64,000 nt of DNA from Streptomyces sp. NBC_01217 (GTDB lineage: Bacteria > Actinomycetota > Actinomycetes > Streptomycetales > Streptomycetaceae). Shown one piece after another: positions 1 to 64,000 of this stretch. Numbering within the stretch: the first letter of the stretch is position 1; every line of letters begins with the position of its first letter. The notes under the pieces are model-generated. The model had not been told where the DNA came from. It saw only the letters and a list, made by a program, of their open reading frames with translations, and did not search any database. Where the stretch lies: the NCBI RefSeq assembly GCF_035994185.1, contig NZ_CP108539.1:1-64000 (forward strand). Direction: 5' to 3'. Both the position numbers and the translations under genes were made by a program.

Positions 1-300
1 ACATCGCTGCGCGATGTGCAAGCGGGGCGGTCGCTGCGCTCCCGCTGCCCGTGCGGAGCACGGGCCAACTCCCTTCGCTTCGCTCCAGGAGTTGAGGGAG
101 TGCCGGCCGCTGCGCGCTCGGCGGGCCGCGCGATGCGCGGCTGCGGTTGACGGTGCGCCAGGTGCGGCTTGTTTGGTATGACGTAAGGGAGTTGAGGAGT
201 GCTTTGCACTCCTGGACGGGTCCGCTGCGCTCCCCCGCCTGACGGCTCTTCCGGCTGCGGCTCCAGAACCGTTGCGACCCGCTGGCGCGGGTTGGGCTGG
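1..300. other. Probable telomere of a linear replicon (hairpin cluster)
   Basis: The first 17 bases form a perfect hairpin, ACATCGC-TGC-GCGATGT, which I recognise from memory as the second palindrome of the archetypal Streptomyces telomere; the outermost ~18 bases seem to be missing from the assembly. More hairpins follow: 47-65 (GCCCGTGC, loop GGA), 126-140 (CCGCGC, loop GAT), 195-213 (AGGAGTGC, loop TTT) and 277-292 (ACCCGC/GCGGGT). Packed palindromes with three-base loops are characteristic of the folded 3' overhang of Streptomyces linear DNA. tpg and tap genes in the same window support this. The archetype match is from memory and only the first hairpin is identical. Confidence 0.65.
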
Positions 301-872
301 CTACAAGGGGTGGGGGTTGCTCGTTCGTGTGGGTTCTAGCGCGCCGAGTGCATCAGATTGATGCAGCATGTACGGTTGGCGGAAATGGAGGATACCCTCC
401 AACCATCTAGGTGGAGAGCGCCTTTGATTGCACATCAGTGTCGGAATCCTACGCGCCCACTCATGCGAGGAATTCACGAATTGGGAAGCTGCGGACCTCC
501 GCCACGGAACGGTACCTCCGATATCGGAAAGCCGGAATTGCGGTGTGCGGAGGTGCCGAAGCCGCCCCCCCCCGGGGTCGGGCGGCGGAACCGCTCACCG
601 GCACCGGCCACGCCTCCGTTCTTTTGAGCGTCACGGTCGGCACCACCCGAGACTCAGCGCCGCTGCTGCCGCCTACGGTCCGCAGAGGGCCGACGGAGCT
701 GCACGCAAAGCCGCGCGCTACGGCGGGTCCGGCCCGGCAGCCTGTGCTGCTGATGGGCAGATTCCACGGCGTGGCGGTGCTTGATCACGGCGAGGAGGAC
801 CGGTATCACGCGCGCGCACGCTCTAGAGGTAAGAGCCGCAGGTTTTCGCAGGTCAACGAGCTGGATTCCAAA

Positions 873-1029
873 AGATATGTCAGCCCTAGACTGACATATC
901 TCGGTGGGGATGTCAGTCCAGGGCTGACCCAGCAACATCGTTTCGTGGCAGTAGTGCCACCAAGCGTGGTGCGGTGCGTCAGTCGTCGCTCGGCACGGTC
1001 TCGGAGGCGAAGGTCAGTCCAGGGCTGAC
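873..1029. promoter_or_regulatory. Three copies of a 17-bp palindromic site (GTCAG...CTGAC)
   Basis: Three near-identical 17-bp elements lie at 879-895, 912-928 and 1013-1029. The second and third are both GTCAGTCCAGGGCTGAC; the first is GTCAGCCCTAGACTGAC and is extended into an 11-bp-armed perfect inverted repeat (873-901, AGATATGTCAG arms). They sit 105-260 bp before the winged-helix gene at 1134. They could be operators for that protein or iterons of an origin; the sequence alone does not decide. Confidence 0.6.
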
Positions 1030-1082
1030 CTTCGGGTGACTTTCGTGTCGGCGCTGCCGCGTTTTGGTGGCACTACTGCCAC
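945..1082. promoter_or_regulatory. Two opposed copies of GTGGCAGTAGTGCCAC
   Basis: The 16-bp near-palindrome GTGGCAGTAGTGCCAC at 945-960 recurs as its exact reverse complement, GTGGCACTACTGCCAC, at 1067-1082, 51 bp before the ATG at 1134. The copies alternate with the GTCAG sites. This looks like a second DNA-binding protein site, possibly for one of the two winged-helix proteins encoded downstream. Confidence 0.55.
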
Positions 1083-1133
1083 GGTTCTCCGCTATGGTGC
1101 TGACGTCACGACGATCAAGGAGGCAGCGACCCT

Positions 1134-1781
1134 ATGAGCTCAGGGCCCCTGGACGGCAGCGCAGCGCCGAAGCTGCCTGGCGCGCCGTCCCGTCGTCGGC
1201 GTCGCCCGAAGCCGCCGCCCACTGCGTACAACCGGTCCTCCGGCTCCACGATCGAGCTGCCCGCCGGCCATGCCGCCCAGGTCTTCCCGGTGGGTTCCAG
1301 CACGGGGTTCATCGGCGAGGCGTTCTCCATGGACAGCCTGGAGTTCATGCGCTGGGCTGCCGTCCGGTACGACGACGACCGGTTCGTTCTCGTGGTGCTG
1401 TTCACCCTCATGGGATCGCAGAAGCCCGGTGGTCTGATCGAAGCCACCCACGAGGACGTCGCCGCGGACCTCGGGTACAGCCGGCCTCACATCAGCCGCG
1501 TCTTCAACGTCCTGGAGGCCGACGGGGCTCTGCGTAAGCTCCAGCGGGGCGTCTACCAACTCAACCCGGCCGCGTCGCTCAGGGGCGGGCTCAGGGAGCC
1601 GCGCAAGGGGGAGAAGAAGCGCCCCAAGACGGGTATGGGCGACAGGGTGGAACAGCTGGACCTGTTGCGCGAGATCATGGAGGACCCGGACGCGCCCGAC
1701 GCGTTCCGGGCGATGGCCGCTCCCGGCGCGAAACTGGAAGTGCGCAAGGAGTCGGATGGGGAAGGGAAGGCCACGTCATGA
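1134..1781 (+). CDS. Winged-helix protein, RepL-like replication or maintenance protein
   Basis: A 215-residue protein with a basic, proline-rich N-terminus (residues ~15-35) and a winged helix at ~75-145: an 'EATHEDVAADLGYSRPHIS' recognition-helix region followed by a wing ending RGVYQLNP. That ending is typical of plasmid RepL-type initiators and related MarR-fold proteins, so a role in replication or copy control is likely but not proven. ATG 1134 follows an AAGGAGG ribosome site. It overlaps the next gene by ATGA and has the palindromic sites at 873-1082 upstream, suggesting autoregulation or an adjacent origin. It could instead be a plain transcription factor. Confidence 0.6.
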   Translation: MSSGPLDGSAAPKLPGAPSRRRRRPKPPPTAYNRSSGSTIELPAGHAAQVFPVGSSTGFIGEAFSMDSLEFMRWAAVRYDDDRFVLVVLFTLMGSQKPGGLIEATHEDVAADLGYSRPHISRVFNVLEADGALRKLQRGVYQLNPAASLRGGLREPRKGEKKRPKTGMGDRVEQLDLLREIMEDPDAPDAFRAMAAPGAKLEVRKESDGEGKATS

Positions 1782-2266
1782 CGTCAGCTGCCGCAGAGGA
1801 ATGGGTTCCTCGCCGCAACGTGCTGTGGGGCAGCTTCAACGGTCTCGCGTACGTTCCGCGGCTGCCTCCCACCGCCTACACGCTGCTGCTGCACATGATG
1901 AGCGAGCAGGAGCCGGGCGGCCTGGTCGTCGCCACGCACGACGAACTCGCTACCGGCCTGGCCATGGAGCGCGGCATGATCAGCCGGGCCATGCCGCACC
2001 TGGTCGCCGCCCGGCTCGTCACCGTGGTCCGCCGTGGACGCTTCCAGCTCCACCCGATGATCGCCGCCTTCAACGACCCCCGCGAGCAGCAGCGCGCTGT
2101 CAAGGCCCTGCCCCGGGACATGCGGCTGGACGTTGGCGACTTCGAGGACGAGTACGAACGCCGCTTCCAGCTCCACCTGGACGAGAAGGCCCGCAAGGCC
2201 GAAGCCAAAGCCAAGGGGAACGTCACGCCCATCACCAAGCCGACCCGCCTCAAGAGCGTCCACTGA
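1778..2266 (+). CDS. Second winged-helix protein, RepL-like
   Basis: A 162-residue protein starting inside the stop of the preceding gene (ATGA overlap), so the two are translationally coupled. The middle (residues ~25-95) again reads as a winged helix: 'VVATHDELATGLAMERGMI' aligns with the recognition region of the first protein and 'RRGRFQLHP' with its wing. The two are therefore diverged paralogues. The C-terminus (~115-160) is charged and lysine-rich, probably helical. A pair of initiator-like proteins in one operon next to a telomere suggests a plasmid replication or partition unit; the exact role is inference. Confidence 0.55.
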   Translation: MTSAAAEEWVPRRNVLWGSFNGLAYVPRLPPTAYTLLLHMMSEQEPGGLVVATHDELATGLAMERGMISRAMPHLVAARLVTVVRRGRFQLHPMIAAFNDPREQQRAVKALPRDMRLDVGDFEDEYERRFQLHLDEKARKAEAKAKGNVTPITKPTRLKSVH

Positions 2267-2541
2267 TCAGCGCCAGCCGCGGCAGCACGGCGCTGCATGC
2301 AGCGGTCGTGCATAGATCTGGCACGGAACATGGCAGAACTGCGATGTTATGCAGCGCCAGCTCGGAGGGCCGCAGTGCGCTGCTGCCCTCGGGTGCAACC
2401 GCCGGGGCCGGCCTTGCTGCACGAGCAGCACCCGTGTGCCGCCCGGGTCGTGCGAATGCTGCGCTGCACGCCAGATCCACCTTGCAGCAGCCGAACAGCG
2501 GGGCCAGGAGGACGAGCAGCACCAGGAGCAGCGTGCAGCAG
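2267..2541. other. Intergenic stretch, nothing recognised
   Basis: This stretch separates the plus-strand winged-helix pair from the minus-strand genes. No gene or clear terminator hairpin was recognised; the few open frames have no coding features. Confidence 0.4.
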
Positions 2542-2763
2542 CTACAGGTTCAGGGCGATCGTCTCGCAGTGCCCCAGGGACGTTGCCGCAAAGCCGAGTT
2601 CGCCCTTGGCTGCGGACCGGCAGGCCAAGCCCATCATCGCCAGCATGTTCTGCAGCGGACTGTCCTCGCCGGCGGCGGCGCTCTCTTCGACCCGGGCGAG
2701 CAGCACGCGGTCGGCCTGGTCCAGGACGTCGGCCCACACACCGCCGTACGTCTTCGGGTCCAC
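2542..2763 (-). CDS. Small hypothetical protein, 73 aa
   Basis: A 73-residue, probably all-helical acidic protein starting at a GTG (VDPKTYGGVWADVLDQADR...). I do not recognise a family. Its composition (balanced Ala, Leu, Glu, few Arg or Pro runs) is protein-like, unlike the neighbouring antisense frames. It lies downstream of the HIT gene on the same strand. Between them, 2786-2898 in the HIT frame carries a further short coding-like stretch (MPCGTVLDFRSAEQRL...) that ends at a stop, so this may be the remnant of a small-gene operon. Confidence 0.45.
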   Translation of the reverse strand: MDPKTYGGVWADVLDQADRVLLARVEESAAAGEDSPLQNMLAMMGLACRSAAKGELGFAATSLGHCETIALNL

Positions 2764-2898
2764 TCCGGTCAGGGGTGTCAGTCACAGGTCGGCGTGCGAC
2801 TGGAGCCGCTGCTCGGCAGAGCGGAAGTCCAGCACCGTGCCGCACGGCATCGAGCCGCTGTCGGCGTGGGTGGCGGTGCCGGACGGAACCCAGCGAAG

Positions 2899-3252
2899 TT
2901 ACGCGCGCGGGACGAAGCGGGCTACGCCATCTCCGGCAGCGATGTGAAGGTGGAGATGCCGGTTGTGCTGTTCGTTGCCGAGCGTGGTCAAGACCTGGCA
3001 CCCCCCGTGCTGTTCGACTACGTGCCGTGCAGCGGACTGGACGACCTCGAGCAGCTGAGCCCCCACGGTGACGTCCAGCTCCAGCAGGGATCGAACATGC
3101 TGCTTCGGCACCACGATCACATGGTCTGTCCCGAAACCGGGTATTGGCGGGCGGAACGCCAATACCTCCTCGGTCTCAATCACTACGTCGATGTCGATCG
3201 TGCGGGGAATGACCTCGCTGCAGTACCAGTCAGGCTCGTCCACGCGAGCCAC
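2899..3252 (-). CDS. HIT-family nucleotide hydrolase or transferase
   Basis: A 117-residue protein with the histidine-triad signature H99-L-H101-L-H103-I-A, the active site that attacks the alpha-phosphate of nucleotides in HIT proteins. The upstream part fits the family: an early 'WYCSEVI' strand, then 'LAFRPPIPGFGTDHVIVVPKQH' spread over residues 31-52 (split here by its turn), then a helix before the triad. Length matches single-domain HIT proteins (110-140 aa). The start is GTG 3252; no partner gene tells the substrate. As a cytoplasmic house-cleaning enzyme it is unusual cargo for a plasmid end. Confidence 0.85.
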   Translation of the reverse strand: MARVDEPDWYCSEVIPRTIDIDVVIETEEVLAFRPPIPGFGTDHVIVVPKQHVRSLLELDVTVGAQLLEVVQSAARHVVEQHGGCQVLTTLGNEQHNRHLHLHIAAGDGVARFVPRA

Positions 3253-3543
3253 CCTACGGATCGCCGCCTGGCCTGCACAAACCGCCTAAGCTGGCAAACC
3301 CGAGCGAAGCCTCAGCGCCGTCGCGATCACCCTCCGTCAGCGTGACACCACTCGGGACCGCGCGGCCCCCTTGTGCCTCCCAGGCTCCCAGCTCGCCTCT
3401 CAGGAGCGCGTCCACCTGGGGAAACGGCCTATCAACCTCCTAGATATCCCGGATCATCCGGGCATTTCTGACCTCAGTCCCCCAGGTGCCTCCCAGGTCT
3501 CCCTCAGGGATCTGGGAGGTCTGGGAGGTTGCGCAGGGTGAGG
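3253..3543. other. Intergenic stretch with short direct and inverted repeats
   Basis: About 290 bp with no gene. The right half is rich in repeated CCCAGGT/CTCCCAG and TCTGGGAGG motifs (for example TCTGGGAGG twice in a row near 3520-3535) that can pair with each other, so it may be a folded or regulatory leader. Nothing more specific is seen. Confidence 0.4.
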
Positions 3544-4317
3544 TCAGCTCGCGTCGGACCGGGCGCAGGCGAGGAACGCGGCGAGGTCGCCGGCGGCTTC
3601 GGGCTCGGTGGTGGTGAGCCGGGCCGCGAACGCCAACTGGTCGACGCCGACGCCCGGGGCGAGGTGCGCGAGTTCGGTGAGCAGCGCGGCGTGGGCGAGC
3701 AGCGGCGGCGTCAGAAGGCCGGCGGCCCTCTGGCGGGCGGCCGGGTCGCGGTAGTGCCCGAGGTGCGCGGCCAGGGCGTAGGCGAGCCAGGCGTCGACGT
3801 CGCCCTGGACGTACCCGCCGGCGCGGCGCGTGAGTTCGTCGCGGACCGCTTCGTCACCTTCGCGGGGCTCGGCCTGCTCCAGCGTGCCCAGCTCGCGCAG
3901 TGCCTGGAGCTCATCGGCGCGGGCGGCGATCCGGGCGGCTTCGCGCAGCTCGGCTTTCCGGGCGGCGGCGGCCGCGGCGTCGGCGGCGAGCTCGGCCTGG
4001 ACGACGTCGTCGGCGTCCGGGTCATAGACGGTGCCCGGCGCCGCGGCGGCGAGCAGCTGGTGCAGGCGCTCCCACTCCGCGAGCTCTGCGCGGCCGCGGT
4101 CGTCGTCGGCCAGGTGCTCGTGTCGCGAGTCCTGGCGCGCGTCGAACCGGGCGTCCTCGAGGGCCGCCGCGACGGCGCCGGTGTCCATGCCCTTGGCGCG
4201 GCGGCGCACCACGCCCCGGCCGATGCGGGCAGGGTCGACCGGCTCGCGGGGCGCGGCGACCCGAGGAGAAATCGGGCGACGGGCACCGCCGCCAGGCGGC
4301 CAGGTCCTGCTGGACAT
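3544..4317 (-). CDS. Hypothetical helical protein, 257 aa
   Basis: A 257-residue protein of very high Ala, Arg, Asp and Glu content. Residues ~60-170 read as a long charged helix or coiled coil (for example 'AELAADAAAAAARKAELREA'). No catalytic motif or membrane segment is visible and I do not recognise the family. ATG 4317 is taken as start; an internal ATG at residue 44 is possible. It lies downstream of the tpg-like gene on the same strand, about 100 bp away, so co-transcription is possible. Confidence 0.6.
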   Translation of the reverse strand: MSSRTWPPGGGARRPISPRVAAPREPVDPARIGRGVVRRRAKGMDTGAVAAALEDARFDARQDSRHEHLADDDRGRAELAEWERLHQLLAAAAPGTVYDPDADDVVQAELAADAAAAAARKAELREAARIAARADELQALRELGTLEQAEPREGDEAVRDELTRRAGGYVQGDVDAWLAYALAAHLGHYRDPAARQRAAGLLTPPLLAHAALLTELAHLAPGVGVDQLAFAARLTTTEPEAAGDLAAFLACARSDAS

Positions 4318-4423
4318 CTTCGGCCTCGCATTCGTCGTGTGGATTCAGAGAGCGGGCCGCCGCCAGAGCGCTGTACGGCGGCCCACCAAATATGGTTTAT
4401 AGAAGGTTCAGAATTCATCCGTT

Positions 4424-5017
4424 TCAGAACTCGAATTCTATCGACTGGACATGCGTAAAATCCGCGACCAGGCCGTGACAGCGGGTACCCCAGTCCGTGA
4501 AATAGGACTCGGTGATGGCCTTGGCGACGATCGGATGCAAGTCTTCCTTCGTCGCACCGGCCTCCTGGAGCTGGAGTATCTGGGCGGCGTAGGTGGGTGA
4601 GATCGCGGTGGTGACGTGACGCTCGCGGCCGTCGTCGGAGGACCCGGAGGCGGTGAATCCGAAGTAGGCGACGACGTGCACCATCATGCCGCTGGAGGTG
4701 GACGCTTGCTCCCGCGCCTGTGCCCTGACCTGGGGTTGCCACTCGGATTCGGTCGCCTCCACCAGGGCGGCCTGGAGCCGCTTCTGTGGCTTCGTCAGCG
4801 TCCCGGCGCGGTAGCGCTCCACCGTACGGCGAGAGGTGCCCAGGCGCGCCGCCAGGTCCTTCGCTGAGCCCTTCGTGCGCGTGAGGAGGAATTTCATCTG
4901 TGCCTTTGCGGATTTCGGCGCGGGCCGGGTGAAGACCTTCCGGTCCGCCCGCGCGAGGGCCTCCAGGACCTTGCCGCGGCGTGGGGCCGACTGCTGCTGT
5001 TGCTCGTGATCGCTCAT
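4424..5017 (-). CDS. tpg: Terminal protein Tpg, divergent copy
   Basis: A 197-residue Tpg-type telomere terminal protein. Hallmarks seen: 'VFTRPAPKSAKAQMKFLL' near the N-terminus, a helix-turn-helix 'DLAARLGTSRRTVERYRAGT' with the basic stretch after it, 'EWQPQVRAQAREQA', a strand around 'VHVVAYFGF', and the acidic tail ending IEFEF. Tpg attaches covalently to the 5' ends of Streptomyces linear DNA and primes end patching. It differs clearly from the canonical copy at 38134, with a longer Gln-rich N-terminus and a changed C-terminal tail. No tap gene is adjacent. The Tn7-like element inserted 75 bp upstream of its start codon, in its promoter region. Confidence 0.85.
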   Translation of the reverse strand: MSDHEQQQQSAPRRGKVLEALARADRKVFTRPAPKSAKAQMKFLLTRTKGSAKDLAARLGTSRRTVERYRAGTLTKPQKRLQAALVEATESEWQPQVRAQAREQASTSSGMMVHVVAYFGFTASGSSDDGRERHVTTAISPTYAAQILQLQEAGATKEDLHPIVAKAITESYFTDWGTRCHGLVADFTHVQSIEFEF

Positions 5018-5086
5018 GCCACCAGGAGGCCACGGGTCGCCTGTGGACAGAGGCGGGCCTCCGCTGGCACGGTCATCGGATGCGTA

Positions 5087-5091
5087 CGTGT
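5087..5091 (+). repeat. Left target-site duplication of Tn7-like element (CGTGT)
   Basis: The five bases CGTGT directly before the left end recur directly after the right end at 11550-11554. A 5-bp duplication is the signature of Tn7-family transposition. Confidence 0.85.
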
Positions 5092-5115
5092 TGTGACGTT
5101 GCGCGATAGCTGGCC
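5092..5115 (+). repeat. Left terminal inverted repeat of Tn7-like element
   Basis: 24 bp beginning TGTGACGTTG and ending TGGCC. It matches the inverted right end (11526-11549) at 21 of 24 positions, and starts with the TGT typical of Tn7 and Mu-type ends. TnsB is expected to bind here. Confidence 0.85.
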
Positions 5116-5171
5116 CTTTTGATCTCTACTTGGCCAGTGACGTCCTGTGAACGGTCCCGCTTCGGCGAGTT

Positions 5172-6065
5172 GTGATCACGTACGGAGATGCGTGCACGTC
5201 GTGTACGTGCTGGTGCTGTGCTGGCGGCGTGGAGACGCAGGACGGCGTACGGATTCGTTCCGACGCCTGTGGGCTGGATGAGCTGGTCGTGCCGTACGAC
5301 GTGGACGATTCGGTACGGGCTCAGCTGGTGCTGGGCGAGTCGTGGCCGAGGCGGTGGTCGGCGACGTGGCGGTTCGACGGGGACGAGGTGGCCTGGCCGG
5401 TCCGGGATCTGTCCGCGGTGCCGGTGCTGTCGTCGCAGCCGGTACGCGCGTTCACCTGGCGGGCCCGGCAGCGGCATCGGCCGGGACTGGAGTACATGGT
5501 CTCCACCGGCCGGCACCACGGTTTCGAGTCGCTGGAGGAGGACATGCTGCTCCTCGCGCTGGACTTCGTGACGGTGGCCGAGGTCCTGCCCCAGCCGTTC
5601 CGGCTGTCCTTCGAGGATGTCGGTGGCCGCGTCGAGCACACACCCGACCTGCTCGCCGTGATGCCTGATGGTGGCCGGTGGCTGTTCGACGTCCGGCCCC
5701 GGCGGCTGATCCAGAAAGCTGACGCGGTGAAGTTCGCGGCCTCAGCCGAGGCTGCGGCGGCCAGCGGGTGGCGCTACACGGTGGTGTCCGGCTGGCACCC
5801 ACACGTGCAGTCCGTCCTGGACCAACTCTCCGCTCAGCGCAGGCCGCTGCAGGATCCGCTGGCTTTGCAGGATCAGGTGGAGGCCGCTGCGGCCCTGTCC
5901 CCGTCAATCCGGTTCGGCGACCTCGTGAACAAGACCTCGCTGCCGGCCGTCGCCCGCGCCCATGCTGTGCACCTGCTCTGGCATCGCCGTCTCGGCGTCG
6001 ACCTGGGCCGGCCTCTGGGCGACAGCTCCCTGGTCTGGAGCGTTCGGGACCGGATGGAGCCATGA
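5172..6065 (+). CDS. TnsA-like transposase endonuclease subunit
   Basis: In heteromeric Tn7-type transposases TnsA cuts the 5' ends of the transposon while TnsB cuts the 3' ends. This 297-residue protein shows the restriction-endonuclease-like core: acidic helix GFESLEED (E119/E122), 'EHTPDLLAV' (D159) and 'WLFDVRP' (D173, with R175 in the usual lysine position), as in actinobacterial TnsA-like proteins. The Cys-rich first ~19 residues may not be translated: an in-frame GTG at 5229 is an alternative start. It overlaps tnsB by ATGA, so translation is coupled. First gene of the transposon operon. Confidence 0.85.
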   Translation: MITYGDACTSCTCWCCAGGVETQDGVRIRSDACGLDELVVPYDVDDSVRAQLVLGESWPRRWSATWRFDGDEVAWPVRDLSAVPVLSSQPVRAFTWRARQRHRPGLEYMVSTGRHHGFESLEEDMLLLALDFVTVAEVLPQPFRLSFEDVGGRVEHTPDLLAVMPDGGRWLFDVRPRRLIQKADAVKFAASAEAAAASGWRYTVVSGWHPHVQSVLDQLSAQRRPLQDPLALQDQVEAAAALSPSIRFGDLVNKTSLPAVARAHAVHLLWHRRLGVDLGRPLGDSSLVWSVRDRMEP

Positions 6066-8302
6066 CGATGCTGATGGACATCGCACCGGGTGTCGCCCTG
6101 CGTCTCAACGGCCTCGAGTGGACGGTGGAGGAAGTACGCCCACACGTCGCGGCCGTCGTGCTGGTCGGCGACGGAGGGGAGAGGGAGGTCCGTTCGATCC
6201 GCTGGTTGATGCATCATCCCGACTGCGTCCCGGCGAGAACGAACAGCATGAAGGAGCGGGGCGCCTATCAGCCCACCACGGCGGATGACCTGAACGAGGT
6301 CCAGCTGCAGCGAGCCCGGCTGCGGGCCGCCCACGTTCTGGAGGCAGAGACCGGCTACCGGTTCGGGCACCCGTCGCGCGCTCTGCCCGGCGAGCCGCGG
6401 CCAGCCTACGATCCGGCGGCGACCACGGTGACCGAGCGGCGCCGGGCCAAGGCCGCCGAACTGGCCGCGCTGGATCCGACGGAGGCCCGGATGCTGGGCC
6501 TGGCCAACATGAGCGAGCGGACGCTACGGCGTCTGGCCGCGCAGAGCGCGGAGGAGCTCGTCACCGGTTGCGCGGATGGCCGCTGGACCCGCAAGAGCGG
6601 TGGGCACCCGAGCATCACGGAGGAGATCCGGGAGGCGATCTTCGCGGTGAGGCAGGAGTGCCTTGAGCGGTCCAGGGTCAGCATGCGGGCCCGGCACCGG
6701 CTGATGCACCAGTACGTCCGCGAGAGGTTCCCCAAGTTCCCGGTCGACGACATCCCCAGTTACTTCACGCTGCGGAAGGTCTGGCCGGAGTGGTTCGGCC
6801 CCGACGGCGCCCGCCAGCGCAACGTCCGCTCGGCCGAGGCGGCCAAGAACGCCTCCGCGCGTGTGGTGGTGCACCGGCCAGGGCAGGTCGTCGCACTGGA
6901 TACGACGCCGCTGCCGGTAAAGGTCCGCGAGTCCGTCTTCGGCGATCCGGTGTCGGTGATGCTCACCCTCGCCTTAGACCTCTACACCCATTCGATCGTC
7001 GCGTTCCGGCTGACGATGGTGGCCGACACCGCGGTGGACGTCGCGATGCTGCTGCGAGACGTGATGATGCCGCTGCCGATGCGCGAGGGCTGGGGCGAGG
7101 AGATGGAGTGGCCCTACCCCGGCGTCCCCGCCACCGTGGTCGCCCAGTTCGCCGGCCACAAGGTCGCTGCCCTGCCGTTCTTTCCCCCTGAGACGGTGAC
7201 GACCGACCACGGTGGCCCCTACAAGAACCACGAAGTCGTCGAGGCCGAGCGGACGCTGGGATGCAGGATCCTGCCCGCGAGGGTTCTGCGGCCGACGGAC
7301 AAGTTCGCCGTCGAGCGGGCCTTCGGCGCGGTCAACAGCCTGCTCCTGGAGCACCTGCTCGGCTACACCGGCGTCGACGTCGCCGACCGGGGCGCCGACC
7401 CAGAAGCCGAAGCGGTGCTCTCGATGTCGCAGATGGAGAACCTGATCGCGACCTGGGTGGTGAAGATCTGGCAGAACCGGGTTCTGGGCGAGTACGCGCC
7501 GGCCTGGGGCCCCGGTGAGGAGCACAGCCCGAACTCGCTGTTCGCAGCCTCGATGCACCAAGGCGGGTTCGCCATGCAGATCCCGAAGCCGGAGCTCTAC
7601 TACAAGCTGCTCAAGAAGCACCACGTCAAGATCCACCCAGGCCGAGGAGTGAAGATCGGCGGCCTCTGGTATCACGACGACGTCCTGGACGACTCGCGCT
7701 TTTGCCAGCCCTCCACGCGAGGCGGCCGGCACAAGGGCAAGTGGGTGGTCCGCTCCGACCGGCGCGACCGCCGCACCGCGTTCTTCCAGGACCCGGTGGA
7801 CCACGACCACTGGCACCCCCTGCGCTGGACCGGGCTGCCGCCCGGCGGTGAGGTGCCGGCGTTCTCCGATCGCACAGCCGAGGACCTGCTCAGTGAGGTG
7901 AGGCGGCGGCGCCTCGCGCCGAAGTCGGACGCCGAACTGCTGCCGGTCCTGCTGGACCTGCTCGGTTCGGCGATCCCGGTCGACCAGTGGCCGACACAGA
8001 TGACCAAGCGGGAACGGGTCGAACGTTCCCGACGGTCCACGCAGGCCCAAGCGGCCGAGCGGGACCGCTCACCGGTGACCGCACCGCAGGCAACGGCGGA
8101 GGTGGTGCCCTGGCCGGAGCAGGCCCGCACCGTCACGGACGCGGTCGACGCCGACCGGCGGCGCCGTCGTGAAGCATCCGTTCCGCGAACACCAACCCCG
8201 CCACCGCGGCTGGGCGAGTCCCTGCGGCGCCGCAGCCTGTTCCTGCTGCCACCGGACGAGGACGAGACGGACACCCCCGCACAGCCCAGGGAGAACGCGT
8301 GA
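6062..8302 (+). CDS. TnsB-like DDE transposase
   Basis: A 746-residue transposase that binds the transposon ends and joins their 3' ends to the target. The integrase core has the triad D280 (VVALDTT), D382 (TTDHGG) and E418 (FAVERAF), with exactly 35 residues between the last two, the classic D,35-E spacing. Before it come N-terminal DNA-binding helices (residues ~70-260); after it a Mu-type C-terminal beta barrel (~540-640) and a charged, Pro/Arg-rich tail (~660-746) that in this family contacts TnsC. ATG 6062 overlaps the tnsA stop, and the stop overlaps the tnsC GTG. No frame damage is seen. Confidence 0.92.
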   Translation: MTMLMDIAPGVALRLNGLEWTVEEVRPHVAAVVLVGDGGEREVRSIRWLMHHPDCVPARTNSMKERGAYQPTTADDLNEVQLQRARLRAAHVLEAETGYRFGHPSRALPGEPRPAYDPAATTVTERRRAKAAELAALDPTEARMLGLANMSERTLRRLAAQSAEELVTGCADGRWTRKSGGHPSITEEIREAIFAVRQECLERSRVSMRARHRLMHQYVRERFPKFPVDDIPSYFTLRKVWPEWFGPDGARQRNVRSAEAAKNASARVVVHRPGQVVALDTTPLPVKVRESVFGDPVSVMLTLALDLYTHSIVAFRLTMVADTAVDVAMLLRDVMMPLPMREGWGEEMEWPYPGVPATVVAQFAGHKVAALPFFPPETVTTDHGGPYKNHEVVEAERTLGCRILPARVLRPTDKFAVERAFGAVNSLLLEHLLGYTGVDVADRGADPEAEAVLSMSQMENLIATWVVKIWQNRVLGEYAPAWGPGEEHSPNSLFAASMHQGGFAMQIPKPELYYKLLKKHHVKIHPGRGVKIGGLWYHDDVLDDSRFCQPSTRGGRHKGKWVVRSDRRDRRTAFFQDPVDHDHWHPLRWTGLPPGGEVPAFSDRTAEDLLSEVRRRRLAPKSDAELLPVLLDLLGSAIPVDQWPTQMTKRERVERSRRSTQAQAAERDRSPVTAPQATAEVVPWPEQARTVTDAVDADRRRRREASVPRTPTPPPRLGESLRRRSLFLLPPDEDETDTPAQPRENA

Positions 8303-9558
8303 CCGAGGTCCTTCCCCCCGGCGTCCTCGCCGAGATGATCACCGGCAAGCCACCGCGCCGGGACACGTTCGAGGGCTGGCAGCACTACCGAACCGGCCGC
8401 GGGCAGTTCGAGTCGGCGCCGAAGCTGACCTTCGCCCAGTGGCGGGCGCTGAGCCCGCACCGGCGGTCCCTCTACGACCTGCACCGCACAGCCACCCACG
8501 TGAACCTGCCGCTGCAGGAGACACCGATGTCGCTGAAGGTCGCCCGGCTCGTGAACCGGCGGATGCGCAACAACGCGCTCAAGCAGAAGCCCGCCACCCG
8601 GGCCGGGGTCATGGTCACCGGCTGGGGCTACCAGGGCAAGACCGAGACGGTCTGCGAGGTCGCCGCGTCCTTCGAGGACGCCTGGCTGGAGATGCACAAC
8701 CACCTCAACCCCGTGGCCGTCGACGGCACCTGGGACCTTCACGCCCCCGTCGCCTACGTCCAGACCCCGGTCACCGCGAAGCCGAAGAGCACGTGCCAGG
8801 CCGTCCTCGAATTCTTCGGCGCCCCGACAAAGAGCATGAACCTCCCCCAGCTCATCGCGCAGGTCGCCGAATCTCTTCACGACCACGGCGTCAAAGCCCT
8901 GATCCTGGACGACATCACTCGCCTGCGCATGCACCGCGCCGACGACCAGGACACCCTCGATCTGATCCGGGCCTTCATGAGCATGAACGTCACCCTCATC
9001 CTGATCGGCGTCGACATCCCCGGCTCCGGACTGCTGCGCGAAGCCCGCTGGGATGCCAAGACGCGGCAGTGGGTGATGCCGTCGTCCGAGCACGCCCGCG
9101 TTCACGGCTTCGAGACCACCCAGACCGAGCGCCGCTTCGACCTGGTCGAGCTCGACCGCTTCCGCTACAGCACCCCGGAGGAGATGGCGGCCTTCCGCGA
9201 TCACCTCGACGGGATGGAACAACAGCTACGGCTGCTCAAGGCCAAGCGGGGCATGCTCACCGCGGGCGGCATGCCCGAGTACCTCATGCGCCGCACCGGC
9301 GGCGTCGTTGGCCTCCTCGAACGGCTCATCGAGGACGGCGCCCAAGAAGCCATGGACAGCGGCAAGGAGCTGTTGGACGAGGTCCTCCTCGACGAGATCG
9401 TCATCAGCCTCGACGACCCCGGCCGCGATCCCGACGCCGGCGAAGTCCCGCCCGTCCCGGCGCCCGGACGGAGGACGAGCGCACGCTCCAAGCGCGGCCG
9501 ACCTGCCCGCAACACCGTCTTCGACGACCGTGGACCGCGATCGGTCACCCAGGGCTGA
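8299..9558 (+). CDS. TnsC/TniB-like AAA+ ATPase
   Basis: A 419-residue AAA+ regulator that links target selection to the transposase. Walker A is GWGYQGKT (residues 108-115) and Walker B is ALILDDI (D204, D205). The N-terminal ~95 residues carry the short helical segment found in transposon ATPases; the C-terminus (~385-419) is basic and disordered. It starts at GTG 8299 within the tnsB stop codon (GTGA overlap). It sits between tnsB and tniQ, as in other Tn7-like operons. Confidence 0.88.
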   Translation: MTEVLPPGVLAEMITGKPPRRDTFEGWQHYRTGRGQFESAPKLTFAQWRALSPHRRSLYDLHRTATHVNLPLQETPMSLKVARLVNRRMRNNALKQKPATRAGVMVTGWGYQGKTETVCEVAASFEDAWLEMHNHLNPVAVDGTWDLHAPVAYVQTPVTAKPKSTCQAVLEFFGAPTKSMNLPQLIAQVAESLHDHGVKALILDDITRLRMHRADDQDTLDLIRAFMSMNVTLILIGVDIPGSGLLREARWDAKTRQWVMPSSEHARVHGFETTQTERRFDLVELDRFRYSTPEEMAAFRDHLDGMEQQLRLLKAKRGMLTAGGMPEYLMRRTGGVVGLLERLIEDGAQEAMDSGKELLDEVLLDEIVISLDDPGRDPDAGEVPPVPAPGRRTSARSKRGRPARNTVFDDRGPRSVTQG

Positions 9559-9564
9559 GCCGCC

Positions 9565-11424
9565 ATGGACTTGCGTCCTCTTCCGCGAAGCCTGCTTCCC
9601 CTGCCCGACGAAAGCCTCCCCGGCCTCCTGCTCAGGCTGGCACACCGCCTGGATGTGTCTCCTGGGCGCCTGGCGGTCTCCACGGGCCTCGTCCAAGGCG
9701 GACCTCTCAAGACCACCCGGTCCACGACCAGCCATCTGCTGATGCTCACGCCGGACCACCTCGAGCCCTTCTCCCGGGCGCTGCGGCTGCCCGACCATCA
9801 CGTCGACCAGCTCACCCTCCGCCCGCTGGTCGGCCGACTGCCTGCCGTCGCCGATGCCCTGACCCGGCCCGGCAACCCCGCGCAACTGCGTCCACGCGGC
9901 TACTTCCCGCCCTGGATCCTGAGCGCCAGCACCCGCTTCTGCCCGCTCTGCCTGGCCGGTGATGGCAGCGAGATCCAGCAACGGCACGGCGGAGCCTGGA
10001 AGCTCCACTGGCGTCTCGGCGTCGTCTTCGCCTGCGTCGAACACCAGCTCTTTCTCCAGGAGGACTGTCCTTCCTGCCTCCGGCCGGCGCAAAGCGGGAA
10101 CCCCAGAGCCAGTCTCAGCCTCGTGCCCTCCGCCACGGTCGGCGGCCTTCACCCGACCCAGTGCCGAAACACCACCGGGGAGCACACATCAGCGCTCTGC
10201 GGCTCACGCCTGGACTGCCTGGATGCCGCCGCGGCGGGCCCTCCGAGTAGCCGCGTGCTCCAGCTGCAACGGACCATCCTGAACCTGCTCCACGACTCTC
10301 ACGACGCCGCCCAGGCGTTCACATCCTTCAGTGACCTGGCTGTCGTCGCCGCCGTCGTCACCGCGAGCTGGCCTGCGACGGCAACCGTCACGCCCGAGAC
10401 GCAACTGGCAGACGCCCTCGACGACTATGTGTCGGCGCTCCGCCGCACGGACGAGGAAGACGCGGCGCCGCGCATCACCGGTCTGTGGGCCGCGCCTCCC
10501 CGCACCGCCGCGGCGACCGCCGGCCTACTCGACATCGCAACGCGTCTGCTTGCTCTGCCGCCGGCCGCCCTGGAACAGGCTCTGGCTCTCATGCTGGCCA
10601 CCACCCCGGGCCCCCGCACAAGCGGATGGGGAAACACCTGGCGGCTGCTGCGCAGGCACGGATCTGCCCAACTGCAGAACCAAATCCGCAGAGCGCAGCC
10701 TGCCCGCCCCGGCCCGAGGGCCGGGCGCGCGATCGTGGCCTTCAAGGACCGCTACCAGCCCGAACACATCCCGCAATGGCTGCCGGATGCATGGTTCGCC
10801 CAGCTGTTCACCGCACCTTCGCGGCGCTCGCTCTGCGGCGCCTACGGGTTCCGCCGTTTCGCCGCGGTCCAGCTGGTGCAGATCAGCAACGGCATGACCC
10901 TGGAGGAAGCGGCCGCGTTCCTCGGAATCCCTGATCGCTGGCACCGCCGCGATGGAACGAGCCGCAAACTCAGCCGCTACGCTGGCCACTACCGCAGGCA
11001 GAGCCGGAAGAATCTCGAGACTGCATTCACGGCTCTCGCGCGGCACATCTCCGGACTCCCGGACCGCATCGACTACCGGGCACGCAGATTGCAGTACTAC
11101 GACTGGGCCCTCGATGCCGCGGACTGGGCGGAGATCGCCGTGGGCCTACCTCGGCGGAACCGAAATCGGCACCCGCTCTACTCCGACGACCTCCTCCGAC
11201 ACTCCGCCTCCGAGTTCATCTGGACCCGCATCACAGGCAGCGAATCGTGCCTGTTCCCCGGTGGCAACGCCCCGTTGCAGGACCCCGCAGACGAGTCTCG
11301 AGCGGTCCGAATCCGCGCCTTCCTCAGCGCACCGCCCCGCCACCTGCCCTTCTTCAGCGCATTCCGACAACGCCTGATCAGCTACTCCACCGCCCTCACC
11401 GCCTCGCCGGTCGCGAGCCCCTGA
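9565..11424 (+). CDS. TniQ-family target-selection protein
   Basis: A 619-residue TniQ/TnsD-like protein. The N-terminus opens with the family's 'PLPDESLPGLLLRLA' block, followed by zinc-binding pairs C126-x2-C129, C157-x2-H160 and C168-x2-C171. The C-terminal half (~400-520) has helix-turn-helix-like stretches, such as 'MTLEEAAAFLGIPDRW'. TniQ proteins recognise the target, alone or with a guide complex. This is the only one in the element, so it must choose the site alone. The large size resembles TnsD (site-specific) more than short TniQ. Confidence 0.85.
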   Translation: MDLRPLPRSLLPLPDESLPGLLLRLAHRLDVSPGRLAVSTGLVQGGPLKTTRSTTSHLLMLTPDHLEPFSRALRLPDHHVDQLTLRPLVGRLPAVADALTRPGNPAQLRPRGYFPPWILSASTRFCPLCLAGDGSEIQQRHGGAWKLHWRLGVVFACVEHQLFLQEDCPSCLRPAQSGNPRASLSLVPSATVGGLHPTQCRNTTGEHTSALCGSRLDCLDAAAAGPPSSRVLQLQRTILNLLHDSHDAAQAFTSFSDLAVVAAVVTASWPATATVTPETQLADALDDYVSALRRTDEEDAAPRITGLWAAPPRTAAATAGLLDIATRLLALPPAALEQALALMLATTPGPRTSGWGNTWRLLRRHGSAQLQNQIRRAQPARPGPRAGRAIVAFKDRYQPEHIPQWLPDAWFAQLFTAPSRRSLCGAYGFRRFAAVQLVQISNGMTLEEAAAFLGIPDRWHRRDGTSRKLSRYAGHYRRQSRKNLETAFTALARHISGLPDRIDYRARRLQYYDWALDAADWAEIAVGLPRRNRNRHPLYSDDLLRHSASEFIWTRITGSESCLFPGGNAPLQDPADESRAVRIRAFLSAPPRHLPFFSAFRQRLISYSTALTASPVASP

Positions 11425-11449
11425 ACGGCCCCACCCCACGACCCCGAGT

Positions 11450-11494
11450 GGCCATCAATCGCTCAACGTCGTGGCCAATTACGGCGCAACATCA
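11450..11494 (-). repeat. Two internal TnsB-type sites at right end
   Basis: Read inward, 11450-11470 and 11473-11494 each begin GGCCA and end CAACGTC or CAACATCA, like the terminal repeat at 11526-11549. Such tandem sites are the expected TnsB binding array. No equally clear second site is seen at the left end, giving the end asymmetry that is normal for Tn7. Confidence 0.65.
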
Positions 11495-11525
11495 AGCGCT
11501 GACCTCATGCTCTTCCATGCACGCT

Positions 11526-11549
11526 GGCCAACTACCGGGCAACGTCACA
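11526..11549 (-). repeat. Right terminal inverted repeat of Tn7-like element
   Basis: The right end runs from GGCCAACTACC to ...AACGTCACA; inverted it reads TGTGACGTTG...TGGCC and matches the left repeat at 21 of 24 positions. Confidence 0.85.
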
Positions 11550-11554
11550 CGTGT
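11550..11554 (+). repeat. Right target-site duplication (CGTGT)
   Basis: Exact copy of 5087-5091, abutting the right inverted repeat. Confidence 0.85.
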
Positions 11555-11582
11555 GCTGAGTTGACCATGGGGGCGAGCGTTG

Positions 11583-12446
11583 GTGCCTGAGATCGACGAG
11601 TTACGAACGGCGGTTCAGGAGCTGGAGCGAGAGGTTGCCTGGAAGCGGAGACGTGCTCGTCTTCTGGCCACGTCTCTGCTCGTCACCCTGGCGAGCATCC
11701 CCTCGCTCATCGCGTGGAACGTCGTGTTCGCCGATGTCCATGCCGCGCTTGTGGCCGGCAGAGGTTTCCTCGTCACTGCGCTGGTCGTCGGCGGCCTCAC
11801 GCTCGCAGTGATCTGTATGGATCACCTCATCCGGGCTGATCCGCTCGGTTTTCGCGCTGTGCAGCACATACCACCGGACCGCTACGAGCACAGCCTGGCG
11901 CGACTACGGGACAGCCTCGCTACCAAGCGCGAAGAACTACGCAGGGAGGGCCTGCGGGCACATCCACCGCTGACGGAGCGTCGCAGCATGTACCGCGAGG
12001 ACACGGCCGAGGTCATTGCCCAGTACGGACGGGAGAGCCGCCACTACCGCCGCGTCCATAACAGCTTGCAGTCCCTGATCATGATCGGATCGACCGCGGT
12101 GACTACGATCGCCGCCCTCAGCCAGCAGGACTGGAACTGGCAGACTCTGTCCGTCGTGGTTCTGGGGTTCAGCATCACCCTCGCGTCCGCGTTCACGGGC
12201 TACTACAAGTACCGGGAGCGCAGCTACTTCCTGCGGCAGACAGCTGACGCCATCGAGGAGGAGCTGAATGCCGTGATGCTTGGCATCGGTGACTACAGCC
12301 AGTTCACCGAGGAGCAAGAGGGCGAGGCCCTCGCCAAGTTCACCCAGCGCGTCGAGGCACTTCGTAACGAGCAACGGCGTCGTGAGCAGCAGCTGGACCA
12401 GCCTGCCGAACAAGCCGGCCCGGTCGCGCCCCCGCCGGCTGTGTGA
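11583..12446 (+). CDS. DUF4231/SLATT-like membrane protein
   Basis: About 287 residues. A charged N-terminal helix (~5-28), two transmembrane helices (~30-50 and ~62-82), a charged loop, then the typical 'YRRVHNSLQSLIMIGSTAV' block (~157-175) opening another membrane pair (to ~210), and a 'YKYRERSYFLRQTADAIEE' cytoplasmic helix. This layout fits the DUF4231/SLATT-type membrane proteins, which have been proposed as pore-forming effectors in conflict systems. GTG 11583 or the TTG just before it is the start. The Tn7-like element ends 33 bp upstream, so any older promoter was separated from it. Confidence 0.7.
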   Translation: MPEIDELRTAVQELEREVAWKRRRARLLATSLLVTLASIPSLIAWNVVFADVHAALVAGRGFLVTALVVGGLTLAVICMDHLIRADPLGFRAVQHIPPDRYEHSLARLRDSLATKREELRREGLRAHPPLTERRSMYREDTAEVIAQYGRESRHYRRVHNSLQSLIMIGSTAVTTIAALSQQDWNWQTLSVVVLGFSITLASAFTGYYKYRERSYFLRQTADAIEEELNAVMLGIGDYSQFTEEQEGEALAKFTQRVEALRNEQRRREQQLDQPAEQAGPVAPPPAV

Positions 12447-12506
12447 CCGGCAGTCGTCCCGGAGTGAGTCTGAGGACGGTTCGGCCCTCTGCCACACGCC
12501 ACCGAG

Positions 12507-12986
12507 TCAGCCGGCGGAAGCCTGCCGCTCAGCCAGCGCCTTCTTGGCCTGCTGCAAGTCCTCCCAAGTCGCGGCGCGCAGCGCCTCCATCCGGATGAGC
12601 GCCTTCGTGGTGTCGGCCGGCTTCATCGCGCTGCCGGCGAATTCCAGCAGCACCTGCACCGTCATCTGGTTCTTCCAGTGCCGCAGTTCCGCCTCGTTCA
12701 CGAGCTCCGGGCCGCCGGTCATCATCAGGTCCAGGCGCCCTTGCGCCCGCCACGCCCGCCGTCGACGCCACCCGCCCCCGCCCGGCCGGCTCAAGTCCCG
12801 CACCTTGCGGATCTGGCCCACCATGGCCTGGATCTGCGTCTCCTGCCCGGGCGTCCACTCCTGCCCGTGCAGCGCTTGCACGGCCGCCTGGGCGGCCTGG
12901 GCGCCATCGCCCACCCCGTCGCCGCTCAGCTGCTCCACGGCCTTCCTGAGCGATTCCCCGGCGGCCTTTTCGTCGTACTTGGACAC
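12507..12986 (-). CDS. Hypothetical helical protein, 159 aa
   Basis: Start GTG 12986 is preceded by GAAGGAGAG, a good ribosome site; a longer open frame upstream has no coding features. The protein is mostly helical, with a basic Gly/Arg-rich insert in the middle (~70-82, GGGGWRRRRAWR) that could contact nucleic acid. No family recognised. It lies downstream of and on the same strand as the 364-residue gene at 13068, about 80 bp away, so the two may be one operon. Confidence 0.6.
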   Translation of the reverse strand: MSKYDEKAAGESLRKAVEQLSGDGVGDGAQAAQAAVQALHGQEWTPGQETQIQAMVGQIRKVRDLSRPGGGGWRRRRAWRAQGRLDLMMTGGPELVNEAELRHWKNQMTVQVLLEFAGSAMKPADTTKALIRMEALRAATWEDLQQAKKALAERQASAG

Positions 12987-13067
12987 GCTCTCTCCTTCTC
13001 TGCCTCTGTCACGCGCAGCATGCCGGGGCCCGGTCCAGCCCAGGTGGTCCGGGCCCATGCGCTCGGG

Positions 13068-14162
13068 TCATGCGCCGCCAACGTGGGACGTGGGCTGCGG
13101 AACCGGGGGAAGGCTGTCCAGTACGCCTTGAAGCAGCACGTTGATGTACGTGCGAGGCGGCAGGTCGTCCATGTTGAGGCGGCTGGGCTTGGTGCTCATC
13201 GGTCGGTGCAGGGCGTCATCGCCGCTGTTGCGGAAGGCGGTGAGCTTCTTGATGTATGCCTTGTCGGTCTGGCCGAATGGCACGTTGGCTACCACCTGGT
13301 CGAACGTGCGGTGCCCGAAGGCGGGCGGGACATGGTCGAGGATGGCGCGCAGCAGCATCTGGCAGGCGTAGGTGTGCCGATCGGCGTGGTTGGCATTGAG
13401 CTCGCCCACCAGGGCGAGCAGCTTGTCGCGCTGGAGAGTGGTGTCCTTGGCTTCCAGGGCGGCGATCAGAGCTTCGTCGACGTAGGGGCCTGGGGCGGCG
13501 CTTGTCGCCGGGGCCGGCATGACGGGGGCAGCGCCCGGGATTTCGCTCGCCTGAGCGGTGATGAGGCGGGCGGTGGTCTGGACGTAAGTGTGGAGGGTCT
13601 TGGCCTCCTTGTACTGGCGGATCTCCCGGCGCAGCTCACGCCACCAGGTGCCTTCCGCCGCGGCGCCGCCACTGGAGCCGCCCCACGTCGCCGGTTCCAG
13701 CGCCAGGACGCCCGGGAGCCTGGCCACGAAGCGCTTGGGGAGCCCTGGGAGTTCCCGCTCGATGTCGGCGAGGGTGAACCGCGGCCTGGTGGCTTCCTGC
13801 GTCGAGATGGATGCGCTGCGCTGCATTCCGATCAACGTGTGGAGGACCCGCAGGAAGGGGTCGCCCACATACGGCTCGAGTTCGGGCAGGTGCAGGCAGG
13901 CCGCAATGGTGAGCGCCGGGCGGTCCTCATCGGCGATGTAGGAACCGTTATGCGAGGTGAGCCCGTAGGAGGGCCCGAAGTGGCCGGGGGACCCGACGCG
14001 GGGCAGAGAGCGGATCAGCGTCCCCGCGTCGAGGCCGTAGTTGTCCAGGGTGTCGACGGTGAAGGACCAGACGGGCCACACGTCTTCCATGAGGTACTGC
14101 TGCGCCATGGTGCTCAGGAGCGTCGTCTGCTCCTGGGAGAGCTTGGCCGTCAGGTCGTTCAA
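13068..14162 (-). CDS. Hypothetical protein, 364 aa
   Basis: Start TTG 14162 has AAGGA seven bases upstream. The N-terminal half (~1-150) is a mixed helix/strand domain (MNDLTAKLSQEQTTLLSTM...), then a low-complexity Gly/Ala linker (~165), a helix, a Pro/Ala linker (~225-240) and a helical C-terminal domain (~245-345) ending 'PRTYINVLLQGVLDSLPP'. I do not recognise it. Two-domain architecture with linkers and an accessory setting fit a conflict or signalling protein, but nothing specific is shown. Confidence 0.65.
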   Translation of the reverse strand: MNDLTAKLSQEQTTLLSTMAQQYLMEDVWPVWSFTVDTLDNYGLDAGTLIRSLPRVGSPGHFGPSYGLTSHNGSYIADEDRPALTIAACLHLPELEPYVGDPFLRVLHTLIGMQRSASISTQEATRPRFTLADIERELPGLPKRFVARLPGVLALEPATWGGSSGGAAAEGTWWRELRREIRQYKEAKTLHTYVQTTARLITAQASEIPGAAPVMPAPATSAAPGPYVDEALIAALEAKDTTLQRDKLLALVGELNANHADRHTYACQMLLRAILDHVPPAFGHRTFDQVVANVPFGQTDKAYIKKLTAFRNSGDDALHRPMSTKPSRLNMDDLPPRTYINVLLQGVLDSLPPVPQPTSHVGGA

Positions 14163-14255
14163 GGGTTCGTCCTTCCACGCGGCGCGGTCGCGCCCCGTTC
14201 ACTGGCTAAGGCAACACGGAGACAGGGCGTGTTGTACAGCGTCTTTGGAACACGA

Positions 14256-14285
14256 GCGGGCCCGAACCAATTGGTCCGGGCCCGC
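14256..14285. terminator. Strong hairpin terminator
   Basis: GCGGGCCCGAACCAA is followed directly by its near-perfect inverse (one mismatch). It lies 17 bp downstream of the tpg remnant stop on the minus strand, so it is probably that gene's old terminator. The hairpin resembles the one at 45993. Confidence 0.7.
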
Positions 14286-14302
14286 GGGCTGTTCAGGTGC
14301 GT

Positions 14303-14365
14303 CTACAGGTCGAACTCGAGGGGCTCGATGTCCGTGAAATGGAACCACACGTGGTCGACGGTTCT
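14303..14365 (-). pseudogene. Remnant of a third tpg gene (C-terminal end)
   Basis: On the minus strand this reads ...VDHVWFHFTDIEPLEFDL then stop. The Tpg of 38134 ends VRFTDVEHLEFDL, so this is the C-terminal signature of a terminal-protein gene. The rest of the gene is not found upstream, where the frame continues into unrelated sequence. A terminator follows immediately. It shows that another telomere-protein locus once stood here. Confidence 0.7.
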
Positions 14366-14550
14366 ATCTGGCTGCTCGGTCCCGATCGCTGAGTGGCCCC
14401 GCCGTCTGGGCTGGGGTGTCGTCGGTGGGCCGGTACAGGGGGCAGGCTCACCGCATCTTCAGTACTCCCTGCGGCTTCTGTCTTCCTTCTCAGAGGTGCT
14501 GCTGGATCCATACGACGGTGAGGCCGCCGGCGCCGGTGCCGAAGCCGTAG

Positions 14551-14805
14551 CAGAGGCCGCGCAGAGGAGTCCGGTGGCGGTGCGGCGGCGGGCGGCACAA
14601 GAGCGGGCCCCGGACCACCGTACGGACGAACCGGGTCCGGCACGAGGAGCCCCGCAGCGCATGGTGGTGCGCCCTCCAGGCCCACCCTCCGAGTAGCACC
14701 GCGAAGCTCGACGCGAAGACACTCTTCGACCTGGTGAAGCTCTCCTTCGGGGTGGTCACCGGGGCCGGAGCACTCGTTGCCCTGGTCGTCGCCTACCGCT
14801 GTTGA
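14551..14805 (+). pseudogene. N-terminal fragment of a membrane-anchored (pentapeptide-repeat-type) protein
   Basis: The frame ends in 'KLDAKTLFDLVKLSFGVVT' plus a hydrophobic helix (GAGALVALVVAYR), then a premature TGA. That membrane-anchor segment is, from memory, the start of Streptomyces pentapeptide-repeat proteins (FDL.KL.FGVVAGAGALVALVVAYRRQR). The frame has no good start codon after the TAG at 14548, and no repeat domain follows, so I read it as a relic. Confidence 0.5.
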
Positions 14806-14814
14806 GAGCGGGCT

Positions 14815-15735
14815 CTACAGCCAGGCCTCGCTATTGGGATTCCAAGTGCCCTGAGCAGTGCCGCTCAGAAGAGGGTTGACGAAAACGGATGCGACCTCGG
14901 CCGCTTCGGGAAAGGTCGCACAGCCGTTCAGTCCCACTACCAACTTGGCCTGTCCTGGGTAGCCCTCGTGCCAGTCAGGTCCGGGGGTCTGGAAGGCATC
15001 GGGCAGGGCCAGGTGTGTGCCGCTGGCGCGGCGTCGTTCGGCCTCGCGGTCCAGCGCCCGGAGCGCGGCTTGACCTGGGACAGCTTCTTGCTGGCTGATG
15101 AGGAGAAGGTCCGCAAGGTCGCGGTAGCGGCTGGATCCGTGCTGGCCGTTGTCACCGTGCCGTTCGTACATGGCGCAGATCTTGTCGGCGACGTGGTCGA
15201 CGACCGGATACAGGCGGACCTCGGGCCAGTCGACGGGCCATTCCAGATCGACAGCGGACTTGAGGGTGCGGACCTCGGGGTCGCCGGTGAGCGGGCGTCC
15301 GACGACGAGGTCGACCTTGATGGTCGCTACCTCGGCGGTACCGAGGTACACCTTGAAGTATTGAGCTCCGCCCCGCCCCTCTTCGGTGGCGTCGGTGTAC
15401 TTGGTGGGTGCGTAGCGAAGGAAGTCGTTGAGGTCGAAGGTGGCAGCGTCGATGACCAGCTGCCGGACTTCGTCAGCGGTGAGGTCAAGGGCGGTGCTCT
15501 GGAGGTCGATGTCCTGGCTGAGGCGGGCCGCACCTCGATAGCGGACGAGGAGGGCCTGGCCGCCCTTGATGAGCCAGCCGCCCGGGTCCTTGCTGAAGAC
15601 GCGGGCGGCAAGCCGGTTGAAGTAGAAGATCTTCATGAGGTCGCCCACGCTCATGCCCGTCTGCTTGGACATCTTTCGTGCCGACTGATTCAGAGCAGCT
15701 CTGAAGGCCGTAGCACTGGCGTAGGTTTTCCCCAA
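14815..15735 (-). CDS. AbiEii-type nucleotidyltransferase toxin
   Basis: A 306-residue nucleotidyltransferase-like protein. The core is 'GGWLIKGGQALLVRYRG' with the downstream 'LSQDIDL' (acidic pair D-x-D) at residues ~52-78, then 'TIKVDLVVGR' (third acidic residue, ~140) and the lysine/Asp motif 'PVVDHVADKICAMYER', all as in AbiEii/MenT-type toxins, which modify tRNA or other targets and stop growth. Length is typical (~300). The start is TTG 15735. It follows the AbiEi-type antitoxin gene by 37 bp on the same strand, the standard antitoxin-toxin order. Confidence 0.85.
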   Translation of the reverse strand: MGKTYASATAFRAALNQSARKMSKQTGMSVGDLMKIFYFNRLAARVFSKDPGGWLIKGGQALLVRYRGAARLSQDIDLQSTALDLTADEVRQLVIDAATFDLNDFLRYAPTKYTDATEEGRGGAQYFKVYLGTAEVATIKVDLVVGRPLTGDPEVRTLKSAVDLEWPVDWPEVRLYPVVDHVADKICAMYERHGDNGQHGSSRYRDLADLLLISQQEAVPGQAALRALDREAERRRASGTHLALPDAFQTPGPDWHEGYPGQAKLVVGLNGCATFPEAAEVASVFVNPLLSGTAQGTWNPNSEAWL

Positions 15736-15772
15736 GTGGACTGCCCCCAGAAGTCAGTTGGAACAACTGATC

Positions 15773-16876
15773 CTACGCGGAGTCCTGTTTGCCGCTCATG
15801 CCTTTTTGAACATCTTCGGAAGCGCCCTGAGCTGGTTGGTCTGGCGGGCTCTCTCGGGCTGCACGATCGTTCGACGCACGTGCCTGCTCGATTGCCTGGC
15901 GAACCCTAGCGGCCGCGGCATTGGGGGCGTTCAGCCGCTCGATGGCGCGCCAGGAAGACGGCTGGGGCGCCGCGATCTGCTCACGGATCCGCCGCAGAGC
16001 CTCCTCCAGGCCAGCATTCGGCACCACCACCTGCTCACGGATCCGCCGCAGAGCCTCCTCCAGGCCAGCATTCGGCACCACCACCTGCTCATGGAGGACC
16101 CGCTGAACGGCCTGCCGAATCGCCTGGTCGGCAGTTAGATCCGGTCCGGCGGCGCTCTGGGCCATCAGCTCGATGGCGGTGGTGAACCCTTCCTCGCTGG
16201 CTCTGGCGACTTCCTGGGATCGCAGGCGTGCGCCGGCCTGGCTGACCAGGTGCTCGATGAGTTCGCCGCCTGTAGCCCGGGTGGGGAGGCCATAGGCGCG
16301 GGTGAAAGGCCGGACAGCTTCCTGCAGGTCTTCGATCGCGACGAGGTCGAGACGTTCCGCGTCGGCGATGACGCCGCCGACGTGACCGCCGTCAGTCTTG
16401 CTACGGAGCAGATCGAGGATGGTGCGCCGGGCGGTGGTGACCGGCAGCCCCTGAACGAGCGTGATGTCGGCCGACTCTAGCTGCGCTGTACGCAGGCGGA
16501 CAAAGGGGTCAGTGGTCGTGCGGCGTCGGGGCACGCTGATCTCGGCCTTCGGGGCCGGGATATCTCCCAGACCGTGCAGCTGGCATGCGGAGGCATGGGA
16601 AACGACACCGGAATCCTCACCTCCCAGAGATCGTTCCGAGGCGAAGACAGCGGGTTGCAGGCGCAGCCAGGCCACCTTGATCTCAAGGTGCGGGGGGAAT
16701 CCGGCCGCTTGCAGGAGGTAGACACCCCTGCCGACGTTCTCGAGCAGTCCGGCCTCGGCCAGACGCAGGAGCTGTACGGCATTCAGACCGATCCGCTTCG
16801 CCTGGGCAGCGGTGATCAGACCCCATTGGTCCGCAGCGTATTCGGCGATGCGCCTGAGCTGCTCCCCACGATCCAT
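15773..16876 (-). CDS. AbiEi-type antitoxin and autorepressor
   Basis: A 367-residue protein with an N-terminal winged helix ('AADQWGLITAAQAKRIGL', residues ~12-60), the AbiEi domain 'VSHASACQLHGLGDIP' (~92-107), 'PVTTARRTILDLL' (~148-160), and a long helical C-terminus. AbiEi proteins repress their own promoter and silence the toxin. ATG 16876 fits the family start. Unusual: residues ~266-301 contain an exact 18-residue tandem repeat (EQVVVPNAGLEEALRRIR twice). The inverted repeat at 16910-16945 lies just upstream as operator. Confidence 0.85.
   Translation of the reverse strand: MDRGEQLRRIAEYAADQWGLITAAQAKRIGLNAVQLLRLAEAGLLENVGRGVYLLQAAGFPPHLEIKVAWLRLQPAVFASERSLGGEDSGVVSHASACQLHGLGDIPAPKAEISVPRRRTTTDPFVRLRTAQLESADITLVQGLPVTTARRTILDLLRSKTDGGHVGGVIADAERLDLVAIEDLQEAVRPFTRAYGLPTRATGGELIEHLVSQAGARLRSQEVARASEEGFTTAIELMAQSAAGPDLTADQAIRQAVQRVLHEQVVVPNAGLEEALRRIREQVVVPNAGLEEALRRIREQIAAPQPSSWRAIERLNAPNAAAARVRQAIEQARASNDRAARESPPDQPAQGASEDVQKGMSGKQDSA
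15977..16084 (-). repeat. Exact 54-bp tandem duplication inside the AbiEi gene
   Basis: 15977-16030 and 16031-16084 are identical, and the start of a third unit follows. Being a multiple of three it keeps the frame and duplicates 18 residues (VVVPNAGLEEALRRIREQ). Perfect identity indicates a recent slippage event. Confidence 0.9.
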
Positions 16877-16909
16877 GCAGCCATAGTTACACAATCATTC
16901 GCATCTTTG

Positions 16910-16945
16910 GCAGAGTTAGTTACGCCTTGATGTAACTAACTCTGC
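16910..16945. promoter_or_regulatory. AbiEi operator: 14-bp-armed inverted repeat
   Basis: GCAGAGTTAGTTAC, 8 bp, GTAACTAACTCTGC: a perfect inverted repeat 34 bp before the AbiEi start. Related half-sites lie at both sides (ATAGTTACAC near 16885, CTGTAACTATCTCTGCA near 16962). AbiEi antitoxins are known to bind paired inverted repeats in their promoter, so this is the likely operator. Confidence 0.8.
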
Positions 16946-17097
16946 ATGTCGCACTCGGTTCCCTGTAACTATCTCTGCAAGATCTCATCGGAGCCGGAAG
17001 CCCACCGCTTCCGCTCCGCCCCGGCCTGCCGGGCGCGCCACGCCGGAAACAAGGCGGCCGCTCGCATCCCATATTCGAACAGACGTAGCATTCCCGT

Positions 17098-17442
17098 GTG
17101 TCCACGTACGACTTTCCCCAGGATCTGCGCGATGCCCAGCTCGCGCTGCACGAGACCCGCGCCGCATACGAGCAGTACGCCGCCACGCTCCCGTGGTCGG
17201 CTGCGCCGATGCCCGGGTGGGAGGCCGACAAGCAGCTCCACAGCACCTACCGGTCCGGGAAGCCGGACAGCCCCGGCTACTCCGCCGAACAGGCCGCGGA
17301 GGTGGCCCGGTATCAGGCGGAGCTGCTCCGGCTGAGCACCGTGGTGTCGACGCACCCATACTGGTCGACGCTCGACAGTGGTGTGGTGACGGCGCGAATG
17401 ACACTCAAGCACGCCCACGAAGCCGGGGACGAGGCAGCTTAG
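17098..17442 (+). CDS. Small hypothetical protein, 114 aa
   Basis: Starts at GTG 17098 (VSTYDFPQDLRDAQLALHETRAAYEQYAATLPWS...). Predicted mostly helical, with a conserved-looking 'PGWEADKQLHSTYRSGKPDSPGY' region in the middle. No family recognised, no membrane segment. The next gene begins 2 bp after its stop, so the two form an operon. Its codon pattern is protein-like and both genes face away from the AbiE pair. Confidence 0.6.
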   Translation: MSTYDFPQDLRDAQLALHETRAAYEQYAATLPWSAAPMPGWEADKQLHSTYRSGKPDSPGYSAEQAAEVARYQAELLRLSTVVSTHPYWSTLDSGVVTARMTLKHAHEAGDEAA

Positions 17443-17444
17443 CC

Positions 17445-17759
17445 GTGTCCGGCTCCATATCCGACCTGGACAAGAACCGGGCCTTGGCTGAATGGCTGGA
17501 GTACTCGCTGCGCCAGACCCGCAATCGGATCCGGGAGCTGGAGATCCAGGAGCAGCAGGAGCAGCGTCGCCGGGAGCGGGCGGAGCAGTCCTGGAAGATC
17601 CAGCCGAAGCGGACCGGTGACACGGCGGTGCTGCACCGCGGCGGGTGCACCCTGTGCGCGGACATGGGGTTCATCAACCGCGAAGAAGCGATCATCGCCC
17701 TGGCCGAGCCGGACATCGAGGCCTGCCAGATCTGCAACCCCCAGACCGGCCTGACGTAG
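17445..17759 (+). CDS. DUF6233-family small protein
   Basis: A 104-residue protein of a family common in Streptomyces. Typical features: an N-terminal helix 'LAEWLEYSLRQTRNRIREL', a charged coiled segment rich in Glu/Arg, 'WKIQPKRTGDTAVLHRGGC' and the tail 'FINREEAIIALAEPDIEACQICNP'. The three conserved Cys (HRGGCTLC, EACQIC) suggest metal binding. Function unknown. The start GTG 17445 follows the previous stop by 2 bp. Confidence 0.7.
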   Translation: MSGSISDLDKNRALAEWLEYSLRQTRNRIRELEIQEQQEQRRRERAEQSWKIQPKRTGDTAVLHRGGCTLCADMGFINREEAIIALAEPDIEACQICNPQTGLT

Positions 17760-17765
17760 GACGGC

Positions 17766-17930
17766 CATACGGACTGCTCCGGATGCCTGTCCCAGCTCGT
17801 TGTGCTCCAGGAACTCCAGTGTCGCTGAGAGATCGATGTCCGGCAGGCGTGTGAGGTGGGCTCGGGCAGCGTCGAGGTGGTCACGGGTCTGATTCCAGCT
17901 GGCCTGCAGAGCCTTGCGATCACCGGTCAT
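17766..17930 (-). pseudogene. 5' fragment of a small (immunity-type) protein gene
   Basis: From ATG 17930 the minus strand reads MTGDRKALQASWNQTRDHLD... and on to 'DIDLSATLEFLEHNELGQA', which resembles small immunity-type proteins common in actinomycetes (EYLEHNELGLAF). After 'HNELGQ' the similarity stops and the frame runs antisense into the DUF6233 gene. I read it as a truncated gene whose 3' part was replaced; the 3' limit is approximate. Confidence 0.4.
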
Positions 17931-17961
17931 GGCGCCAGTGTTGCCGGTGCCCTGATCGAGG

Positions 17962-18156
17962 TCACGCGACTTTCGTTGGTCGTCCGCCCCAGCGCAGGCG
18001 CTTCTCGCTGCGAATGCGAGCACGCTCCTTCCGCTGGGCGGCGAGGACGTCGGGGTGCCGGGCATTCCTGTTGCGCCAGCGAAGGTAGGCGTGCAGAGCC
18101 CGGGTCTGGACGATGTGGTTGCGGCGGTGGGAGTTGGCCACGGTGACCGGATGCAT
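17962..18156 (-). pseudogene. C-terminal fragment of a transposase
   Basis: The frame contains 'RNHIVQTRALHAYLRWRN' and 'ARHPDVLAAQRKERARI', ending GGRPTKVA: from memory the C-terminal end of an actinobacterial DDE-type transposase. Nothing N-terminal to it is present; it abuts the resolvase fragment in another frame at ~18147. A relic of insertion and deletion. Confidence 0.55.
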
Positions 18157-18344
18157 CCTGCTTCGGTGAGTGCGTGGATCTGCCGATCGAGCAGTTGCCC
18201 CTTGGTGGACACGCGTGCGTATCCCACAAGGCCGCCGGTCCGTACGGCCGGAACGGGGGCGAGGAGATCGGCGGTGTCGTCATCCTGGGGTGGCTGCACC
18301 CGCCAGACCGTACAGAAAACGGTGCTCCTCAAGTTCTTGAGCAC
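18147..18344 (-). pseudogene. N-terminal fragment of a serine recombinase (resolvase)
   Basis: The frame reads ...GGLVGYARVSTKGQLLDRQIHALTEAGC, the catalytic-serine block of Tn3-type resolvases (YARVST), and then breaks off into transposase sequence. Only the first ~30 residues of the catalytic domain remain. Upstream, 18316-18373 has an inverted repeat (AAAACGGTG ... CACCGTTTT) that may be part of an old res or promoter site. Confidence 0.65.
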
Positions 18345-18434
18345 ATCGACTTTCTAACACCGTTTTATGGGCATGATCCGGTACCGATCCGGCCGCGCGC
18401 CGCCGGTTATCGATTTTGCTCATCAATCGGTCGA

Positions 18435-20816
18435 TTAATCAACAGTCGAGTGTCCCGCCGTTTCCTGCCATCCGGTGAGCTGCTCGCGCGTGGTCAGGGT
18501 GTCGGGGTGGACTTGGCCTAGCACCCGCACCATGTCCGGCAGCAGCTCGGCGTAGGCGGCCGCGGCACCGGCCGCATCCCCCGACTCACCCCGCCAGTAG
18601 GCCAGGTGGCTGCGGGTGGTCAGAGTGTCGGGGTGGACTTGGCCCAGCACCCGCACCATGTCCGGCAGCAGCTCGGCGTAGGCGGCCGCGGCACCGGCCG
18701 CATCCCCCGACTCACCCCGCCAGTAGGCCAGGCTGTACCGGGTGTTAAGGGTATCGGGGTGGTCTGGGCCCAGCACCCGGACGTGGTCGGCCAGCAGCTG
18801 TTCGAATGCGTTGGCGGCGCCGGCCGCATCCCCCGACTCACCCCGCCATCGGGCGAGGGTGTACCGGGTGTTCAGGGTGTGGGGGTGGTCTGGGCCCTGT
18901 ACCCGCAGGTAGTCCTCCAGCAGCCCCTCGAGGGCAGCCGTGGCGCCGGCCGCATCCCCCGACTCACCCCGCCACTGGGCGAGATGCATCCGGGCGGTGA
19001 GGGTGTGAGGGTGGTCCGGGCCCAGCACCCGGACCCGGTCGGCGAGCAGCTGTTCGAATGCGGCGGCGGCCCCGGCTGCATCCCCCGACACTCCCCGCCA
19101 CCAGAAGAGGAGGTTCCGGGTTTCGCGGGTGTCGGGGTGGTCCGGGCCCTGCACCCGCAGCCGGTCGATCACCAACTGCTCAAGGGCAGCGACGGCCCCG
19201 GCCGCATCCCCCGACTCACCCCGCCATCGGGCGAGGCTGTCCCGGGCGGTAAGGGTACCGGGATGGTCCGGGCCGAGGCGTTGGCCAGCGGTGTCGGCGA
19301 GGTTTTGGTAGTGGTCGGCGGCTGCGGTGACCTGGCCGCTCTTGCCGAGGCTTAGACCGGTGCGGAAGAGCACGGGGTGGGCGTCGGTCAGGTACAAGGC
19401 GTGATCGGCGTGACGGGTGAGGGCTTGTGCGTTGGCGCGCAGGACCTGTGCGAGGTTGGTGTCGCGTTCGATTTCGGGCCAGGCAGCCATGAGGGCGTCG
19501 GCGGCGGTGCGAGCGTACTGGTCTCGCTGATCGAGGGGGAGGGTGTCGCGGGTAGCGCGCTGGATGAGCTGGTGGACGCGTGCGGCCTGGTGGGGGGCGT
19601 TGGGGGTGTGGTCGATGAGGCTGAGCCGGTCCAGGGCACGCAGCGTGCGCACCGCGTCCCGGCGGGAGACGGGGGCCCGGTCCTCGGCGGGGCGCTGGCT
19701 GGTTGCGGTGCGGTGCGCGGCGAGGTGCGCGCGGGCCACCTCGCTGGTCAGCACCTCCTCGGGAATGCCGTTGGCATCGAGCAGGGCGGTCAGCTGGAGC
19801 ATGGGTCGGGCCAGTCCTGCGGGGGGCAGCCGGTCGGCGCGGTCGAGGGACAGGGACCAGGCGGCGGCGAGGGAGTGGGCCTGCTCGTCGGGCAGCGCGT
19901 CGGGCGCGAGGTCGGCGAGTGTGGTGGCGCGGTCGGCCAGCAGGTCGCGGTAGGCGGCCACGGTCTCGCCGGAGTCGATGAGGTGGGCGGCGGCCTGGGC
20001 CAACGCCAGGGCCAGGTGGCCGAGATCGGCGGCCAGGGCGGTGAGCTGGCCGGCGGGCTCGACTCGGCCGTGGGCGGCCAGGGACGTGGTGAGGTAGGCG
20101 GCCGCTTCGGCCTCGGTGAACAGGCCGACCTCGACCAGGCGGCGGCCTTCCCCGGTCAGGGCGGCGTCGCGGCGGCGGGTGGTGACCAGGGTCCGGCCGT
20201 ACGGGCTGGCAGGCGGCCACAGGCTGTACCGATTGTCGGGGTCGTCGGAGTTGACGACCAGGTCGTCGGGGTCGGCGACGTCGTCCAGGACGATCAGCCA
20301 CCGGCACGGCCGCTGCCCGACCTTCGGGGTCAGCCAGGCCAGGAAGGAGCGGGCCGCCTGTTCCGGATCGTCGGGGTCGGCCCGGCACAGCTCGATGCCG
20401 GCCTGCGCGTATCCGGCCACCACCGGGGAGCGGGCACTGGCGGTGACCCAGACCAGGACGTCCAGGCCGCCGGCGTCCCAGGCGGTGTGGGCGTAGTCCG
20501 CGGCGAGCTGGGTCTTGCCCACCCCACCCATCCCGGCCAGCACCTGGCGCAGGACTGCGGCGCCTCCGTCGTCGACCGCCGCCCGCAGCCGGTCCGCCTC
20601 AACCCGGTGCTGGAAGGACTGCGCCCGGGAGGGGAGGACGCCAACCTGGTGCGGCCACTCCGCGGGCACGCGCGGGGCAGCATGCCGATGCTGGTGGATT
20701 CCCCCGGTGACTGTGCCGGCGGCGATGCCGCCGCCGGTCGCGGTGATGCCCCCGGTGCCGTCGCCGACGGGGTGGTGCGGGACTTCGGGTGGGCTTGCGG
20801 TGGCCGGTCCGCTCAG
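18435..20816 (-). CDS. NLR-like STAND NTPase with TPR-type repeats
   Basis: Domains: a short glycine-rich N-terminal motif (residues ~18-43 if the gene starts at 20816), an NB-ARC-like NTPase with Walker A GMGGVGKT (~95-102) and Walker B 'WLIVLDDVADP', a winged-helix/linker region, then at least seven ~42-residue repeats of the 'LGPDHPDTLNTRYSLAYWRG' type. Such proteins sense a trigger with the repeats, oligomerise on ATP and activate an effector. The frame is open to 20816, where a CTG overlaps the stop of the partner gene (CTGA); the region 20669-20816 reads like protein and carries the motif. GTG 20669 is the first ordinary start and would lose the motif. Confidence 0.8.
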   Translation of the reverse strand: MSGPATASPPEVPHHPVGDGTGGITATGGGIAAGTVTGGIHQHRHAAPRVPAEWPHQVGVLPSRAQSFQHRVEADRLRAAVDDGGAAVLRQVLAGMGGVGKTQLAADYAHTAWDAGGLDVLVWVTASARSPVVAGYAQAGIELCRADPDDPEQAARSFLAWLTPKVGQRPCRWLIVLDDVADPDDLVVNSDDPDNRYSLWPPASPYGRTLVTTRRRDAALTGEGRRLVEVGLFTEAEAAAYLTTSLAAHGRVEPAGQLTALAADLGHLALALAQAAAHLIDSGETVAAYRDLLADRATTLADLAPDALPDEQAHSLAAAWSLSLDRADRLPPAGLARPMLQLTALLDANGIPEEVLTSEVARAHLAAHRTATSQRPAEDRAPVSRRDAVRTLRALDRLSLIDHTPNAPHQAARVHQLIQRATRDTLPLDQRDQYARTAADALMAAWPEIERDTNLAQVLRANAQALTRHADHALYLTDAHPVLFRTGLSLGKSGQVTAAADHYQNLADTAGQRLGPDHPGTLTARDSLARWRGESGDAAGAVAALEQLVIDRLRVQGPDHPDTRETRNLLFWWRGVSGDAAGAAAAFEQLLADRVRVLGPDHPHTLTARMHLAQWRGESGDAAGATAALEGLLEDYLRVQGPDHPHTLNTRYTLARWRGESGDAAGAANAFEQLLADHVRVLGPDHPDTLNTRYSLAYWRGESGDAAGAAAAYAELLPDMVRVLGQVHPDTLTTRSHLAYWRGESGDAAGAAAAYAELLPDMVRVLGQVHPDTLTTREQLTGWQETAGHSTVD
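18480..19260 (-). repeat. Tandem 126-bp repeats coding the TPR-type units
   Basis: About six to seven 126-bp units encode the 42-residue repeats of the NLR-like protein. The two units nearest the 3' end (near 18495-18620 and 18621-18746) are almost identical at DNA level, while the others have diverged. This shows recent unit duplication in the sensor region. Confidence 0.8.
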
Positions 20817-21286
20817 CCCTGGGGCGGAGCCGGCATGGGAGGGGTGCCGATCTGCGCCCCTCCGTGGATCACACCAGCCGCGATCGAGCCCTGCTCGGCA
20901 TGGATGTCTACCGTGGTCGCGGCCAGCCCGCCCGGTCCGGCGGCCACACCGCCCTGCGGGGAGTGCTGTGCGAGCAGGCTGCGCAGTTGCTCGGCCGCAC
21001 CCTCCCGCTCGGCACCGTCCAGGCTTTCCAGCAACGTCTCGATGCGGGTCTGCCAGACGCCCTCCTGCCGACTGCGTGCCTGCTCCTCCTCCGCTGGGTC
21101 GGTGGCCTGCACGGCGGCCGCGATCTGGTCCAGGCGCTCCAGCTCGGCCTGCTCACGCCGCGCATCGCCCCGGCCGAACCAGCGCGCCACCGCCTGCCGC
21201 AGCCCCCTCCATGCGTCCGTCCCCGCCGCTCCCACCAGCGCCGTGCCACCGGACGCGGCCAGCGCGATCAATGCCTGGTCGAGCAT
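20813..21286 (-). CDS. Small helical (Bell-like) protein with amyloid-type motif, partner of the NLR
   Basis: A 157-residue protein starting at ATG 21286 behind GGGGGAGG. The N-terminus is a hydrophobic helix with a conserved-looking 'TALVGAAGTDAWRGLRQAV' block; helices follow to ~105; the C-terminus (125-147) is a glycine-rich segment 'EQGSIAAGVIHGGAQIG'. The downstream STAND protein starts with the matching 'GGGIAAGTVTGGIHQH'. In published bacterial Bell/NLR gene pairs, a helical membrane-active effector carries a C-terminal amyloid motif that is templated by the same motif at the NLR N-terminus. Order, size and motif placement fit that model. No search was run, so the class is inferred. 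Confidence 0.65.
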   Translation of the reverse strand: MLDQALIALAASGGTALVGAAGTDAWRGLRQAVARWFGRGDARREQAELERLDQIAAAVQATDPAEEEQARSRQEGVWQTRIETLLESLDGAEREGAAEQLRSLLAQHSPQGGVAAGPGGLAATTVDIHAEQGSIAAGVIHGGAQIGTPPMPAPPQG

Positions 21287-21459
21287 CCCGACCTCCCCCT
21301 CATCGCGGTGTTGATGGGGACGGTAGCGCCGCATGCGGGCCCGACGCACCCGTCTCGCCGAAACCCACTTCCAGCCCAGGCCAGTTCCAGGCATCCATCG
21401 GCGTGCCGGTGGTGGTGTGGCCGGTGGCGTACAGGCCCAGGACGTCGTGCCTCAGTCCC

Positions 21460-21605
21460 GTGCACCGGGTCCTGGTGCGCCGAGGCCTCAACCGACTGCG
21501 GGACCTCGATCCGCCCACGGGCGAGCAGATGTGCGAGGTCATCCGCTACGAACACGACCGGGTCGGCGACCTGGTCCACGTCAACATCAAGATCCTCCCG
21601 CAGCA
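21460..21605 (+). pseudogene. Fragment of an IS481-type transposase
   Basis: The plus strand encodes 'VLVRRGLNRLRDLDPPTGE' followed by 'IRYEHDRVGDLVHVNIKIL', the segment of IS481-family transposases leading into the first catalytic Asp (normally 'GDLVHVDVKKL'). Here that Asp is Asn, and no further transposase sequence follows. A dead relic upstream of the HEPN-like gene. Confidence 0.6.
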
Positions 21606-21765
21606 GCTGACGTTCGAAGACGCCGTGGAACCAACGTCCGGAAACACCACAACCAGGGGCCAGGACGCCCCTCGGCGCCGATGGCGTGTGAGGTCTGCGA
21701 CAGCGGTCACCCGAGCAGGGAAATCCGGCCTCCTCCGGGCGGGCCGCCGGTGCACAATGCCCGGC

Positions 21766-22266
21766 ATGACCTATGTGAGCCCGTTCGGCGACATGGACAC
21801 GGACCACGAGTGGCCCGACGCGCTGTGTCTGTCCCGCACGCACTGCGCGAACGCGTCCGAGGAGACGATCGGCGAGTTCTACGAAGGCGCCATCGCGTTG
21901 ATTGACGCGGGGGTCCCGCAACCGGCCTTCTTCCTCGCCCGGCAGCTGGCCGAGCTTTCACTGAAGGCGTTCGTCGGGCCAGGACAGAAGGACGGCCACG
22001 ACCTCGGCAAGCTGTTGAAGCGGCTGCAGGAGAGCGGCGATGACCTATCCGCCGGGGACGACGACCGGCACCTGGTCGTCGAGTTCATCCGGGACCTGTA
22101 CGCCCGCGACCCGAGGGGCGACCAGGGGCGCTACGCGACCACCAAGGGCGGGGATCTCTCTCTGGCCGCGGTGTGCTGCGCGAACCCCGAGCTGTTCCGC
22201 CAGCACGTCGACCGCCTCTTCCTCTACACACAGCACCGAATCAGCCGGGTCGGCCAGAGCGCCTGA
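21766..22266 (+). CDS. HEPN-like hypothetical protein, 166 aa
   Basis: ATG 21766 (MTYVSPFGDMDTDHEWPD...). The core is a four-helix pattern, including 'YEGAIALIDAGVPQPAFFLA' and 'RQLAELSLKAFVGPG' followed by 'HDLGKLLKRL', which resembles HEPN-type proteins (helical, often RNases or partners of nucleotidyltransferases in defence). The RNase motif R-x4-6-H is not clear, so catalysis is unproven. It stands alone, 99 bp before the endonuclease VII-type gene on the same strand. Confidence 0.5.
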   Translation: MTYVSPFGDMDTDHEWPDALCLSRTHCANASEETIGEFYEGAIALIDAGVPQPAFFLARQLAELSLKAFVGPGQKDGHDLGKLLKRLQESGDDLSAGDDDRHLVVEFIRDLYARDPRGDQGRYATTKGGDLSLAAVCCANPELFRQHVDRLFLYTQHRISRVGQSA

Positions 22267-22364
22267 AGCGTCGGCTTACCCGTATCCGGACGGCCGTACG
22301 GCGATCCGTGCACGTGTGCGGGGGCTGAGTCGGTGTTGTCAGAGCCCGCTGTCACTATCCGGGC

Positions 22365-23645
22365 ATGGCCCAGATCAGCCCCAGGCTCGCCCGCACGTAC
22401 TTCGCGGAGATCTCCGCCGGATCCGCCGTCCCACTCGATCTGGACGACCTCGTGAGTATGGTGCGGCTGCGCCAGCACGGCCACGTCGTCCTCGGCGACA
22501 TCGCGGTCCGCTGCTACAAGTACAAGTCGAGGTGGACCTACGACGAACGCGACATCCGCCGCGCCGCCCAAGTGTTCGCCGACTTCCGCCTGGACCCTGA
22601 CGACGTAGTCGAGGTCCAGGTACCGCCCTACCGCGAGCGCGACGACCAGGACCCGGAGGAACGGGGCCGGGCCGACTGGCGGGAGCGGATCGCCTCCTGG
22701 ATGTACTGGCACGCCCGGCACAAGCACCAGCTGGAACGGCCGTACGAAGAGCGGGACGACAGCTGGCAGCGCATCGGCGTCGGCGGGATGCCGGGTGAAC
22801 TGACCTGGGAGGAGTTCATTGCAGCGTCCAGTGGGAGCCGGCGGAGCATCGGCAACACCAGGCCGCTGGAGCTGATGACCCGCTCGGACAGCGGCCTCTT
22901 CCTGCCGAGGACCTACGCCGACCTTCTCGCCCGCTGGGAACAGGTGACAGAGGAGCTCGTAGGCCGGGCCCGGATCTGTAGCCGCTGCCGCGCCCAGGGT
23001 CCCCGGTGGGGCGCTTGGCGCACACCGAGCCCGCTCGGCTACGTCACCCTGTGCCCGCCCTGCTCGGGATCCACGTTCCAGCGGTACACCGGTCACCTGC
23101 GCGGCGTGCTCTACGAGTCGGCCCGCACGCGCAGCACCCGCGCCGACGGCTATCTGTGCCGCATGTGCGCGGAGAGCCGGGCGTCGGTCTGGGATCACTG
23201 CCACGATCACGGATACGTGCGCGGCCCGTTGTGCGGCAGCTGCAACACCTACGAGGGGAAGAGCTCCGCGCACTCCTTCCTGCGGGACAAGGAGGGTTCC
23301 GCGCTGCACCTGCTGGAGTGCCGCGGCTGCCTGGAGCGGCGCACCCTGCCCGCCCGGTACCACGCCGCCCTCGCCCGGATGCATGTGGAGGCGACCGAGC
23401 GCCACGTCATCCGCTCCCGCCGCTGCAGGCGTGAGCCGTGGGTCGAGGACGTCGAACGCGGCCACGGCGCGTACCGCTTCGAGCTGTCCTGCTGGTGGCA
23501 CGACGCAGGATGGACGAAGACGGTCACGATGGTGGAGGCCGCGATGCTTGTGCGGGAGTTCGTCGACCAGGCGCTCGCGACCGCGCAGTCGAACGCCGTG
23601 GTGCCGGCCCCGCGTGCGGCATCGGACACGCCGTCCCCTGCGTGA
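22365..23645 (+). CDS. Endonuclease VII-type (His-Me finger) nuclease
   Basis: A 426-residue protein whose C-terminal half has the recombination-endonuclease VII signature: C265-x2-C268, then DHCHDHGYVRG (residues 277-287) and C290-x2-C293, i.e. two zinc-binding pairs around a beta-beta-alpha His-metal active site. A second Cys set (C205/C208, C230/C233) sits before it. The N-terminal ~200 residues are unrecognised and may recognise the target. T4 endonuclease VII resolves branched DNA; standalone relatives in actinomycetes are often phage or defence nucleases. ATG 22365 is the first good start. Confidence 0.8.
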   Translation: MAQISPRLARTYFAEISAGSAVPLDLDDLVSMVRLRQHGHVVLGDIAVRCYKYKSRWTYDERDIRRAAQVFADFRLDPDDVVEVQVPPYRERDDQDPEERGRADWRERIASWMYWHARHKHQLERPYEERDDSWQRIGVGGMPGELTWEEFIAASSGSRRSIGNTRPLELMTRSDSGLFLPRTYADLLARWEQVTEELVGRARICSRCRAQGPRWGAWRTPSPLGYVTLCPPCSGSTFQRYTGHLRGVLYESARTRSTRADGYLCRMCAESRASVWDHCHDHGYVRGPLCGSCNTYEGKSSAHSFLRDKEGSALHLLECRGCLERRTLPARYHAALARMHVEATERHVIRSRRCRREPWVEDVERGHGAYRFELSCWWHDAGWTKTVTMVEAAMLVREFVDQALATAQSNAVVPAPRAASDTPSPA

Positions 23646-23825
23646 CAGCGGGAAACGAAGCGAGCCCGGACCGATGGTCCGTGTGACTCAGCATGCTTGT
23701 TGTCGTCAACAGCACCACGCGATCTGCGGTTTCTCGGTCGTGTCAGCACCGTAGCTGTCGCTGAATCAGCGGGATACCTGACGGCTGCGGTGCTCGATCA
23801 CGCATAGCCTTTTGAACCAGCGGTC

Positions 23826-24719
23826 TCAGAAGGTTGTGCTGGTGTCGCTGCGGGGGTCGCCAACCGGGATCTGCTCATCGTAGAGACTGGCTCGGGCCAA
23901 GCGGCGCCACGGGCGGGCGTAGCGAAGGGCCATGTTGATGTCCTCGTCCTTCGAGTCGAGGTCGATGTTCGCGATCGCCAGGGCGGAACGTCCGTCCGGA
24001 AGACAGCGCGCCAGCCACCGCCCACCGGGTGCCACGATCCCGGACGGCACTGTGGCGCTGAACTGCGACGGGACGGAGTAGCCAAGCCAGTAGTTGTAGA
24101 GCGTCCCGTACGCCTGGGCGACGACTGCCCGGGGCGCGTCGTCCACCATCACCGATAGCAAGACGCAATCGACGTCCAGGCGCTCGTACTCGGCGAACAC
24201 CTCCGGGAAATTGGCCTCGATGCACAGTGCGAAGCCGAACCGGATGCCGTCCACCTCGACGACAAGCGGCTGTTGCCCCGGGGAGTACAGGAAGGAGACC
24301 TCGGTGTGCGAGAGAAATCGCTTGTCATACCGTGCGACCAGCTGGCCGTGGTCGGAGACGACGTAGAGGCTGTTGTGCGGCCGGTTGGGCTGTGTGAGCG
24401 GGTGGATCGATCCGAACACCGTCCACAGGCCGAGTTCCCCGGCGAGCGCGGTGATCGACTCCGCTTCCTCGCGCAGGACGTCCCACGCGGCACGACTCCA
24501 GTCGGCCGGGACCAGAGCACCGGCCGGCCCGGCCGCCACCACGTGCTTGCTGGGATAAGTGATTGCCCCTTCCGGGAACTGCACCAGCCGCGCACCCGCC
24601 CCGGCGGCCTCGACCATCAGGGCCCGGATCTCCAGCCCGGCCGCCCGCAGCGCTCCCCGGTCGGTGGGATCCTCCGGCACCGTGCTTTGTGCGACTGCCA
24701 TCCGCAACGTTCTCGCCAC
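23826..24719 (-). CDS. Carbon-nitrogen hydrolase (nitrilase superfamily)
   Basis: A 297-residue enzyme with the complete catalytic set: E50 (VQFPEGA), K133 (YDKRFLSHTE) and C166 (FALCIEANFPE). Members cleave amides or nitriles through a Cys thioester; the substrate cannot be told from the sequence. 'Fold' and length are standard. GTG 24719 is taken as start; ATG 24701 is possible. It stands alone between unrelated genes, with ~180 bp of apparent non-coding sequence downstream. Confidence 0.85.
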   Translation of the reverse strand: MARTLRMAVAQSTVPEDPTDRGALRAAGLEIRALMVEAAGAGARLVQFPEGAITYPSKHVVAAGPAGALVPADWSRAAWDVLREEAESITALAGELGLWTVFGSIHPLTQPNRPHNSLYVVSDHGQLVARYDKRFLSHTEVSFLYSPGQQPLVVEVDGIRFGFALCIEANFPEVFAEYERLDVDCVLLSVMVDDAPRAVVAQAYGTLYNYWLGYSVPSQFSATVPSGIVAPGGRWLARCLPDGRSALAIANIDLDSKDEDINMALRYARPWRRLARASLYDEQIPVGDPRSDTSTTF

Positions 24720-25005
24720 GCCGTGGACGGTACGGCTTGCCCAGATACAAGACCAGTGCCTTGCCGGACCTAGGCCGGATAGGAGTGGTCATCTGTCCGA
24801 CGATGTATCAGGAAGCCATTACGACGAGGAGGAGGCGGCAGAAGCCATCGAGGTTGGCCGCACACCACTGCGCACGCCTTCCGCTACGTAACGCCTGGTG
24901 CACATGTAGCAGCGCGGCGAGCTGGCTGACCGTCTACCGCAGATATTGCGCCCCCCTATGAGATAGGAGGGCCGGGCATGTTGACCATCCAGCAGACTGG
25001 CGTCC

Positions 25006-25653
25006 ATGGACTGGCTCTCACCCGTTTCGGGACTCGTCGGCGCCCTGGTCGGTGCGGCGGCCTCATACTTCGGCACACACAAGGCACAGGCCAAGGCACT
25101 GGAGGACGCCAAGCAGGCCCGCCTAGAGGCCAAGCAGGACGCCGCCGTGGCCGCGCTCGCCGACACGTTCGGCCAGCTCCAGCGGCACGTACGACATGTA
25201 CCCCAGGCCCGAGAACGCGGCTTGGACCGCGAGCAGTTGGAACAACTCGCAGCCGTCCGGCAGGCATGGGACCAGGAGCTGGACGACATCATCGGTCCGG
25301 CGCGCATCGCCGTTGAGGCAATCCGCAACGAGGACCTACGCGCCCTGCTGCACGAGGCCATGGAGTTGCTGGACGCGTGGCAGTCCGGGCTTGAGTACGC
25401 CTACTACGGGCGGTCTCGGTCCTGGGTGCTGAGCGGCGTGATCAGCCACGCCGTGGCCTGCGTGGGCGCGTGGCAGCGGGAGGAGCGACTACCGGAACCG
25501 AGCTTCGCTTTCAAGGAAGCCCGATCCTCCTTGGAACTGAAGCGCGAGGAGTGGCAGCACGCCGACGAGGCCGAAGAGGAGTATCGCCGGGAGCAGCGTG
25601 TCCAGCGTGAGGCAGCGCGGGCTGAGCCGCCGTCAACGCCCCCGCAGTCCTAG
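25006..25653 (+). CDS. Membrane-anchored coiled-coil protein, 215 aa
   Basis: N-terminal hydrophobic segment (SPVSGLVGALVGAAASYFG, residues ~5-23) acts as anchor; the following 'KAQAKALEDAKQARLEAKQD' is a coiled coil, then helices to ~190 and a charged tail. The design resembles small Streptomyces anchor proteins of unknown role. No catalytic motif. The start ATG 25006 has no strong ribosome site. Confidence 0.6.
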   Translation: MDWLSPVSGLVGALVGAAASYFGTHKAQAKALEDAKQARLEAKQDAAVAALADTFGQLQRHVRHVPQARERGLDREQLEQLAAVRQAWDQELDDIIGPARIAVEAIRNEDLRALLHEAMELLDAWQSGLEYAYYGRSRSWVLSGVISHAVACVGAWQREERLPEPSFAFKEARSSLELKREEWQHADEAEEEYRREQRVQREAARAEPPSTPPQS

Positions 25654-25668
25654 TAGTCCTGCGGGGTC

Positions 25669-26592
25669 CTAAGCCGTGATCGGAATCCCGGCGACCCGAC
25701 CCCAGACCAGCAGCAAGCGATTGGCGGCAGGTCCTGCGTTCCCGTTCGGCCACCCGAAATGGGCGTAGAGACGGCTCAGCATCCCAACCACAGCTATGGG
25801 TACTCCAGCAAGGTTCTGTGCCGTCTGCTGCGGCGTGGCTTCGATTGTCCCGAAGGCATCGCCGTGTGTGTGGTCAAGGAGTGCGCCGCGATGGGTGAAG
25901 AACTGCATCATGCCGTGTTCCCGGCCGTGACCGACGGCGCTCATCGTCTGGTACGAGAAGGCGCCCAGGCCGTTTCCCTGACCGACGAGAGCTTCAACCA
26001 GATCAGTTGCGCCTACCGGCTTCGTGGCCTCGGGCCCGGCTATGAAAGGGGCACGCTTCCTGTCCCTGAGGTTCCGCAGGGTCAGGCCGTGGCGGCGGGC
26101 AGAGTCGACGACGCTCTTGATCTGGGAATCGAGGTGGTCGAGGGCTACCTGAGCCTCGGCGAAGCCCTCTCCCCGCACTATTTCGACAAGGCGCTGCCTT
26201 TCCCACAGCGCCACCAGGCGGTCGCTCTGTTGGCGCCGAATGCGTTCGAGAGGCGATACGCCGGGTTCAAGCAGGTAGTAGCACCGGGCGGCGATTTCGA
26301 TCGTGCTGCGCGCTACTGATGAGGGCCCGTAGACGGAGACAGGGTTCTGTGTGCGCAGCAGGATGGCCAGGCCCGCTAGATGATCCATGGCCAGGTTGGC
26401 TAGGTGCGCTCCCGTGATGTTGGCGTTGCGCGATGGTTTTGCGGCCCAATCATCGGTGTACGGCTCGCTTGCTACCTCCAGGGCCGCGGGGGAGCCGGGG
26501 AGGAAGCCGTGGTGGGTAGCGAAGTCGTGCGCGAACGGCTCGTGCACCGCGAGAAGGGCGGTGGCCAAGTCGTCCCATGGATCGGAAGACAT
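25669..26592 (-). CDS. Hypothetical protein, 307 aa
   Basis: ATG 26592 (MSSDPWDDLATALLAVHEPF...). The protein is largely helical. A central block 'ARSTIEIAARCYYLLEPGVS' with 'RLVALWERQRLVEI' after it, and 'TMSAVGHGREHGMMQFF', look like conserved positions of a helical bundle, possibly HEPN-related, but I cannot assign it. Convergent with the 25006 gene (15 bp between stops). Confidence 0.6.
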   Translation of the reverse strand: MSSDPWDDLATALLAVHEPFAHDFATHHGFLPGSPAALEVASEPYTDDWAAKPSRNANITGAHLANLAMDHLAGLAILLRTQNPVSVYGPSSVARSTIEIAARCYYLLEPGVSPLERIRRQQSDRLVALWERQRLVEIVRGEGFAEAQVALDHLDSQIKSVVDSARRHGLTLRNLRDRKRAPFIAGPEATKPVGATDLVEALVGQGNGLGAFSYQTMSAVGHGREHGMMQFFTHRGALLDHTHGDAFGTIEATPQQTAQNLAGVPIAVVGMLSRLYAHFGWPNGNAGPAANRLLLVWGRVAGIPITA

Positions 26593-26759
26593 GACGGCAA
26601 GGTACGCGGACCTGGCAGCCGGAACGTACCGATTTAGCGTGCCTGCTTCACGCCGTCGAAGCTGATCAATGAAGTTGGTGCCGCCGCTGGTGGCCGCTCG
26701 AAAGGTGACGGCCCGTCCCCGTGGATCGGCACGGACCGTCTCGTGGGCGAGTAAGCGGA

Positions 26760-26936
26760 TCAGGTGTTGGCGAGGAGTTTGTATCTGGTGGCGTGGATCT
26801 CCATGCGGACGGCGTCGACTCCGTACACACTGAACTCGGAACGGACTTCCGCCGCGTCGCGATCCTCGATGAACTTCCACGTCAGGGCGTCGACTTCGAG
26901 GACGGCCCAGTCCAGAGCTGCGAGGTCTGCCGCCAT
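26760..26936 (-). CDS. Short ORF of 58 aa, possibly the tail of a lost gene
   Basis: On the minus strand ATG 26936 opens MAADLAALDWAVLEVDALTW..., ending MEIHATRYKLLANT. The composition is clearly protein-like and the reading continues upstream in frame ('ALWDTDASERGNGSAG'), so it may be the C-terminus of a larger gene cut by the IS630-type fragment next to it. Family not recognised. Confidence 0.35.
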   Translation of the reverse strand: MAADLAALDWAVLEVDALTWKFIEDRDAAEVRSEFSVYGVDAVRMEIHATRYKLLANT

Positions 26937-27109
26937 GCCGGCCGAGCCGTTCCCGCGCTCGGAGGCGTCGGTGTCCCACAGGGCGCTGGAGGGGGGCCGG
27001 TGTCGGAGGCGAGCCGCGCGCGTGCAGCGGTAGCCGCCGACGGCCCCGGCAACGTCCCGGCCACCGCCGGGAGGGGTCCACGGCGACCCATCTGCGGCAT
27101 CGCGCCGAC

Positions 27110-27286
27110 TTACGGCTGCCGCACGATCCGACGCCGATGTTCCTCAACCCCCATGCCCTGCGCGGATAACAGCACCATCTGGGCCCGCCGCCAAATCACC
27201 ACCGAACCGGTGCCTCTGCGGATTATCCGTAGCAACCGCCGGCCCTCGTCGTCCTCAATCTCCCGGACCTTCACACGTTCAGCCAC
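27110..27286 (-). pseudogene. N-terminal fragment of an IS630-type transposase
   Basis: GTG 27286 opens VAERVKVREIEDDEGRRLLR, then 'GSVVIWRRAQMVLLSAQG', the N-terminal helix-turn-helix start of common Streptomyces IS630 transposases. After 'QGM' the frame departs from the family and stops. Only ~45 residues remain. Confidence 0.65.
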
Positions 27287-27436
27287 CTGATCATTCTGGC
27301 CGTCCTTTTCCGGACTAAGAGAACGATCAAGGTGGGCCCCTTCCATTCAGTCCAGCAAGCCGTGACACTCCCTGCTGCGTTCTCGGCTAGAAGGCTGAGG
27401 GGCTTTCTATGGCGGGGCGGTGGGTACGGGGGAGGC

Positions 27437-28693
27437 ATGGAGCAAGGGATGGGGCGGCCAGGTTGGGTGCTCGGCGGGCGGTATCGCGTCGGGAACCAGC
27501 TGGGGCACGGCGGGTACGGGCGGGTGTGGGAGGCGTACGACGAGGTCCTGAGCCGCCGGGTGGCAGTCAAGGCAGTGGGGCCGACGGACCCGGGGGCGGT
27601 GCTTGCGGAGCGGTTCGCGCGTGAGGTCGCCCGGCTGGACCATCCGAACCTCGTCACCGTGTACGAACTCGTGGAGGCGGACGGAGTGGTGTGGTCTGTC
27701 ATGCCGTTCGTCTCCGGTCCGTCGCTCGCCGAGTACCTGGCCGAGAACGGCCGGATGTCCGGCGAGCGGGTGCGGGAGGTGGCGAAGGCGCTGCTTGACG
27801 CGCTGGCCGCGCTGCACGAGGCCGGAGTCGTCCACGGGGATGTGCGGCCCGCCAACGTCCTTATGGCCGAGGGGGGATGGATGCTGTTGCCGGGCGTCGA
27901 CGCCATGGCGCGGGACGACGACTCCGACACCATCGAGCACGACGGGTGGATCGTCGCCACCGCGGACTACATCGCCCCTGAGCGGCTGCACGGCGCCCCC
28001 CAGGCGCCGAGCAACGACCTGTTCTCCCTGGGGGCGATACTCCACGAGCTCGTCACGGGACGTCCGCCGTTCCAGCGGGGTGACGTCTGGGGAACCTTGG
28101 CGGCGGTGGCGCGCGAGGAGCCGCCACCCCTCGGTCACATCGGCGAACTCGGGCGGCTCATCGATGGGCTGCTGGACAAGGACCCTGAGCGACGACTGAC
28201 GGCGGCCCAGGCTCGGCGGGTACTCGACTGGGCGCAGGAAGAGGCGTACGCGGTGTCCACACCGAGTATGGCGACGCCCTGGTCGGCGCGTAGGAACACG
28301 GTCGGCCTCGCGAGTTTGCTGCTGTTGCCCCTCTTGATGCTTGCAGCAGTGCTGGTCTGGACAGCGCCGCGGGCCCACGTTGCCGCGGGCAACGTGTCAG
28401 ACCTCTTCGTCTCCCTGCTGCCCTGGGCGCTGTTCACCCTCGGTCTCTGTGTGCTCGCCGTACAGGTGCGGGCAGCACTGACGCGACATCGCGCACGAGT
28501 GAAGGAGCCGGTGCCCGTGTGGCGGTGCTACGCGCGGTCGCTCGCACCGCCCGCACGGTGGACCGACGAAGAGCGGGCCCGGCGCCGCGCCGCCGCCGAA
28601 CAAGCCGTAAACGAGGCGCTGTTGACGGTCGACCGGCGGGTGGCGTCCGCGTCGCCGGGCCCGGGTGAGGGCAGGGGGACGACCGATGTCTGA
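27437..28693 (+). CDS. Ser/Thr kinase-like membrane protein lacking the DFG aspartate
   Basis: A 418-residue protein with a kinase domain (residues ~16-275). Present: glycine loop GHGGYG (23-28), lysine K45 (VAVK), E63, catalytic-loop HGDVRPAN (D135, N140) and the IAPER motif. The magnesium-binding DFG is replaced by LLPGVDAM (151-157), so ATP chemistry may be lost or altered. Two hydrophobic helices (~293-312 and ~325-345) follow, then a basic tail, so the kinase domain faces the cytoplasm. ATG 27437 has GGGGGAGG upstream; a longer frame upstream lacks coding character. It overlaps the next gene by 8 bp. Confidence 0.8.
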   Translation: MEQGMGRPGWVLGGRYRVGNQLGHGGYGRVWEAYDEVLSRRVAVKAVGPTDPGAVLAERFAREVARLDHPNLVTVYELVEADGVVWSVMPFVSGPSLAEYLAENGRMSGERVREVAKALLDALAALHEAGVVHGDVRPANVLMAEGGWMLLPGVDAMARDDDSDTIEHDGWIVATADYIAPERLHGAPQAPSNDLFSLGAILHELVTGRPPFQRGDVWGTLAAVAREEPPPLGHIGELGRLIDGLLDKDPERRLTAAQARRVLDWAQEEAYAVSTPSMATPWSARRNTVGLASLLLLPLLMLAAVLVWTAPRAHVAAGNVSDLFVSLLPWALFTLGLCVLAVQVRAALTRHRARVKEPVPVWRCYARSLAPPARWTDEERARRRAAAEQAVNEALLTVDRRVASASPGPGEGRGTTDV

Positions 28694-29030
28694 CCAGGAC
28701 ACACCGCCCGCCGACACGCCTGCCTGGATGATGCCGTCCTTTCCCGAGGCCGACGAGGCGCGGAAGTGGCAGGAGATCGACCCGAGCCACCTCGCTTGGC
28801 GGCGGGACCTCGTGGAGCGCCAACTGCACCGGGAGCGCCTCGACCAGTGGGTGGGGTACGGCTTCCGGCTACTTGAGCACGTGATCGTGGTGGGGTTTGG
28901 TGTGGCCTTCGTCTGGCTGGGGTTCTACGCCGTGGACCACAAGGTGTCGGCGCAGGTCGTGCCCATGATCGGTGGGGGCGTGGCGGGGCTCGCGGGAGCA
29001 GTGCTTGCGGTGCGAAACCGGCGTGAGTGA
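28686..29030 (+). CDS. Small two-helix membrane protein, partner of the kinase-like gene
   Basis: A 114-residue protein starting inside the end of the kinase-like gene (8-bp overlap), so expressed with it. The N-terminal half is acidic and charged; two transmembrane helices follow (around 'VIVVGFGVAFVWLGFYAV' and 'VVPMIGGGVAGLAGAVLAV'). It may form a complex with the kinase-like protein in the membrane. No family assigned. Confidence 0.6.
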   Translation: MSDQDTPPADTPAWMMPSFPEADEARKWQEIDPSHLAWRRDLVERQLHRERLDQWVGYGFRLLEHVIVVGFGVAFVWLGFYAVDHKVSAQVVPMIGGGVAGLAGAVLAVRNRRE

Positions 29031-29059
29031 GCCGTCGCCTTGGGACGCCCTGCATTCGG

Positions 29060-29356
29060 TCAGGGCTGCTCCGGCCGGGGCCCGGATTCTCCCGTTCCTG
29101 GTTGAGGTGGGGGTGCGGAGTCGGTGAAGACGGGCATGCCGAGGTCGACCAGCTGGGGGCGTCCGTCAGCGGGGGTGTTCTTGAGGCTGTTGAGCTTGGC
29201 CATCGCGGCGTCGAAGCTGACCTGGAGACCCTCGACTTCTCCGAGCCAGCCGTTGCCGCGGGCCTCGCGGATGCGGTCGCGGAGGTTCTGGATGATCTCG
29301 ATGATGCGGCCACGCTGGCGGGGGTCGATCTGGAGGACCGGGCAGCGGATGCAGGC
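29060..29356 (-). pseudogene. C-terminal remnant of a large tyrosine recombinase
   Basis: The frame reads ACIRCPVLQIDPRQRGRIIE..., later GNGWLGEVEGLQVSFDAAMA and DLGMPVF. It matches the tail of the 801-residue recombinase (CVRCPLLLVDP..., GWLGEVAAIETTMAAA, LGMPNI). A TAA at 29357-29359 cuts it from any upstream catalytic domain. So a third large recombinase gene once ended here. Confidence 0.75.
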
Positions 29357-29487
29357 TTATCCGAACCAGTCCAGCTCGACGCTGAGCTCGTCCGCGAAGT
29401 GCGTTCGCGACGGAAAGTAGTCGTGAAGAAGCCGGGCGACAGGCCGTCCCGGGCGTGTCGCGCTCCGGGATGGGCCGTTACGCGGGC

Positions 29488-29973
29488 CTAATGGGAGAAC
29501 ACGTAGGTTCGGACGGGGTCGAGGTGCAGTTCGTAGGGCCCGAAGCAGTCCGCCGCGAGCGTCGCGACGGCGGCGCCGTAGGGACAGGCTCGGTTGAGTC
29601 CTTCGTTGCCGGTCGGCCCGCAGCAGCCGATGCCGTTCTCCCAGTTGGGCAGCGGTTGAAGGTCGGGGGCGTCCTCCGGGTGCATCAGCACCGTGCCCGG
29701 GACGCCCGCCGAGACAACGAAGCCCTCCTCACGGCAGACCAGCGGCCCTCGGGTCTGAGCCGGCTTCGGGTCCTCCTGATCGTCCTGCACGACGTAGGGA
29801 GGCCCCCAGGGCTCGGGATCGATCGCGTAGCGGCCCCGCGGAAGGGTGGAGGGGGCCCGGCGTGTCTCTTTGTCCCGGTCGTGTTCGTCGTCGGAGACGT
29901 TGGGGACGGCGGCCAGCTCGGCCAGCTCCGGCGTGATCGCGGTGCCGCACTTGGAACAGAGAAAGACGGTCAT
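29488..29973 (-). CDS. Conserved Streptomyces zinc-ribbon-type protein
   Basis: A 161-residue protein from ATG 29973 (MTVFLCSKCGTAITPELAEL). It has a CxxC pair at the N-terminus, 'GCCGPTGNEGLNRACPYG' with further Cys near residues 120-140, and a fixed tail 'CFGPYELHLDPVRTYVF'. I recognise this as a protein type found widely in Streptomyces, of unknown function. The frame extends upstream but without coding character. Next to the recombinase cluster; no clear operon partner. Confidence 0.7.
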   Translation of the reverse strand: MTVFLCSKCGTAITPELAELAAVPNVSDDEHDRDKETRRAPSTLPRGRYAIDPEPWGPPYVVQDDQEDPKPAQTRGPLVCREEGFVVSAGVPGTVLMHPEDAPDLQPLPNWENGIGCCGPTGNEGLNRACPYGAAVATLAADCFGPYELHLDPVRTYVFSH

Positions 29974-30154
29974 CCCCTCGTTGTAGTCCTCGGGACTGCT
30001 GCTTCGCACCTTCGTTTGGCTGCTCGGAGTCGATGCGCGCGACAACGCTGCGGAAATCGGGCATGCCGAGGTAGGCAGTGGTGTGCCGCGCGGCGACGTC
30101 GCGCATCGGGGGAGCTTCTGTTTGGCGGCGACCAGCACCTCGCATCACTCGACG

Positions 30155-30499
30155 CTACTGGGCCTTGGCGTTCCCGGATTCGGTTGCAAGCGCGGCCATC
30201 TCGCGCAGGCGCTCGTAGTACTCGACCGCACCGCCCTCATCGCTGATCGATGGCACGACCTTCTCCAGAGCCGCGAGGCACCGGAGCAAGATGCTGCGGC
30301 GCCGCTCATCAAGGGGGCCGGACAGGGACGAGGAGACACAGCCGGCGATGTCCGCGTCCAGCATCACCATGTCTTCGCCCTCGATGTCCTGGCCGCGTAG
30401 GTGCGGCGGGAACGTCGCGCGCTTGTGCTCGTCCCACAGCCGTGAGAGCAGGTCCAGTTCCGGTTCGCTCATGTTCGCGATCATGCCGCACGCACCCAT
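30155..30499 (-). CDS. Small hypothetical protein, 114 aa
   Basis: ATG 30499 has GGAGG 7 bp upstream; an ATG at residue 10 (MSEPELDLLSRLWDEHKRAT) is an alternative. The protein is acidic and helical ('EGEDMVMLDADIAGCVSS' mid-protein). It follows the large recombinase gene on the same strand with 47 bp between, the place where Tn554-type units carry their small accessory gene tnpC, but I see no sequence proof of that role. Confidence 0.6.
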   Translation of the reverse strand: MGACGMIANMSEPELDLLSRLWDEHKRATFPPHLRGQDIEGEDMVMLDADIAGCVSSSLSGPLDERRRSILLRCLAALEKVVPSISDEGGAVEYYERLREMAALATESGNAKAQ

Positions 30500-30546
30500 G
30501 AGAGGTCCTCCATTTTGTGCGCTGGAGATCCCGAACGTATCGGTGC

Positions 30547-32952
30547 TCAGTCCTCCGAATCGGCGCTGCATCGTCCGGCGTCCCGGCGGATGTTGGGCAT
30601 GCCGAGGTGGACGGTGGACGGCTGGGCTGCACGCTCGCGCATGGCCTCCAGCTTCTGCGCGGCGGCGGCCATGGTGGTCTCGATGGCGGCGACCTCGCCG
30701 AGCCAGCCCTGGTCCTTGGCCTCCTGGAGGCGGTCGACGAGGTTGGCGTGGATCTCCTGGAGGCGTGGCATCTGGGCCGGGTCGACGAGCAGTAGGGGAC
30801 ATCTGACACAGGCGTTTTCATGCTGGCACGGGGTCGCGTAGTCGCGGCCGCAGGTCCCCAAGGCAACCTTGCGCAGTTCGAAGTGGGCCAGGAACTCGTC
30901 CCACTCGGTGGCGGTGAGCTCGCGGTACTCCTCGCTGGGCCGCTCGGTTCTGCGGCGGGCAATGAAGGCCCGGTGATGGGAGATCACGTCCTCCGGGTAG
31001 ATCGCGGCATAACCCATGGTGGTGTCCAAAGCGGTGTGGCCGCAGATCTTCGCCGCGATGTGCGGCGGCAGGCCGGATCGGATGGCGTCGGTCACGAAGA
31101 TCCTTCTGAAGTCATGGGGGCGCCATTCGAGCGGGTCGCGGGCCACGGTGATCTGGGCGGACTGCGAGGTCGCGACCAGGCACTCGCGGATGTAGCTGCG
31201 GGTCAGCGGCCGGTCCTCGGTGCCGTACCGTCGTTGGAACAGGAACGGCATGGGCGGGCTCCAGGTCTGCTCGAAAACGTCGTAGGCCGACACCAGCGGC
31301 AGGGCGGCGTTCCCGGCCCGGACCCGGAAGATGACCGCGGTCAGCACCTCCGCCAGTTCCGGGGAGACCAGCAGCAGGCGCTCCGCATCGGTCTTGGACG
31401 GGGCGACCTGCAGCATCGGCACCATTTCGCCGGTGGTGGGCAGGGTGTAGGCGATGAAGCTGTGGTGGGTGAGCTCCAGCATCTCCTCGATCCGGATGCC
31501 GGTGTGCCGCAGCACCTCCACCGTCGCCCAGGACCAGAACGCCGCCTCCTCCTCGTGGGTCAGGTTCCGCCGCCTGCCGGTGGCCACCTCGGTGACGTAG
31601 AAGCGGCGGGCCTGACCGGACCCGCAGCGCTCAAACTCCTTTCCGGCGACGAGGAACCGATCTCCGGTCAGTGTCGCGCGGGCCTTGGTGATGCGGGCCA
31701 TGGTGTCCTTGCGCTGCCGGTCGACGGCGCGAAGCAGGGCGGGCAGCAGCGGCAGTTGGGTCCTGGTTCGCTGGTCCATCCGGGACTTGACCCTGGCCTT
31801 GGACTTCTTCGTCGCGCACTCGTTCGCCTTGATCGGACACGGCGCGACCCAGGGTGCCCACCGTGCCGGATCGTCGGCGGCCCAGCGGGCGATGTCCTGG
31901 TAGAACGCCCGGACGAACACCAGCTCGCTGCGGAAGTTCACCCGCGGCCGCACCGGGTGGCCCTGGACGTCACGGATGAAGGCCAGGCGTTCCTTCCACG
32001 CCTGCGCGACCTCAGGTGTCAGCCGCAGCGAGTCGATGCCGGGATGGTGGATCTCCAGGTCGCGCCAGAACAGCCGGCACAGGTTGCGGGCGATGGAACG
32101 CAACGAGACGTGGTCGAGCTCGGGAGCCCGCTCGGTGAAGTACTCGACCAGCAGGTCACGGACGGCCCGGCATTCAATGCCGTACGCGTCGACGATCTGC
32201 TCGACGCTGCGGCGGCCCTCGATGCGAAGTGCCCGCAGCCGCAGCGGTGCGCTGGCCGGGAGCACGCCGGTCTCCTTGAGCAGGGCGTAGAACAGCGGCC
32301 GGCCCGCGCTGCCCCGGAAGTGGTGTTCCTCCAGAGCGGCAGTCAGCTCAATGCAGTCGCCGACGGTGATGTCGCTGACCAGGCCGCCCTTTCGGATCAC
32401 GATCCAGGTGAGCTTGTTCAGCGCGTCGGACCTCGCTGTGGCTGTCGCATGCTGAGCCAGCTGTTCGAGCCGCTGGAAGGCATCGGGGTCGCTGGCGGCC
32501 CGGGACTCGGCGAGCATCACCGTCACGCGCTGCCGCAGCAACCACGGGTAGCTGGGGCGGATCGCCTGCCCGGCGACCAAGAGCACCAGTCCCGTGGCCA
32601 GTTCATCGCGCCAGTGGCTCTTGGGCGTGCCGCGTGCCTGCAGGGGCAGATCGGTCCACTCGAAGCCGGCGTCGTCCGCCCCGCTGGCCATCCAGCGATC
32701 CTGCCAGGTCTCTCCGGGCTGGCCTTCGAGCCAGTCCAGCAGCTTCCCCAGGCCCCGTCGCCGGGTCTTGTCGCGGGTCAGGCCCGCACCGGGGTCGGTG
32801 AACAATCCCAGCAGCCGCTCGACCAGGCTCTCCCGGCTCTGACGGGTCTGCCACCAGCTCGCTTCGCCGACTCGCGGTTCCCACTCCAGCGCTTTGTCTA
32901 CCTCAGGTGACTCGACGGTCCTGGCAACGTCGACGTTCGCGGTCGGGTTCAC
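30547..32952 (-). CDS. Large tyrosine recombinase (TnpB-like), second unit
   Basis: An 801-residue recombinase. The catalytic set is complete in the C-terminal half: R in 'HTGIRIEEMLEL', 'PHDFRRIFVTD' (HxxR), 'KICGHTALDTTMGYAAIY' (H and nucleophile Y). After it come zinc-binding cysteines 'LGTCGRDYATPCQHENACV' with RCP following, and a helical tail. The long N-terminal half (~1-430) resembles the DNA-binding part of TnpB from Tn554-type elements. Its GTG start overlaps the stop of the preceding small recombinase (GTGA), so the two are translated together. Confidence 0.88.
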   Translation of the reverse strand: MNPTANVDVARTVESPEVDKALEWEPRVGEASWWQTRQSRESLVERLLGLFTDPGAGLTRDKTRRRGLGKLLDWLEGQPGETWQDRWMASGADDAGFEWTDLPLQARGTPKSHWRDELATGLVLLVAGQAIRPSYPWLLRQRVTVMLAESRAASDPDAFQRLEQLAQHATATARSDALNKLTWIVIRKGGLVSDITVGDCIELTAALEEHHFRGSAGRPLFYALLKETGVLPASAPLRLRALRIEGRRSVEQIVDAYGIECRAVRDLLVEYFTERAPELDHVSLRSIARNLCRLFWRDLEIHHPGIDSLRLTPEVAQAWKERLAFIRDVQGHPVRPRVNFRSELVFVRAFYQDIARWAADDPARWAPWVAPCPIKANECATKKSKARVKSRMDQRTRTQLPLLPALLRAVDRQRKDTMARITKARATLTGDRFLVAGKEFERCGSGQARRFYVTEVATGRRRNLTHEEEAAFWSWATVEVLRHTGIRIEEMLELTHHSFIAYTLPTTGEMVPMLQVAPSKTDAERLLLVSPELAEVLTAVIFRVRAGNAALPLVSAYDVFEQTWSPPMPFLFQRRYGTEDRPLTRSYIRECLVATSQSAQITVARDPLEWRPHDFRRIFVTDAIRSGLPPHIAAKICGHTALDTTMGYAAIYPEDVISHHRAFIARRRTERPSEEYRELTATEWDEFLAHFELRKVALGTCGRDYATPCQHENACVRCPLLLVDPAQMPRLQEIHANLVDRLQEAKDQGWLGEVAAIETTMAAAAQKLEAMRERAAQPSTVHLGMPNIRRDAGRCSADSED

Positions 32953-34205
32953 CGGCTTTCGCCGCCCGCAGCCGAGGTACCGAACAGCGCTGCCAGCACC
33001 TCGGTGCGGTAACCCGGCGCCGACGGGGCCGGCGGCTTGGCCTGCTCGGCGCGCTGTCGCTCATGGTGGGCCAGGACGTGGGCGACGACCTCATCGGGCG
33101 TGGGAGCGATGTAAATTTCCGTGGTGGTGATGTGCGCATGCCCCATGACCCACTGCACGTCGGCGAGGGTCAGGTTCGGATCGCGGACCATCCTCTTGGC
33201 CGCGCTGTGCCGCAGGTCGTGCAGGGTCCAGTTCGCGCCGAGCAGCTGGTTGGCACGGGTGAAGACCATCCGGGCCGCGTCGTACTCCAGCGGGCGGAAG
33301 GGCCGTCGCAGCGTCCACCACAGCGGCTCCGACGGGTGCTTGGGGATCATGCCGCGCAGGTCTTGCTGGTAGAGCCGCAGCCATACGAACGCGTCGGCGG
33401 AGGCGGGAAGGTGCTGCAGGACCTGGCTGCCCTTGCGGACCACGCCGATCGTCTGGTCCCCGGGCGAGACCAGGCCCTGCGGGACACCCAGCAGCTCAGA
33501 GGCGCGGGCACCGGTGGAGATGTAGAACGCGATCAGAGCCCTGTCCCGGTTGTACTTCAACCCGGCGAACAGGTCGTTGAACGCCTGGTCAGGAATGATC
33601 CTCGGGGTCGGCTTGGGCTCCTTGGGCTGATAGGTGCCCCGGCGCATGGGCTGCCGGAACGGCTGCATCGGGTTGTGATGCGCATTCGGACTGCCCTCGT
33701 CGGCAGCCCCTCCCTGCGGGAACGGGTTGATCAGCGGCCGGCCGTGGGTCTCGCGGTGGTACTCGTAAAACGACCGGATCACCGCGCGAGCGTGCCGCCT
33801 GGTCCGAGCGGCATAGTTCTCGCCGGGCGCGGCTTTCCCCGTGACCGGATTCACCGAGCCCGGGGCGGGTGCGTCGGGACGGCGCCGCCGGGGCGGCTTC
33901 TTCGTGGTCTTCAGCCACAGCGCGAAGTCACGGGCCTCGACGCGGCTCGCCAGATGCCAGGGGACGTCCACGGCGCGTAAGAACCGGACCCACGCCAACA
34001 GCTCATAGGCATAGGACCGCAACGACGTTGGACTCGCGTCGTCGGAGAGCATGTGGTGCAGGAACTCACTGACCGCCGCCACCTCAGTGCCATCAGCGTC
34101 TACAAGCCGGAACGGCCGCAGCGGGTCATCGCTCTTCTCGACGCGGCCGACCCTCGCCACCTTCAACGCCGCCACGTCCCGGACCGTCGTGCTCTGCTCT
34201 GGCAT
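32949..34205 (-). CDS. Small tyrosine recombinase (TnpA-like), second unit
   Basis: 418 residues from ATG 34205, which has a GGAGG site; a longer frame upstream overlaps the preceding gene but lacks coding character. SAM-like N-terminal core-binding domain (~50-150) and catalytic domain with R ('STGARASELLGV'), HDLRH and 'VMGHAHITTTEIYIA' (H, Y). Close in layout to the 36562 gene; it heads a two-gene unit with the 801-residue recombinase. Paired recombinases of this kind act together on one element. Confidence 0.87.
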   Translation of the reverse strand: MPEQSTTVRDVAALKVARVGRVEKSDDPLRPFRLVDADGTEVAAVSEFLHHMLSDDASPTSLRSYAYELLAWVRFLRAVDVPWHLASRVEARDFALWLKTTKKPPRRRRPDAPAPGSVNPVTGKAAPGENYAARTRRHARAVIRSFYEYHRETHGRPLINPFPQGGAADEGSPNAHHNPMQPFRQPMRRGTYQPKEPKPTPRIIPDQAFNDLFAGLKYNRDRALIAFYISTGARASELLGVPQGLVSPGDQTIGVVRKGSQVLQHLPASADAFVWLRLYQQDLRGMIPKHPSEPLWWTLRRPFRPLEYDAARMVFTRANQLLGANWTLHDLRHSAAKRMVRDPNLTLADVQWVMGHAHITTTEIYIAPTPDEVVAHVLAHHERQRAEQAKPPAPSAPGYRTEVLAALFGTSAAGGESR

Positions 34206-34312
34206 CCATACCTCCACGGGCCGACCTACTCGACGACACGCGATGAAACCAGATCCACCACCACACGCGCAGTCGCCGCCACCCGCCAGTAGGGGCCACA
34301 ACCCCCTTGTCG

Positions 34313-36565
34313 TCAATATGAGTTGACCTCGAAGGGAGCCCAATCTAGTTCGGTCAACGGGACGTGTTCGTGCTTGCAGGGGGTCCCGTAGGGCCGTCCG
34401 CAGGTGCCGAGGGACACCTTGCGGAGCTCGAAGTGCTGCTGGAAGTCATGCCACTCCGCCGCAGTCGGCTCGCGGTATTCCTCCTGGGGACGTTCGGCCC
34501 GGCGCCGGTCGAGGAAGCCCCGGTAGGTGCGCACCAGGTCGTCCTGGAAGACGGCGAGGTATGCCTGGGTGGTAGTCAGTGTTTTGTGACCAAGGATTCG
34601 GGCCGCGATATGAACGGGTAGGCCGCCGGTGACGGCCTCAGTCGCGAACATCCTGCGGAAGTCGTGCGGGGTGTAGCGCAACGGCTCGCCGGCCTGGTCG
34701 CGGAGTCCGGTGGCCTCCAGAGTGCGGTCAAGTGCGCGCTTGATGCCGGCCTCGCTCATGACCTGCGGCTGCCAGTAGGGGCGGCGCTGGAACAGGTGAG
34801 GCAGCTGGGGGCCCGTGACGCGCTCGTGCGAGTCGTAGCGGGAGATCAGCGGGACTTTCCCGCCGTTGGCGTCGCGCAGACGCTTGATGATCGTGGCCAG
34901 GACGCTGGCCAGTTCGGGGCTGACCAGCAGTAGCCGTTCCTCGTTGCTCTTGGAGGGAACGATCTGGAGGAGCGGGACGACTTCGTTGGTGTCGGGCAGT
35001 TTGTAGGAGACCAGCGCGAGGTGGGTGAGCTCGGTCAGTTCTTCGGCGCGAACTCCGGTGTGCCGTAGCGTCTCGATGATCGCCCAGGCCCAGAAGGCGT
35101 CATCCTCCACGAGGCTCTGGTTGATCCTTCGTTCGCTGCTGTCGACCTCCTTGATGTAGACATGCGGCGAGCCGTGGTCGAGGCGGCTGGGCACCTGATT
35201 CACCTTGGGAAGGACCCGCAGGTATCTCGTCTCGCCGTGCTCGAAGGTCTCGTTGAACGGAGTGGCGCGGGCGGCCTCCAGCAGAGCGACGGCCTCTCGG
35301 TGCACTCGCTCGGCTGTCTCCAGCAGCACGGGAAGATGGGGCAGCCGCTCACGGACTCGCTGGTGCATCCGGGATGTGGTCTGTTTGATGATCTTGTGGT
35401 TCCCGGCGCCGTCGCCCCGGGTGATCGGGCTTGGCACTGCCCACTGGACCCAGAACGGGTCGTCGTGGGCCCACTCCTGAATGTCGAGGTAGAAGCCGCG
35501 CACCCGCATCATGACGTCGATGCGTGAGCGGCGCTCTTTGACCTCTCCGCTCTTGTTGACGTAGGTGACCAGGCGTTGTTTCCAGCCGTCGACGACATCG
35601 TCGGGCAGACGGAGGCTGTCGATGCCGGGGTAGTGTGCCTCGATGTCCGCCCAGAACACGCCGGCCAGTTCGCGTACCAGTCCTCGGAAGGTGCCGTAGT
35701 CGATCCCGGGGCGGCGTTCTTCGAGGTAACGGACGAGCAGGTTGCGGACCTGCGTGGACTGGATGTTGTAGGCGTCGACCAGCTCGGCGGTGGGCCGCTG
35801 CCCGTGGCGCAGCGCGTCTTTGAGGGTGTCCTTCGAGTCGATGACACCGGCGCCCCGCAGCAAATCCCAGGCGCTGTGGGTACCCACATATGCCTCACCG
35901 GTCTCCCGTCGTCCGATGGCCCGCAGGTAGAAGACGTCCTCGGCGGTGAGCTGAGCGAGGTCCCGGCCCGTGTGCAGGATGATCGAGGAGATGACGCGCA
36001 GGCCCTCGTCGATGTGGCGGGGCGTCATGCCGATCTCGGCGCCGAAGTCGCGCATTCGGTCCAGCTGCCCGGCGGGGAACATCTGCTGGACGTCCTTGAA
36101 GAGTCGCATCGCCTTGTAGCCGCGCAGGAAGACGTAGCGCGGGAGAACCACCCGGCTGATAAGCAGGCTGTTGAGGCCCATCATGAGCTCGTTGCGCCTG
36201 GACTCCTTGCAGCGCGGATCGTCCTCGTTGAGGGCCAGGATCAGCTCTTTGCCCTGGTCCGCCCCGGCCGCGAGCCACCGTCCCTGCCACCCGTCTTCGG
36301 GGAAGGTCAGCAGCCAGTCGAGGATCTTGGCTGCCCCCGCGAGCCGGATAGTTCCGGGCCACATGCCGCGGCTGTACGTTCTCTGCGGCCAGAGCGGCGA
36401 GGTCGGCAGCAGGGCCAGGACCTCGCCTCGGGTGAGGTGGTCGTGCGGGCCGATACGTTCCCTGTCCGCTTTGAGGTCGTGCTCGATGAACAACGGCTTC
36501 GCCGGCGTGGGGCCGGTTCCGGCCCGGCGGACGGAGTTGGCTCGGCGGCTTCCTTGTCGCGTCAC
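34313..36565 (-). CDS. Large tyrosine recombinase (TnpB-like), first unit, truncated tail
   Basis: 750 residues. Catalytic residues intact: R in 'HTGVRAEELTEL', 'TPHDFRRMFATEA', 'ILGHKTLTTTQAYLAVF' (Y). It is a diverged paralogue of the 801-residue protein but stops after 'CGRPYGTPCKHEHV' with an unrelated end (PLTELDWAPFEVNSY), lacking the second cysteine pair and the ~80-residue helical tail. ATG 36565 overlaps the stop of the preceding gene (ATGA). Whether the loss affects function is unknown; the tail is not part of the catalytic core. Confidence 0.87.
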   Translation of the reverse strand: MTRQGSRRANSVRRAGTGPTPAKPLFIEHDLKADRERIGPHDHLTRGEVLALLPTSPLWPQRTYSRGMWPGTIRLAGAAKILDWLLTFPEDGWQGRWLAAGADQGKELILALNEDDPRCKESRRNELMMGLNSLLISRVVLPRYVFLRGYKAMRLFKDVQQMFPAGQLDRMRDFGAEIGMTPRHIDEGLRVISSIILHTGRDLAQLTAEDVFYLRAIGRRETGEAYVGTHSAWDLLRGAGVIDSKDTLKDALRHGQRPTAELVDAYNIQSTQVRNLLVRYLEERRPGIDYGTFRGLVRELAGVFWADIEAHYPGIDSLRLPDDVVDGWKQRLVTYVNKSGEVKERRSRIDVMMRVRGFYLDIQEWAHDDPFWVQWAVPSPITRGDGAGNHKIIKQTTSRMHQRVRERLPHLPVLLETAERVHREAVALLEAARATPFNETFEHGETRYLRVLPKVNQVPSRLDHGSPHVYIKEVDSSERRINQSLVEDDAFWAWAIIETLRHTGVRAEELTELTHLALVSYKLPDTNEVVPLLQIVPSKSNEERLLLVSPELASVLATIIKRLRDANGGKVPLISRYDSHERVTGPQLPHLFQRRPYWQPQVMSEAGIKRALDRTLEATGLRDQAGEPLRYTPHDFRRMFATEAVTGGLPVHIAARILGHKTLTTTQAYLAVFQDDLVRTYRGFLDRRRAERPQEEYREPTAAEWHDFQQHFELRKVSLGTCGRPYGTPCKHEHVPLTELDWAPFEVNSY

Positions 36566-37806
36566 GCCTGGCCACCCCCGAACAGCACGGCCAGGTCGCT
36601 TGCCTCGTAACCGGTCGCGACGGCGGTCGGCACGGGGTGCTTCGCGCGTTCCTCACGGTCGGCGAGGTACTCCTGAACCCGGGCAATGACCTGCTCTTCC
36701 TCCTCGACGAGATACACGTCGGCGGTAGTGCTCAGGTTGGCGTGACCAAGGATGGTCTGCACGTCCCGCAGCGACAGCCGCTTGTCCCGGGACATCCGCA
36801 GCGCGGCGGTGTGCCGCAGATCGTGCATCGACCAGTTCGTGCCCAGCAGGGCGTTGGTCCGGCGGAACACCGCACGAAGGGCCTCGTAGTTCATCGGCTG
36901 GTAGGCCAGCCCGGCGCCATGGTCACGACGCCGGAGTGTCCACCACAGCGGGGCCTGCGGGTCCAACGGCGGGCCCTCGCTCTGGTAGAGCCGCAGCCAG
37001 ACGAACGACTCCGGACTGGAGGGAAGCCACTGCTCAGCCTGGGAGCCCTTGCGTTCGACGCGTACCAGCTGGTCACCCCAGTCGACATCGACACCGCGGA
37101 CCCCGAGGAGCTCGGAGGCTCGGGCGGCGTTGCTGATACCGAGCGCGAGGATCGCCCGGTCCCGGTTGGACCGCAGGGCCGCAAACAGCTCGTTCCACCG
37201 CTCGTCCGGCATCTGCCGAGGACGCCGGCGCGGGATCTTGGGGTTGTAGCGCAGCCGGCCCTCGCCGCCGTAGGGAGGCAGCGGGTTGTGATGGGCATGT
37301 GGGCGGCGCCTCGCGCTCCGGGCCAGCGGCACCGGATTGACCAGCGGGCCGCTGCCCGACTCGATCCAGAATTCGTAGAAGCTGCGGAGTACGGCGTTGC
37401 TGTGCCGGATCGTGCGCGGCTTATAGAGGTCGTCCAGGTACGGCTTCTTCGTGATCGTGTTGGTCGTCCCCGCCGTCGCCGCCGAGTGCGTCCGCGCCGA
37501 CGTCCGAGGTTTCGTCGTGACCCGCAGCCACAGCACGAAGTCGCGCACCTCGACGGACGTGGCCCGGTCCCATTCGACCTGGACCACCCGAAGCCATCGC
37601 CACCAGCGCAGGAGATCGAAAGCGTAGCTGCGGACGCTGCCCGGCCGGTTGTCCCGAGCGACGAAGTCGATCAGGAACCTGCGAATCGGCTCCACGGCTC
37701 TTCCCCTCTCGTCGAAGACCAGCCAGGGCACCGCCCCGGCTCCCACGGCTACCCGCCCCCATCGCGGCAGGCGGATCAACTGGATGTCACGAGATGTTGC
37801 GTCCAA
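36562..37806 (-). CDS. Small tyrosine recombinase (TnpA-like), first unit
   Basis: 414 residues, heading the first small-plus-large pair. The catalytic domain has R ('SNAARASELLGV'), 'MHDLRHTAALRM' and 'ILGHANLSTTADVYLV' (Y). The SAM-like DNA-binding half is at ~30-150. The 37806 start is a TTG; an in-frame TTG ten codons later or further starts are possible. Upstream (37807-38133) is non-coding. Same size and order as the second unit, so the region is a tandem duplication of a two-recombinase module. Confidence 0.85.
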   Translation of the reverse strand: MDATSRDIQLIRLPRWGRVAVGAGAVPWLVFDERGRAVEPIRRFLIDFVARDNRPGSVRSYAFDLLRWWRWLRVVQVEWDRATSVEVRDFVLWLRVTTKPRTSARTHSAATAGTTNTITKKPYLDDLYKPRTIRHSNAVLRSFYEFWIESGSGPLVNPVPLARSARRRPHAHHNPLPPYGGEGRLRYNPKIPRRRPRQMPDERWNELFAALRSNRDRAILALGISNAARASELLGVRGVDVDWGDQLVRVERKGSQAEQWLPSSPESFVWLRLYQSEGPPLDPQAPLWWTLRRRDHGAGLAYQPMNYEALRAVFRRTNALLGTNWSMHDLRHTAALRMSRDKRLSLRDVQTILGHANLSTTADVYLVEEEEQVIARVQEYLADREERAKHPVPTAVATGYEASDLAVLFGGGQA

Positions 37807-38133
37807 CTTTGTTGCGCTCCTTCGTCGTTCGGATGCGCAACGTCTACCGACTAGGCCACGCGGGGGATGCGCTCACGTCCGGCGTGTCGTGCGGTAGTCC
37901 GGTCAACACCTCGATGCCGCCCGCCGCAGCAACCAAGCGATGCGTCACGGCAGGGCGAACCTTGCCTGATGCGGCACTAGTCAGTCGGCACCCCGGCGAG
38001 GTAGTGCACCAGGCAGACCACATCGACCTGCGCCGTCTCATCGATCCGGGGTCGCCGACTCGGGCGCTACCCTGCCCGCCAACTGGCGCGCTCAGTCACA
38101 TCCGGGCTCGCTCTTGTTCGGGGTACGGCTCTG
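37807..38133. other. Non-coding gap between recombinases and tpg
   Basis: About 330 bp with no gene; both flanking genes are on the minus strand, so it must hold the tpg terminator and the promoter of the recombinase cluster. No strong hairpin or obvious attachment site was found by eye. Confidence 0.4.
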
Positions 38134-38691
38134 CTACAGGTCGAACTCCAGGTGTTCGACGTCCGTGAACCGGACCTCTTCCAGGCTTCCGGCGCGGCGG
38201 CCGCCGTCCTGGAAGTACACCTCCTTGAGCGCTTCGGCCGCGATCTCCTGGAGGCGGGCGTCGCTGGCACCCTGCTCCTGGGCCTCAAAGAGGCGGGCCG
38301 CGTAGACGGGCGGCAGGGCGACGGTCAGGTGCCGGATGCGGTCCTGGTCCGTGGACCCGATCGGCGCGGTGTAGCCCATGCGGGCGCGGGCGTCGATGAC
38401 GATGCCGCCGGTCGTCGCCGCCTTCTGCCGGGCTTTGGCCCGGATCTGCGGCTGCCACCTCTTCGTCACCTCGCGCTCCAGGCGAGCGGCGAGGTCGGCG
38501 CGCGGCTTCTTGGCCTTGCCCGCCACGTACCGCTCCACCTGCCGCTGGGACATACCGAGCAGTTCGGCGACCGCCTTCGTGCCACCGAGTTGCTTGACCA
38601 TGTACCGCATCTGCGGGCCCGCGGACTTGGGCGCCGGGCGAGTGAACGCCTTCTGCACCGCCTTGTCCAGGCCGTCCCCGAACATGCTCAT
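38134..38691 (-). CDS. tpg: Terminal protein Tpg, canonical copy
   Basis: 185 residues, the usual Tpg length. Features: 'GDGLDKAVQKAFTRPAPKSA', helix-turn-helix 'VAELLGMSQRQVERYVAGK', 'RWQPQIRAKARQKAATTGG', 'IRHLTVALPPVYAARLFEA' and the ending VRFTDVEHLEFDL. Tpg is covalently bound to the 5' telomere ends and acts as primer for end patching during replication of linear Streptomyces DNA. It lies 15 bp downstream of tap on the same strand: the classic tap-tpg operon. Confidence 0.95.
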   Translation of the reverse strand: MSMFGDGLDKAVQKAFTRPAPKSAGPQMRYMVKQLGGTKAVAELLGMSQRQVERYVAGKAKKPRADLAARLEREVTKRWQPQIRAKARQKAATTGGIVIDARARMGYTAPIGSTDQDRIRHLTVALPPVYAARLFEAQEQGASDARLQEIAAEALKEVYFQDGGRRAGSLEEVRFTDVEHLEFDL

Positions 38692-38706
38692 CGCCTGCGT
38701 ACTCCC

Positions 38707-40944
38707 TTACTCGCCGTTGTCGACGTCGATGACGGTGCCGTCCTTGATGTACCGGGCGAGGTTGAGCTCCGGGGCGTTGAACCGCTCGCGGACCTCTTCG
38801 CCCCAGAGGACGCTCTGGGTGCCTTCGTGCTTGACCAGGCCCGGGTTGATGCCGAGCTTGAAGCCGCCGGGCAGCGGCTTGCCCTCCCGGTAGGGCAGGA
38901 AGTCCAGCGGCGAGGGCCCGTCGGCCGCGTACACGACACAGTCGGACAGGATCGCGACCGGGTACTGCCCGGTGAACGCCGCGTGCTTGACGATCTTGCG
39001 GTGCAGGTTGATCCGGGTGCGGGAGATGACCGCCGCGCGGATGTCCGGCCGCCACGTCGGGCGGGACAGCGCCCGCCACGGCTCGCCCGGTCGCCAGCCC
39101 TCGCCGCGCGGGCGCTCGCGGAGCTTGCCCAGGCCGCCCTTCACCGTCGCCTTGACCGCCGAGACGACGATCGCGAGCTCCGGGTCACGGCCCTTGTAGC
39201 CGTCCATCGCCGCGAGGAAGTCCTCCGGTGACAGGTCGGCGTCGACGCCGAGGTCGGCCATCGTGGCGAGGTAGGCGTCGCGCAGCCGGTTGTACCAGCC
39301 GTCCAGGTAGCGGCCGTTCTCGCGCCGCACCCACGCCTCGGTCGGGCGCACCTCGTAGCCGAGCTCCACCGCGTACGCCACCGTTGGGGTCGCGTACCAG
39401 GCCGGGCCGGTCGGGCGGTCACCCTTCGGTGTGAACGGGCTGGGCAACAGGCTGCCGTCCAGCTCCACCCACTCCTTGCCGACCTTCACCTTCGACAGGT
39501 CGACGTGGCTCAGGTCCACCAGCCAGCTGCCAGGCGCCTTCGGGTCGAAGACGGGGTTGGTGACGTGCGTGGGCGCTCCGAGGCCGACGGGCAGCCCGTT
39601 GGCGCCTGCTGCGAAGGCCATGTTCACGTCGATGCCGACCAGGTGACGGCGCAGGCATTCGTCGTCCGTCATCGGCCGCGCCCAGTCGTACGCCTCCTCG
39701 AACAGCTTCTCCGCCGGGCCGCGCACGTGGAACCGGGGCAGGTCCTTGAGGACCGGGTGCCCGTCGGGGACCTCGCACGGCGGCCAGTCCATCGGGTCGA
39801 TGGAGTCCTTCCCCAGCGAGCCGGGGTTGTGCTCCGAGGTGCGCTTGCCGTTCTCGTCGGGCGCGGTGGCGCGGGTCGGCGGGTGCAGCGCGGTCATCAG
39901 CTCCAGGCCGGTCACGGCGGTCGATCCGCGCGGCGTCATTACCCGGGACGCGTACACGCCCAGGACGCGGGCGAGTTCCGCTGGCGGGAGCTGCCCGGCC
40001 TCGCCCCAGTGCCGCGTGTCCAGTGCCTGCCAGGACGGGATGCACAGCTGGACGCAGGCCCGCTCCGAGCCGGTGGCCGGACGGTAGATCCGCGCCCACG
40101 GGCCGAACCCGCGCTTCGTCAGCTTCCACTCCGCGCGGACCAGCTGCTTGATGACCTTGTGGCCCTCCGGGAGCCGCCCGGCGAGCCGCTCCTCCTCCGT
40201 GAGGGTGGCCGGGAGGCCGTAGCGCTCCAGCGCGGCCTCGGTGAGCACGAGCAGCGGATCGGCGTCCTTGCCCGGCCCGGACAGCTTCGGTGCCCCGAGC
40301 TTCGCCTCCTTGAGCGTCCAGTCCACCAGGGCCGGGATGCTCTTGGCGGGCACGTCCAGGACCAGGCCGCCGGTGCAGTAGGCCAGCACCTGCCCGTCCT
40401 CGACGTCGACGACCGCCAGCGGACCGTTCTCGAACCGCGGGTCGGTGCCGCCCGCCGGGGTTCTGGCCGGGGCCGCCTTCTTCGCGCCCGGACGGCGGGA
40501 CGTCGACGACGGCCTGGTGGTGACCGCCGGACGTGACGCGGCGGCCGGAGCAGCGGCGATGGGGGCCGGGGCGGGGGCCTGGGTGTTCTCGGTTGCAGTC
40601 TTGGCCGCAGCCTCGGGGGCCGGGCCTGTGGACAGAGTCGGCGCTTCTGCCGGGTCGGGTGCGCCGGTGAATGTGGCGGGCACCGGGGCGGCCGGCTTTT
40701 GTGGCGCGGGGTAGAGCTCCGCGAGCTGCTTCAGCAGCCGCGCGTACGCGTCCCGCTCAGGCGGGCGGGGCTCGGTCTTGCCGGACTCCCAGCCCGACAC
40801 CGTGGCGCGGCGCACCTTCAGTGCGGTGGCCACCTCGTCGATCGTCAGGCCGTGCGCGGCGCGCAGCCGCTTGCGTTCCGCCGGCGGCGGGAGTGTGGCG
40901 CGGGACGCGACCAGTGCGTCGACCGCGTCGAACAACTCGGACAT
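38707..40944 (-). CDS. tap: Telomere-associated protein Tap
   Basis: 745 residues (known Tap proteins are about this long). The N-terminus is an XRE-type helix-turn-helix: 'GLTIDEVATALKVRRATVSG' with WESGKTEPRPPERDAY after it (~30-65); a Pro/Ala linker (~75-155) leads into the large polymerase-like body (for example 'HLVGIDVNMAFAAGANGLP' and 'AIVVSAVKATVKGGLGK'). Tap binds the telomere 3' overhang and recruits Tpg. ATG 40944 is chosen because the HTH begins soon after; the longer frame upstream runs into the divergent promoter. It heads the tap-tpg operon. Confidence 0.93.
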   Translation of the reverse strand: MSELFDAVDALVASRATLPPPAERKRLRAAHGLTIDEVATALKVRRATVSGWESGKTEPRPPERDAYARLLKQLAELYPAPQKPAAPVPATFTGAPDPAEAPTLSTGPAPEAAAKTATENTQAPAPAPIAAAPAAASRPAVTTRPSSTSRRPGAKKAAPARTPAGGTDPRFENGPLAVVDVEDGQVLAYCTGGLVLDVPAKSIPALVDWTLKEAKLGAPKLSGPGKDADPLLVLTEAALERYGLPATLTEEERLAGRLPEGHKVIKQLVRAEWKLTKRGFGPWARIYRPATGSERACVQLCIPSWQALDTRHWGEAGQLPPAELARVLGVYASRVMTPRGSTAVTGLELMTALHPPTRATAPDENGKRTSEHNPGSLGKDSIDPMDWPPCEVPDGHPVLKDLPRFHVRGPAEKLFEEAYDWARPMTDDECLRRHLVGIDVNMAFAAGANGLPVGLGAPTHVTNPVFDPKAPGSWLVDLSHVDLSKVKVGKEWVELDGSLLPSPFTPKGDRPTGPAWYATPTVAYAVELGYEVRPTEAWVRRENGRYLDGWYNRLRDAYLATMADLGVDADLSPEDFLAAMDGYKGRDPELAIVVSAVKATVKGGLGKLRERPRGEGWRPGEPWRALSRPTWRPDIRAAVISRTRINLHRKIVKHAAFTGQYPVAILSDCVVYAADGPSPLDFLPYREGKPLPGGFKLGINPGLVKHEGTQSVLWGEEVRERFNAPELNLARYIKDGTVIDVDNGE

Positions 40945-40990
40945 GCAGCACCTCCTATTCTTCGATTCTACCGCATGGAACGAACAAATG

Positions 40991-41018
40991 GCGTACGTTT
41001 GGCGTACGAGATGCGTAC
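40991..41018. promoter_or_regulatory. Three GCGTAC repeats at exact 11-bp spacing
   Basis: GCGTAC occurs at 40991, 41002 and 41013, one helical turn apart, in the 93-bp gap between divergent tap (start 40944) and the double zeta-type gene (start 41038). A protein binding on one DNA face would control both. The HTH at the Tap N-terminus is a candidate, but this is inference. The same TGCGTAC core lies upstream of the divergent tpg copy, at 5081-5087. Confidence 0.6.
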
Positions 41019-41037
41019 ACAGCTGTGGAGGGTTGCG

Positions 41038-42897
41038 TTGAGAGACGAGGACGTCGTTCCGGTCGTGCTGGCCGAGCGGCAGCACGAAGAGATCCTGACG
41101 ACGGAGATCCTGCCGACCTGGACCAAGGGCGCCGTCGCTCAGGACCGGCCGGTGGTCGTGATCGTCGCCGGACCGGCGGGCAGCGGAAAATCCGAGCTGT
41201 GCGACCTCCTGCTGACAGTCCTCGACCGGCGGGGCGGCGCGGTACTGATCGGCCGCGACCTCTACAAGAGGGCCCACCCCCACTACGCCGACCTCATGCG
41301 CAGTGATGACCGCACGGCCGGTGCGCGGACACGGCCGGATGTCCTGCGGTGGCAGGCGGAGGTCGAGGCGTACGCCCGGAGCCGGCGCTTCGACGTGGTG
41401 CTGGAAGAGCCCGTCGCCGACGTGGAGGAGGCATGTGCGAAGGCCCGCTCCTACCGTGCGGCCGGCTACCGCGTCGAGCTGGTGGCGCTGGCCACCGCGG
41501 AGGCCGAAGCGCAGCTCAGCGGCCTGGACCGCTACCTGACGCAGGTCGCCGAGGAGGGTGTCGGCCGGTACGTCTCCTGGGGCAACTTCGACCGGTGCGC
41601 GCGCAACCTGCCGCTCTTCTTACAAGTCGTCGAAGCCGAGCAGATGGCGGACCAGGTCATGGTGGTGCGGCGCGGCCTTCAGGTCCTGTACCGCAACGAG
41701 CTCACCGACAACGCCTGCTGGGGCAGTGCACCGGCGGCGTCCCAGGCGCTGGCCGCGGACTGGGCCCGGCCTTGGACAGCGCCGGAGACCTGGCGCTTTC
41801 GCCGCCAACTCTCCAGCGCCCAGCAGCGGCTGAACCCTTCTGTGCTCACGCCGGAGCGGCGCCTGGCGGTGGCCGGCGGCCTGGAGCGCGCCTTCGCGCT
41901 GGCCGAGCCGGTACGCCGGATCGCCCAGCCGCTCGCGGGCCCGCCCGGCGTCGACTACCACCGCCTGTCCCCCGGCGAGCACATGTGGATCTTCGACGAG
42001 CTCATCGTCCCGATGTACCTGAGTTCCATCACCCCGCAGGACGACCCGGTCACCCTGTACGTGATGGGCCCGCAGGGATCCGGGAAGACCCACACGGCGC
42101 ACATGCTGCGCCGCGCGCTGCGCCAGCGCAAGCCCACCCGGATCGAGGGCGGCCTCTTCAAAATGGTCCACCCCGACTACCGCCGGCTCCTCGAGGAGCA
42201 TCCGCGCACGGCCTCCGCCCGCATCAGGCCCGACTACAGGCAGTGGCAGGAGATGGCTGAGGCGTACGTCCGGACCCGCCGCGGGGACATGCTGATCGAG
42301 ATCGCCCCGGACAGCGTCGCTCACTTCCTGGACGGTGCGCGCCGCCATCACCAGGCGGGCCGGCGCGTGGAGCTGGTCGTGATCGGGGCGCGCGCCGCGG
42401 ACAGCCGGCTGGGCACCGCGACCCGGTGCGCCGAGGTGGCCCGCCTGGGCGGAAACCCGAGGCTGACCGCAGCCGCCGCCCACGACACGACCTTCGAGGT
42501 CGTTCCCGACGCGGTCCGCGCGGCCGAGCACTCGCCGTACGTGCACTGCACCTCCGTCATCCGCAGAGACCTGACCGCGGTGTACCGCAACGAGCGCACC
42601 CCGGACGGATCCTGGAGCAGGCCGCCCCGGGGCGGGGACGTCCTGGAGGCCGAGCAGCACCGCCCGTACACGACGGCCGAAGCGGCCCGGCTCCTCGCCA
42701 CCCTCCAGCGGCTGAAGCGCGAGCTGCCGCAGTACCGGTCGGATCTGGTCGGCATCGCCGCGCTGGCCTGGCCGCTGATGCCCGCCCACCTGCAGCCGCG
42801 TACCCTCGCCGCCACGATCACCATGGCACCGCTGCTGCCTGTCCTCCAGCAGAGTTTCGGCTACTGGCCGCCCAGTTCCTGGGACCGGGCCGCGTAA
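41038..42897 (+). CDS. Tandem double zeta-type P-loop kinase (toxin-like)
   Basis: 619 residues carrying two zeta-toxin-like kinase modules in tandem. Module 1: Walker A GPAGSGKS (45-52) and 'RDLYKRAHPHYADLM' to 'VVLEEP'. Module 2: GPQGSGKT (344-351) and 'LFKMVHPDYRRLLEEHP' to 'MLIEIAP'. Zeta toxins phosphorylate UDP-sugars or other small molecules. Start TTG 41038 is preceded by GGAGG and matches where such proteins begin; earlier in-frame ATGs at 40975 and 41011 would place the GCGTAC repeats inside the gene. No classical epsilon antitoxin is seen. Confidence 0.75.
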   Translation: MRDEDVVPVVLAERQHEEILTTEILPTWTKGAVAQDRPVVVIVAGPAGSGKSELCDLLLTVLDRRGGAVLIGRDLYKRAHPHYADLMRSDDRTAGARTRPDVLRWQAEVEAYARSRRFDVVLEEPVADVEEACAKARSYRAAGYRVELVALATAEAEAQLSGLDRYLTQVAEEGVGRYVSWGNFDRCARNLPLFLQVVEAEQMADQVMVVRRGLQVLYRNELTDNACWGSAPAASQALAADWARPWTAPETWRFRRQLSSAQQRLNPSVLTPERRLAVAGGLERAFALAEPVRRIAQPLAGPPGVDYHRLSPGEHMWIFDELIVPMYLSSITPQDDPVTLYVMGPQGSGKTHTAHMLRRALRQRKPTRIEGGLFKMVHPDYRRLLEEHPRTASARIRPDYRQWQEMAEAYVRTRRGDMLIEIAPDSVAHFLDGARRHHQAGRRVELVVIGARAADSRLGTATRCAEVARLGGNPRLTAAAAHDTTFEVVPDAVRAAEHSPYVHCTSVIRRDLTAVYRNERTPDGSWSRPPRGGDVLEAEQHRPYTTAEAARLLATLQRLKRELPQYRSDLVGIAALAWPLMPAHLQPRTLAATITMAPLLPVLQQSFGYWPPSSWDRAA

Positions 42898-43145
42898 CGG
42901 GCCGCGATCTCGGCCACTTCCTCCGGGCTGGCGTCCAGGAGTGTCTCCAGATCGACGGCGCACGCCGCCAATCCCTCCTGCAGGGTCTTGAGGCGCTCCG
43001 GGGCGGGCCCGGCAGCGCGCTGCTCCTTCATGATCTGTTCCGAGTACCAGAGGCCCACCTTCTTCACGAGTTGTTCGGCGGCCTCGGGGCTCACGTGCTC
43101 TGACAAGGGATGTCCTTCGCGGATGGGGGTGTGATGGGGCGTCAT
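42861..43145 (-). CDS. Small hypothetical protein, 94 aa
   Basis: ATG 43145 (MTPHHTPIREGHPLSEHVSP). Helical, acidic ('EEVAEIAARYAARSQELGGQ' at the end). Its end overlaps the 3' end of the double zeta gene by 37 bp in antisense, so transcripts of the two converge. It is small enough to be an antidote, but opposite orientation speaks against a standard antitoxin operon. Confidence 0.55.
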   Translation of the reverse strand: MTPHHTPIREGHPLSEHVSPEAAEQLVKKVGLWYSEQIMKEQRAAGPAPERLKTLQEGLAACAVDLETLLDASPEEVAEIAARYAARSQELGGQ

Positions 43146-43259
43146 TGTCTCTGGCCCAAACAATGGGGCCAGGCCGCCCGCGTTGCGGAAAGCAGCGACG
43201 CCGTACGGCACAGGCCCTACGGTTGATACCGCTGATGATCATTCCTGGGGGGACCGACC

Positions 43260-45935
43260 GTGGCCGACCTGCGTGCACTGTTCAGCTCCAACGACCCGTC
43301 GTCGTTCGACGTCGCGGAGGCGTTCACCGACCGGCGCAGCCAGTGGGTCCTGGTGGCCGCCGCGCTGGAAGAACACCTGCGCCGCATCGCCAGCCGGTCC
43401 TTCGACGTGGAGGACCTCGAGGCCCCCCGCGGCAACGTGCTCCACTTCCACGGTGTGGGCGGTGTCGGGAAGTCGACCCTGCTCCGCAAGATCGAGGCCG
43501 CGCTCACCGCCGCCGAGCACCGCCCGGAGCAGTGGGGCGCTCCCACCTGGACGGAGCGGGTGCTGCCCATCCGGATCGACCTGTCCCGGGCCGCGTCGAC
43601 CGGCGCGGACTTCGAGCGGGTCATTCTGACGATCCGCCTCGCGCTCGCCGGAGCCCTGGGCCGGCCGATGCCGTCCTTCGACGTGGCGCTGCGGCACTAC
43701 TGGGAGCACGTGCACCCCGGTGAGCCGCTGGACGAGTACATCCGGCGTTCCGGGCTGGCCGGGAAGTTCGCGAACATGCTGCCTCAGCAGTTGCAGGCCG
43801 GGGTTGGTGAGGTCGCCGCCGCCCTGGCGCTGCCCGGCCTGGCCGGCTCGGCCGCCGGACAGCTCACCTCGGCGCTGGTGACCGCGCTGCGCGAGCGCCA
43901 CGAACGCGCCCTGGCCCTGGCCGGCGCCACGCGGACGGCAGCCCTGCTGGAGGCCACGCCCGATTTGGAGGCGCTGTCCTTCTACCCGCACCTGCTGGCC
44001 TGGGACCTGAGCCGTCTGCCCGAGAAGAAGCGCATCGTCCCGGTGGTTCTGCTGGACACCTTCGAGGACACCTCAGACCGCCACCGGGACTTCGAGCGGC
44101 TGCTGCAGCGTCTGGTCTGGCTCATGCCCGGCGCCTTTTTCGTCATCGGTGGCCGCAGCCGCCTGCCGTGGGCGGACCCCGCGTTGCACGGCCAGCTCGA
44201 CTGGACCGGCCCCGCCGCCTGGCCCGGCCTGGCCGCCTCCTCCTCCGCTGCCTCCCTGACGGTGCCGCAGCCGCGGGCAGCCGGCTCCGGAGCCCGGCAG
44301 TATCTGATCGGCGACCTCTCCCCCGAGGACTGCGAGACTCACCTCGCCCGCCGCCTGGTCCAAGACGACCGGCCCCTCATCGACGCCGACATCCGGGCCG
44401 CGATCACCGCCCGCTCCCACGGCCTGCCCCTCCACCTCGACCTCGCCGTCTCCCGCTTCCTGGAGATCCGTCGCACCGGCCGCACCCCCACCGCTGCGGA
44501 CTTCGACTGCACCTTCCCCGCACTCCTGGCCCGCACCCTGTCCGACCTCACCCCCGAGGAACGCCATCTGCTGCGCAGCGTCGCCTTGCTGGACGCCTTC
44601 GACGTCGAGCTGGCCACCCGCACCGCGGGCCTCGCCCAGCAGGCGTCGGCCCGGCGCCTGGTCGAGAGGCCCCTGGTCAACGAGAACCCGTACGCGCTGT
44701 GGCCCTACCACCTGCACCGTGCGATCCGCAGCGCAGTCCGCGATGACGACCACAGCGACGACCGCTGGACCCCGGCCGACTGGGACCAGGCCGCCACCCG
44801 CGCCCTGGCCGCCCTCGGCGACCAGTGGACCAGCGCCACCGCGCTCGACCCCAGCCGCATGCTCCTGGTCGCATGCCTGCGCCAAGGACTTCGTCTCGCC
44901 CGAGACCACCGCCTCACCGACCTGGGCTGGCTCACCGCCGCCGCCCACGCCTACACCGACGACTCGGTCTGGGAACCCCTCACCCTCCCCACCGACACCA
45001 CCAGTGCCTCGGACACGCCCGCGGACGCCTTGGCCGAACTCCTCACCGCGATCACCCGCCGCCAGCACGAGCACCGGCAACGCACGGTGGAGCGGCTGAG
45101 CGAGGTGCTGGACTCCGGACTGCTGTCCGCCGAGCTCACCGAGCTCGCCCTGTACTACCGGGCGAAGGCGTACAAGGACCTCGACCAGGGCGCCGCCGCC
45201 CGGGCCGGGATGCGGCAGGTCGCCGACGCCGGCGGGCGCCTCGCACCGAAGGCCCGCCGTGGCCTGGCCAACCTGTCCAGGCTGGCCGGGGACTTCCCCA
45301 CCGCGCTCGCCGCCGTCCCCACCCTGGGCTGGAAAGGCCGCCACCACCGCGTCCTCGGCGACATCCACTGGTCCCACGCCAACACCGACCAGGCCGTCGT
45401 CGCGTTCGAGGCCGGCCGCGCCGAAGCCGAAGAACACGGCGCCGCCGGCGAGCGCGCGATGATGCAGGTCCGCCTCGCCCTCGCACTGTCCTTCGCCGAC
45501 CCGGACCGGGCCGACGCCGAGCTCTGCCTCGCCCACCAGCTCCTCGAGGGCCTCGACCAACGGTCCAACGCCCTCTTGGCCCAGGTCGTCGCACTGATCA
45601 AGGACGCCGGAACCGACGGCATCACCGACCGCGCCCGGAGCCTGAACACCGACATCACGGCCGCGGGCCTGCCCTTCCTCCACCGGTTCGTCGAGCTCGC
45701 CGTCGCCTTCCACCACGCCGTACGCGAGGAGGACCAGGAGCTGGCCGCCGCCATCCGCCGCCTGCGCGAACTCACCGCGACCGGCGACTTCGCCTACTTC
45801 ACCGACATCGCCCACTTCATGGGCGGCCTTCCCCTGCCCGGTCCCACCACCACGCAGTGGATCGACAGCCCCGACGCCGTACGCACCCGCTGGCAGCACC
45901 TCGTCCACACCCGACGTACTCGTACCGGCCGATAG
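43260..45935 (+). CDS. STAND-type ATPase with TPR-like C-terminus
   Basis: An 891-residue protein. Walker A HGVGGVGKST (residues 64-73), Walker B 'VPVVLLDTFED' (~260-270), a winged-helix region near 'LTPEERHLLRSVALLDAFDV', and a C-terminal half of repeated helices (~620-830) that look like degenerate TPR units. This is the NACHT/STAND layout used for signal-triggered oligomerisation. No effector domain is seen at the N-terminus (only ~55 residues). GTG 43260 has a purine-rich GGGGGGA site. It is followed by a strong terminator. Confidence 0.75.
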   Translation: MADLRALFSSNDPSSFDVAEAFTDRRSQWVLVAAALEEHLRRIASRSFDVEDLEAPRGNVLHFHGVGGVGKSTLLRKIEAALTAAEHRPEQWGAPTWTERVLPIRIDLSRAASTGADFERVILTIRLALAGALGRPMPSFDVALRHYWEHVHPGEPLDEYIRRSGLAGKFANMLPQQLQAGVGEVAAALALPGLAGSAAGQLTSALVTALRERHERALALAGATRTAALLEATPDLEALSFYPHLLAWDLSRLPEKKRIVPVVLLDTFEDTSDRHRDFERLLQRLVWLMPGAFFVIGGRSRLPWADPALHGQLDWTGPAAWPGLAASSSAASLTVPQPRAAGSGARQYLIGDLSPEDCETHLARRLVQDDRPLIDADIRAAITARSHGLPLHLDLAVSRFLEIRRTGRTPTAADFDCTFPALLARTLSDLTPEERHLLRSVALLDAFDVELATRTAGLAQQASARRLVERPLVNENPYALWPYHLHRAIRSAVRDDDHSDDRWTPADWDQAATRALAALGDQWTSATALDPSRMLLVACLRQGLRLARDHRLTDLGWLTAAAHAYTDDSVWEPLTLPTDTTSASDTPADALAELLTAITRRQHEHRQRTVERLSEVLDSGLLSAELTELALYYRAKAYKDLDQGAAARAGMRQVADAGGRLAPKARRGLANLSRLAGDFPTALAAVPTLGWKGRHHRVLGDIHWSHANTDQAVVAFEAGRAEAEEHGAAGERAMMQVRLALALSFADPDRADAELCLAHQLLEGLDQRSNALLAQVVALIKDAGTDGITDRARSLNTDITAAGLPFLHRFVELAVAFHHAVREEDQELAAAIRRLRELTATGDFAYFTDIAHFMGGLPLPGPTTTQWIDSPDAVRTRWQHLVHTRRTRTGR

Positions 45936-45992
45936 CCCAGCCTCATCACGGCGCCGCGGCGGAGGTTCGTGGCCCGGCCGGCCCGCACACGG

Positions 45993-46028
45993 ATCAGGGC
46001 CCGGACCACATGTGGTCCGGGCCCTGAT
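45993..46028. terminator. Perfect 36-bp palindrome, bidirectional terminator
   Basis: ATCAGGGCCCGGACCACA followed at once by its exact inverse, then TTTC. It lies between two convergent genes (45935 on plus, 46067 on minus) and can end transcription from both sides. Confidence 0.85.
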
Positions 46029-46066
46029 TTCACCCTGGCCAGCTGTTCAGCCGCAGGGCCGTAAGG

Positions 46067-46357
46067 TCACTTGCCGGTGCTCTTGCCCACGAGCGAGGAC
46101 AGCAGCTCGACCATCGTCGCGTTGACCGTGCGCTGCTCGTCGATGAAGCCGTCGATCTTCCGTTCCAGACCGTCCAGGCGCTGCGTCACGTGGCCGCTGA
46201 GGTTCTCGACCTTCTGGTCCAGGTTTCCGACCTGCAGGCGCACCGCGGTGAGGTCGGACTTGATGATCCCGAACTCGCGGGAGTCCTGAGCCGAGACCTC
46301 TTCGAAGCGCCGGGTCAGGGCAGCGAGCTCGCTGTGAGCGATGGGGTCCTCGGGCAC
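46067..46357 (-). CDS. Small coiled-coil protein, 96 aa
   Basis: ATG 46357 (MPEDPIAHSELAALTRRFEE...). Heptad pattern through residues ~20-75 ('LDQKVENLSGHVTQRLDGLE') predicts one long coiled coil, with a short hydrophobic tail. Similar small coiled-coil proteins are common on Streptomyces plasmids and phages; function unknown. Confidence 0.6.
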   Translation of the reverse strand: MPEDPIAHSELAALTRRFEEVSAQDSREFGIIKSDLTAVRLQVGNLDQKVENLSGHVTQRLDGLERKIDGFIDEQRTVNATMVELLSSLVGKSTGK

Positions 46358-46559
46358 GCGGGTACTCCTGCCAGATCACAAAACCGCAGATAAGAAGACT
46401 CCACGATATCGCGCCTGCACCCCCGTACGACCTCCGCTTCCGCAGACCTCCCCTGCGGCGGAGGCGCCCACTCACACTCGTGATCCCCACGGCGGTACAC
46501 CGCGCTCTCCCCCTGCGGGCGCTGGGCGGCGTTCTGGTTCGCTGGCTCGAGGAAGATGG

Positions 46560-47447
46560 TCAGCGCCCGATGTTCCAGGATGCGGTAGGTGCTGTCGCGT
46601 CCGTGGCTGGGAGCGCCGGGGCGTGCCGGATCCACCAGCGGCGCAGCAGCAGCGGGGGATGGCTGCGCAGCCCGACCAGCATGGAAGTGTGGCGCAGCCG
46701 CGCGGGCATAGCTCGGCGGTTGTCCAAGAGGTACGTCACCGCGCGAATGGCGGCGGGCCGTCCGCACCGGCGGGCGGCGATCGTGTCGCAGGCCAGCTCC
46801 GTCCACCACCCCACGGCGGTGAGTGTGGCGAAGAGGACGGCGATCGTCGCGGCGGCGTACGGGAGAGGCAGTAGCCCGGCGCAGGCCACGCTGCCCGCAG
46901 CTACGGCCGAGGCCCGGATCACGCGATGCGCGCAGTTGCGCTGGATGTGTGCGAGTTCGTGTTCCACGATGTGCGGCAGGCATGCCACGCCCTCGGGGAA
47001 GAACCAGAAGTGGCCCAGTTCGATGTGGCCGCGCGTTTTCGAGCTGCGCAGGGAATGGGCGGCGTCTGCCCAGCCGAGCCGGGCGCCGGTCACTGCCAGG
47101 GAGATGTGATCCAGGCCGTGCGTGGCGGCGAAGTCCGTGACGCGGGCTTCGACTCTGCGCATCTGTTCGGCTTCAGCCGCGAGTTCGGCCTCATGGGAAT
47201 CCCACACCCGGTCCCGGTAGACGTCCCACGTCATCTGCTGCCGCCACAGGTTGGTGAGCCCCGAGTTGCCAAGGGCGGTGAACCACAGTCCGGCGTATAG
47301 CCCGCCTGCGACGAGCACAGACACCAGGACAAGAACCAGGAAGGCATTTCCCTGGTGACGGGCTCCAGCGATAACGACCGTAATGACGGTGGCAACCCCT
47401 GCTCCGCCCCACCGGCCCAACACCCAGTCCTCGACCATGGCGTTCAC
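46560..47447 (-). CDS. M48-type membrane metalloprotease
   Basis: 295 residues with zinc motif H163-E-L-A-H167 and a downstream acidic ligand E217 ('WWTELACD'), the M48/HtpX layout. N-terminal transmembrane pair (~17-60) and another hydrophobic segment (~178-215) between the motif and the third ligand. Cytoplasmic-face membrane protease; target unknown. GTG/ATG 47447 is the start; an ATG at residue 4 is possible. The surroundings give no partner. Confidence 0.8.
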   Translation of the reverse strand: MNAMVEDWVLGRWGGAGVATVITVVIAGARHQGNAFLVLVLVSVLVAGGLYAGLWFTALGNSGLTNLWRQQMTWDVYRDRVWDSHEAELAAEAEQMRRVEARVTDFAATHGLDHISLAVTGARLGWADAAHSLRSSKTRGHIELGHFWFFPEGVACLPHIVEHELAHIQRNCAHRVIRASAVAAGSVACAGLLPLPYAAATIAVLFATLTAVGWWTELACDTIAARRCGRPAAIRAVTYLLDNRRAMPARLRHTSMLVGLRSHPPLLLRRWWIRHAPALPATDATAPTASWNIGR

Positions 47448-47612
47448 CGTATCCGTGCCGCCGCGGGTGCGGGCCGTCTTGCGCCGGACGTGTGGCCCGG
47501 GCCCCTTCCTCCACTACGCACTAAATCCGCAGCTGGCTGATCATCCCGCTGACACAGCCTCAGCCCCCGTGGCAGGGTGCGGTAACCGGATCAGCATACG
47601 GAGGGGGCTCCC

Positions 47613-48185
47613 GTGGAAGCACCGATGTGGAACGGCTTGGTCGGCGTGGTGAAGGAGACGTACACCGCGGGGCTGGGTGAAGGGGTCGTGCCGGGGCCGC
47701 TCATGATGCCGCTGGTGGGCAGCGAGCTGGTCGGGCTGATCTGGGTCCGCCCGCTCAAGGTCGGCCAGGACGCGCTCGCAGGGATCGCGGAGCTCGCGAA
47801 CATCGCCGCGGCGGCCGGCGCGGACGAGGTTGTCCTCGCCTGGGAGACGCACGACGTCGCCACCGCCTGCGATCTGCCCATCGTCGGCCCGGCGCCGTGC
47901 CTGAACATGGTGCTCGCCACCCGCGACGGGCACGTCCTGCACCAGTTCCCCTACAGCGAGCAGCTCCTGTCCAGCAGCTCCGAGGGCTGGGCGTCGGTCG
48001 CCCCCGACTGGAGGCCGGCCCCCGCGCCGCAGCCCGGCGGTGAACTGGTGCCGCCCATCCAGGCCGCGGTGAACTTCTCCTTCACCCCGATCGAGCTGGA
48101 CCACGCCGACCCGTTCGGCGTCACCGTCGTGCTGATGGAAGAGGACGGCTACCGCATCAGCCTGACCGAAGCATTCGCCCGCTGA
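47613..48185 (+). CDS. Hypothetical protein, 190 aa
   Basis: GTG 47613 follows GGAGGGGG. An alpha/beta-looking protein ('LAGIAELANIAAAAGADEVV') with a C-terminal 'FTPIELDHADPFGVTVVLME' and a helix end. No motif recognised. It converges with the trypsin-STAND gene (37 bp between stops). Confidence 0.6.
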   Translation: MEAPMWNGLVGVVKETYTAGLGEGVVPGPLMMPLVGSELVGLIWVRPLKVGQDALAGIAELANIAAAAGADEVVLAWETHDVATACDLPIVGPAPCLNMVLATRDGHVLHQFPYSEQLLSSSSEGWASVAPDWRPAPAPQPGGELVPPIQAAVNFSFTPIELDHADPFGVTVVLMEEDGYRISLTEAFAR

Positions 48186-48221
48186 TCTGCCGTGGCGGTG
48201 CTGCGCTGGACGAGAAGTCCC

Positions 48222-50870
48222 TCACTCCGGCAGGTCCTCGGAGATGGTCAACCGCCGGGTGTCCTGAAGCTGGCCGAACTCAAAGCGCCAGGAGAAGGTC
48301 AGGGCTGTAAGGCCGATGGCGAAGAGGGTCGGCCATAGGAGCCATTGCGGGGGCCAGTCCGCAGGCCAGGGGCGATCAATCATGAAGGCATTCAAGGTCG
48401 TCAGCCCGATCGCGAAGAGCGGCGCGACCCAGGCGAACAGAGCGTCGCCGAGTTGGCGGCCTCCGAACCCGCTCGCGATGCTCAGGTGCAGGCATACGTT
48501 CATGGGAACGAACAGCCACAGGACCCACCCGTCGTGCCCGATGCCGTTCTTGAGTGCGGCAGCGGTGGCGACGGCGCCGACCAGCGTCAGGTGGCCAAGG
48601 CCAAGGACGCCGACGATGTAGCGGGTGGCCCAGCCCGCCTGTGGTTTCACCAGGACAAGGTGAGAGTCGGGGGCAGGCGCGGCTGGGGGTGTCTCCGCGG
48701 CCTGCTGTTCCGGGGCATCGGCCTCCTGCGTGAGGGGCGCACCGATCAAGTCCTCCAGGTCGTCCCTGTCGGCGGCTGTCCGCTGCTGCGCTTCACGGAT
48801 GAGGCCGGCGGCCCACTGGTAGGTGTCGGGGTCGGCGTCCGGGGCGCTGGCGCGGTCGGCGACCGCGTGTTCGAGGCCGCTGAGCCACTGGCGGGCCTGA
48901 TCGGTGCCGAGTTCAGCGGTAATCGTCTGGGCCACGAGCGGCAGGAGGCGTTCGGGGTCGGCGGCGACGGCCCGGTGGGCGCCTGCGGCGAGGCCGGGCT
49001 GGTCCTGGGCGGTGCGGGCGACGGTGCTGAGGGTCTGGTGGCGCTGCTCGGTGGCGAGAGAGTCGTGCTGGAGGAAGGCTTCGATGAACTCCTCGCCGCT
49101 GTCGGTCTCGACTTCGGCGAGCCAGGCGGCGGCGAGCGGTTCGCCGACAGCGCCCCAGTGGGCTCCGTCGGTGGCCGGGTAGGCGGCGGTCAGGACGTCG
49201 TCGAGTGCGGCCAGCTGACGGGCGTCGGGCGGGGCGGTGACTCCGTAGCCGCGGTGATGGACGTCGAAGCCGGCCCGGACGGCGGCGCGGCCGTCTTGCG
49301 CAGTGCGTGCTCCGGCGAGGAACTGGGCGGTGACCAGGGAGCGGAGCAGCTTGTCGTCGAAGGTGCCTTCGGGCAGGCGGGCTTCGGCGACGCGCCGTAC
49401 GTACTCCACTTCGTTCGCGAGCAGGACCTCCATGGGGTGGTCTTTGAGGGCGAACTCGGGGTTGGCGTGGGCCAGCACGTCGGCGAGCGCAGCGATGTGG
49501 AGGTAGATCACCGGTTGCCGGGTGGTGTGCTCGATGCCGGCGCCGTACAGGCGCGGTGCGTCTGCGACGACACGGTCCGGCCAGGAGTCATCGCCGTGTC
49601 CGGCCTGCTGGAGCAGCCGGATGCGGCGGGCGAAGGCCACCTTCGCCTCCACGTAGATGTCTTCCGGGCTGTGGCCGTCCAGCGCGTCGTCGGGCGTGAG
49701 CGCGAAGGCGTGCCCGATGGGGCCGACGCTCCGGGTGCGCAGGTGGCGGCGCAGCGCCAGCCACCAGGTGTCGTGTCCACGGGCCAAGAGCAGGACCCGG
49801 ACGGCGGCACCGTCGTGGGAATCGGCCAGGGCCGCCATGAGGTCGCGTATCTGGGGGAGGCGGGTTTCTGCGAGGTCGACGGCCAGGAGCAGCGGATAGT
49901 GGGCCGCGGCGAGGACCTGGTAGTCGGTGTGGCTGGGGTGGTCGGCGAGGAAGCCCCCGCTCCACGGCCGCTGCTCGCCTGACCCGGCGGTGAGCCGGTG
50001 CAGAACCTCGATGAGGAGACGGGACTTGCCGGTGCCGCCCAGCCCGGTCACGGCGGCGACATCGATACGGTCCGTGCTTTTGCACCACTGCTCGATCTGC
50101 CGGACGAGTCCGCTGACGCCGGTGAGGTCGGTGACCTGGGAACGCGGATCGAGCAGGTAGGTGGAGGACAGGGTCGGGTCGGGGACGTTGTCCATCAGCG
50201 GCCGCAGGTCGGCGGGCTGGAGGCTCGGAGCCATGCCGGTGTGTGCGGCGACTGCGGGGGCGAAACCGTCGGCGGCCAGCAGATGCGAGAGCGGCACCAC
50301 CATGAGGATCCGGTCCCACTGGCGGTCGACGAGGCGGGCGATGCCGATCAGTACGCCGTTGCAGAAGACCCCGGCGCCGGAAAGCCCCTGCCAGTTCTTC
50401 ACGTCGGTCGGCACGGCCCGGTCGACTTCGAGCCCGTACAACCGTGAGCGGGATCCGGTGTGCGGGGCGATGATCCCCTCCACCGTCTTCAGGTCGTCGA
50501 CGTACTGCTCAGGCCGCGCGGAGGCCCGGCGGCGCATCGCCTTGGGGAACCCCGTCATCGAGCACACGGGGCGACGGTTCGGGTAGTCCCCAACCAGCTC
50601 GCCCCAGCGCACGACGCCCAGACCGGCTCCGACCAGGGCGCGGTCGGCCTTCAGCAGCACCGCGTCCAGCTCGGCGTTCTCCCACACCACCACCGCCTCG
50701 GTGAAGCCGGCACTCACTCTGTCCCGGACGGCGATGACGCCGTCTTCGCCGGGCAGCGCCACGTGGTAGGCGGTGAGCACCAGGCCGGGCGCGATCAGGC
50801 AGCCGGTCCCGTACGAGTCCTGGTGCTGGTTGGTGACTTCGACGGTCCGCAGAGCCGCTCCCCCCGCCAT
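48222..50870 (-). CDS. Trypsin-STAND NTPase with C-terminal membrane domain
   Basis: 882 residues. Domain 1: trypsin-like serine protease with H36 (LTAYHVA), D69 (AELDAVLL) and S164 (QGLSGAGV). Domain 2: STAND NTPase with Walker A GLGGTGKS (276-283) and 'LLLAVDLAETRL'. Middle: helical region. C-terminus (~765-870): four hydrophobic helices, then a short tail. Known trypsin-STAND proteins are predicted conflict or death effectors, kept inactive until triggered. It starts 13 bp after the trypco2 gene; ATG 50870 is preceded by AGGGGCGG. A protease, a switch and a membrane anchor in one chain is distinctive. Confidence 0.85.
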   Translation of the reverse strand: MAGGAALRTVEVTNQHQDSYGTGCLIAPGLVLTAYHVALPGEDGVIAVRDRVSAGFTEAVVVWENAELDAVLLKADRALVGAGLGVVRWGELVGDYPNRRPVCSMTGFPKAMRRRASARPEQYVDDLKTVEGIIAPHTGSRSRLYGLEVDRAVPTDVKNWQGLSGAGVFCNGVLIGIARLVDRQWDRILMVVPLSHLLAADGFAPAVAAHTGMAPSLQPADLRPLMDNVPDPTLSSTYLLDPRSQVTDLTGVSGLVRQIEQWCKSTDRIDVAAVTGLGGTGKSRLLIEVLHRLTAGSGEQRPWSGGFLADHPSHTDYQVLAAAHYPLLLAVDLAETRLPQIRDLMAALADSHDGAAVRVLLLARGHDTWWLALRRHLRTRSVGPIGHAFALTPDDALDGHSPEDIYVEAKVAFARRIRLLQQAGHGDDSWPDRVVADAPRLYGAGIEHTTRQPVIYLHIAALADVLAHANPEFALKDHPMEVLLANEVEYVRRVAEARLPEGTFDDKLLRSLVTAQFLAGARTAQDGRAAVRAGFDVHHRGYGVTAPPDARQLAALDDVLTAAYPATDGAHWGAVGEPLAAAWLAEVETDSGEEFIEAFLQHDSLATEQRHQTLSTVARTAQDQPGLAAGAHRAVAADPERLLPLVAQTITAELGTDQARQWLSGLEHAVADRASAPDADPDTYQWAAGLIREAQQRTAADRDDLEDLIGAPLTQEADAPEQQAAETPPAAPAPDSHLVLVKPQAGWATRYIVGVLGLGHLTLVGAVATAAALKNGIGHDGWVLWLFVPMNVCLHLSIASGFGGRQLGDALFAWVAPLFAIGLTTLNAFMIDRPWPADWPPQWLLWPTLFAIGLTALTFSWRFEFGQLQDTRRLTISEDLPE

Positions 50871-50883
50871 CACGCCGCCCCTT

Positions 50884-51213
50884 CTACCGCAGGCCGTCCA
50901 CCGGTCCGCCGCGGCCTCCACCGGAGTCACCGATCAGCAGATCGCTGCCGTCGCCGTCCGGAGCCACCGCCAAGGTGACCGTCATCCGGTGTGTGGCCGT
51001 CTTCGCCCGCTCGCCCTTGGCGTCCGCGGAGACCACGAACGCCTTCACCCCGCCACCGGCTGACGCGGTGTGCCGAAGCTCGATCCCCAGATCCAGCACG
51101 ATCTCCTTGACCGTGAACCGGACCGGCGACCCCTCCGCATCCTGCTGCGCGGCCGCTAGCCCTCCACGCACCGCCTTGATCGCCTTGGACAGTTCGGTGG
51201 GCTCTAACTCCAT
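50884..51213 (-). CDS. Trypco2-domain protein
   Basis: 109 residues: MELEPTELSKAIKAVRGGLA..., then 'VRFTVKEIVLDLGIELRHTA' and 'GVKAFVVSADAKGERAKTAT', the signature of the trypsin-co-occurring domain 2 (trypco2). Such proteins accompany trypsin-STAND genes in actinomycete conflict systems and are thought to be sensors or adaptors. ATG 51213 has GGGGGA upstream. It is the first gene of the operon with the trypsin-STAND gene. Confidence 0.88.
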   Translation of the reverse strand: MELEPTELSKAIKAVRGGLAAAQQDAEGSPVRFTVKEIVLDLGIELRHTASAGGGVKAFVVSADAKGERAKTATHRMTVTLAVAPDGDGSDLLIGDSGGGRGGPVDGLR

Positions 51214-51463
51214 GGTTTCCCCCTTGATCGGTTCGGTGCGAAGAGCCAGTCTGCCGGGCCGTGCCCAGCGGCGGAAGGATGCGGTCGGCCGGTCCGGAGT
51301 CGGCCTACGACGCGGTCGGGCACGGTGCGCTGGATCAGTCCTTCGACCAGACCGCGCCCTCCAGCCAGCCACCGGCATGAGAGGGCCCCCGCTGGGTCGG
51401 CTTGGAAGGGGTGCTGAGTAGATGGCCGGAACCTCTCCTGCGCGTAAAGGCCGGTGATGGGAT

Positions 51464-51482
51464 GGTCACTCCTCGTGACCAA
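51464..51482. promoter_or_regulatory. Inverted repeat TGGTCAC-N5-GTGACCA
   Basis: Perfect 7-bp arms, 15 bp before the HNH nuclease start. A likely operator, or a hairpin in the leader. Confidence 0.5.
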
Positions 51483-51496
51483 CTTGAGGGGGGCTC

Positions 51497-52342
51497 GTGG
51501 CTAGCACACCGCGGCGCAGCTATAGCAACGCAACGATCGCAGGACTGATGACACTCGCCCGAGGCGGGTGCTACTGGCCCGACTGTGGCGTGCCGACCAT
51601 TCGAATGATCAACGGTGCGCCCCGTCTGAACTTGGAGATCGCGCATGTCCGGGCGTTCGAGGAAGGAGGCAAGCGCTACGACTCGGACTGGTCAGTCGGC
51701 GAGCGCAACAGCTTCGCCAACCTCATCCTGCTCTGCCACCCGCATCACTCCGAGATCGATGGAACGAACAGCGACCAGTACCCGGTGGAGCTGTTGGAGC
51801 GCTGGAAACACGAGCGCGAAGCCGATGGACTCAGCGCTCTGGCAGGGCTGAACAACCTGACCGAAGATCGACTCGGTGAGATGATCAGTGGAGCGCAAAC
51901 GGCACTGGTCACCCGCCTTGAGCCGGCCTTGGACGAATTTGCAAAGACAGCTCCCGAGCTTGCGGCGTTGCTGAAGGTCACCGTCGAAGAGCTTGCCAAC
52001 CCTCGCGTACATGGGTTCGGGCTCTCCGCAGACGAGATCAACTCGCTGAGTCGCTCCTCTGACCAACTCGCTCACCTTCAGGACACTGCCTTCCTGCTCG
52101 TTGATGCGTCGCAGAAGCTGGCACATCTACAGGACACAGCGAGCACGCTGGCCGACGCCGCCAGCGACCTCGTAGGGCTGTCTGACGACGCGTCGACGTT
52201 GCATCAGGCCGCAGCCAAGGCCGAGCGAGCAGCAAACCGGCTGATGGACAGCCTTGGGGGTCTCCCCGACAGCACTCGGCTCCTTCAAGTAGCTGCAGAC
52301 AAAGCCGCACGAGCTGCGGAAAGAATGGGAAACGGCTACTGA
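51497..52342 (+). CDS. HNH nuclease with long helical C-terminus
   Basis: 281 residues. N-terminal HNH domain: C25/C30 ('GCYWPDC'), 'EIAHVRAF' (H50), N75 and 'LLCHPHHSEID' (C80, H83). The rest (~120-281) is helical with heptad-like repeats ('LAHLQDTAFLLVDASQKLAH', 'LQDTASTLADAASDL'), probably a coiled-coil oligomerisation or sensing part. GTG 51497 follows GAGGGG. A single-gene nuclease of this design fits a defence role, which is inferred. Confidence 0.75.
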   Translation: MASTPRRSYSNATIAGLMTLARGGCYWPDCGVPTIRMINGAPRLNLEIAHVRAFEEGGKRYDSDWSVGERNSFANLILLCHPHHSEIDGTNSDQYPVELLERWKHEREADGLSALAGLNNLTEDRLGEMISGAQTALVTRLEPALDEFAKTAPELAALLKVTVEELANPRVHGFGLSADEINSLSRSSDQLAHLQDTAFLLVDASQKLAHLQDTASTLADAASDLVGLSDDASTLHQAAAKAERAANRLMDSLGGLPDSTRLLQVAADKAARAAERMGNGY

Positions 52343-52392
52343 GCTTCCAGCGCCGACCACACAACCTCGCCCACGTTCGTCAAGGCGTCGGC

Positions 52393-53220
52393 TCATGCCA
52401 CTTCAGCGGCTGCCTGCGGAGCGTGTGACAGCTCGGGGACGGTTCGCCCGGCACGCTCGGCACGGGCACGGCGGAGGGCAGCGGCCTCGGTCGCCGCGGC
52501 CTGGCGGCGGCGCTGGAGACGGGGCGCCTCGATCGGGGCCGGCGCATCGTCCGGCACTACATCGGGCTCGGGAAAGGCCCGACGGCTGAGTTCGCGCATC
52601 GCCTGGTTCTGCCGCTCCACTGCCTCCGCGATGCCCGGGTCCACCCGGCGTGCCGGGGTGGCCGACTGGTGCGCGGCGAGCGCGCGGTGGTATCCGTCGC
52701 ACGCCATCTCCCTGGTCTTCGCCGGACCGGTGGGCGCGGGCGAGGGCGGGTCTGCCGGCTTGGTGTCGGCCGGACCGGGCGCAGGCACGGCGCCGGGCGG
52801 CAGGATCCGCAGGGCGTGCACGACGGTTCGGCCTGCTGCCTTGTTGGCGGCCGCGATGACCCGGGTCTGCTCCAGGCGGGTCTGCGTCGCCCAGGCCGTC
52901 GATTCCGGGCACACGGTGAGCTGGCCGGAGTCGGGGTCGTACGCCACTGCGGCGACGTGCCCGGCGAGCTCCGGGGCGATGGCCGCCCACCGCTCTCGCA
53001 GCGTCGCGCCGGCGGCCGGGAGCTCCCAGGCCCGCTCGGTGACCAGCGCACCGAGCGCCGCTCCGAGGCCCATCGGCTCGCGCCCGTCGCGCCGCACCGT
53101 CGTGACAGCCCGCGGCTTCCTTTTCGCCTTCTGGCCGCTGCCGTTCTTCCGGGCCGCCTCCATCGCGGCCCGCAGCGCGACCCGGGCCAGGTCGACGCCC
53201 GACGTCTCGCCGCCGCTCAT
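52393..53220 (-). CDS. DciA-like (DUF721) protein
   Basis: 275 residues. The DUF721/DciA core is at ~50-130: 'LPAAGATLRERWAAIAPELA', 'HVAAVAYDPDSGQLTVCPES', 'TQTRLEQTRVIAAANKAAG'. DciA proteins load the replicative helicase in bacteria without DnaC. The basic N-terminus and Arg-rich C-terminus (~225-265) may bind DNA. It overlaps the upstream 736-residue gene by 4 bp (ATGA), so the two work together, probably in replicon maintenance. Confidence 0.75.
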   Translation of the reverse strand: MSGGETSGVDLARVALRAAMEAARKNGSGQKAKRKPRAVTTVRRDGREPMGLGAALGALVTERAWELPAAGATLRERWAAIAPELAGHVAAVAYDPDSGQLTVCPESTAWATQTRLEQTRVIAAANKAAGRTVVHALRILPPGAVPAPGPADTKPADPPSPAPTGPAKTREMACDGYHRALAAHQSATPARRVDPGIAEAVERQNQAMRELSRRAFPEPDVVPDDAPAPIEAPRLQRRRQAAATEAAALRRARAERAGRTVPELSHAPQAAAEVA

Positions 53221-55427
53221 GCCTGCCCCCAGGTGGTGTAGCCGAGGTCCAGGTGCCCGAGGCCGGACAGGCGCTGCACCTGGGCGACGAACGCCCGGGT
53301 GAACAGGCGCTGCGCCGACAGCTCGCCGTACCGGTCGATGTGGTCGAACACCAGCTGGTGGTCGGCGGCGGCGCGGTTGCGCCAGTCCAGGACCTGCTCG
53401 CGGGTGAGCTCCTCGAGGACCAGCTCCTGGTCGTCGTCGACGTCGGCGGGCTCCGACTCCGGGGCAGGGACGACTGCGGCCGGACGCGGTGCAGGCAGCA
53501 TGAGCGGGGCCACCAGCGCGGCCGGGACGTCGTCGGCCGGCTGCGCGGCCGCGGCTTCGGCACGGGCCTGAGCTGCAGCGGTTTGCCGTGCGCGGTGCTG
53601 CTCCCACTCGTACGCCTTCGCCCACGCCCTGGCAGTCACGTCCTGGTGCAGCTGCTGCTCGGTCGCCGCGCGGCGCTCGGTCTCGGAGGCGTACGGCATC
53701 GCCGCGTCGACGGCGACCGCAAGCGCGCGGCGCTGGTCGCGGCGGTCGTCCTGCTTCTCCGCGCAGCGCGGGCAGTCCTGCCCGGAGTCGAGCAGCACGC
53801 GGTCGTCGCACCGCACGTCGCCGCACCGTTGACGCTGGGGCAGGGCCAGGCCGATCAGCCAGCCCACCGAGTCCTTGATCGGCCCGTACAGCCGCATCTG
53901 GTTCTCCAGGTGCCGGGCGAGCCGGTCGGCGAGGACCTGCGGCGCATCGGCGCGGCCCACGAACCCGACCACCCGGTTCAGCTCGCGGCGGGCGGCGGCT
54001 TCCACCAGGCGGCGGGCGGCCGGACGCTCCAGCCGTGCCCACACCAGGTCGACCGGAGCCAGAACGGCCCGCAGATCCTCCGACGGCAGAGCCACCCTCC
54101 CCCGCTGCTGCCTGCCCTGGCCCGAACCGTCCACGACCCGCACCGGAGAACCGGCCACCGGCCCACGGCCGTCCTTCACGCCTTCAACGACCGGGGACTT
54201 CTTCGGCTGTTCCCCGCGCAGCGGGCCGCCGTCCTCGCGCACGCACGCGCGGTCCGGCAGATCACCGAACCCACCACGGCCTTCGCCGGAAAAGCCACCA
54301 GAGAGCGAGAGAGGCGGGATGGGAGTAACCAGGGGAGGGTGGTCAGTGTGAAGGGCTGCCGCAACGCTGGGCTCTGCAACATCCGCCTCATCCGCAGCAG
54401 GCGCGCCGTTGACCTGCGGATCTGCATCCGACTGCGACGGCTCACTACGCCTTGCTGCAACACCGCGCTCTGAAAACATGGGCTCCAGGGCCTCCGCACG
54501 GTCCTCCCGGACGTCGTCGGCACCGGTACGGCCGTGCGCAGCGGCGACCGCCGGCACCATCAGCCGCGACCGGTTCGCGAGCCCAGAGGCCGTCTGCAGA
54601 CGCACCCGAAACACCAGCTCCCGCTCCTCCAGGCGCCCGAGAATCCCCGCCGCTGCTGCTGCCGTGCACCCCATCAGCCGGGCCAGCGTCGCCGCTGCGC
54701 GGCCACGCTTGGTGTCCACGCTCCCGCCGCACAGCCGCACCCGCCCGGTCGCCCGCGCCTCCAGCACCAGCAGGAGCAGCGCCAGACGGTCCGTCGCCGC
54801 GCCCCGGCCGGTACGCGTACCGATCAGCCCGGCCGGAGTCACCCGGTTGTCCTTGTGCACCCAGCCCGGGGCCATCACGGCCTCCAGCAGCCGCAGCAGC
54901 GTCGCGTACTCCCTCTTCGCCAGCGCGAGCGGGTGCCCGACCACGTCCTGCGCGGCCCACAGCGGCAGCACCTTGCACCGCAGCCCGGTGTCCTGGCCGT
55001 AGTCGCCCTCCGTCGTCTCGACAGAGACCACGGAGGACCGGCGCAGCACCGGCAGGACGTCGGAGGCGACGTAGGACGCCGACACCCCGATCCACCGCCC
55101 CAGCTCACTCGTGCGGATCTCCACGACACCGGTCTCCGATGGCGTCCGCGACGCCAGCACCACCACGGCCAGGCGCACCGCGTCCGACGCACCGTCCAGA
55201 CCGGCCACGTCCAGCAGCGCGCGCACCGTGCCACCCAGCCGGGCACGTGCGTCCCGACCGAGCGACAGCGGGTTGCCTGCGGCCCGGTTCGAGCCCGGTT
55301 CGGCGGCGGCCGGGACGGACCGCAGCCGACGCCGCGAGCGTCCGACCGGAGCGTCGTCGACGGAGTTGTCGACGTCCTCCCAGAGAGGGTGGTCCAGCGT
55401 GGCGGCCGGCGCCGCGACCGCGCTCAT
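53217..55427 (-). CDS. Double winged-helix protein, candidate replication initiator
   Basis: 736 residues. Two winged-helix-like regions: ~80-140 ('EIRTSELGRWIGVSASYVAS') and ~210-280 ('TLARLMGCTAAAAAGILGRL'), then a disordered linker (~300-450), a zinc-type Cys set (C535, C540, C552, C555) and a conserved C-terminal helical end. Tandem winged helices are the DNA-binding core of many plasmid initiators. The next gene is DciA-like. I infer a replicon-specific initiator or regulator; it could also be a transcription factor. Start ATG 55427. Confidence 0.6.
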   Translation of the reverse strand: MSAVAAPAATLDHPLWEDVDNSVDDAPVGRSRRRLRSVPAAAEPGSNRAAGNPLSLGRDARARLGGTVRALLDVAGLDGASDAVRLAVVVLASRTPSETGVVEIRTSELGRWIGVSASYVASDVLPVLRRSSVVSVETTEGDYGQDTGLRCKVLPLWAAQDVVGHPLALAKREYATLLRLLEAVMAPGWVHKDNRVTPAGLIGTRTGRGAATDRLALLLLVLEARATGRVRLCGGSVDTKRGRAAATLARLMGCTAAAAAGILGRLEERELVFRVRLQTASGLANRSRLMVPAVAAAHGRTGADDVREDRAEALEPMFSERGVAARRSEPSQSDADPQVNGAPAADEADVAEPSVAAALHTDHPPLVTPIPPLSLSGGFSGEGRGGFGDLPDRACVREDGGPLRGEQPKKSPVVEGVKDGRGPVAGSPVRVVDGSGQGRQQRGRVALPSEDLRAVLAPVDLVWARLERPAARRLVEAAARRELNRVVGFVGRADAPQVLADRLARHLENQMRLYGPIKDSVGWLIGLALPQRQRCGDVRCDDRVLLDSGQDCPRCAEKQDDRRDQRRALAVAVDAAMPYASETERRAATEQQLHQDVTARAWAKAYEWEQHRARQTAAAQARAEAAAAQPADDVPAALVAPLMLPAPRPAAVVPAPESEPADVDDDQELVLEELTREQVLDWRNRAAADHQLVFDHIDRYGELSAQRLFTRAFVAQVQRLSGLGHLDLGYTTWGQA

Positions 55428-56043
55428 CGGGCTACCCCGAAACCGCTGCTCTTGTAGCTTCCTACCGGAAATCCAACTTCCGGTACGAATTGCGCAAAAG
55501 CGAATGAACCGGGCGACGATCCCATCACGCGGGAAGGCCGCCGCGCCTGAACCGGGGTGAAACGGACATGGTCAAGCTGACAGGGGACACCACTCTCGGG
55601 CACTATGAGAACGACCTACCTTCCATATAGCTGGACTGGCCAGAGCCCCTCGGGGCGGCCGAGCCGGATGTGCGGATGTGTGGTTATCCGCCCCCTTCGT
55701 GAGAAGCGGGCGGACATCGATCGGGTGGGGGGAGATTTCTCCTCTCCTCTCGGTGGTGCCGAATCGCGAAGCCTCTGTGGTGGGGGCCCGCGACCGACAC
55801 CAGTCGGTGAGCGCAACTGGGTGCTGCGCGGCTGTGGTGGCCGTGGTTAGTGGCCGGTAGTGCTGGTGGCCCTGATGAGGGGCCGGGTTTGAAATGTGCG
55901 GCTCGATGAGCCGCAGCTCAGGACCGGCAGGAACCGGGACTTGAGCGGCCGACGCGGGTGGTTATTCCGGTCGGTAGACGGGCCGCGCGAGGCCAGCGGG
56001 TGGTAAATCCGCTTCTTGGCGCGCGCGGCCGATGGCCACTAGG
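55428..56043. other. Non-coding region upstream of the double winged-helix gene
   Basis: About 615 bp without a convincing gene. It has clustered GTGGCC units (55826-55880, for example GGTGGCCGTGG, TAGTGGCCGG, TGGTGGCCC) and short direct repeats with GGTGG. Because it precedes an initiator-like gene it is a candidate origin, but the repeats are not regular iterons. Confidence 0.4.
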
Positions 56044-56349
56044 TCATCCCGTCCCCCCTTCGGAGGCCGGCGTCGGCATGCCCTCATTCAGCTCAGCGGC
56101 TTCGGGGAAACGCTCCGCGAGTCGCTTGAGCAGGTGGATGTAGGCATCTCGCTGTGGGCGCCGGGGGTTGCTCTTTCCCAGCTCCCAACGCACAACGGCA
56201 AGGCGCTTCACGCCCACGGCCTCCGCTACGTCCAGCTGGGTAAGCCCCGCGGCGAGGCGTAGCTGCGTGCGCACGCGTGGCGGCGGGAGGACGTCGTCCA
56301 GGCCGTCCAGCAGGGCATCGACCTGCTTCAAGCGGTCCGGGTCGGGCAT
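56044..56349 (-). CDS. XRE-family HTH protein similar to the Tap N-terminus
   Basis: 101 residues from ATG 56349. 'LRLAAGLTQLDVAEAVGVKR' and 'VRWELGKSNPRRPQRDAYIH' form a helix-turn-helix that matches the first ~85 residues of Tap in order and spacing (RLRAAHGLTIDEVATALKVR, WESGKTEPRPPERDAYARLL), including the Pro-Arg-x-Pro-x-Arg-Asp-Ala-Tyr block. It lacks the polymerase-like body. So it is a free-standing Tap-type DNA-binding module, possibly a regulator. Divergent from the HAD gene at 56464. Confidence 0.75.
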   Translation of the reverse strand: MPDPDRLKQVDALLDGLDDVLPPPRVRTQLRLAAGLTQLDVAEAVGVKRLAVVRWELGKSNPRRPQRDAYIHLLKRLAERFPEAAELNEGMPTPASEGGTG

Positions 56350-56463
56350 AGCACAGCCTCTCAAGATCGATAGATCTCTGAAACATACACTATTTGATCC
56401 CCATCGGGGGGATGCTGCCACGGTGAACGGCCTTGCGTTCGACGCCCGGTAAGGTCCGGGACC

Positions 56464-57114
56464 ATGCCCAGACTTGCGCTCTTCGATCTGGACGGCACGC
56501 TGGCCGACCGGCAGTCGGCGCTCAGCGACGCCGTGACCGGCCTGTGCCTGGCTCACGCCCTCGCTCCAGACGCCGAACGGTGGCTGCGCACCGAGCTGGC
56601 CGACCGCGCGAACGCCGCCGACTTCGCCCGGATGTGGGAAGTCTTCGACGTGGATGTCCCCGTCGCGCAGCTGTGGCAGGAGTACGTCAGCCTCATGTCG
56701 GACGCCGTCACCTGCCGACCGGAGGTCCTCGATGGCCTGGCCCATCTGCGCGCTGCCGCATGGACGATCGGCATCATCACCAACGGGGCCAGCGATATCC
56801 AGCGCGCCAAACTCGCCGCGACCGGCCTCGCCGCCCTGGTCGACGGCGTCGCGGTCTCGGGCGACCTGGAGATCCGCAAGCCGGACCTGCGCCTCTTCGA
56901 ACTCGCAGCCTCCCGCTGTGGCGTGAACCTCGCGGACGGCGGCTGGATGGTCGGTGACAACCCGGCCGGGGACATCGGCGGCGGACACCAGGCCGGCCTG
57001 CGCACCATCTGGCTGCACGGCCGTCCATGGCCGGACGGCCTTCGCGCCGCGCACCGCGTCGTCGACGACGTCACCGACGCCATCACCATCCTGCTCAACG
57101 AGACCTCGGAGTAG
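56464..57114 (+). CDS. HAD-superfamily phosphatase
   Basis: 216 residues with the HAD motifs: D8-L-D10-G-T (motif I), 'IGIITNGASD' (motif II), K in 'IRKPDLRLF' (motif III) and 'WMVGDNPAGDIGG' (motif IV). A small cytoplasmic phosphohydrolase; the cap type suggests small phosphorylated substrates. The gene starts a short operon with the dehydrogenase gene (GTG 4 bp after its stop). It sits among P-loop kinases, which suggests joint handling of a phosphorylated small molecule. Confidence 0.85.
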   Translation: MPRLALFDLDGTLADRQSALSDAVTGLCLAHALAPDAERWLRTELADRANAADFARMWEVFDVDVPVAQLWQEYVSLMSDAVTCRPEVLDGLAHLRAAAWTIGIITNGASDIQRAKLAATGLAALVDGVAVSGDLEIRKPDLRLFELAASRCGVNLADGGWMVGDNPAGDIGGGHQAGLRTIWLHGRPWPDGLRAAHRVVDDVTDAITILLNETSE

Positions 57115-57118
57115 CACC

Positions 57119-57958
57119 GTGGACCAGCCGACCGTCGGCATCCTCCACCCCGGCAGCATGGGCGCCGCCGTCGCCGCCTGCGCCGCGACCAACGCGGCCG
57201 CGGTCCTGTGGTGCGAGGCCGGACGCAGCACCGCGTCCGCAACACGCGCCAAGCAGTTCGGCCTGACGCCGGTGGCCACGCTGCCCGAGCTGCTGGACCG
57301 CAGCGACATCGTCATCAGCCTCTGCCCGCCGGCCGCCGCCGAGGACCTGGCGCGCGACGTCGCCGAGTACGGCCTCACCGGCGTGTACGTGGAGGCGAAC
57401 GCCACCAACCCCGAGCGGACGACGCGGATTGCCGGGCTGCTCGGACCGGACGCGACCGTCGTGGACGGCGGCGTCGTCGGCTCCCCGCCCGTACGCGGCA
57501 AGACGCCGACGCTGTACCTGTCCGGTCCGGCCGCCGCTACCGCGCAGATCGAGGCGCTCTTTGCGGGCACGGACGTTCTGACGACGACGTTGGGCACGGA
57601 GATCGGGAAGGCGTCGGCGTTGAAGTTGTCGTACGCGTCGTTCCAGAAGACCAGCCGGGTGCTGGTGGCGCTCGCGGTCGGCATGGCGCGCGAGCACGGC
57701 GTCGACCAGGAGCTCATCGAGGTCGCCTCCTGGCGGACAGACTCGTACCTCGCCGAGCCTGAGTACGTGGCCAAGACCGCAGCACGCGCCTGGCGCTGGG
57801 GCCCGGAACTGGAGGAAGCCGCTGATGCGCTCGCGGCCGCCGGCCTTCCGCCGGAGATGCTGCACGCGGCCGCGACCACGCTGGCACGGTGGCACGACGT
57901 CAAGGACGACAGCGAGCTCACGCTCACCGACGCCCTCAACCGACTCGCCCAGCCGTAG
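57119..57958 (+). CDS. NAD(P)-dependent dehydrogenase, 3-hydroxyisobutyrate/6-phosphogluconate type
   Basis: 279 residues from GTG 57119. N-terminal Rossmann fold 'VGILHPGSMGAAVAACAATN' (~6-25) and 'VDGGVVGSPPVRGKTPTLYL' mid-protein, then a helical C-terminal domain with 'GKASALKLSYASFQKTSRVL', where the conserved lysine of this family lies. It resembles beta-hydroxyacid dehydrogenases with a DUF1932-type C-terminus. Operon with the HAD gene; substrate unknown. Confidence 0.8.
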   Translation: MDQPTVGILHPGSMGAAVAACAATNAAAVLWCEAGRSTASATRAKQFGLTPVATLPELLDRSDIVISLCPPAAAEDLARDVAEYGLTGVYVEANATNPERTTRIAGLLGPDATVVDGGVVGSPPVRGKTPTLYLSGPAAATAQIEALFAGTDVLTTTLGTEIGKASALKLSYASFQKTSRVLVALAVGMAREHGVDQELIEVASWRTDSYLAEPEYVAKTAARAWRWGPELEEAADALAAAGLPPEMLHAAATTLARWHDVKDDSELTLTDALNRLAQP

Positions 57959-57965
57959 CCCGCGC

Positions 57966-58535
57966 TCATGCCCTCGCTGCTCCCGCCCGCTGCGCCAGCA
58001 GCTGGTCGATGAGCCGCGCCGCGTCCTGCGGGGACATCGCTGTGGTGTCCGCGGTCAGGTCCCAGGCCAGGTCCGGGTGCGCGTCCAAGTCTTCGCGAGT
58101 CGCGTCCCACGCCGCCAGGCGAGCCGTGGTGTCGGTGTCGCCGCGACCTGCGGATCGCTGCGCGGTCACCTCGCGCGGGCACCACAGCAGCACCACCGTC
58201 CAGTTGGCCGGGTAGCCGTCGACCAGGGCCCGGATGCCGTCGACCTGCCCGAGGTGCACCACCGGCACCCCGGCCGCGAACGCCACGTCGAGGCCCGGCC
58301 TGTCGAGCACGTACGTGTTGCCGTACCTGGAGTTTGCGTAGACGACGTCGCCCGCGGCCTCCAGCTCACGCAGATGCTCCGCGGTGCCCATCCGGTAGCC
58401 GGCGGACTTGCCCGTCCCGACCTTGAGCCGCGCGAACTGCGCGTACTTCGAGCTCAAGTCGGTGAGCGTCGTGGTGACGGTGTCCTTGCCCGCCGCCGGC
58501 GGGCCGTACAGGATCACGCCCCGCTTCGTGCTCAC
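57966..58535 (-). CDS. P-loop kinase, 189 aa
   Basis: GTG 58535 overlaps the stop of the upstream kinase gene (GTGA), giving a translationally coupled pair. Walker A GPPAAGKD (~10-17) and further 'WTVVLLWCPREVTAQRSAGR' suggest a guanylate/adenylate-kinase-like NMP kinase or a nucleotide-modifying enzyme. It is much shorter than zeta toxins. Convergent with the dehydrogenase gene. Confidence 0.7.
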   Translation of the reverse strand: MSTKRGVILYGPPAAGKDTVTTTLTDLSSKYAQFARLKVGTGKSAGYRMGTAEHLRELEAAGDVVYANSRYGNTYVLDRPGLDVAFAAGVPVVHLGQVDGIRALVDGYPANWTVVLLWCPREVTAQRSAGRGDTDTTARLAAWDATREDLDAHPDLAWDLTADTTAMSPQDAARLIDQLLAQRAGAARA

Positions 58536-59569
58536 GCGTACATCGCCCCCATTGCCTGCCGGGCCTGGTCCGCGAGCGTCACCGCGGTCCCCAGCCGATT
58601 GTCGACGACCAGGTGCGGCACCGCCGGGCGTAGCTCCAGGTCGATCGTGGCCATGTACTCCTCCCACCGCGCCAGCTTCCATGCGTCCCGGGCTGCGGAG
58701 CGGAATCCGATGTACTCGCGCATCGACTCCTCGTCGCAGCGAACCCACACCGGGTAGACGTCGACACCCATCGATCCCGCGCGGTTGGCCAGGCGCTGCA
58801 TCCAGGCCGGGTCTGCCATCTCTGTAATGAACGGGGCGGTCAGCACGGTGCTGATGCCGCACTTGATGTTGGCCGTGGCCGACTGCATCAAGCAGTCGTA
58901 CTCCACCGGCCGGACCTTCTCCCGGTAGAGATCGGTGTGCCTGTCGTTCGCGTCGCCGCCCAGCGCGACCAGGAGACGTTCCACGAGCGGGCGGGTGAGC
59001 GGGTCCTTGTCGAGCAGCGGCCAGCCGGTGAGCTGGACGAAGAAGCGGGCGAGCTCGGTTTTTCCGCTGCCGGCGAATCCGCCGACCAGGATGAGTACTG
59101 GGCGGTGCGGGTCGCCCCCGGTGTGCCTCCGCTTCCAGGCGTCGATGATGCGCTGCTGCAGGTCGAAGTGGTCGGCTTCGCCCGAGCCCGGCGCGATGCG
59201 GTGAATCGCCCGCTCAACAGCCAGGACTTGCGCGCCGTTGAGGCGGTCGTCCATCGGCGTGAGCTTGAAGGACGTCTCTTCACCTGGCAGAGCAGTACGG
59301 AATCCGAGGTCGGGCTCGGTGGCCCGGTAGAGGAGGCAGTATGCGCGCCGGTAGTGAGGACCCGGGAAGACCTCGCCCTGTTCGTGCTGCCACAAGGTCT
59401 GAGGATTCGCGGCTGGGATGCCCTTGAGCTTGGCCTGCTCGGCAACCTCCCGGAGACGCTCACCGGCCTTCTCCAGAGTCAGGCCGTGGGCCTCCCGCTG
59501 CTCGCGCAGCCGATCCGGCCTCCACCCTGCACGCTGCTTCCCCACCCTCTGCCCCTCCGTCATCGTCAT
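58532..59569 (-). CDS. XRE-HTH fused to zeta-type kinase
   Basis: 345 residues. N-terminal helix-turn-helix ('LREQREAHGLTLEKAGERLR', ~20-75), then a P-loop kinase: Walker A GGFAGSGKTE (~162-171) and a lid region 'WPLLDKDPLTRPLVERLLVA'. The fusion of a DNA-binding and a kinase domain suggests a self-regulating toxin-like unit or a ligand-responsive regulator. ATG 59569 (a second ATG two codons in). First gene of the pair with 57966. Confidence 0.75.
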   Translation of the reverse strand: MTMTEGQRVGKQRAGWRPDRLREQREAHGLTLEKAGERLREVAEQAKLKGIPAANPQTLWQHEQGEVFPGPHYRRAYCLLYRATEPDLGFRTALPGEETSFKLTPMDDRLNGAQVLAVERAIHRIAPGSGEADHFDLQQRIIDAWKRRHTGGDPHRPVLILVGGFAGSGKTELARFFVQLTGWPLLDKDPLTRPLVERLLVALGGDANDRHTDLYREKVRPVEYDCLMQSATANIKCGISTVLTAPFITEMADPAWMQRLANRAGSMGVDVYPVWVRCDEESMREYIGFRSAARDAWKLARWEEYMATIDLELRPAVPHLVVDNRLGTAVTLADQARQAMGAMYA

Positions 59570-59621
59570 GGCCGCGAGCCTAGGGCTCGGGCCTCAAATC
59601 CCATGTGTACGCGGATGTTGA

Positions 59622-59651
59622 AAACTCGTGAATGACGATGCGCACGAGTTT
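59622..59651. promoter_or_regulatory. Inverted repeat AAACTCGTG-N12-CACGAGTTT
   Basis: Nine-base perfect arms 53 bp upstream of the HTH-kinase start. The spacing fits a dimeric HTH operator, so the HTH-kinase may control itself here. The rest of 59570-59814 holds no recognised gene. Confidence 0.55.
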
Positions 59652-59814
59652 CGACAAGCCGTTGTGATGTCGCGCTGGAGCTATGGCCGTTGTGATGTCC
59701 CCCACGCAGCGAACCAATTGGAGGAGGCACAGATCAATGGTTGTTGATCTCCTTCCGTGCTCACGTATCAACGCCGTGCCACATGCCGGGCTCCGTGAGG
59801 TGACTGGGAGGTAC

Positions 59815-60525
59815 TCAATGACGGCCGCCGTCGGGACGAGGCAGGGCACGGTCCACTGCGGCCAGCACAGCTTTCGGATCCCCGTCGTAGACGATGTGCG
59901 GTTCGTCGGCGGTCGGCGGATGGAAGCGGGTTGCAAAGCGTCGGAGGTCTTCCTCGCTGAACTCAATCGAGTTCGCGTCGACCAGCGCCAGGGCGTTGCG
60001 CTCACGAATCCTCTCCCAGCGCACCTCATGCGGCACCGGCAGGTAGACCAGCACAGGCGTGCCGCCAGCCTCCATCGCAGTTGCCGCCCACTGGCCGCGC
60101 TCTTCCGGTGTCCAGAATCCGTGATCCACCACGACGTCACGCCCAGCCAGCAGGTGCTCCTGGAGCTCCAGGGCGATGTCTTTGAGGACCGGAGCCTCCC
60201 TGACGCGGAACTCACCGCGGGGGAAGTCGCGCCCATAGTGGCCGTAGCGGCGGAACATCTCTTCATCTGGGCAGAGGCGCACCATCCCGGCCTGCTCAAA
60301 GGCGCGAGCCAGGGTCGTTTTGCCAGCTCCCGGCATTCCGGTCATGAGGATCGTGCGGGGCGCGGGCCCCGCACGGCCGGACAGAGCTGCGGAGATGCGG
60401 CTGATCTCGAATCGTCCTTCCAGAGTCAGGGTGTCGGTGTGCTCCGCTCGAAGGAGCTGCCCGAGACGGGCTTCGAGGCAGTTAACGAGGGTGTCGTCCA
60501 GGAGAACGGCGTCGCTGGCGGTCAC
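59815..60525 (-). CDS. P-loop kinase, zeta/polynucleotide-kinase-like
   Basis: 236 residues. GTG 60525 overlaps the GntR stop (GTGA). A helical N-terminus of ~55 residues, Walker A GMPGAGKTTLA (~62-72), 'RDVVVDHGFWTPEERGQWAA' with the typical D-x-G/lid region, and an Asp/Arg-rich end. The chemistry is phosphotransfer to a small molecule or nucleic acid end; the acceptor is unknown. Co-transcribed with the GntR regulator. Confidence 0.75.
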   Translation of the reverse strand: MTASDAVLLDDTLVNCLEARLGQLLRAEHTDTLTLEGRFEISRISAALSGRAGPAPRTILMTGMPGAGKTTLARAFEQAGMVRLCPDEEMFRRYGHYGRDFPRGEFRVREAPVLKDIALELQEHLLAGRDVVVDHGFWTPEERGQWAATAMEAGGTPVLVYLPVPHEVRWERIRERNALALVDANSIEFSEEDLRRFATRFHPPTADEPHIVYDGDPKAVLAAVDRALPRPDGGRH

Positions 60526-61280
60526 CGCTGCACCTCCGACGTGGTGTGCCGCGTGCGGCCGGGCGCGCCCAGGTCGACTCCGTACTCCAGGAGTTGGCCG
60601 TCGGCGTCCAGGAATCTCGCGGTTAGCACCAGGATCGCCGCCACGGTGCTGGGCTCCAGCTCCAGGAGCTCGAGGTCCTGTGCCGTGGCGATGCGAGCGG
60701 TCTCCTCATCCACGCGCTGCACGACCTGCCGCCCGGTGGCTCGGGCGATCAGATCCAGCGACAGCCCGCCCTTGAGGCGCTCGCACTTCGTCACCTCAGG
60801 CAGCACTTGGGCGAATTCCGCCGGGATCCAGGACGTTGAGTGGGAGACGATGCCGTGAGCATCCCGGTAGACGCGGCTTCGGCGAATCACGTCGTCACCA
60901 GGCTCGATGTCGAGTACATGTGCGACGTCCTCGGGGGCGCCCACCATGCCGGCGGTGTGGCCGGACGACTTCTCGCCGACGCCCCACGAGGACTGTGTCT
61001 TGCTGCTGCGGTCGTGGCGCTCCGAGCCAGAGGCGAGCGACACGGGGCGACCCATTACCTCGGTGCCGACACCCGGGATGCCCTGGACCAACTTCTCTTC
61101 CCGCAGCAGCTTCATGGCTCGGTCGGCCGTCGCGGTGCTGACGTCCCACTGCTCGGCCAGAGCTCGGATGCTCGGCAGCAGGTCGCCCGGCGAGAGCTCC
61201 CCGGAGCTGATGAGGTCACGGTAGTGACCCGCGATGCGCGCGTACGGCGGCCGGTTGTCCGCTCGGGGTTGCCCTGGCAT
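60522..61280 (-). CDS. GntR-family regulator
   Basis: 252 residues from ATG 61280 (GAGGCGAC upstream). N-terminal winged helix 'LLPSIRALAEQWDVSTATAD' with 'RAMKLLREEKLV' after it, then a UTRA-type ligand-binding domain ('VIRRSRVYRDAHGIVSHSTS'). It overlaps the P-loop kinase gene and likely controls that gene and itself through the operator at 61334-61360. The ligand is not known. Confidence 0.87.
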   Translation of the reverse strand: MPGQPRADNRPPYARIAGHYRDLISSGELSPGDLLPSIRALAEQWDVSTATADRAMKLLREEKLVQGIPGVGTEVMGRPVSLASGSERHDRSSKTQSSWGVGEKSSGHTAGMVGAPEDVAHVLDIEPGDDVIRRSRVYRDAHGIVSHSTSWIPAEFAQVLPEVTKCERLKGGLSLDLIARATGRQVVQRVDEETARIATAQDLELLELEPSTVAAILVLTARFLDADGQLLEYGVDLGAPGRTRHTTSEVQR

Positions 61281-61333
61281 GTCGCCTCGCCTCCTTCTTT
61301 TTCCGTCTAGGTCCCTCACTATACCGCTTGACA

Positions 61334-61360
61334 CCTCAGGGTACCTGAGGCACCCTGAGG
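61334..61360. promoter_or_regulatory. GntR-type operator: CCTCAGG-GTA-CCTGAGG plus third half-site
   Basis: A 7-bp-armed palindrome at 61334-61350 is followed by another CCTGAGG at 61354-61360, 10 bp from the first. It lies 54 bp upstream of the GntR start on the minus strand, next to a TATAGT-like -10 box (61317-61322 region). Likely autoregulatory site. Confidence 0.7.
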
Positions 61361-61617
61361 TATGTAAGGCGTCGGTGACCCCCTGGGAGCACCGAGTAAG
61401 CACCACCGCAAAACAGCAGGAGTCACTGCTCTTCGGAGCGGCGGCAGTGGGGTGAGCCGAGCTCCCCCGGCCGAGGCGCCTGTACCGAATAGCTGCTCCA
61501 CCTGATTCACCTCGAACAGCGCTGCTGCGCTGTCTGTCCGCCAGGACCACCAGCCGAAAGGCCGGCCTGGCGCGGCAGAGAAGGCAGCACCCGCTCCCCC
61601 GTCGTCAGGAGGTTTCG

Positions 61618-62433
61618 ATGCCCCGCATTCGTCCCGGCCGAGTCCGGACCAAGAACACCAACCGCCGCGCGCCTTTGCTGCTCAGCAGCATGGCGCCGGA
61701 GGACTTCAACGTCCGTCCGGACGAGATGAAGTCGATCGCTTGCCCCGACTGCCGTACCTGGCGCCGTGTCATGGGCGACAAGGTCCTCAAGATCCGCGAG
61801 CACTGCATCTCCGACAAGGTCGCGGAGGGCGAGAAGCACACCCTCTGCCCCGGCACCGACCAGGTCGTGGAAGTCGACATCGACGTCCGGCGCTGGCAGG
61901 CCAGGCAGAACCGCCTGCTGCGGGACGCAATGCCGCAGGACAACCGCCGCGCGGCGCAGCAGTTCTACAAGCCCCTCCCGGCCCCCGCCGCCCCGGTCTC
62001 CCGGATCACGGCGGAGGTCACGCTGGAGACGACCCGCCAGTCCTACCTCGCCCACCGCAAGGGATGCATTCGGTGCGTCGGCGGTCGGCACTGCACGGAC
62101 GGCGGCATCCTCGCCCGCCGCTACGTCCTCGCCCTCCAGGAGGAGCCCGCCCGCCGCGAGGCTCGCGAGCAGCTGGAGCGCCAGGAGCGGCGTGACACGC
62201 GGAAGCAGGCTGAGCAGTGGCCGGCCCTGCGCAAGGAACAGTGGGCCAAGCGCGGCGGCGAGGCGGTTGAGAAGGCGAACAACCGCTGCTCGGAGCGGAC
62301 TTCGGGATCGCTCTCGGAGTTTCGCGGCCCCCGGCTTCCGCTGGCGCCGCAGGACGTGGAGGCGCACGAACGGCGACAGGCCGAACTGGGCAAGCGATAC
62401 GCGCGGAGGAACCCGGCCACGTCAGCCGCCTGA
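61618..62433 (+). CDS. Conserved Streptomyces zinc-type protein, 271 aa
   Basis: ATG 61618. Basic N-terminus 'MPRIRPGRVRTKNTNRRAPL', a zinc-type set 'IACPDCRTWRRVMG' (C42, C45) with further His/Cys, 'HRKGCIRCVGGRHCTDGG' (~145-162), and a charged helical C-terminus. I recognise it as a protein type widespread in Streptomyces genomes, of unknown role, probably nucleic-acid binding. It starts a plus-strand series of small genes. Confidence 0.7.
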   Translation: MPRIRPGRVRTKNTNRRAPLLLSSMAPEDFNVRPDEMKSIACPDCRTWRRVMGDKVLKIREHCISDKVAEGEKHTLCPGTDQVVEVDIDVRRWQARQNRLLRDAMPQDNRRAAQQFYKPLPAPAAPVSRITAEVTLETTRQSYLAHRKGCIRCVGGRHCTDGGILARRYVLALQEEPARREAREQLERQERRDTRKQAEQWPALRKEQWAKRGGEAVEKANNRCSERTSGSLSEFRGPRLPLAPQDVEAHERRQAELGKRYARRNPATSAA

Positions 62434-62454
62434 CCCGCACACCAAGACGAACGA

Positions 62455-62501
62455 CCACGGCCCCGGCCACCCCGCATCAAAGGGGGCGGCCGGGGCCGTG
62501 G
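62455..62501. terminator. Hairpin terminator (CCACGGCCCCGGCC stem)
   Basis: A 14-bp GC-rich perfect stem with a short loop, 22 bp after the 61618 gene stop. Almost the same flanks recur at 62723 (see findings). Confidence 0.75.
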
Positions 62502-62540
62502 CTGCTCGTACAGCAGCAGACGAGACGACAGGAGGACTCC

Positions 62541-62705
62541 ATGCCCGTTCCGACAGACCCTCGTACCCCTCAGCAGCGCGTCAGGGATCAGCTGGCCGCC
62601 GCCCGCAAGCAATTGGTCGGCCCCAGCCTCTCGCGCTCCCAGCGTGGCGTGATCGCCGACCGGATCTGGAAGCTCACCGAGACCGAGCACCGCCTCGCGC
62701 AGTAA
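62541..62705 (+). CDS. Small protein, 54 aa
   Basis: ATG 62541 follows a strong AGGAGG site. The product, MPVPTDPRTPQQRVRDQLAA... ending ETEHRLAQ, is helical and basic, with 'SQRGVIADRIWKL' in the second half. No family known to me. It lies between two hairpin cassettes and looks like a genuine small gene by ribosome site and composition. Confidence 0.6.
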   Translation: MPVPTDPRTPQQRVRDQLAAARKQLVGPSLSRSQRGVIADRIWKLTETEHRLAQ

Positions 62706-62722
62706 CTCGCGACGACGAACGA

Positions 62723-62768
62723 CCACGGCCGCCCCCACCCCGCACATGACGGGTGGGGGCGGCCGTGG
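62723..62768. terminator. Hairpin terminator (CCACGGCCGCCCCCACCC stem)
   Basis: An 18-bp perfect stem with a 10-bp loop, 18 bp after the 54-residue gene. Its flanks (GACGAACGACCACGG and GTGGCTGCTCGTACAGCAG) repeat those of the hairpin at 62455. Confidence 0.75.
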
Positions 62769-62881
62769 CTGCTCGTACAGCAGTCACGGGGCCAGCAGGG
62801 CCTCGAACGCGACGAACCCCCAGGGCTTGCACCCCCGGGGGTCCGTCTTCGCAGCGCGCCCTCCATGAAGGGGAACTACGC

Positions 62882-63424
62882 ATGCACAGGATGACATCCA
62901 CTCAGGCCCGGCACACACGCCGGGCCGTACTCCAGGCCGCGGTCGACGCCAGCGCACGCTGCGCCGCCGCCGACCCGGACCAATGGTTCCGTGAGGACAA
63001 CGAGCCCCAGATGACCTGGCAGGCCCGCCGTGCCGAGGCGATCCGGGTCTGCACCGGCTGCCCCGCCCGCGCCGCGTGCGAGGAACTCGCGCTGCGCAAC
63101 GGTGACGGCAACTCCCGTGTCGACGACATGGTCCGTGGGGGCCTTTCCGGTACCGAGCTCGCCGCCGTCCGTACCGCCCAGGCCGAGCGCCTGGCCGCCG
63201 CGGTTGACGCGGATCGGGATACCGAGGGCCGCCTGCTTGACGACCTGTCCGTTGAGCTCCGTGCCCAGGCCGGTCTCAACCCGGACGGCCGCCGCAACGG
63301 AGGCCGTCTTTGCCAGGACGAGAACCGGACCGAACAGAACCTCCGGATCCGCGCTCTCGCCGCCAGCATCCGCCAGATCCGTACCGCCCGCCGCGCGCGG
63401 GCCGGATGGGGGGTGGCGGCATGA
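62882..63424 (+). CDS. WhiB-like protein
   Basis: 180 residues (ATG 62882, GAAGGGG site). Four iron-sulfur cysteines in the WhiB spacing: C27, C57, C60 and C66 (CTGCPARAAC), after 'ADPDQWF'. The usual GVWGG turn is replaced by DMVRGGLS. WhiB-like proteins bind a [4Fe-4S] cluster and act with sigma factors, often in development or stress; the long C-terminal extension (~90-180, basic) is unusual. It overlaps the next gene by ATGA. Confidence 0.85.
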   Translation: MHRMTSTQARHTRRAVLQAAVDASARCAAADPDQWFREDNEPQMTWQARRAEAIRVCTGCPARAACEELALRNGDGNSRVDDMVRGGLSGTELAAVRTAQAERLAAAVDADRDTEGRLLDDLSVELRAQAGLNPDGRRNGGRLCQDENRTEQNLRIRALAASIRQIRTARRARAGWGVAA

Positions 63425-63750
63425 CCATCACTATCCTCAGCCCGAATGCCGGGAAGATCGACGACATCCGGCGGGAGGACGACGACCGCGGATACGAGCG
63501 GGACGAAACCGACCAGTTCCAGCGGCTCGGCACTCTGCTGCTCCGCGAGACCGATGCCCGTATCCCGACCGGGCGGCGCGCTCCGCGCACGCTTCCCGAG
63601 ATGCGGGCCCGGATCAACATCGCGGCGAACCAGGCCTGCCAGTCCTGCGGTGGCACGGGCGGTCAGGTGGTGGACACCAGCAGCGACGGGGTGTCCCGGC
63701 AGCACTGGCAGACCTGCCAGGCCTGCGGCGGGTCGGGGGTCGCCCGATGA
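63421..63750 (+). CDS. Zinc-knuckle protein (DnaJ-type), 109 aa
   Basis: ATG 63421 overlaps the WhiB stop (ATGA). The C-terminus has two DnaJ-type pairs, CQSCGGTGG and CQACGGSG, that form one zinc site. The N-terminal ~65 residues are acidic and helical. It overlaps the next gene by 4 bp. Such CxxCxGxG proteins bind unfolded chains or nucleic acids; the role is unknown. Confidence 0.7.
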   Translation: MTITILSPNAGKIDDIRREDDDRGYERDETDQFQRLGTLLLRETDARIPTGRRAPRTLPEMRARINIAANQACQSCGGTGGQVVDTSSDGVSRQHWQTCQACGGSGVAR

Positions 63751-63881
63751 CCTGCACCCAGTGCGGCGGCAGCGGCCAGCAGATGGTCACCGTGTGCCAC
63801 GTCGGCGCGGACGGCACCCCCTACCAGGGTGTCGAGATGCAGACCTGCACCGGCTGCAACGGTTCCGGCCAGAAGAGCTGA
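63747..63881 (+). CDS. Small zinc-knuckle protein, 44 aa
   Basis: ATG 63747 overlaps the previous stop (ATGA). Sequence MTCTQCGGSGQQMVTVCHVG... to CTGCNGSGQKS: two CxxCxGSG motifs, the same zinc knuckle as the previous protein. The three genes 62882, 63421 and 63747 overlap and form one operon. The window ends 119 bp further on, with no other gene seen. Confidence 0.65.
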   Translation: MTCTQCGGSGQQMVTVCHVGADGTPYQGVEMQTCTGCNGSGQKS

Positions 63882-64000
63882 CCAAGCCTGAACATCCATG
63901 TACGCGGTGCCCGTGCCGCCCAGCACAGGGCGGTACGGGCCATCACCGCACGCGGCCTGGCCCACCCCCTCACCGTCACGCTGCTCGCGGCCGCCGCCAC

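Follow-up and report, generated by a model that had tools for sequence, protein, structure and literature searches.

This locus raises two connected questions: whether a small effector gene and the receptor gene that follows it on the minus strand form a signalling pair of the Bell/NLR kind, and how the receptor would come to carry a motif that lies upstream of the first ATG, GTG or TTG of its frame. The window, by which we mean the whole stretch of 64,000 nucleotides that was analysed, comes from a contig of Streptomyces sp. NBC_01217. The two ends of this 143,320-bp contig share one palindrome-rich sequence, inverted at one end relative to the other, which supports the linear plasmid proposed in a preliminary description of the locus. 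As argued below, we consider it likely that effector and receptor form a pair of the Bell/NLR amyloid-signalling kind and that their junction serves as a special expression device.

The effector and receptor genes

The two genes and their parts were delimited as follows.

20813..21286, minus strand: effector gene, 157 aa, from ATG 21286 to the stop at 20813 (open reading frame and homologs)
20846..20890, minus strand: effector C-terminal signalling motif GSIAAGVIHGGAQIG, residues 133-147 in the translation of the open reading frame (kept in relatives; profile match to the NLR motif)
20891..20947, minus strand: pre-motif region with a weaker pseudo-repeat, VAAGPGGLAATTVDIHAEQ (half-versus-half profile comparison)
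18435..20816, minus strand: NLR (STAND) receptor as read from CTG, 793 aa (Pfam, NCBIfam, open frame)
20688..20747, minus strand: NLR N-terminal motif ITATGGGIAAGTVTGGIHQH (translation; upstream of the first ATG/GTG/TTG of the frame)
20040..20540, minus strand: NB-ARC nucleotide-binding domain (PF00931, E 5.7e-8, P0001 residues 99-265)
18438..19370, minus strand: TPR repeat sensor region, approximate (PF13374 and PF13424 matches)

The preliminary description had seen here a short helical protein with a hydrophobic front and an NB-ARC-type STAND protein with TPR-like repeats, both bearing the pattern G-x-I-A-A-G-x3-G-G, and our analysis bears this out. The pattern is common to the two motifs in the minus-strand translations, and the receptor matches NB-ARC (PF00931), DUF7779 and TPR_10/TPR_12 in Pfam. 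In the AlphaFold2 model of the effector, residues 4-108 form a Bell-like domain of five helices (4-20, 25-38, 42-58, 64-88 and 91-108; pLDDT 83-97 by blocks of ten), the first of which is rich in A, L and V by inspection, while the motif is carried on a disordered C-terminal tail (residues 111-157, pLDDT under 50). Comparison of this fold with solved HeLo/MLKL/Rx-type and other structures gave no reliable match, a result compatible with HeLo, MLKL or another known bundle, and PADLOC 2023 returned no family for either protein. For the pseudo-repeat, the first-half profile reached a probability of 7 against the second-half profile and of 51 against the NLR motif.

The two genes overlap by 4 bases, and a P-loop protein is encoded at most 1.3 kb downstream in 129 of 208 distinct effector relatives. 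The first ATG, GTG or TTG of the window's NLR frame is GTG 20669, downstream of the motif, and the protein database entry for the receptor (P0123, 744 aa) is without the motif. Because the motif precedes this codon, it lies inside the receptor only if translation begins further upstream, most simply at CTG 20816, which overlaps the effector stop as CTGA.

The junction between the two genes

Three features mark the junction.

20813..20816, minus strand: CTGA overlap of the NLR CTG (20816-20814) with the effector TGA stop (20815-20813), in phase in 69 of 76 same-class relatives
20803..20834, minus strand: predicted RNA hairpin in which 20834-20824 pairs with 20812-20803, one base being bulged (base-pair counts in 50 + 36 relatives; model search)
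20838..20844, minus strand: conserved box of the CCCTCC type immediately ahead of the hairpin (T at third codon position -24, 1.84 bits; C at -27, 1.78 bits)

Neither a start at CTG nor the hairpin, which is conserved, figured in the preliminary description. The stem of 10-11 bp encloses a loop that holds the effector stop UGA together with the overlapping CUG. Paired cells amount to 94.4% and 87.1% on the two alignments, a level reached in none of 500 shuffles, and slid registers give at most 47%; changes in the stem are compensatory, G-U states included, and both bulged and unbulged versions exist. Third positions are frozen in the last nine effector codons (1.47 versus 0.51 bits), and two hairpin models found 31 distinct places, 30 of them exactly at an effector stop. 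The stability of single sequences is uninformative, as the window's 61-nt junction folded alone adopts a minimum-energy structure different from the hairpin and no stabler than shuffles (z -0.27; mean z over 69 loci -0.41). A search of positions 20600-21100 against Rfam gave one match at E<=1, which lies elsewhere than the hairpin and scores under the gathering threshold of its family. Altogether, the junction element is very probably an RNA hairpin.

The hairpin is present in 88 of 107 CTGA loci that belong to the window's motif class or in which no receptor was found. The 19 loci without it were left out of the alignments, as were one locus duplicating another's 45 bases and L173, which is without the motif, leaving 50 + 36 aligned. 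Three hairpin-less loci (L049, L201 and L204) belong to the window's motif class and have CTGA in phase, three more (L050, L063 and L120) resemble this class, and the remainder have other tails. Another effector with this motif (L052) ends in ATGA and has no hairpin, its receptor not being found in the short contig. At several loci, e.g. L255 and L278, the receptor frame that follows the hairpin is short or interrupted. One weak match of the hairpin model (genome G018, E 0.002) lies away from any gene junction and was rejected.

The same junction recurs behind a second effector family, for which profile comparison with the first detected no homology (probability 0.2 over 15 columns), and it precedes NB-ARC, NACHT, HEAT and WD40 receptors; the fifth of five annotated plasmid loci is of another class and was left out. 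Effectors are as identical to one another when their receptors belong to one class as when they belong to different classes (median 0.56 versus 0.57), hence modules have been shuffled across the junction. Such shuffling, and the sharing of one junction by unrelated-looking effectors and several receptor architectures, would also suit an inverted repeat that acts as DNA, be it an operator or a recombination point exchanging effector and receptor modules. We consider this unlikely, since the compensatory stem changes, the G-U states and the bulged and unbulged versions fit RNA pairing better than a fixed DNA-binding protein, and since the stop and CTG (or CTA) lie inside the loop at 30 of the 31 places found by the models. 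An RNA hairpin could promote recombination as well, as homologous junction sequence does so by itself.

Likeness of the motifs and start of the receptor

Aligned singly, the two motifs of the window resemble each other with modest significance (local score 52, p 0.023 in 300 residue shuffles), and most pairs are not significant when tested one by one (24 of the 72 that have an in-phase CTGA overlap reach p<=0.05). At the level of the family, the likeness is clear: the profiles of effector and NLR motifs, built from the 48 of 75 loci with a recognisable anchor, match with a score of 24.3, compared to a mean of 7.7 and a maximum of 14.5 after column shuffling (0 of 100 as high), and the match is lost on reversal. 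Moreover, motif classes switch together in effector and receptor, RHIM-like classes included, which occur on the same effector domain in 19 of 126 pairs. The effector motif class was predicted from the receptor N-terminus in 106 of these 126 pairs, with a maximum of 67 in 2000 permutations; the classes were assigned to the effectors by regular expressions that we wrote ourselves, the largest class is broad, and at least one of its members (L163) looks misplaced. Three of 129 pairs had been dropped beforehand for an effector of less than 100 aa or unknown residues. Profile match and co-switching support, as far as sequence comparison goes, a system of the published Bell/NLR/BASS kind. The gene order proposed earlier, with a C-terminal motif in the effector and an N-terminal one in the NLR, is supported, as is the overlap, and at the level of the family each partner retains the motif.

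Of the 76 relatives of the window's motif class, 69 have a receptor frame that begins with CTG, as CTGA over the effector stop, and none has an in-phase ATGA or GTGA; naive codon usage would give this pattern at odds of 10^-22, relatedness ignored. The last effector codon at these 69 loci is GGC (53), GAC (10), AGC (2), GCC (2), CGC (1) or AAC (1), i.e. six amino acids. No ATG, GTG or TTG precedes the motif at 28 of 51 anchored loci, within an open frame followed for up to 139 codons upstream, and 17 of 51 CTG loci possess a standard start that lies after the CTG but still ahead of the motif. Judged by its base usage, the stretch from CTG to motif is of coding composition, with GC by codon position of 72/62/82% (receptor body 75/55/87%) and GC3 highest in 30 of 34 loci; the diversity of its codon positions (0.44/0.37/0.47) leans weakly towards coding. 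No SD-like element was seen by eye at the usual distance before the CTG. Variants occur: GTG takes the position of CTG in L300, which belongs to the second effector family and keeps the hairpin; L168 has CTC, with GTG two codons further; L068 keeps CTG although its effector stop lies seven codons earlier and the overlap is lost; and L043, L019 and L313 have CTA, with a standard start before the motif core at codon 25, 18 and 16, respectively. The CTA loci would be left unexplained if these downstream starts are not used. We consider it very probable that receptor coding begins at the CTG.

The weak scores of single pairs and the preference of gene callers for downstream starts could also mean that the motif likeness is mere glycine/alanine-rich composition, that translation of the receptor begins at GTG 20669 and that there is no templating pair. 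The profile match, which outlives column shuffling and is lost on reversal, the joint switching of motif classes in the two partners and the coding composition of the pre-motif stretch make this quite unlikely.

Phage T4 gene 60 provides a case of translational bypassing in which a stop codon sits in a hairpin next to a glycine codon. The junction recalls this arrangement, in 69 of 69 loci the receptor frame extends without a stop over 9 or more codons ahead of the CTG, and CTA, a poor start and a normal leucine codon, replaces CTG in three, so the hairpin might be a recoding signal that yields an effector-receptor fusion by a -1 shift into the receptor frame or a stop hop. Frameshift or bypass as the main reading was rejected as very unlikely, for no slippery heptamer is found at the junctions by inspection, the pre-stop codon varies and therefore no single tRNA could re-pair at all loci, L068 retains its CTG, L300 has GTG in this position, and every CTA locus has a standard start before the motif core.

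Proposed mechanism and comparison with known systems

Taking the hairpin as RNA and the CUG as the start, we propose that ribosomes terminating on the effector melt the hairpin and that a minority of them restarts at the weak overlapping CUG; by such translational coupling, the receptor would be made only together with the effector and in smaller amount. A trigger sensed via the TPR region would lead the NB-ARC domain to oligomerise, and the clustered N-terminal motifs would fold into an ordered, probably amyloid, state and template the folding of the effector tails into that state. Gathered in this way, the helical domains could affect the membrane and thereby arrest or kill the infected hypha. 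We regard signalling through the motifs as quite likely; an amyloid in the strict sense, and cell death or defence as the outcome, are each somewhat more probable than not.

Scarce receptor and abundant effector, set by a weak start codon within a hairpin, might be what makes a self-templating death system safe. If the receptors start at the CTG, many database entries for receptors of this class should be without part or all of the signalling motif, and surveys of annotated N-termini would therefore undercount such pairs. Co-switching motif classes on one effector domain, combined with a shared junction, make specificity and module exchange directly testable. The junction might even be part of the alarm, receptor output following the state of translation, an improbable extension of this scheme: if only a terminating ribosome can open the hairpin and IF3 normally rejects the CUG start, a phage that upsets initiation fidelity or ribosome recycling would cause more CUG restarts, until the receptor exceeds a seeding threshold and the waiting effector pool converts. 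Were this true, one RNA device would serve as a common dosage and translation-sensing connector for many receptor and effector types.

In the Bell/NLR pairs with BASS motifs of filamentous actinobacteria (Dyrka et al. 2020, as presented in excerpts of PMC7889193, PMC8086366, PMC9815663 and PMC12261475), a small effector of helical structure bears the motif at its C-terminus, and an adjoining or overlapping gene encodes an NLR with the motif N-terminal. By these descriptions, rather than by published profiles, the window pair is alike, with a helical effector, an overlapping NLR gene and the motifs in the same places, and relatives of its effector carry RHIM-like motifs as the excerpts describe for BASS3. 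In the window family, by contrast, the motif class accompanies an RNA junction; we found neither a CUG start nor a junction hairpin described in the excerpts of these four papers or in literature searches, and three motif strings looked for were absent from PMC8086366.

The body of the receptor also resembles the TPR protein of the FxSxx-COOH system (NCBIfam NF040586), with an NB-ARC/TPR score of 286.3 bits; this is under the curated cut-off of 300 bits, and the partner of the window gene is a Bell-like effector. HET-S/NWD2 and other fungal amyloid signalosomes, as outlined in parts of PMC7889193, share the clustered genes, the C-terminal effector motif and the N-terminal NLR motif. They differ in effector domain and motif, and no fold match was found here. 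To our knowledge, the fungal genes are not translationally coupled.

For the start codon, the closest parallel is Streptomyces sigR-rsrA, where, according to excerpts of PMC5472188, a GTC start missed by annotation is present in 32 of 34 species and determines, through IF3, in what ratio two interacting proteins of one operon are made. Like the CUG proposed here, this is a non-standard start codon kept in the genus and missed by annotation; it stands, however, on the first gene and behind a strong ribosome-binding site, whereas in the window it belongs to the second gene, as a CUG in a hairpin loop over the stop. The pair itself is probably of a published kind, and what is new here, and least expected, is the predicted CTG start with its conserved junction hairpin.

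The effector–receptor pair and its surroundings

The pair consists of two overlapping frames on the minus strand (window coordinates):
ATG 21286 to TGA 20815-20813, minus strand: effector gene, 157 aa (ORF translation)
C-TGA overlap 20816-20813, on to 18435, minus strand: receptor frame, overlapping the effector's last base and stop

Both motifs claimed in the preliminary description are present in the translations exactly as given there, and the pair is a system of the published Bell/NLR kind. For the receptor, Pfam identified NB-ARC, DUF7779 and TPR repeats; it gave no reliable match for the effector, and PADLOC had no match for the effector-receptor pair. In the AlphaFold2 model, the effector has five helices predicted with confidence and, from residue 111 on, a disordered tail; comparison of this fold with solved structures yielded no dependable match. 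A protein search returned 388 effector relatives (E ≤ 0.001), which among the 120 matches listed come from Streptomyces, Kitasatospora and Streptantibioticus and are nearly all named hypothetical protein. The effector was matched in 233 of 392 genomes of a genus sample and in 33 of 394 genomes (10 of 137 genera) of a class sample. We gathered 208 distinct relatives across genomes, 129 of which have a P-loop protein close downstream.

Genes for an AbiEii toxin and an AbiEi antitoxin (14815-16894, minus strand; PF08843, PF13338, PF09407) lie some 1.5 kb past the end of the NLR and constitute a type IV toxin-antitoxin or abortive infection pair in the neighbourhood of the immune one; on the other side, a gene (22365-23645, plus strand) encodes a recombination endonuclease VII domain (PF02945). 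At window 1-70 and at its opposite end, the contig (143,320 bp) carries the same palindrome-rich terminal sequence, inverted, as would be the case on the linear Streptomyces replicon that had been proposed. At L246, on another Streptomyces plasmid (NZ_CP108839.1, 247906-248388), a Pycsar system effector family annotation is found a few kb from that plasmid's Bell/NLR pair.

Co-switching of effector and receptor motifs

Different tails occur on one helical effector domain, namely the GSIAAG type of the window's pair, a RHIM-like GNTFxGPTAxQxG type, a TG-rich SAVSGI type and rarer ones, and the adjoining receptor tends to start with a motif matching that of its effector. The effector's motif class was correctly predicted from the receptor N-terminus in 106 of 126 pairs, drawing solely on effectors of other loci with <80% domain identity; 2000 label permutations averaged 54 correct pairs and never exceeded 67. 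Predictions were correct for 74/76 GSIAAG, 19/19 RHIM-like, 6/9 TG-type and 4/4 QAV-type pairs, and for 3/18 in the small or unassigned remainder. Lack of motif conservation in both partners of homologous pairs had been named beforehand as evidence against the proposal; the outcome points the other way, and this co-switching of classes favours signalling via the shared motifs.

Comparison of the family profiles of effector and receptor motif gave a score of 24.3 over 28 aligned columns, while 100 column-shuffled receptor profiles reached at most 14.5 and a reversed profile 10.1; both consensus sequences share the core A-D-x-G-S-I-A-[AV]-G. The window's single motif pair is borderline (p 0.023), and most GSIAAG-class pairs taken singly are not significant (p ≤ 0.05 in 24/72). 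ATGA and GTGA pairs, mostly RHIM-like, are far stronger singly, with 18/19 and 8/9 significant, respectively.

A probable CTG start within a conserved junction hairpin

No ATG, GTG or TTG precedes the motif in the window's receptor frame; the first such codon is GTG 20669, at which the database receptor protein starts. A CTG overlapping the effector stop opens the receptor frame in 69 of 76 GSIAAG-class pairs; neither ATGA nor GTGA occurs in that phase in this class, whereas 18/19 RHIM-like pairs have one or the other at the junction. The C precedes TGA across six different last amino acids of the effector, and in 30 of the 34 loci without a standard start between CTG and motif, the composition of that stretch is that of coding sequence in the receptor frame. 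Most exceptions to CTG fit the predictions of a start-codon reading. The related locus L300 has GTG at the CTG position, P0146 (a database receptor known from protein alone) starts MSAPG at the equivalent residue, and a standard start lies ahead of the motif core in each of three CTA loci and in one CTC locus. L052, an effector of the GSIAAG class, has ATGA and no hairpin; its contig yielded no receptor. In four annotated plasmid loci of the class, the annotated start of the downstream gene lies 18, 19, 52 and 107 codons past the CTG.

The 69 junctions align without gaps and contain nearly invariant bases, many of which are third codon positions of the effector; at one of these, T is retained in 80%. 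Over 84 loci (<90% identical), third-position information amounts to 1.47 bits in the last nine effector codons versus 0.51 in the preceding ones. These bases make up an inverted repeat enclosing a loop, whose typical sequence is CCCAGGGCTGA, and the hairpin exists in two versions, with or without a bulged base. Paired cells make up 94.4% (50 sequences) and 87.1% (36 sequences), values reached in 0 of 500 shuffles, and registers slid by 1–3 columns pair to at most 46.8% and 43.2%, respectively. Changes on both sides of the stem affect 22 and 28 cells in these two sets, with distinct compensated stems such as TCCG/CGGA versus TTCG/CGAA, plus GCCGGACGCG/CGCGTCCGGC. Since the encoded amino acids on both sides vary with the stem, this speaks for RNA and against protein constraint. 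Rfam contains no family matching the junction hairpin. Speaking against the hairpin, single-sequence folding did not favour it, and a few GSIAAG-class members with CTGA are without it. Directly upstream of the hairpin, the window (20838-20844, minus strand) and relatives carry a CCCTCC-type box with third codon positions kept, which is complementary to Shine-Dalgarno sequences.

Interchangeable modules and comparison with known systems

Covariance models of both hairpin versions, run on one set of 150 Streptomyces genomes, matched 22 and 21 genomes (union 27/150, one false place left out). The 47 matches listed for both models represent 31 distinct places, and in 30 of these a stop codon stands exactly at the expected position, closing an open frame whose tail belongs to the GSIAAG class or a variant; one does not conform. 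At a few such places, for example the effector loci L255 and L278, the receptor frame behind the hairpin is short or broken.

A second effector family, with no detectable homology to the first, came to light through one of the hairpin places. Of its 19 loci examined, 7 form 0.8 or more of the hairpin's base pairs, with five CTGA, one GTGA and one CTAA junctions; five tails are of the GSAAA/GSVAA/GGAAA type, and L310 and L313 have another glycine-rich tail. Three further loci are partial (0.64–0.73 of pairs), and members with RHIM-like or TG-type motifs are without the hairpin. At L303 (genome G381, C1:76981-77349), the second effector domain is apparently fused to a receptor-like protein in a single long open frame, and the database protein P0207 has the same beginning.

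Among the proteins encoded downstream of the hairpin are NB-ARC/TPR, NACHT, HEAT-repeat and WD40 types, as well as a short one containing a hydrophobic segment, and effector similarity is independent of receptor type (0.56 within, 0.57 between). Altogether, the junction behaves as a connector joining interchangeable modules. Behind the hairpin at L019, L157, L276/L297 and L306, a motif-like N-terminus is followed by a hydrophobic, membrane-like segment with no recognisable NOD; these proteins may be a receptor or helper of another kind. The proteins that follow the hairpin at L022, L023, L076, L083 and L100 share an SC[TS]GKT-type P-loop, and the two scanned (L022, L100) showed TPR-like repeats and no Pfam NOD match; they possibly represent an undescribed STAND type.

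We favour a reading in which termination-coupled restart at a weak CUG in the hairpin loop would yield little receptor and much effector. From oligomerisation onward we infer the course of events: the receptor would oligomerise, the motifs would fold by templating and effectors would be gathered. Our searches of open-licence literature turned up neither the CUG start nor the junction hairpin, which does not establish their absence from print. Receptor oligomerisation, templated motif folding and effector gathering are the steps of the Bell/NLR signalling model, as reviewed in PMC7889193. For Streptomyces sigR, PMC5472188 describes that a retained non-standard start, missed by annotation, can set the ratio of two partner proteins through IF3.
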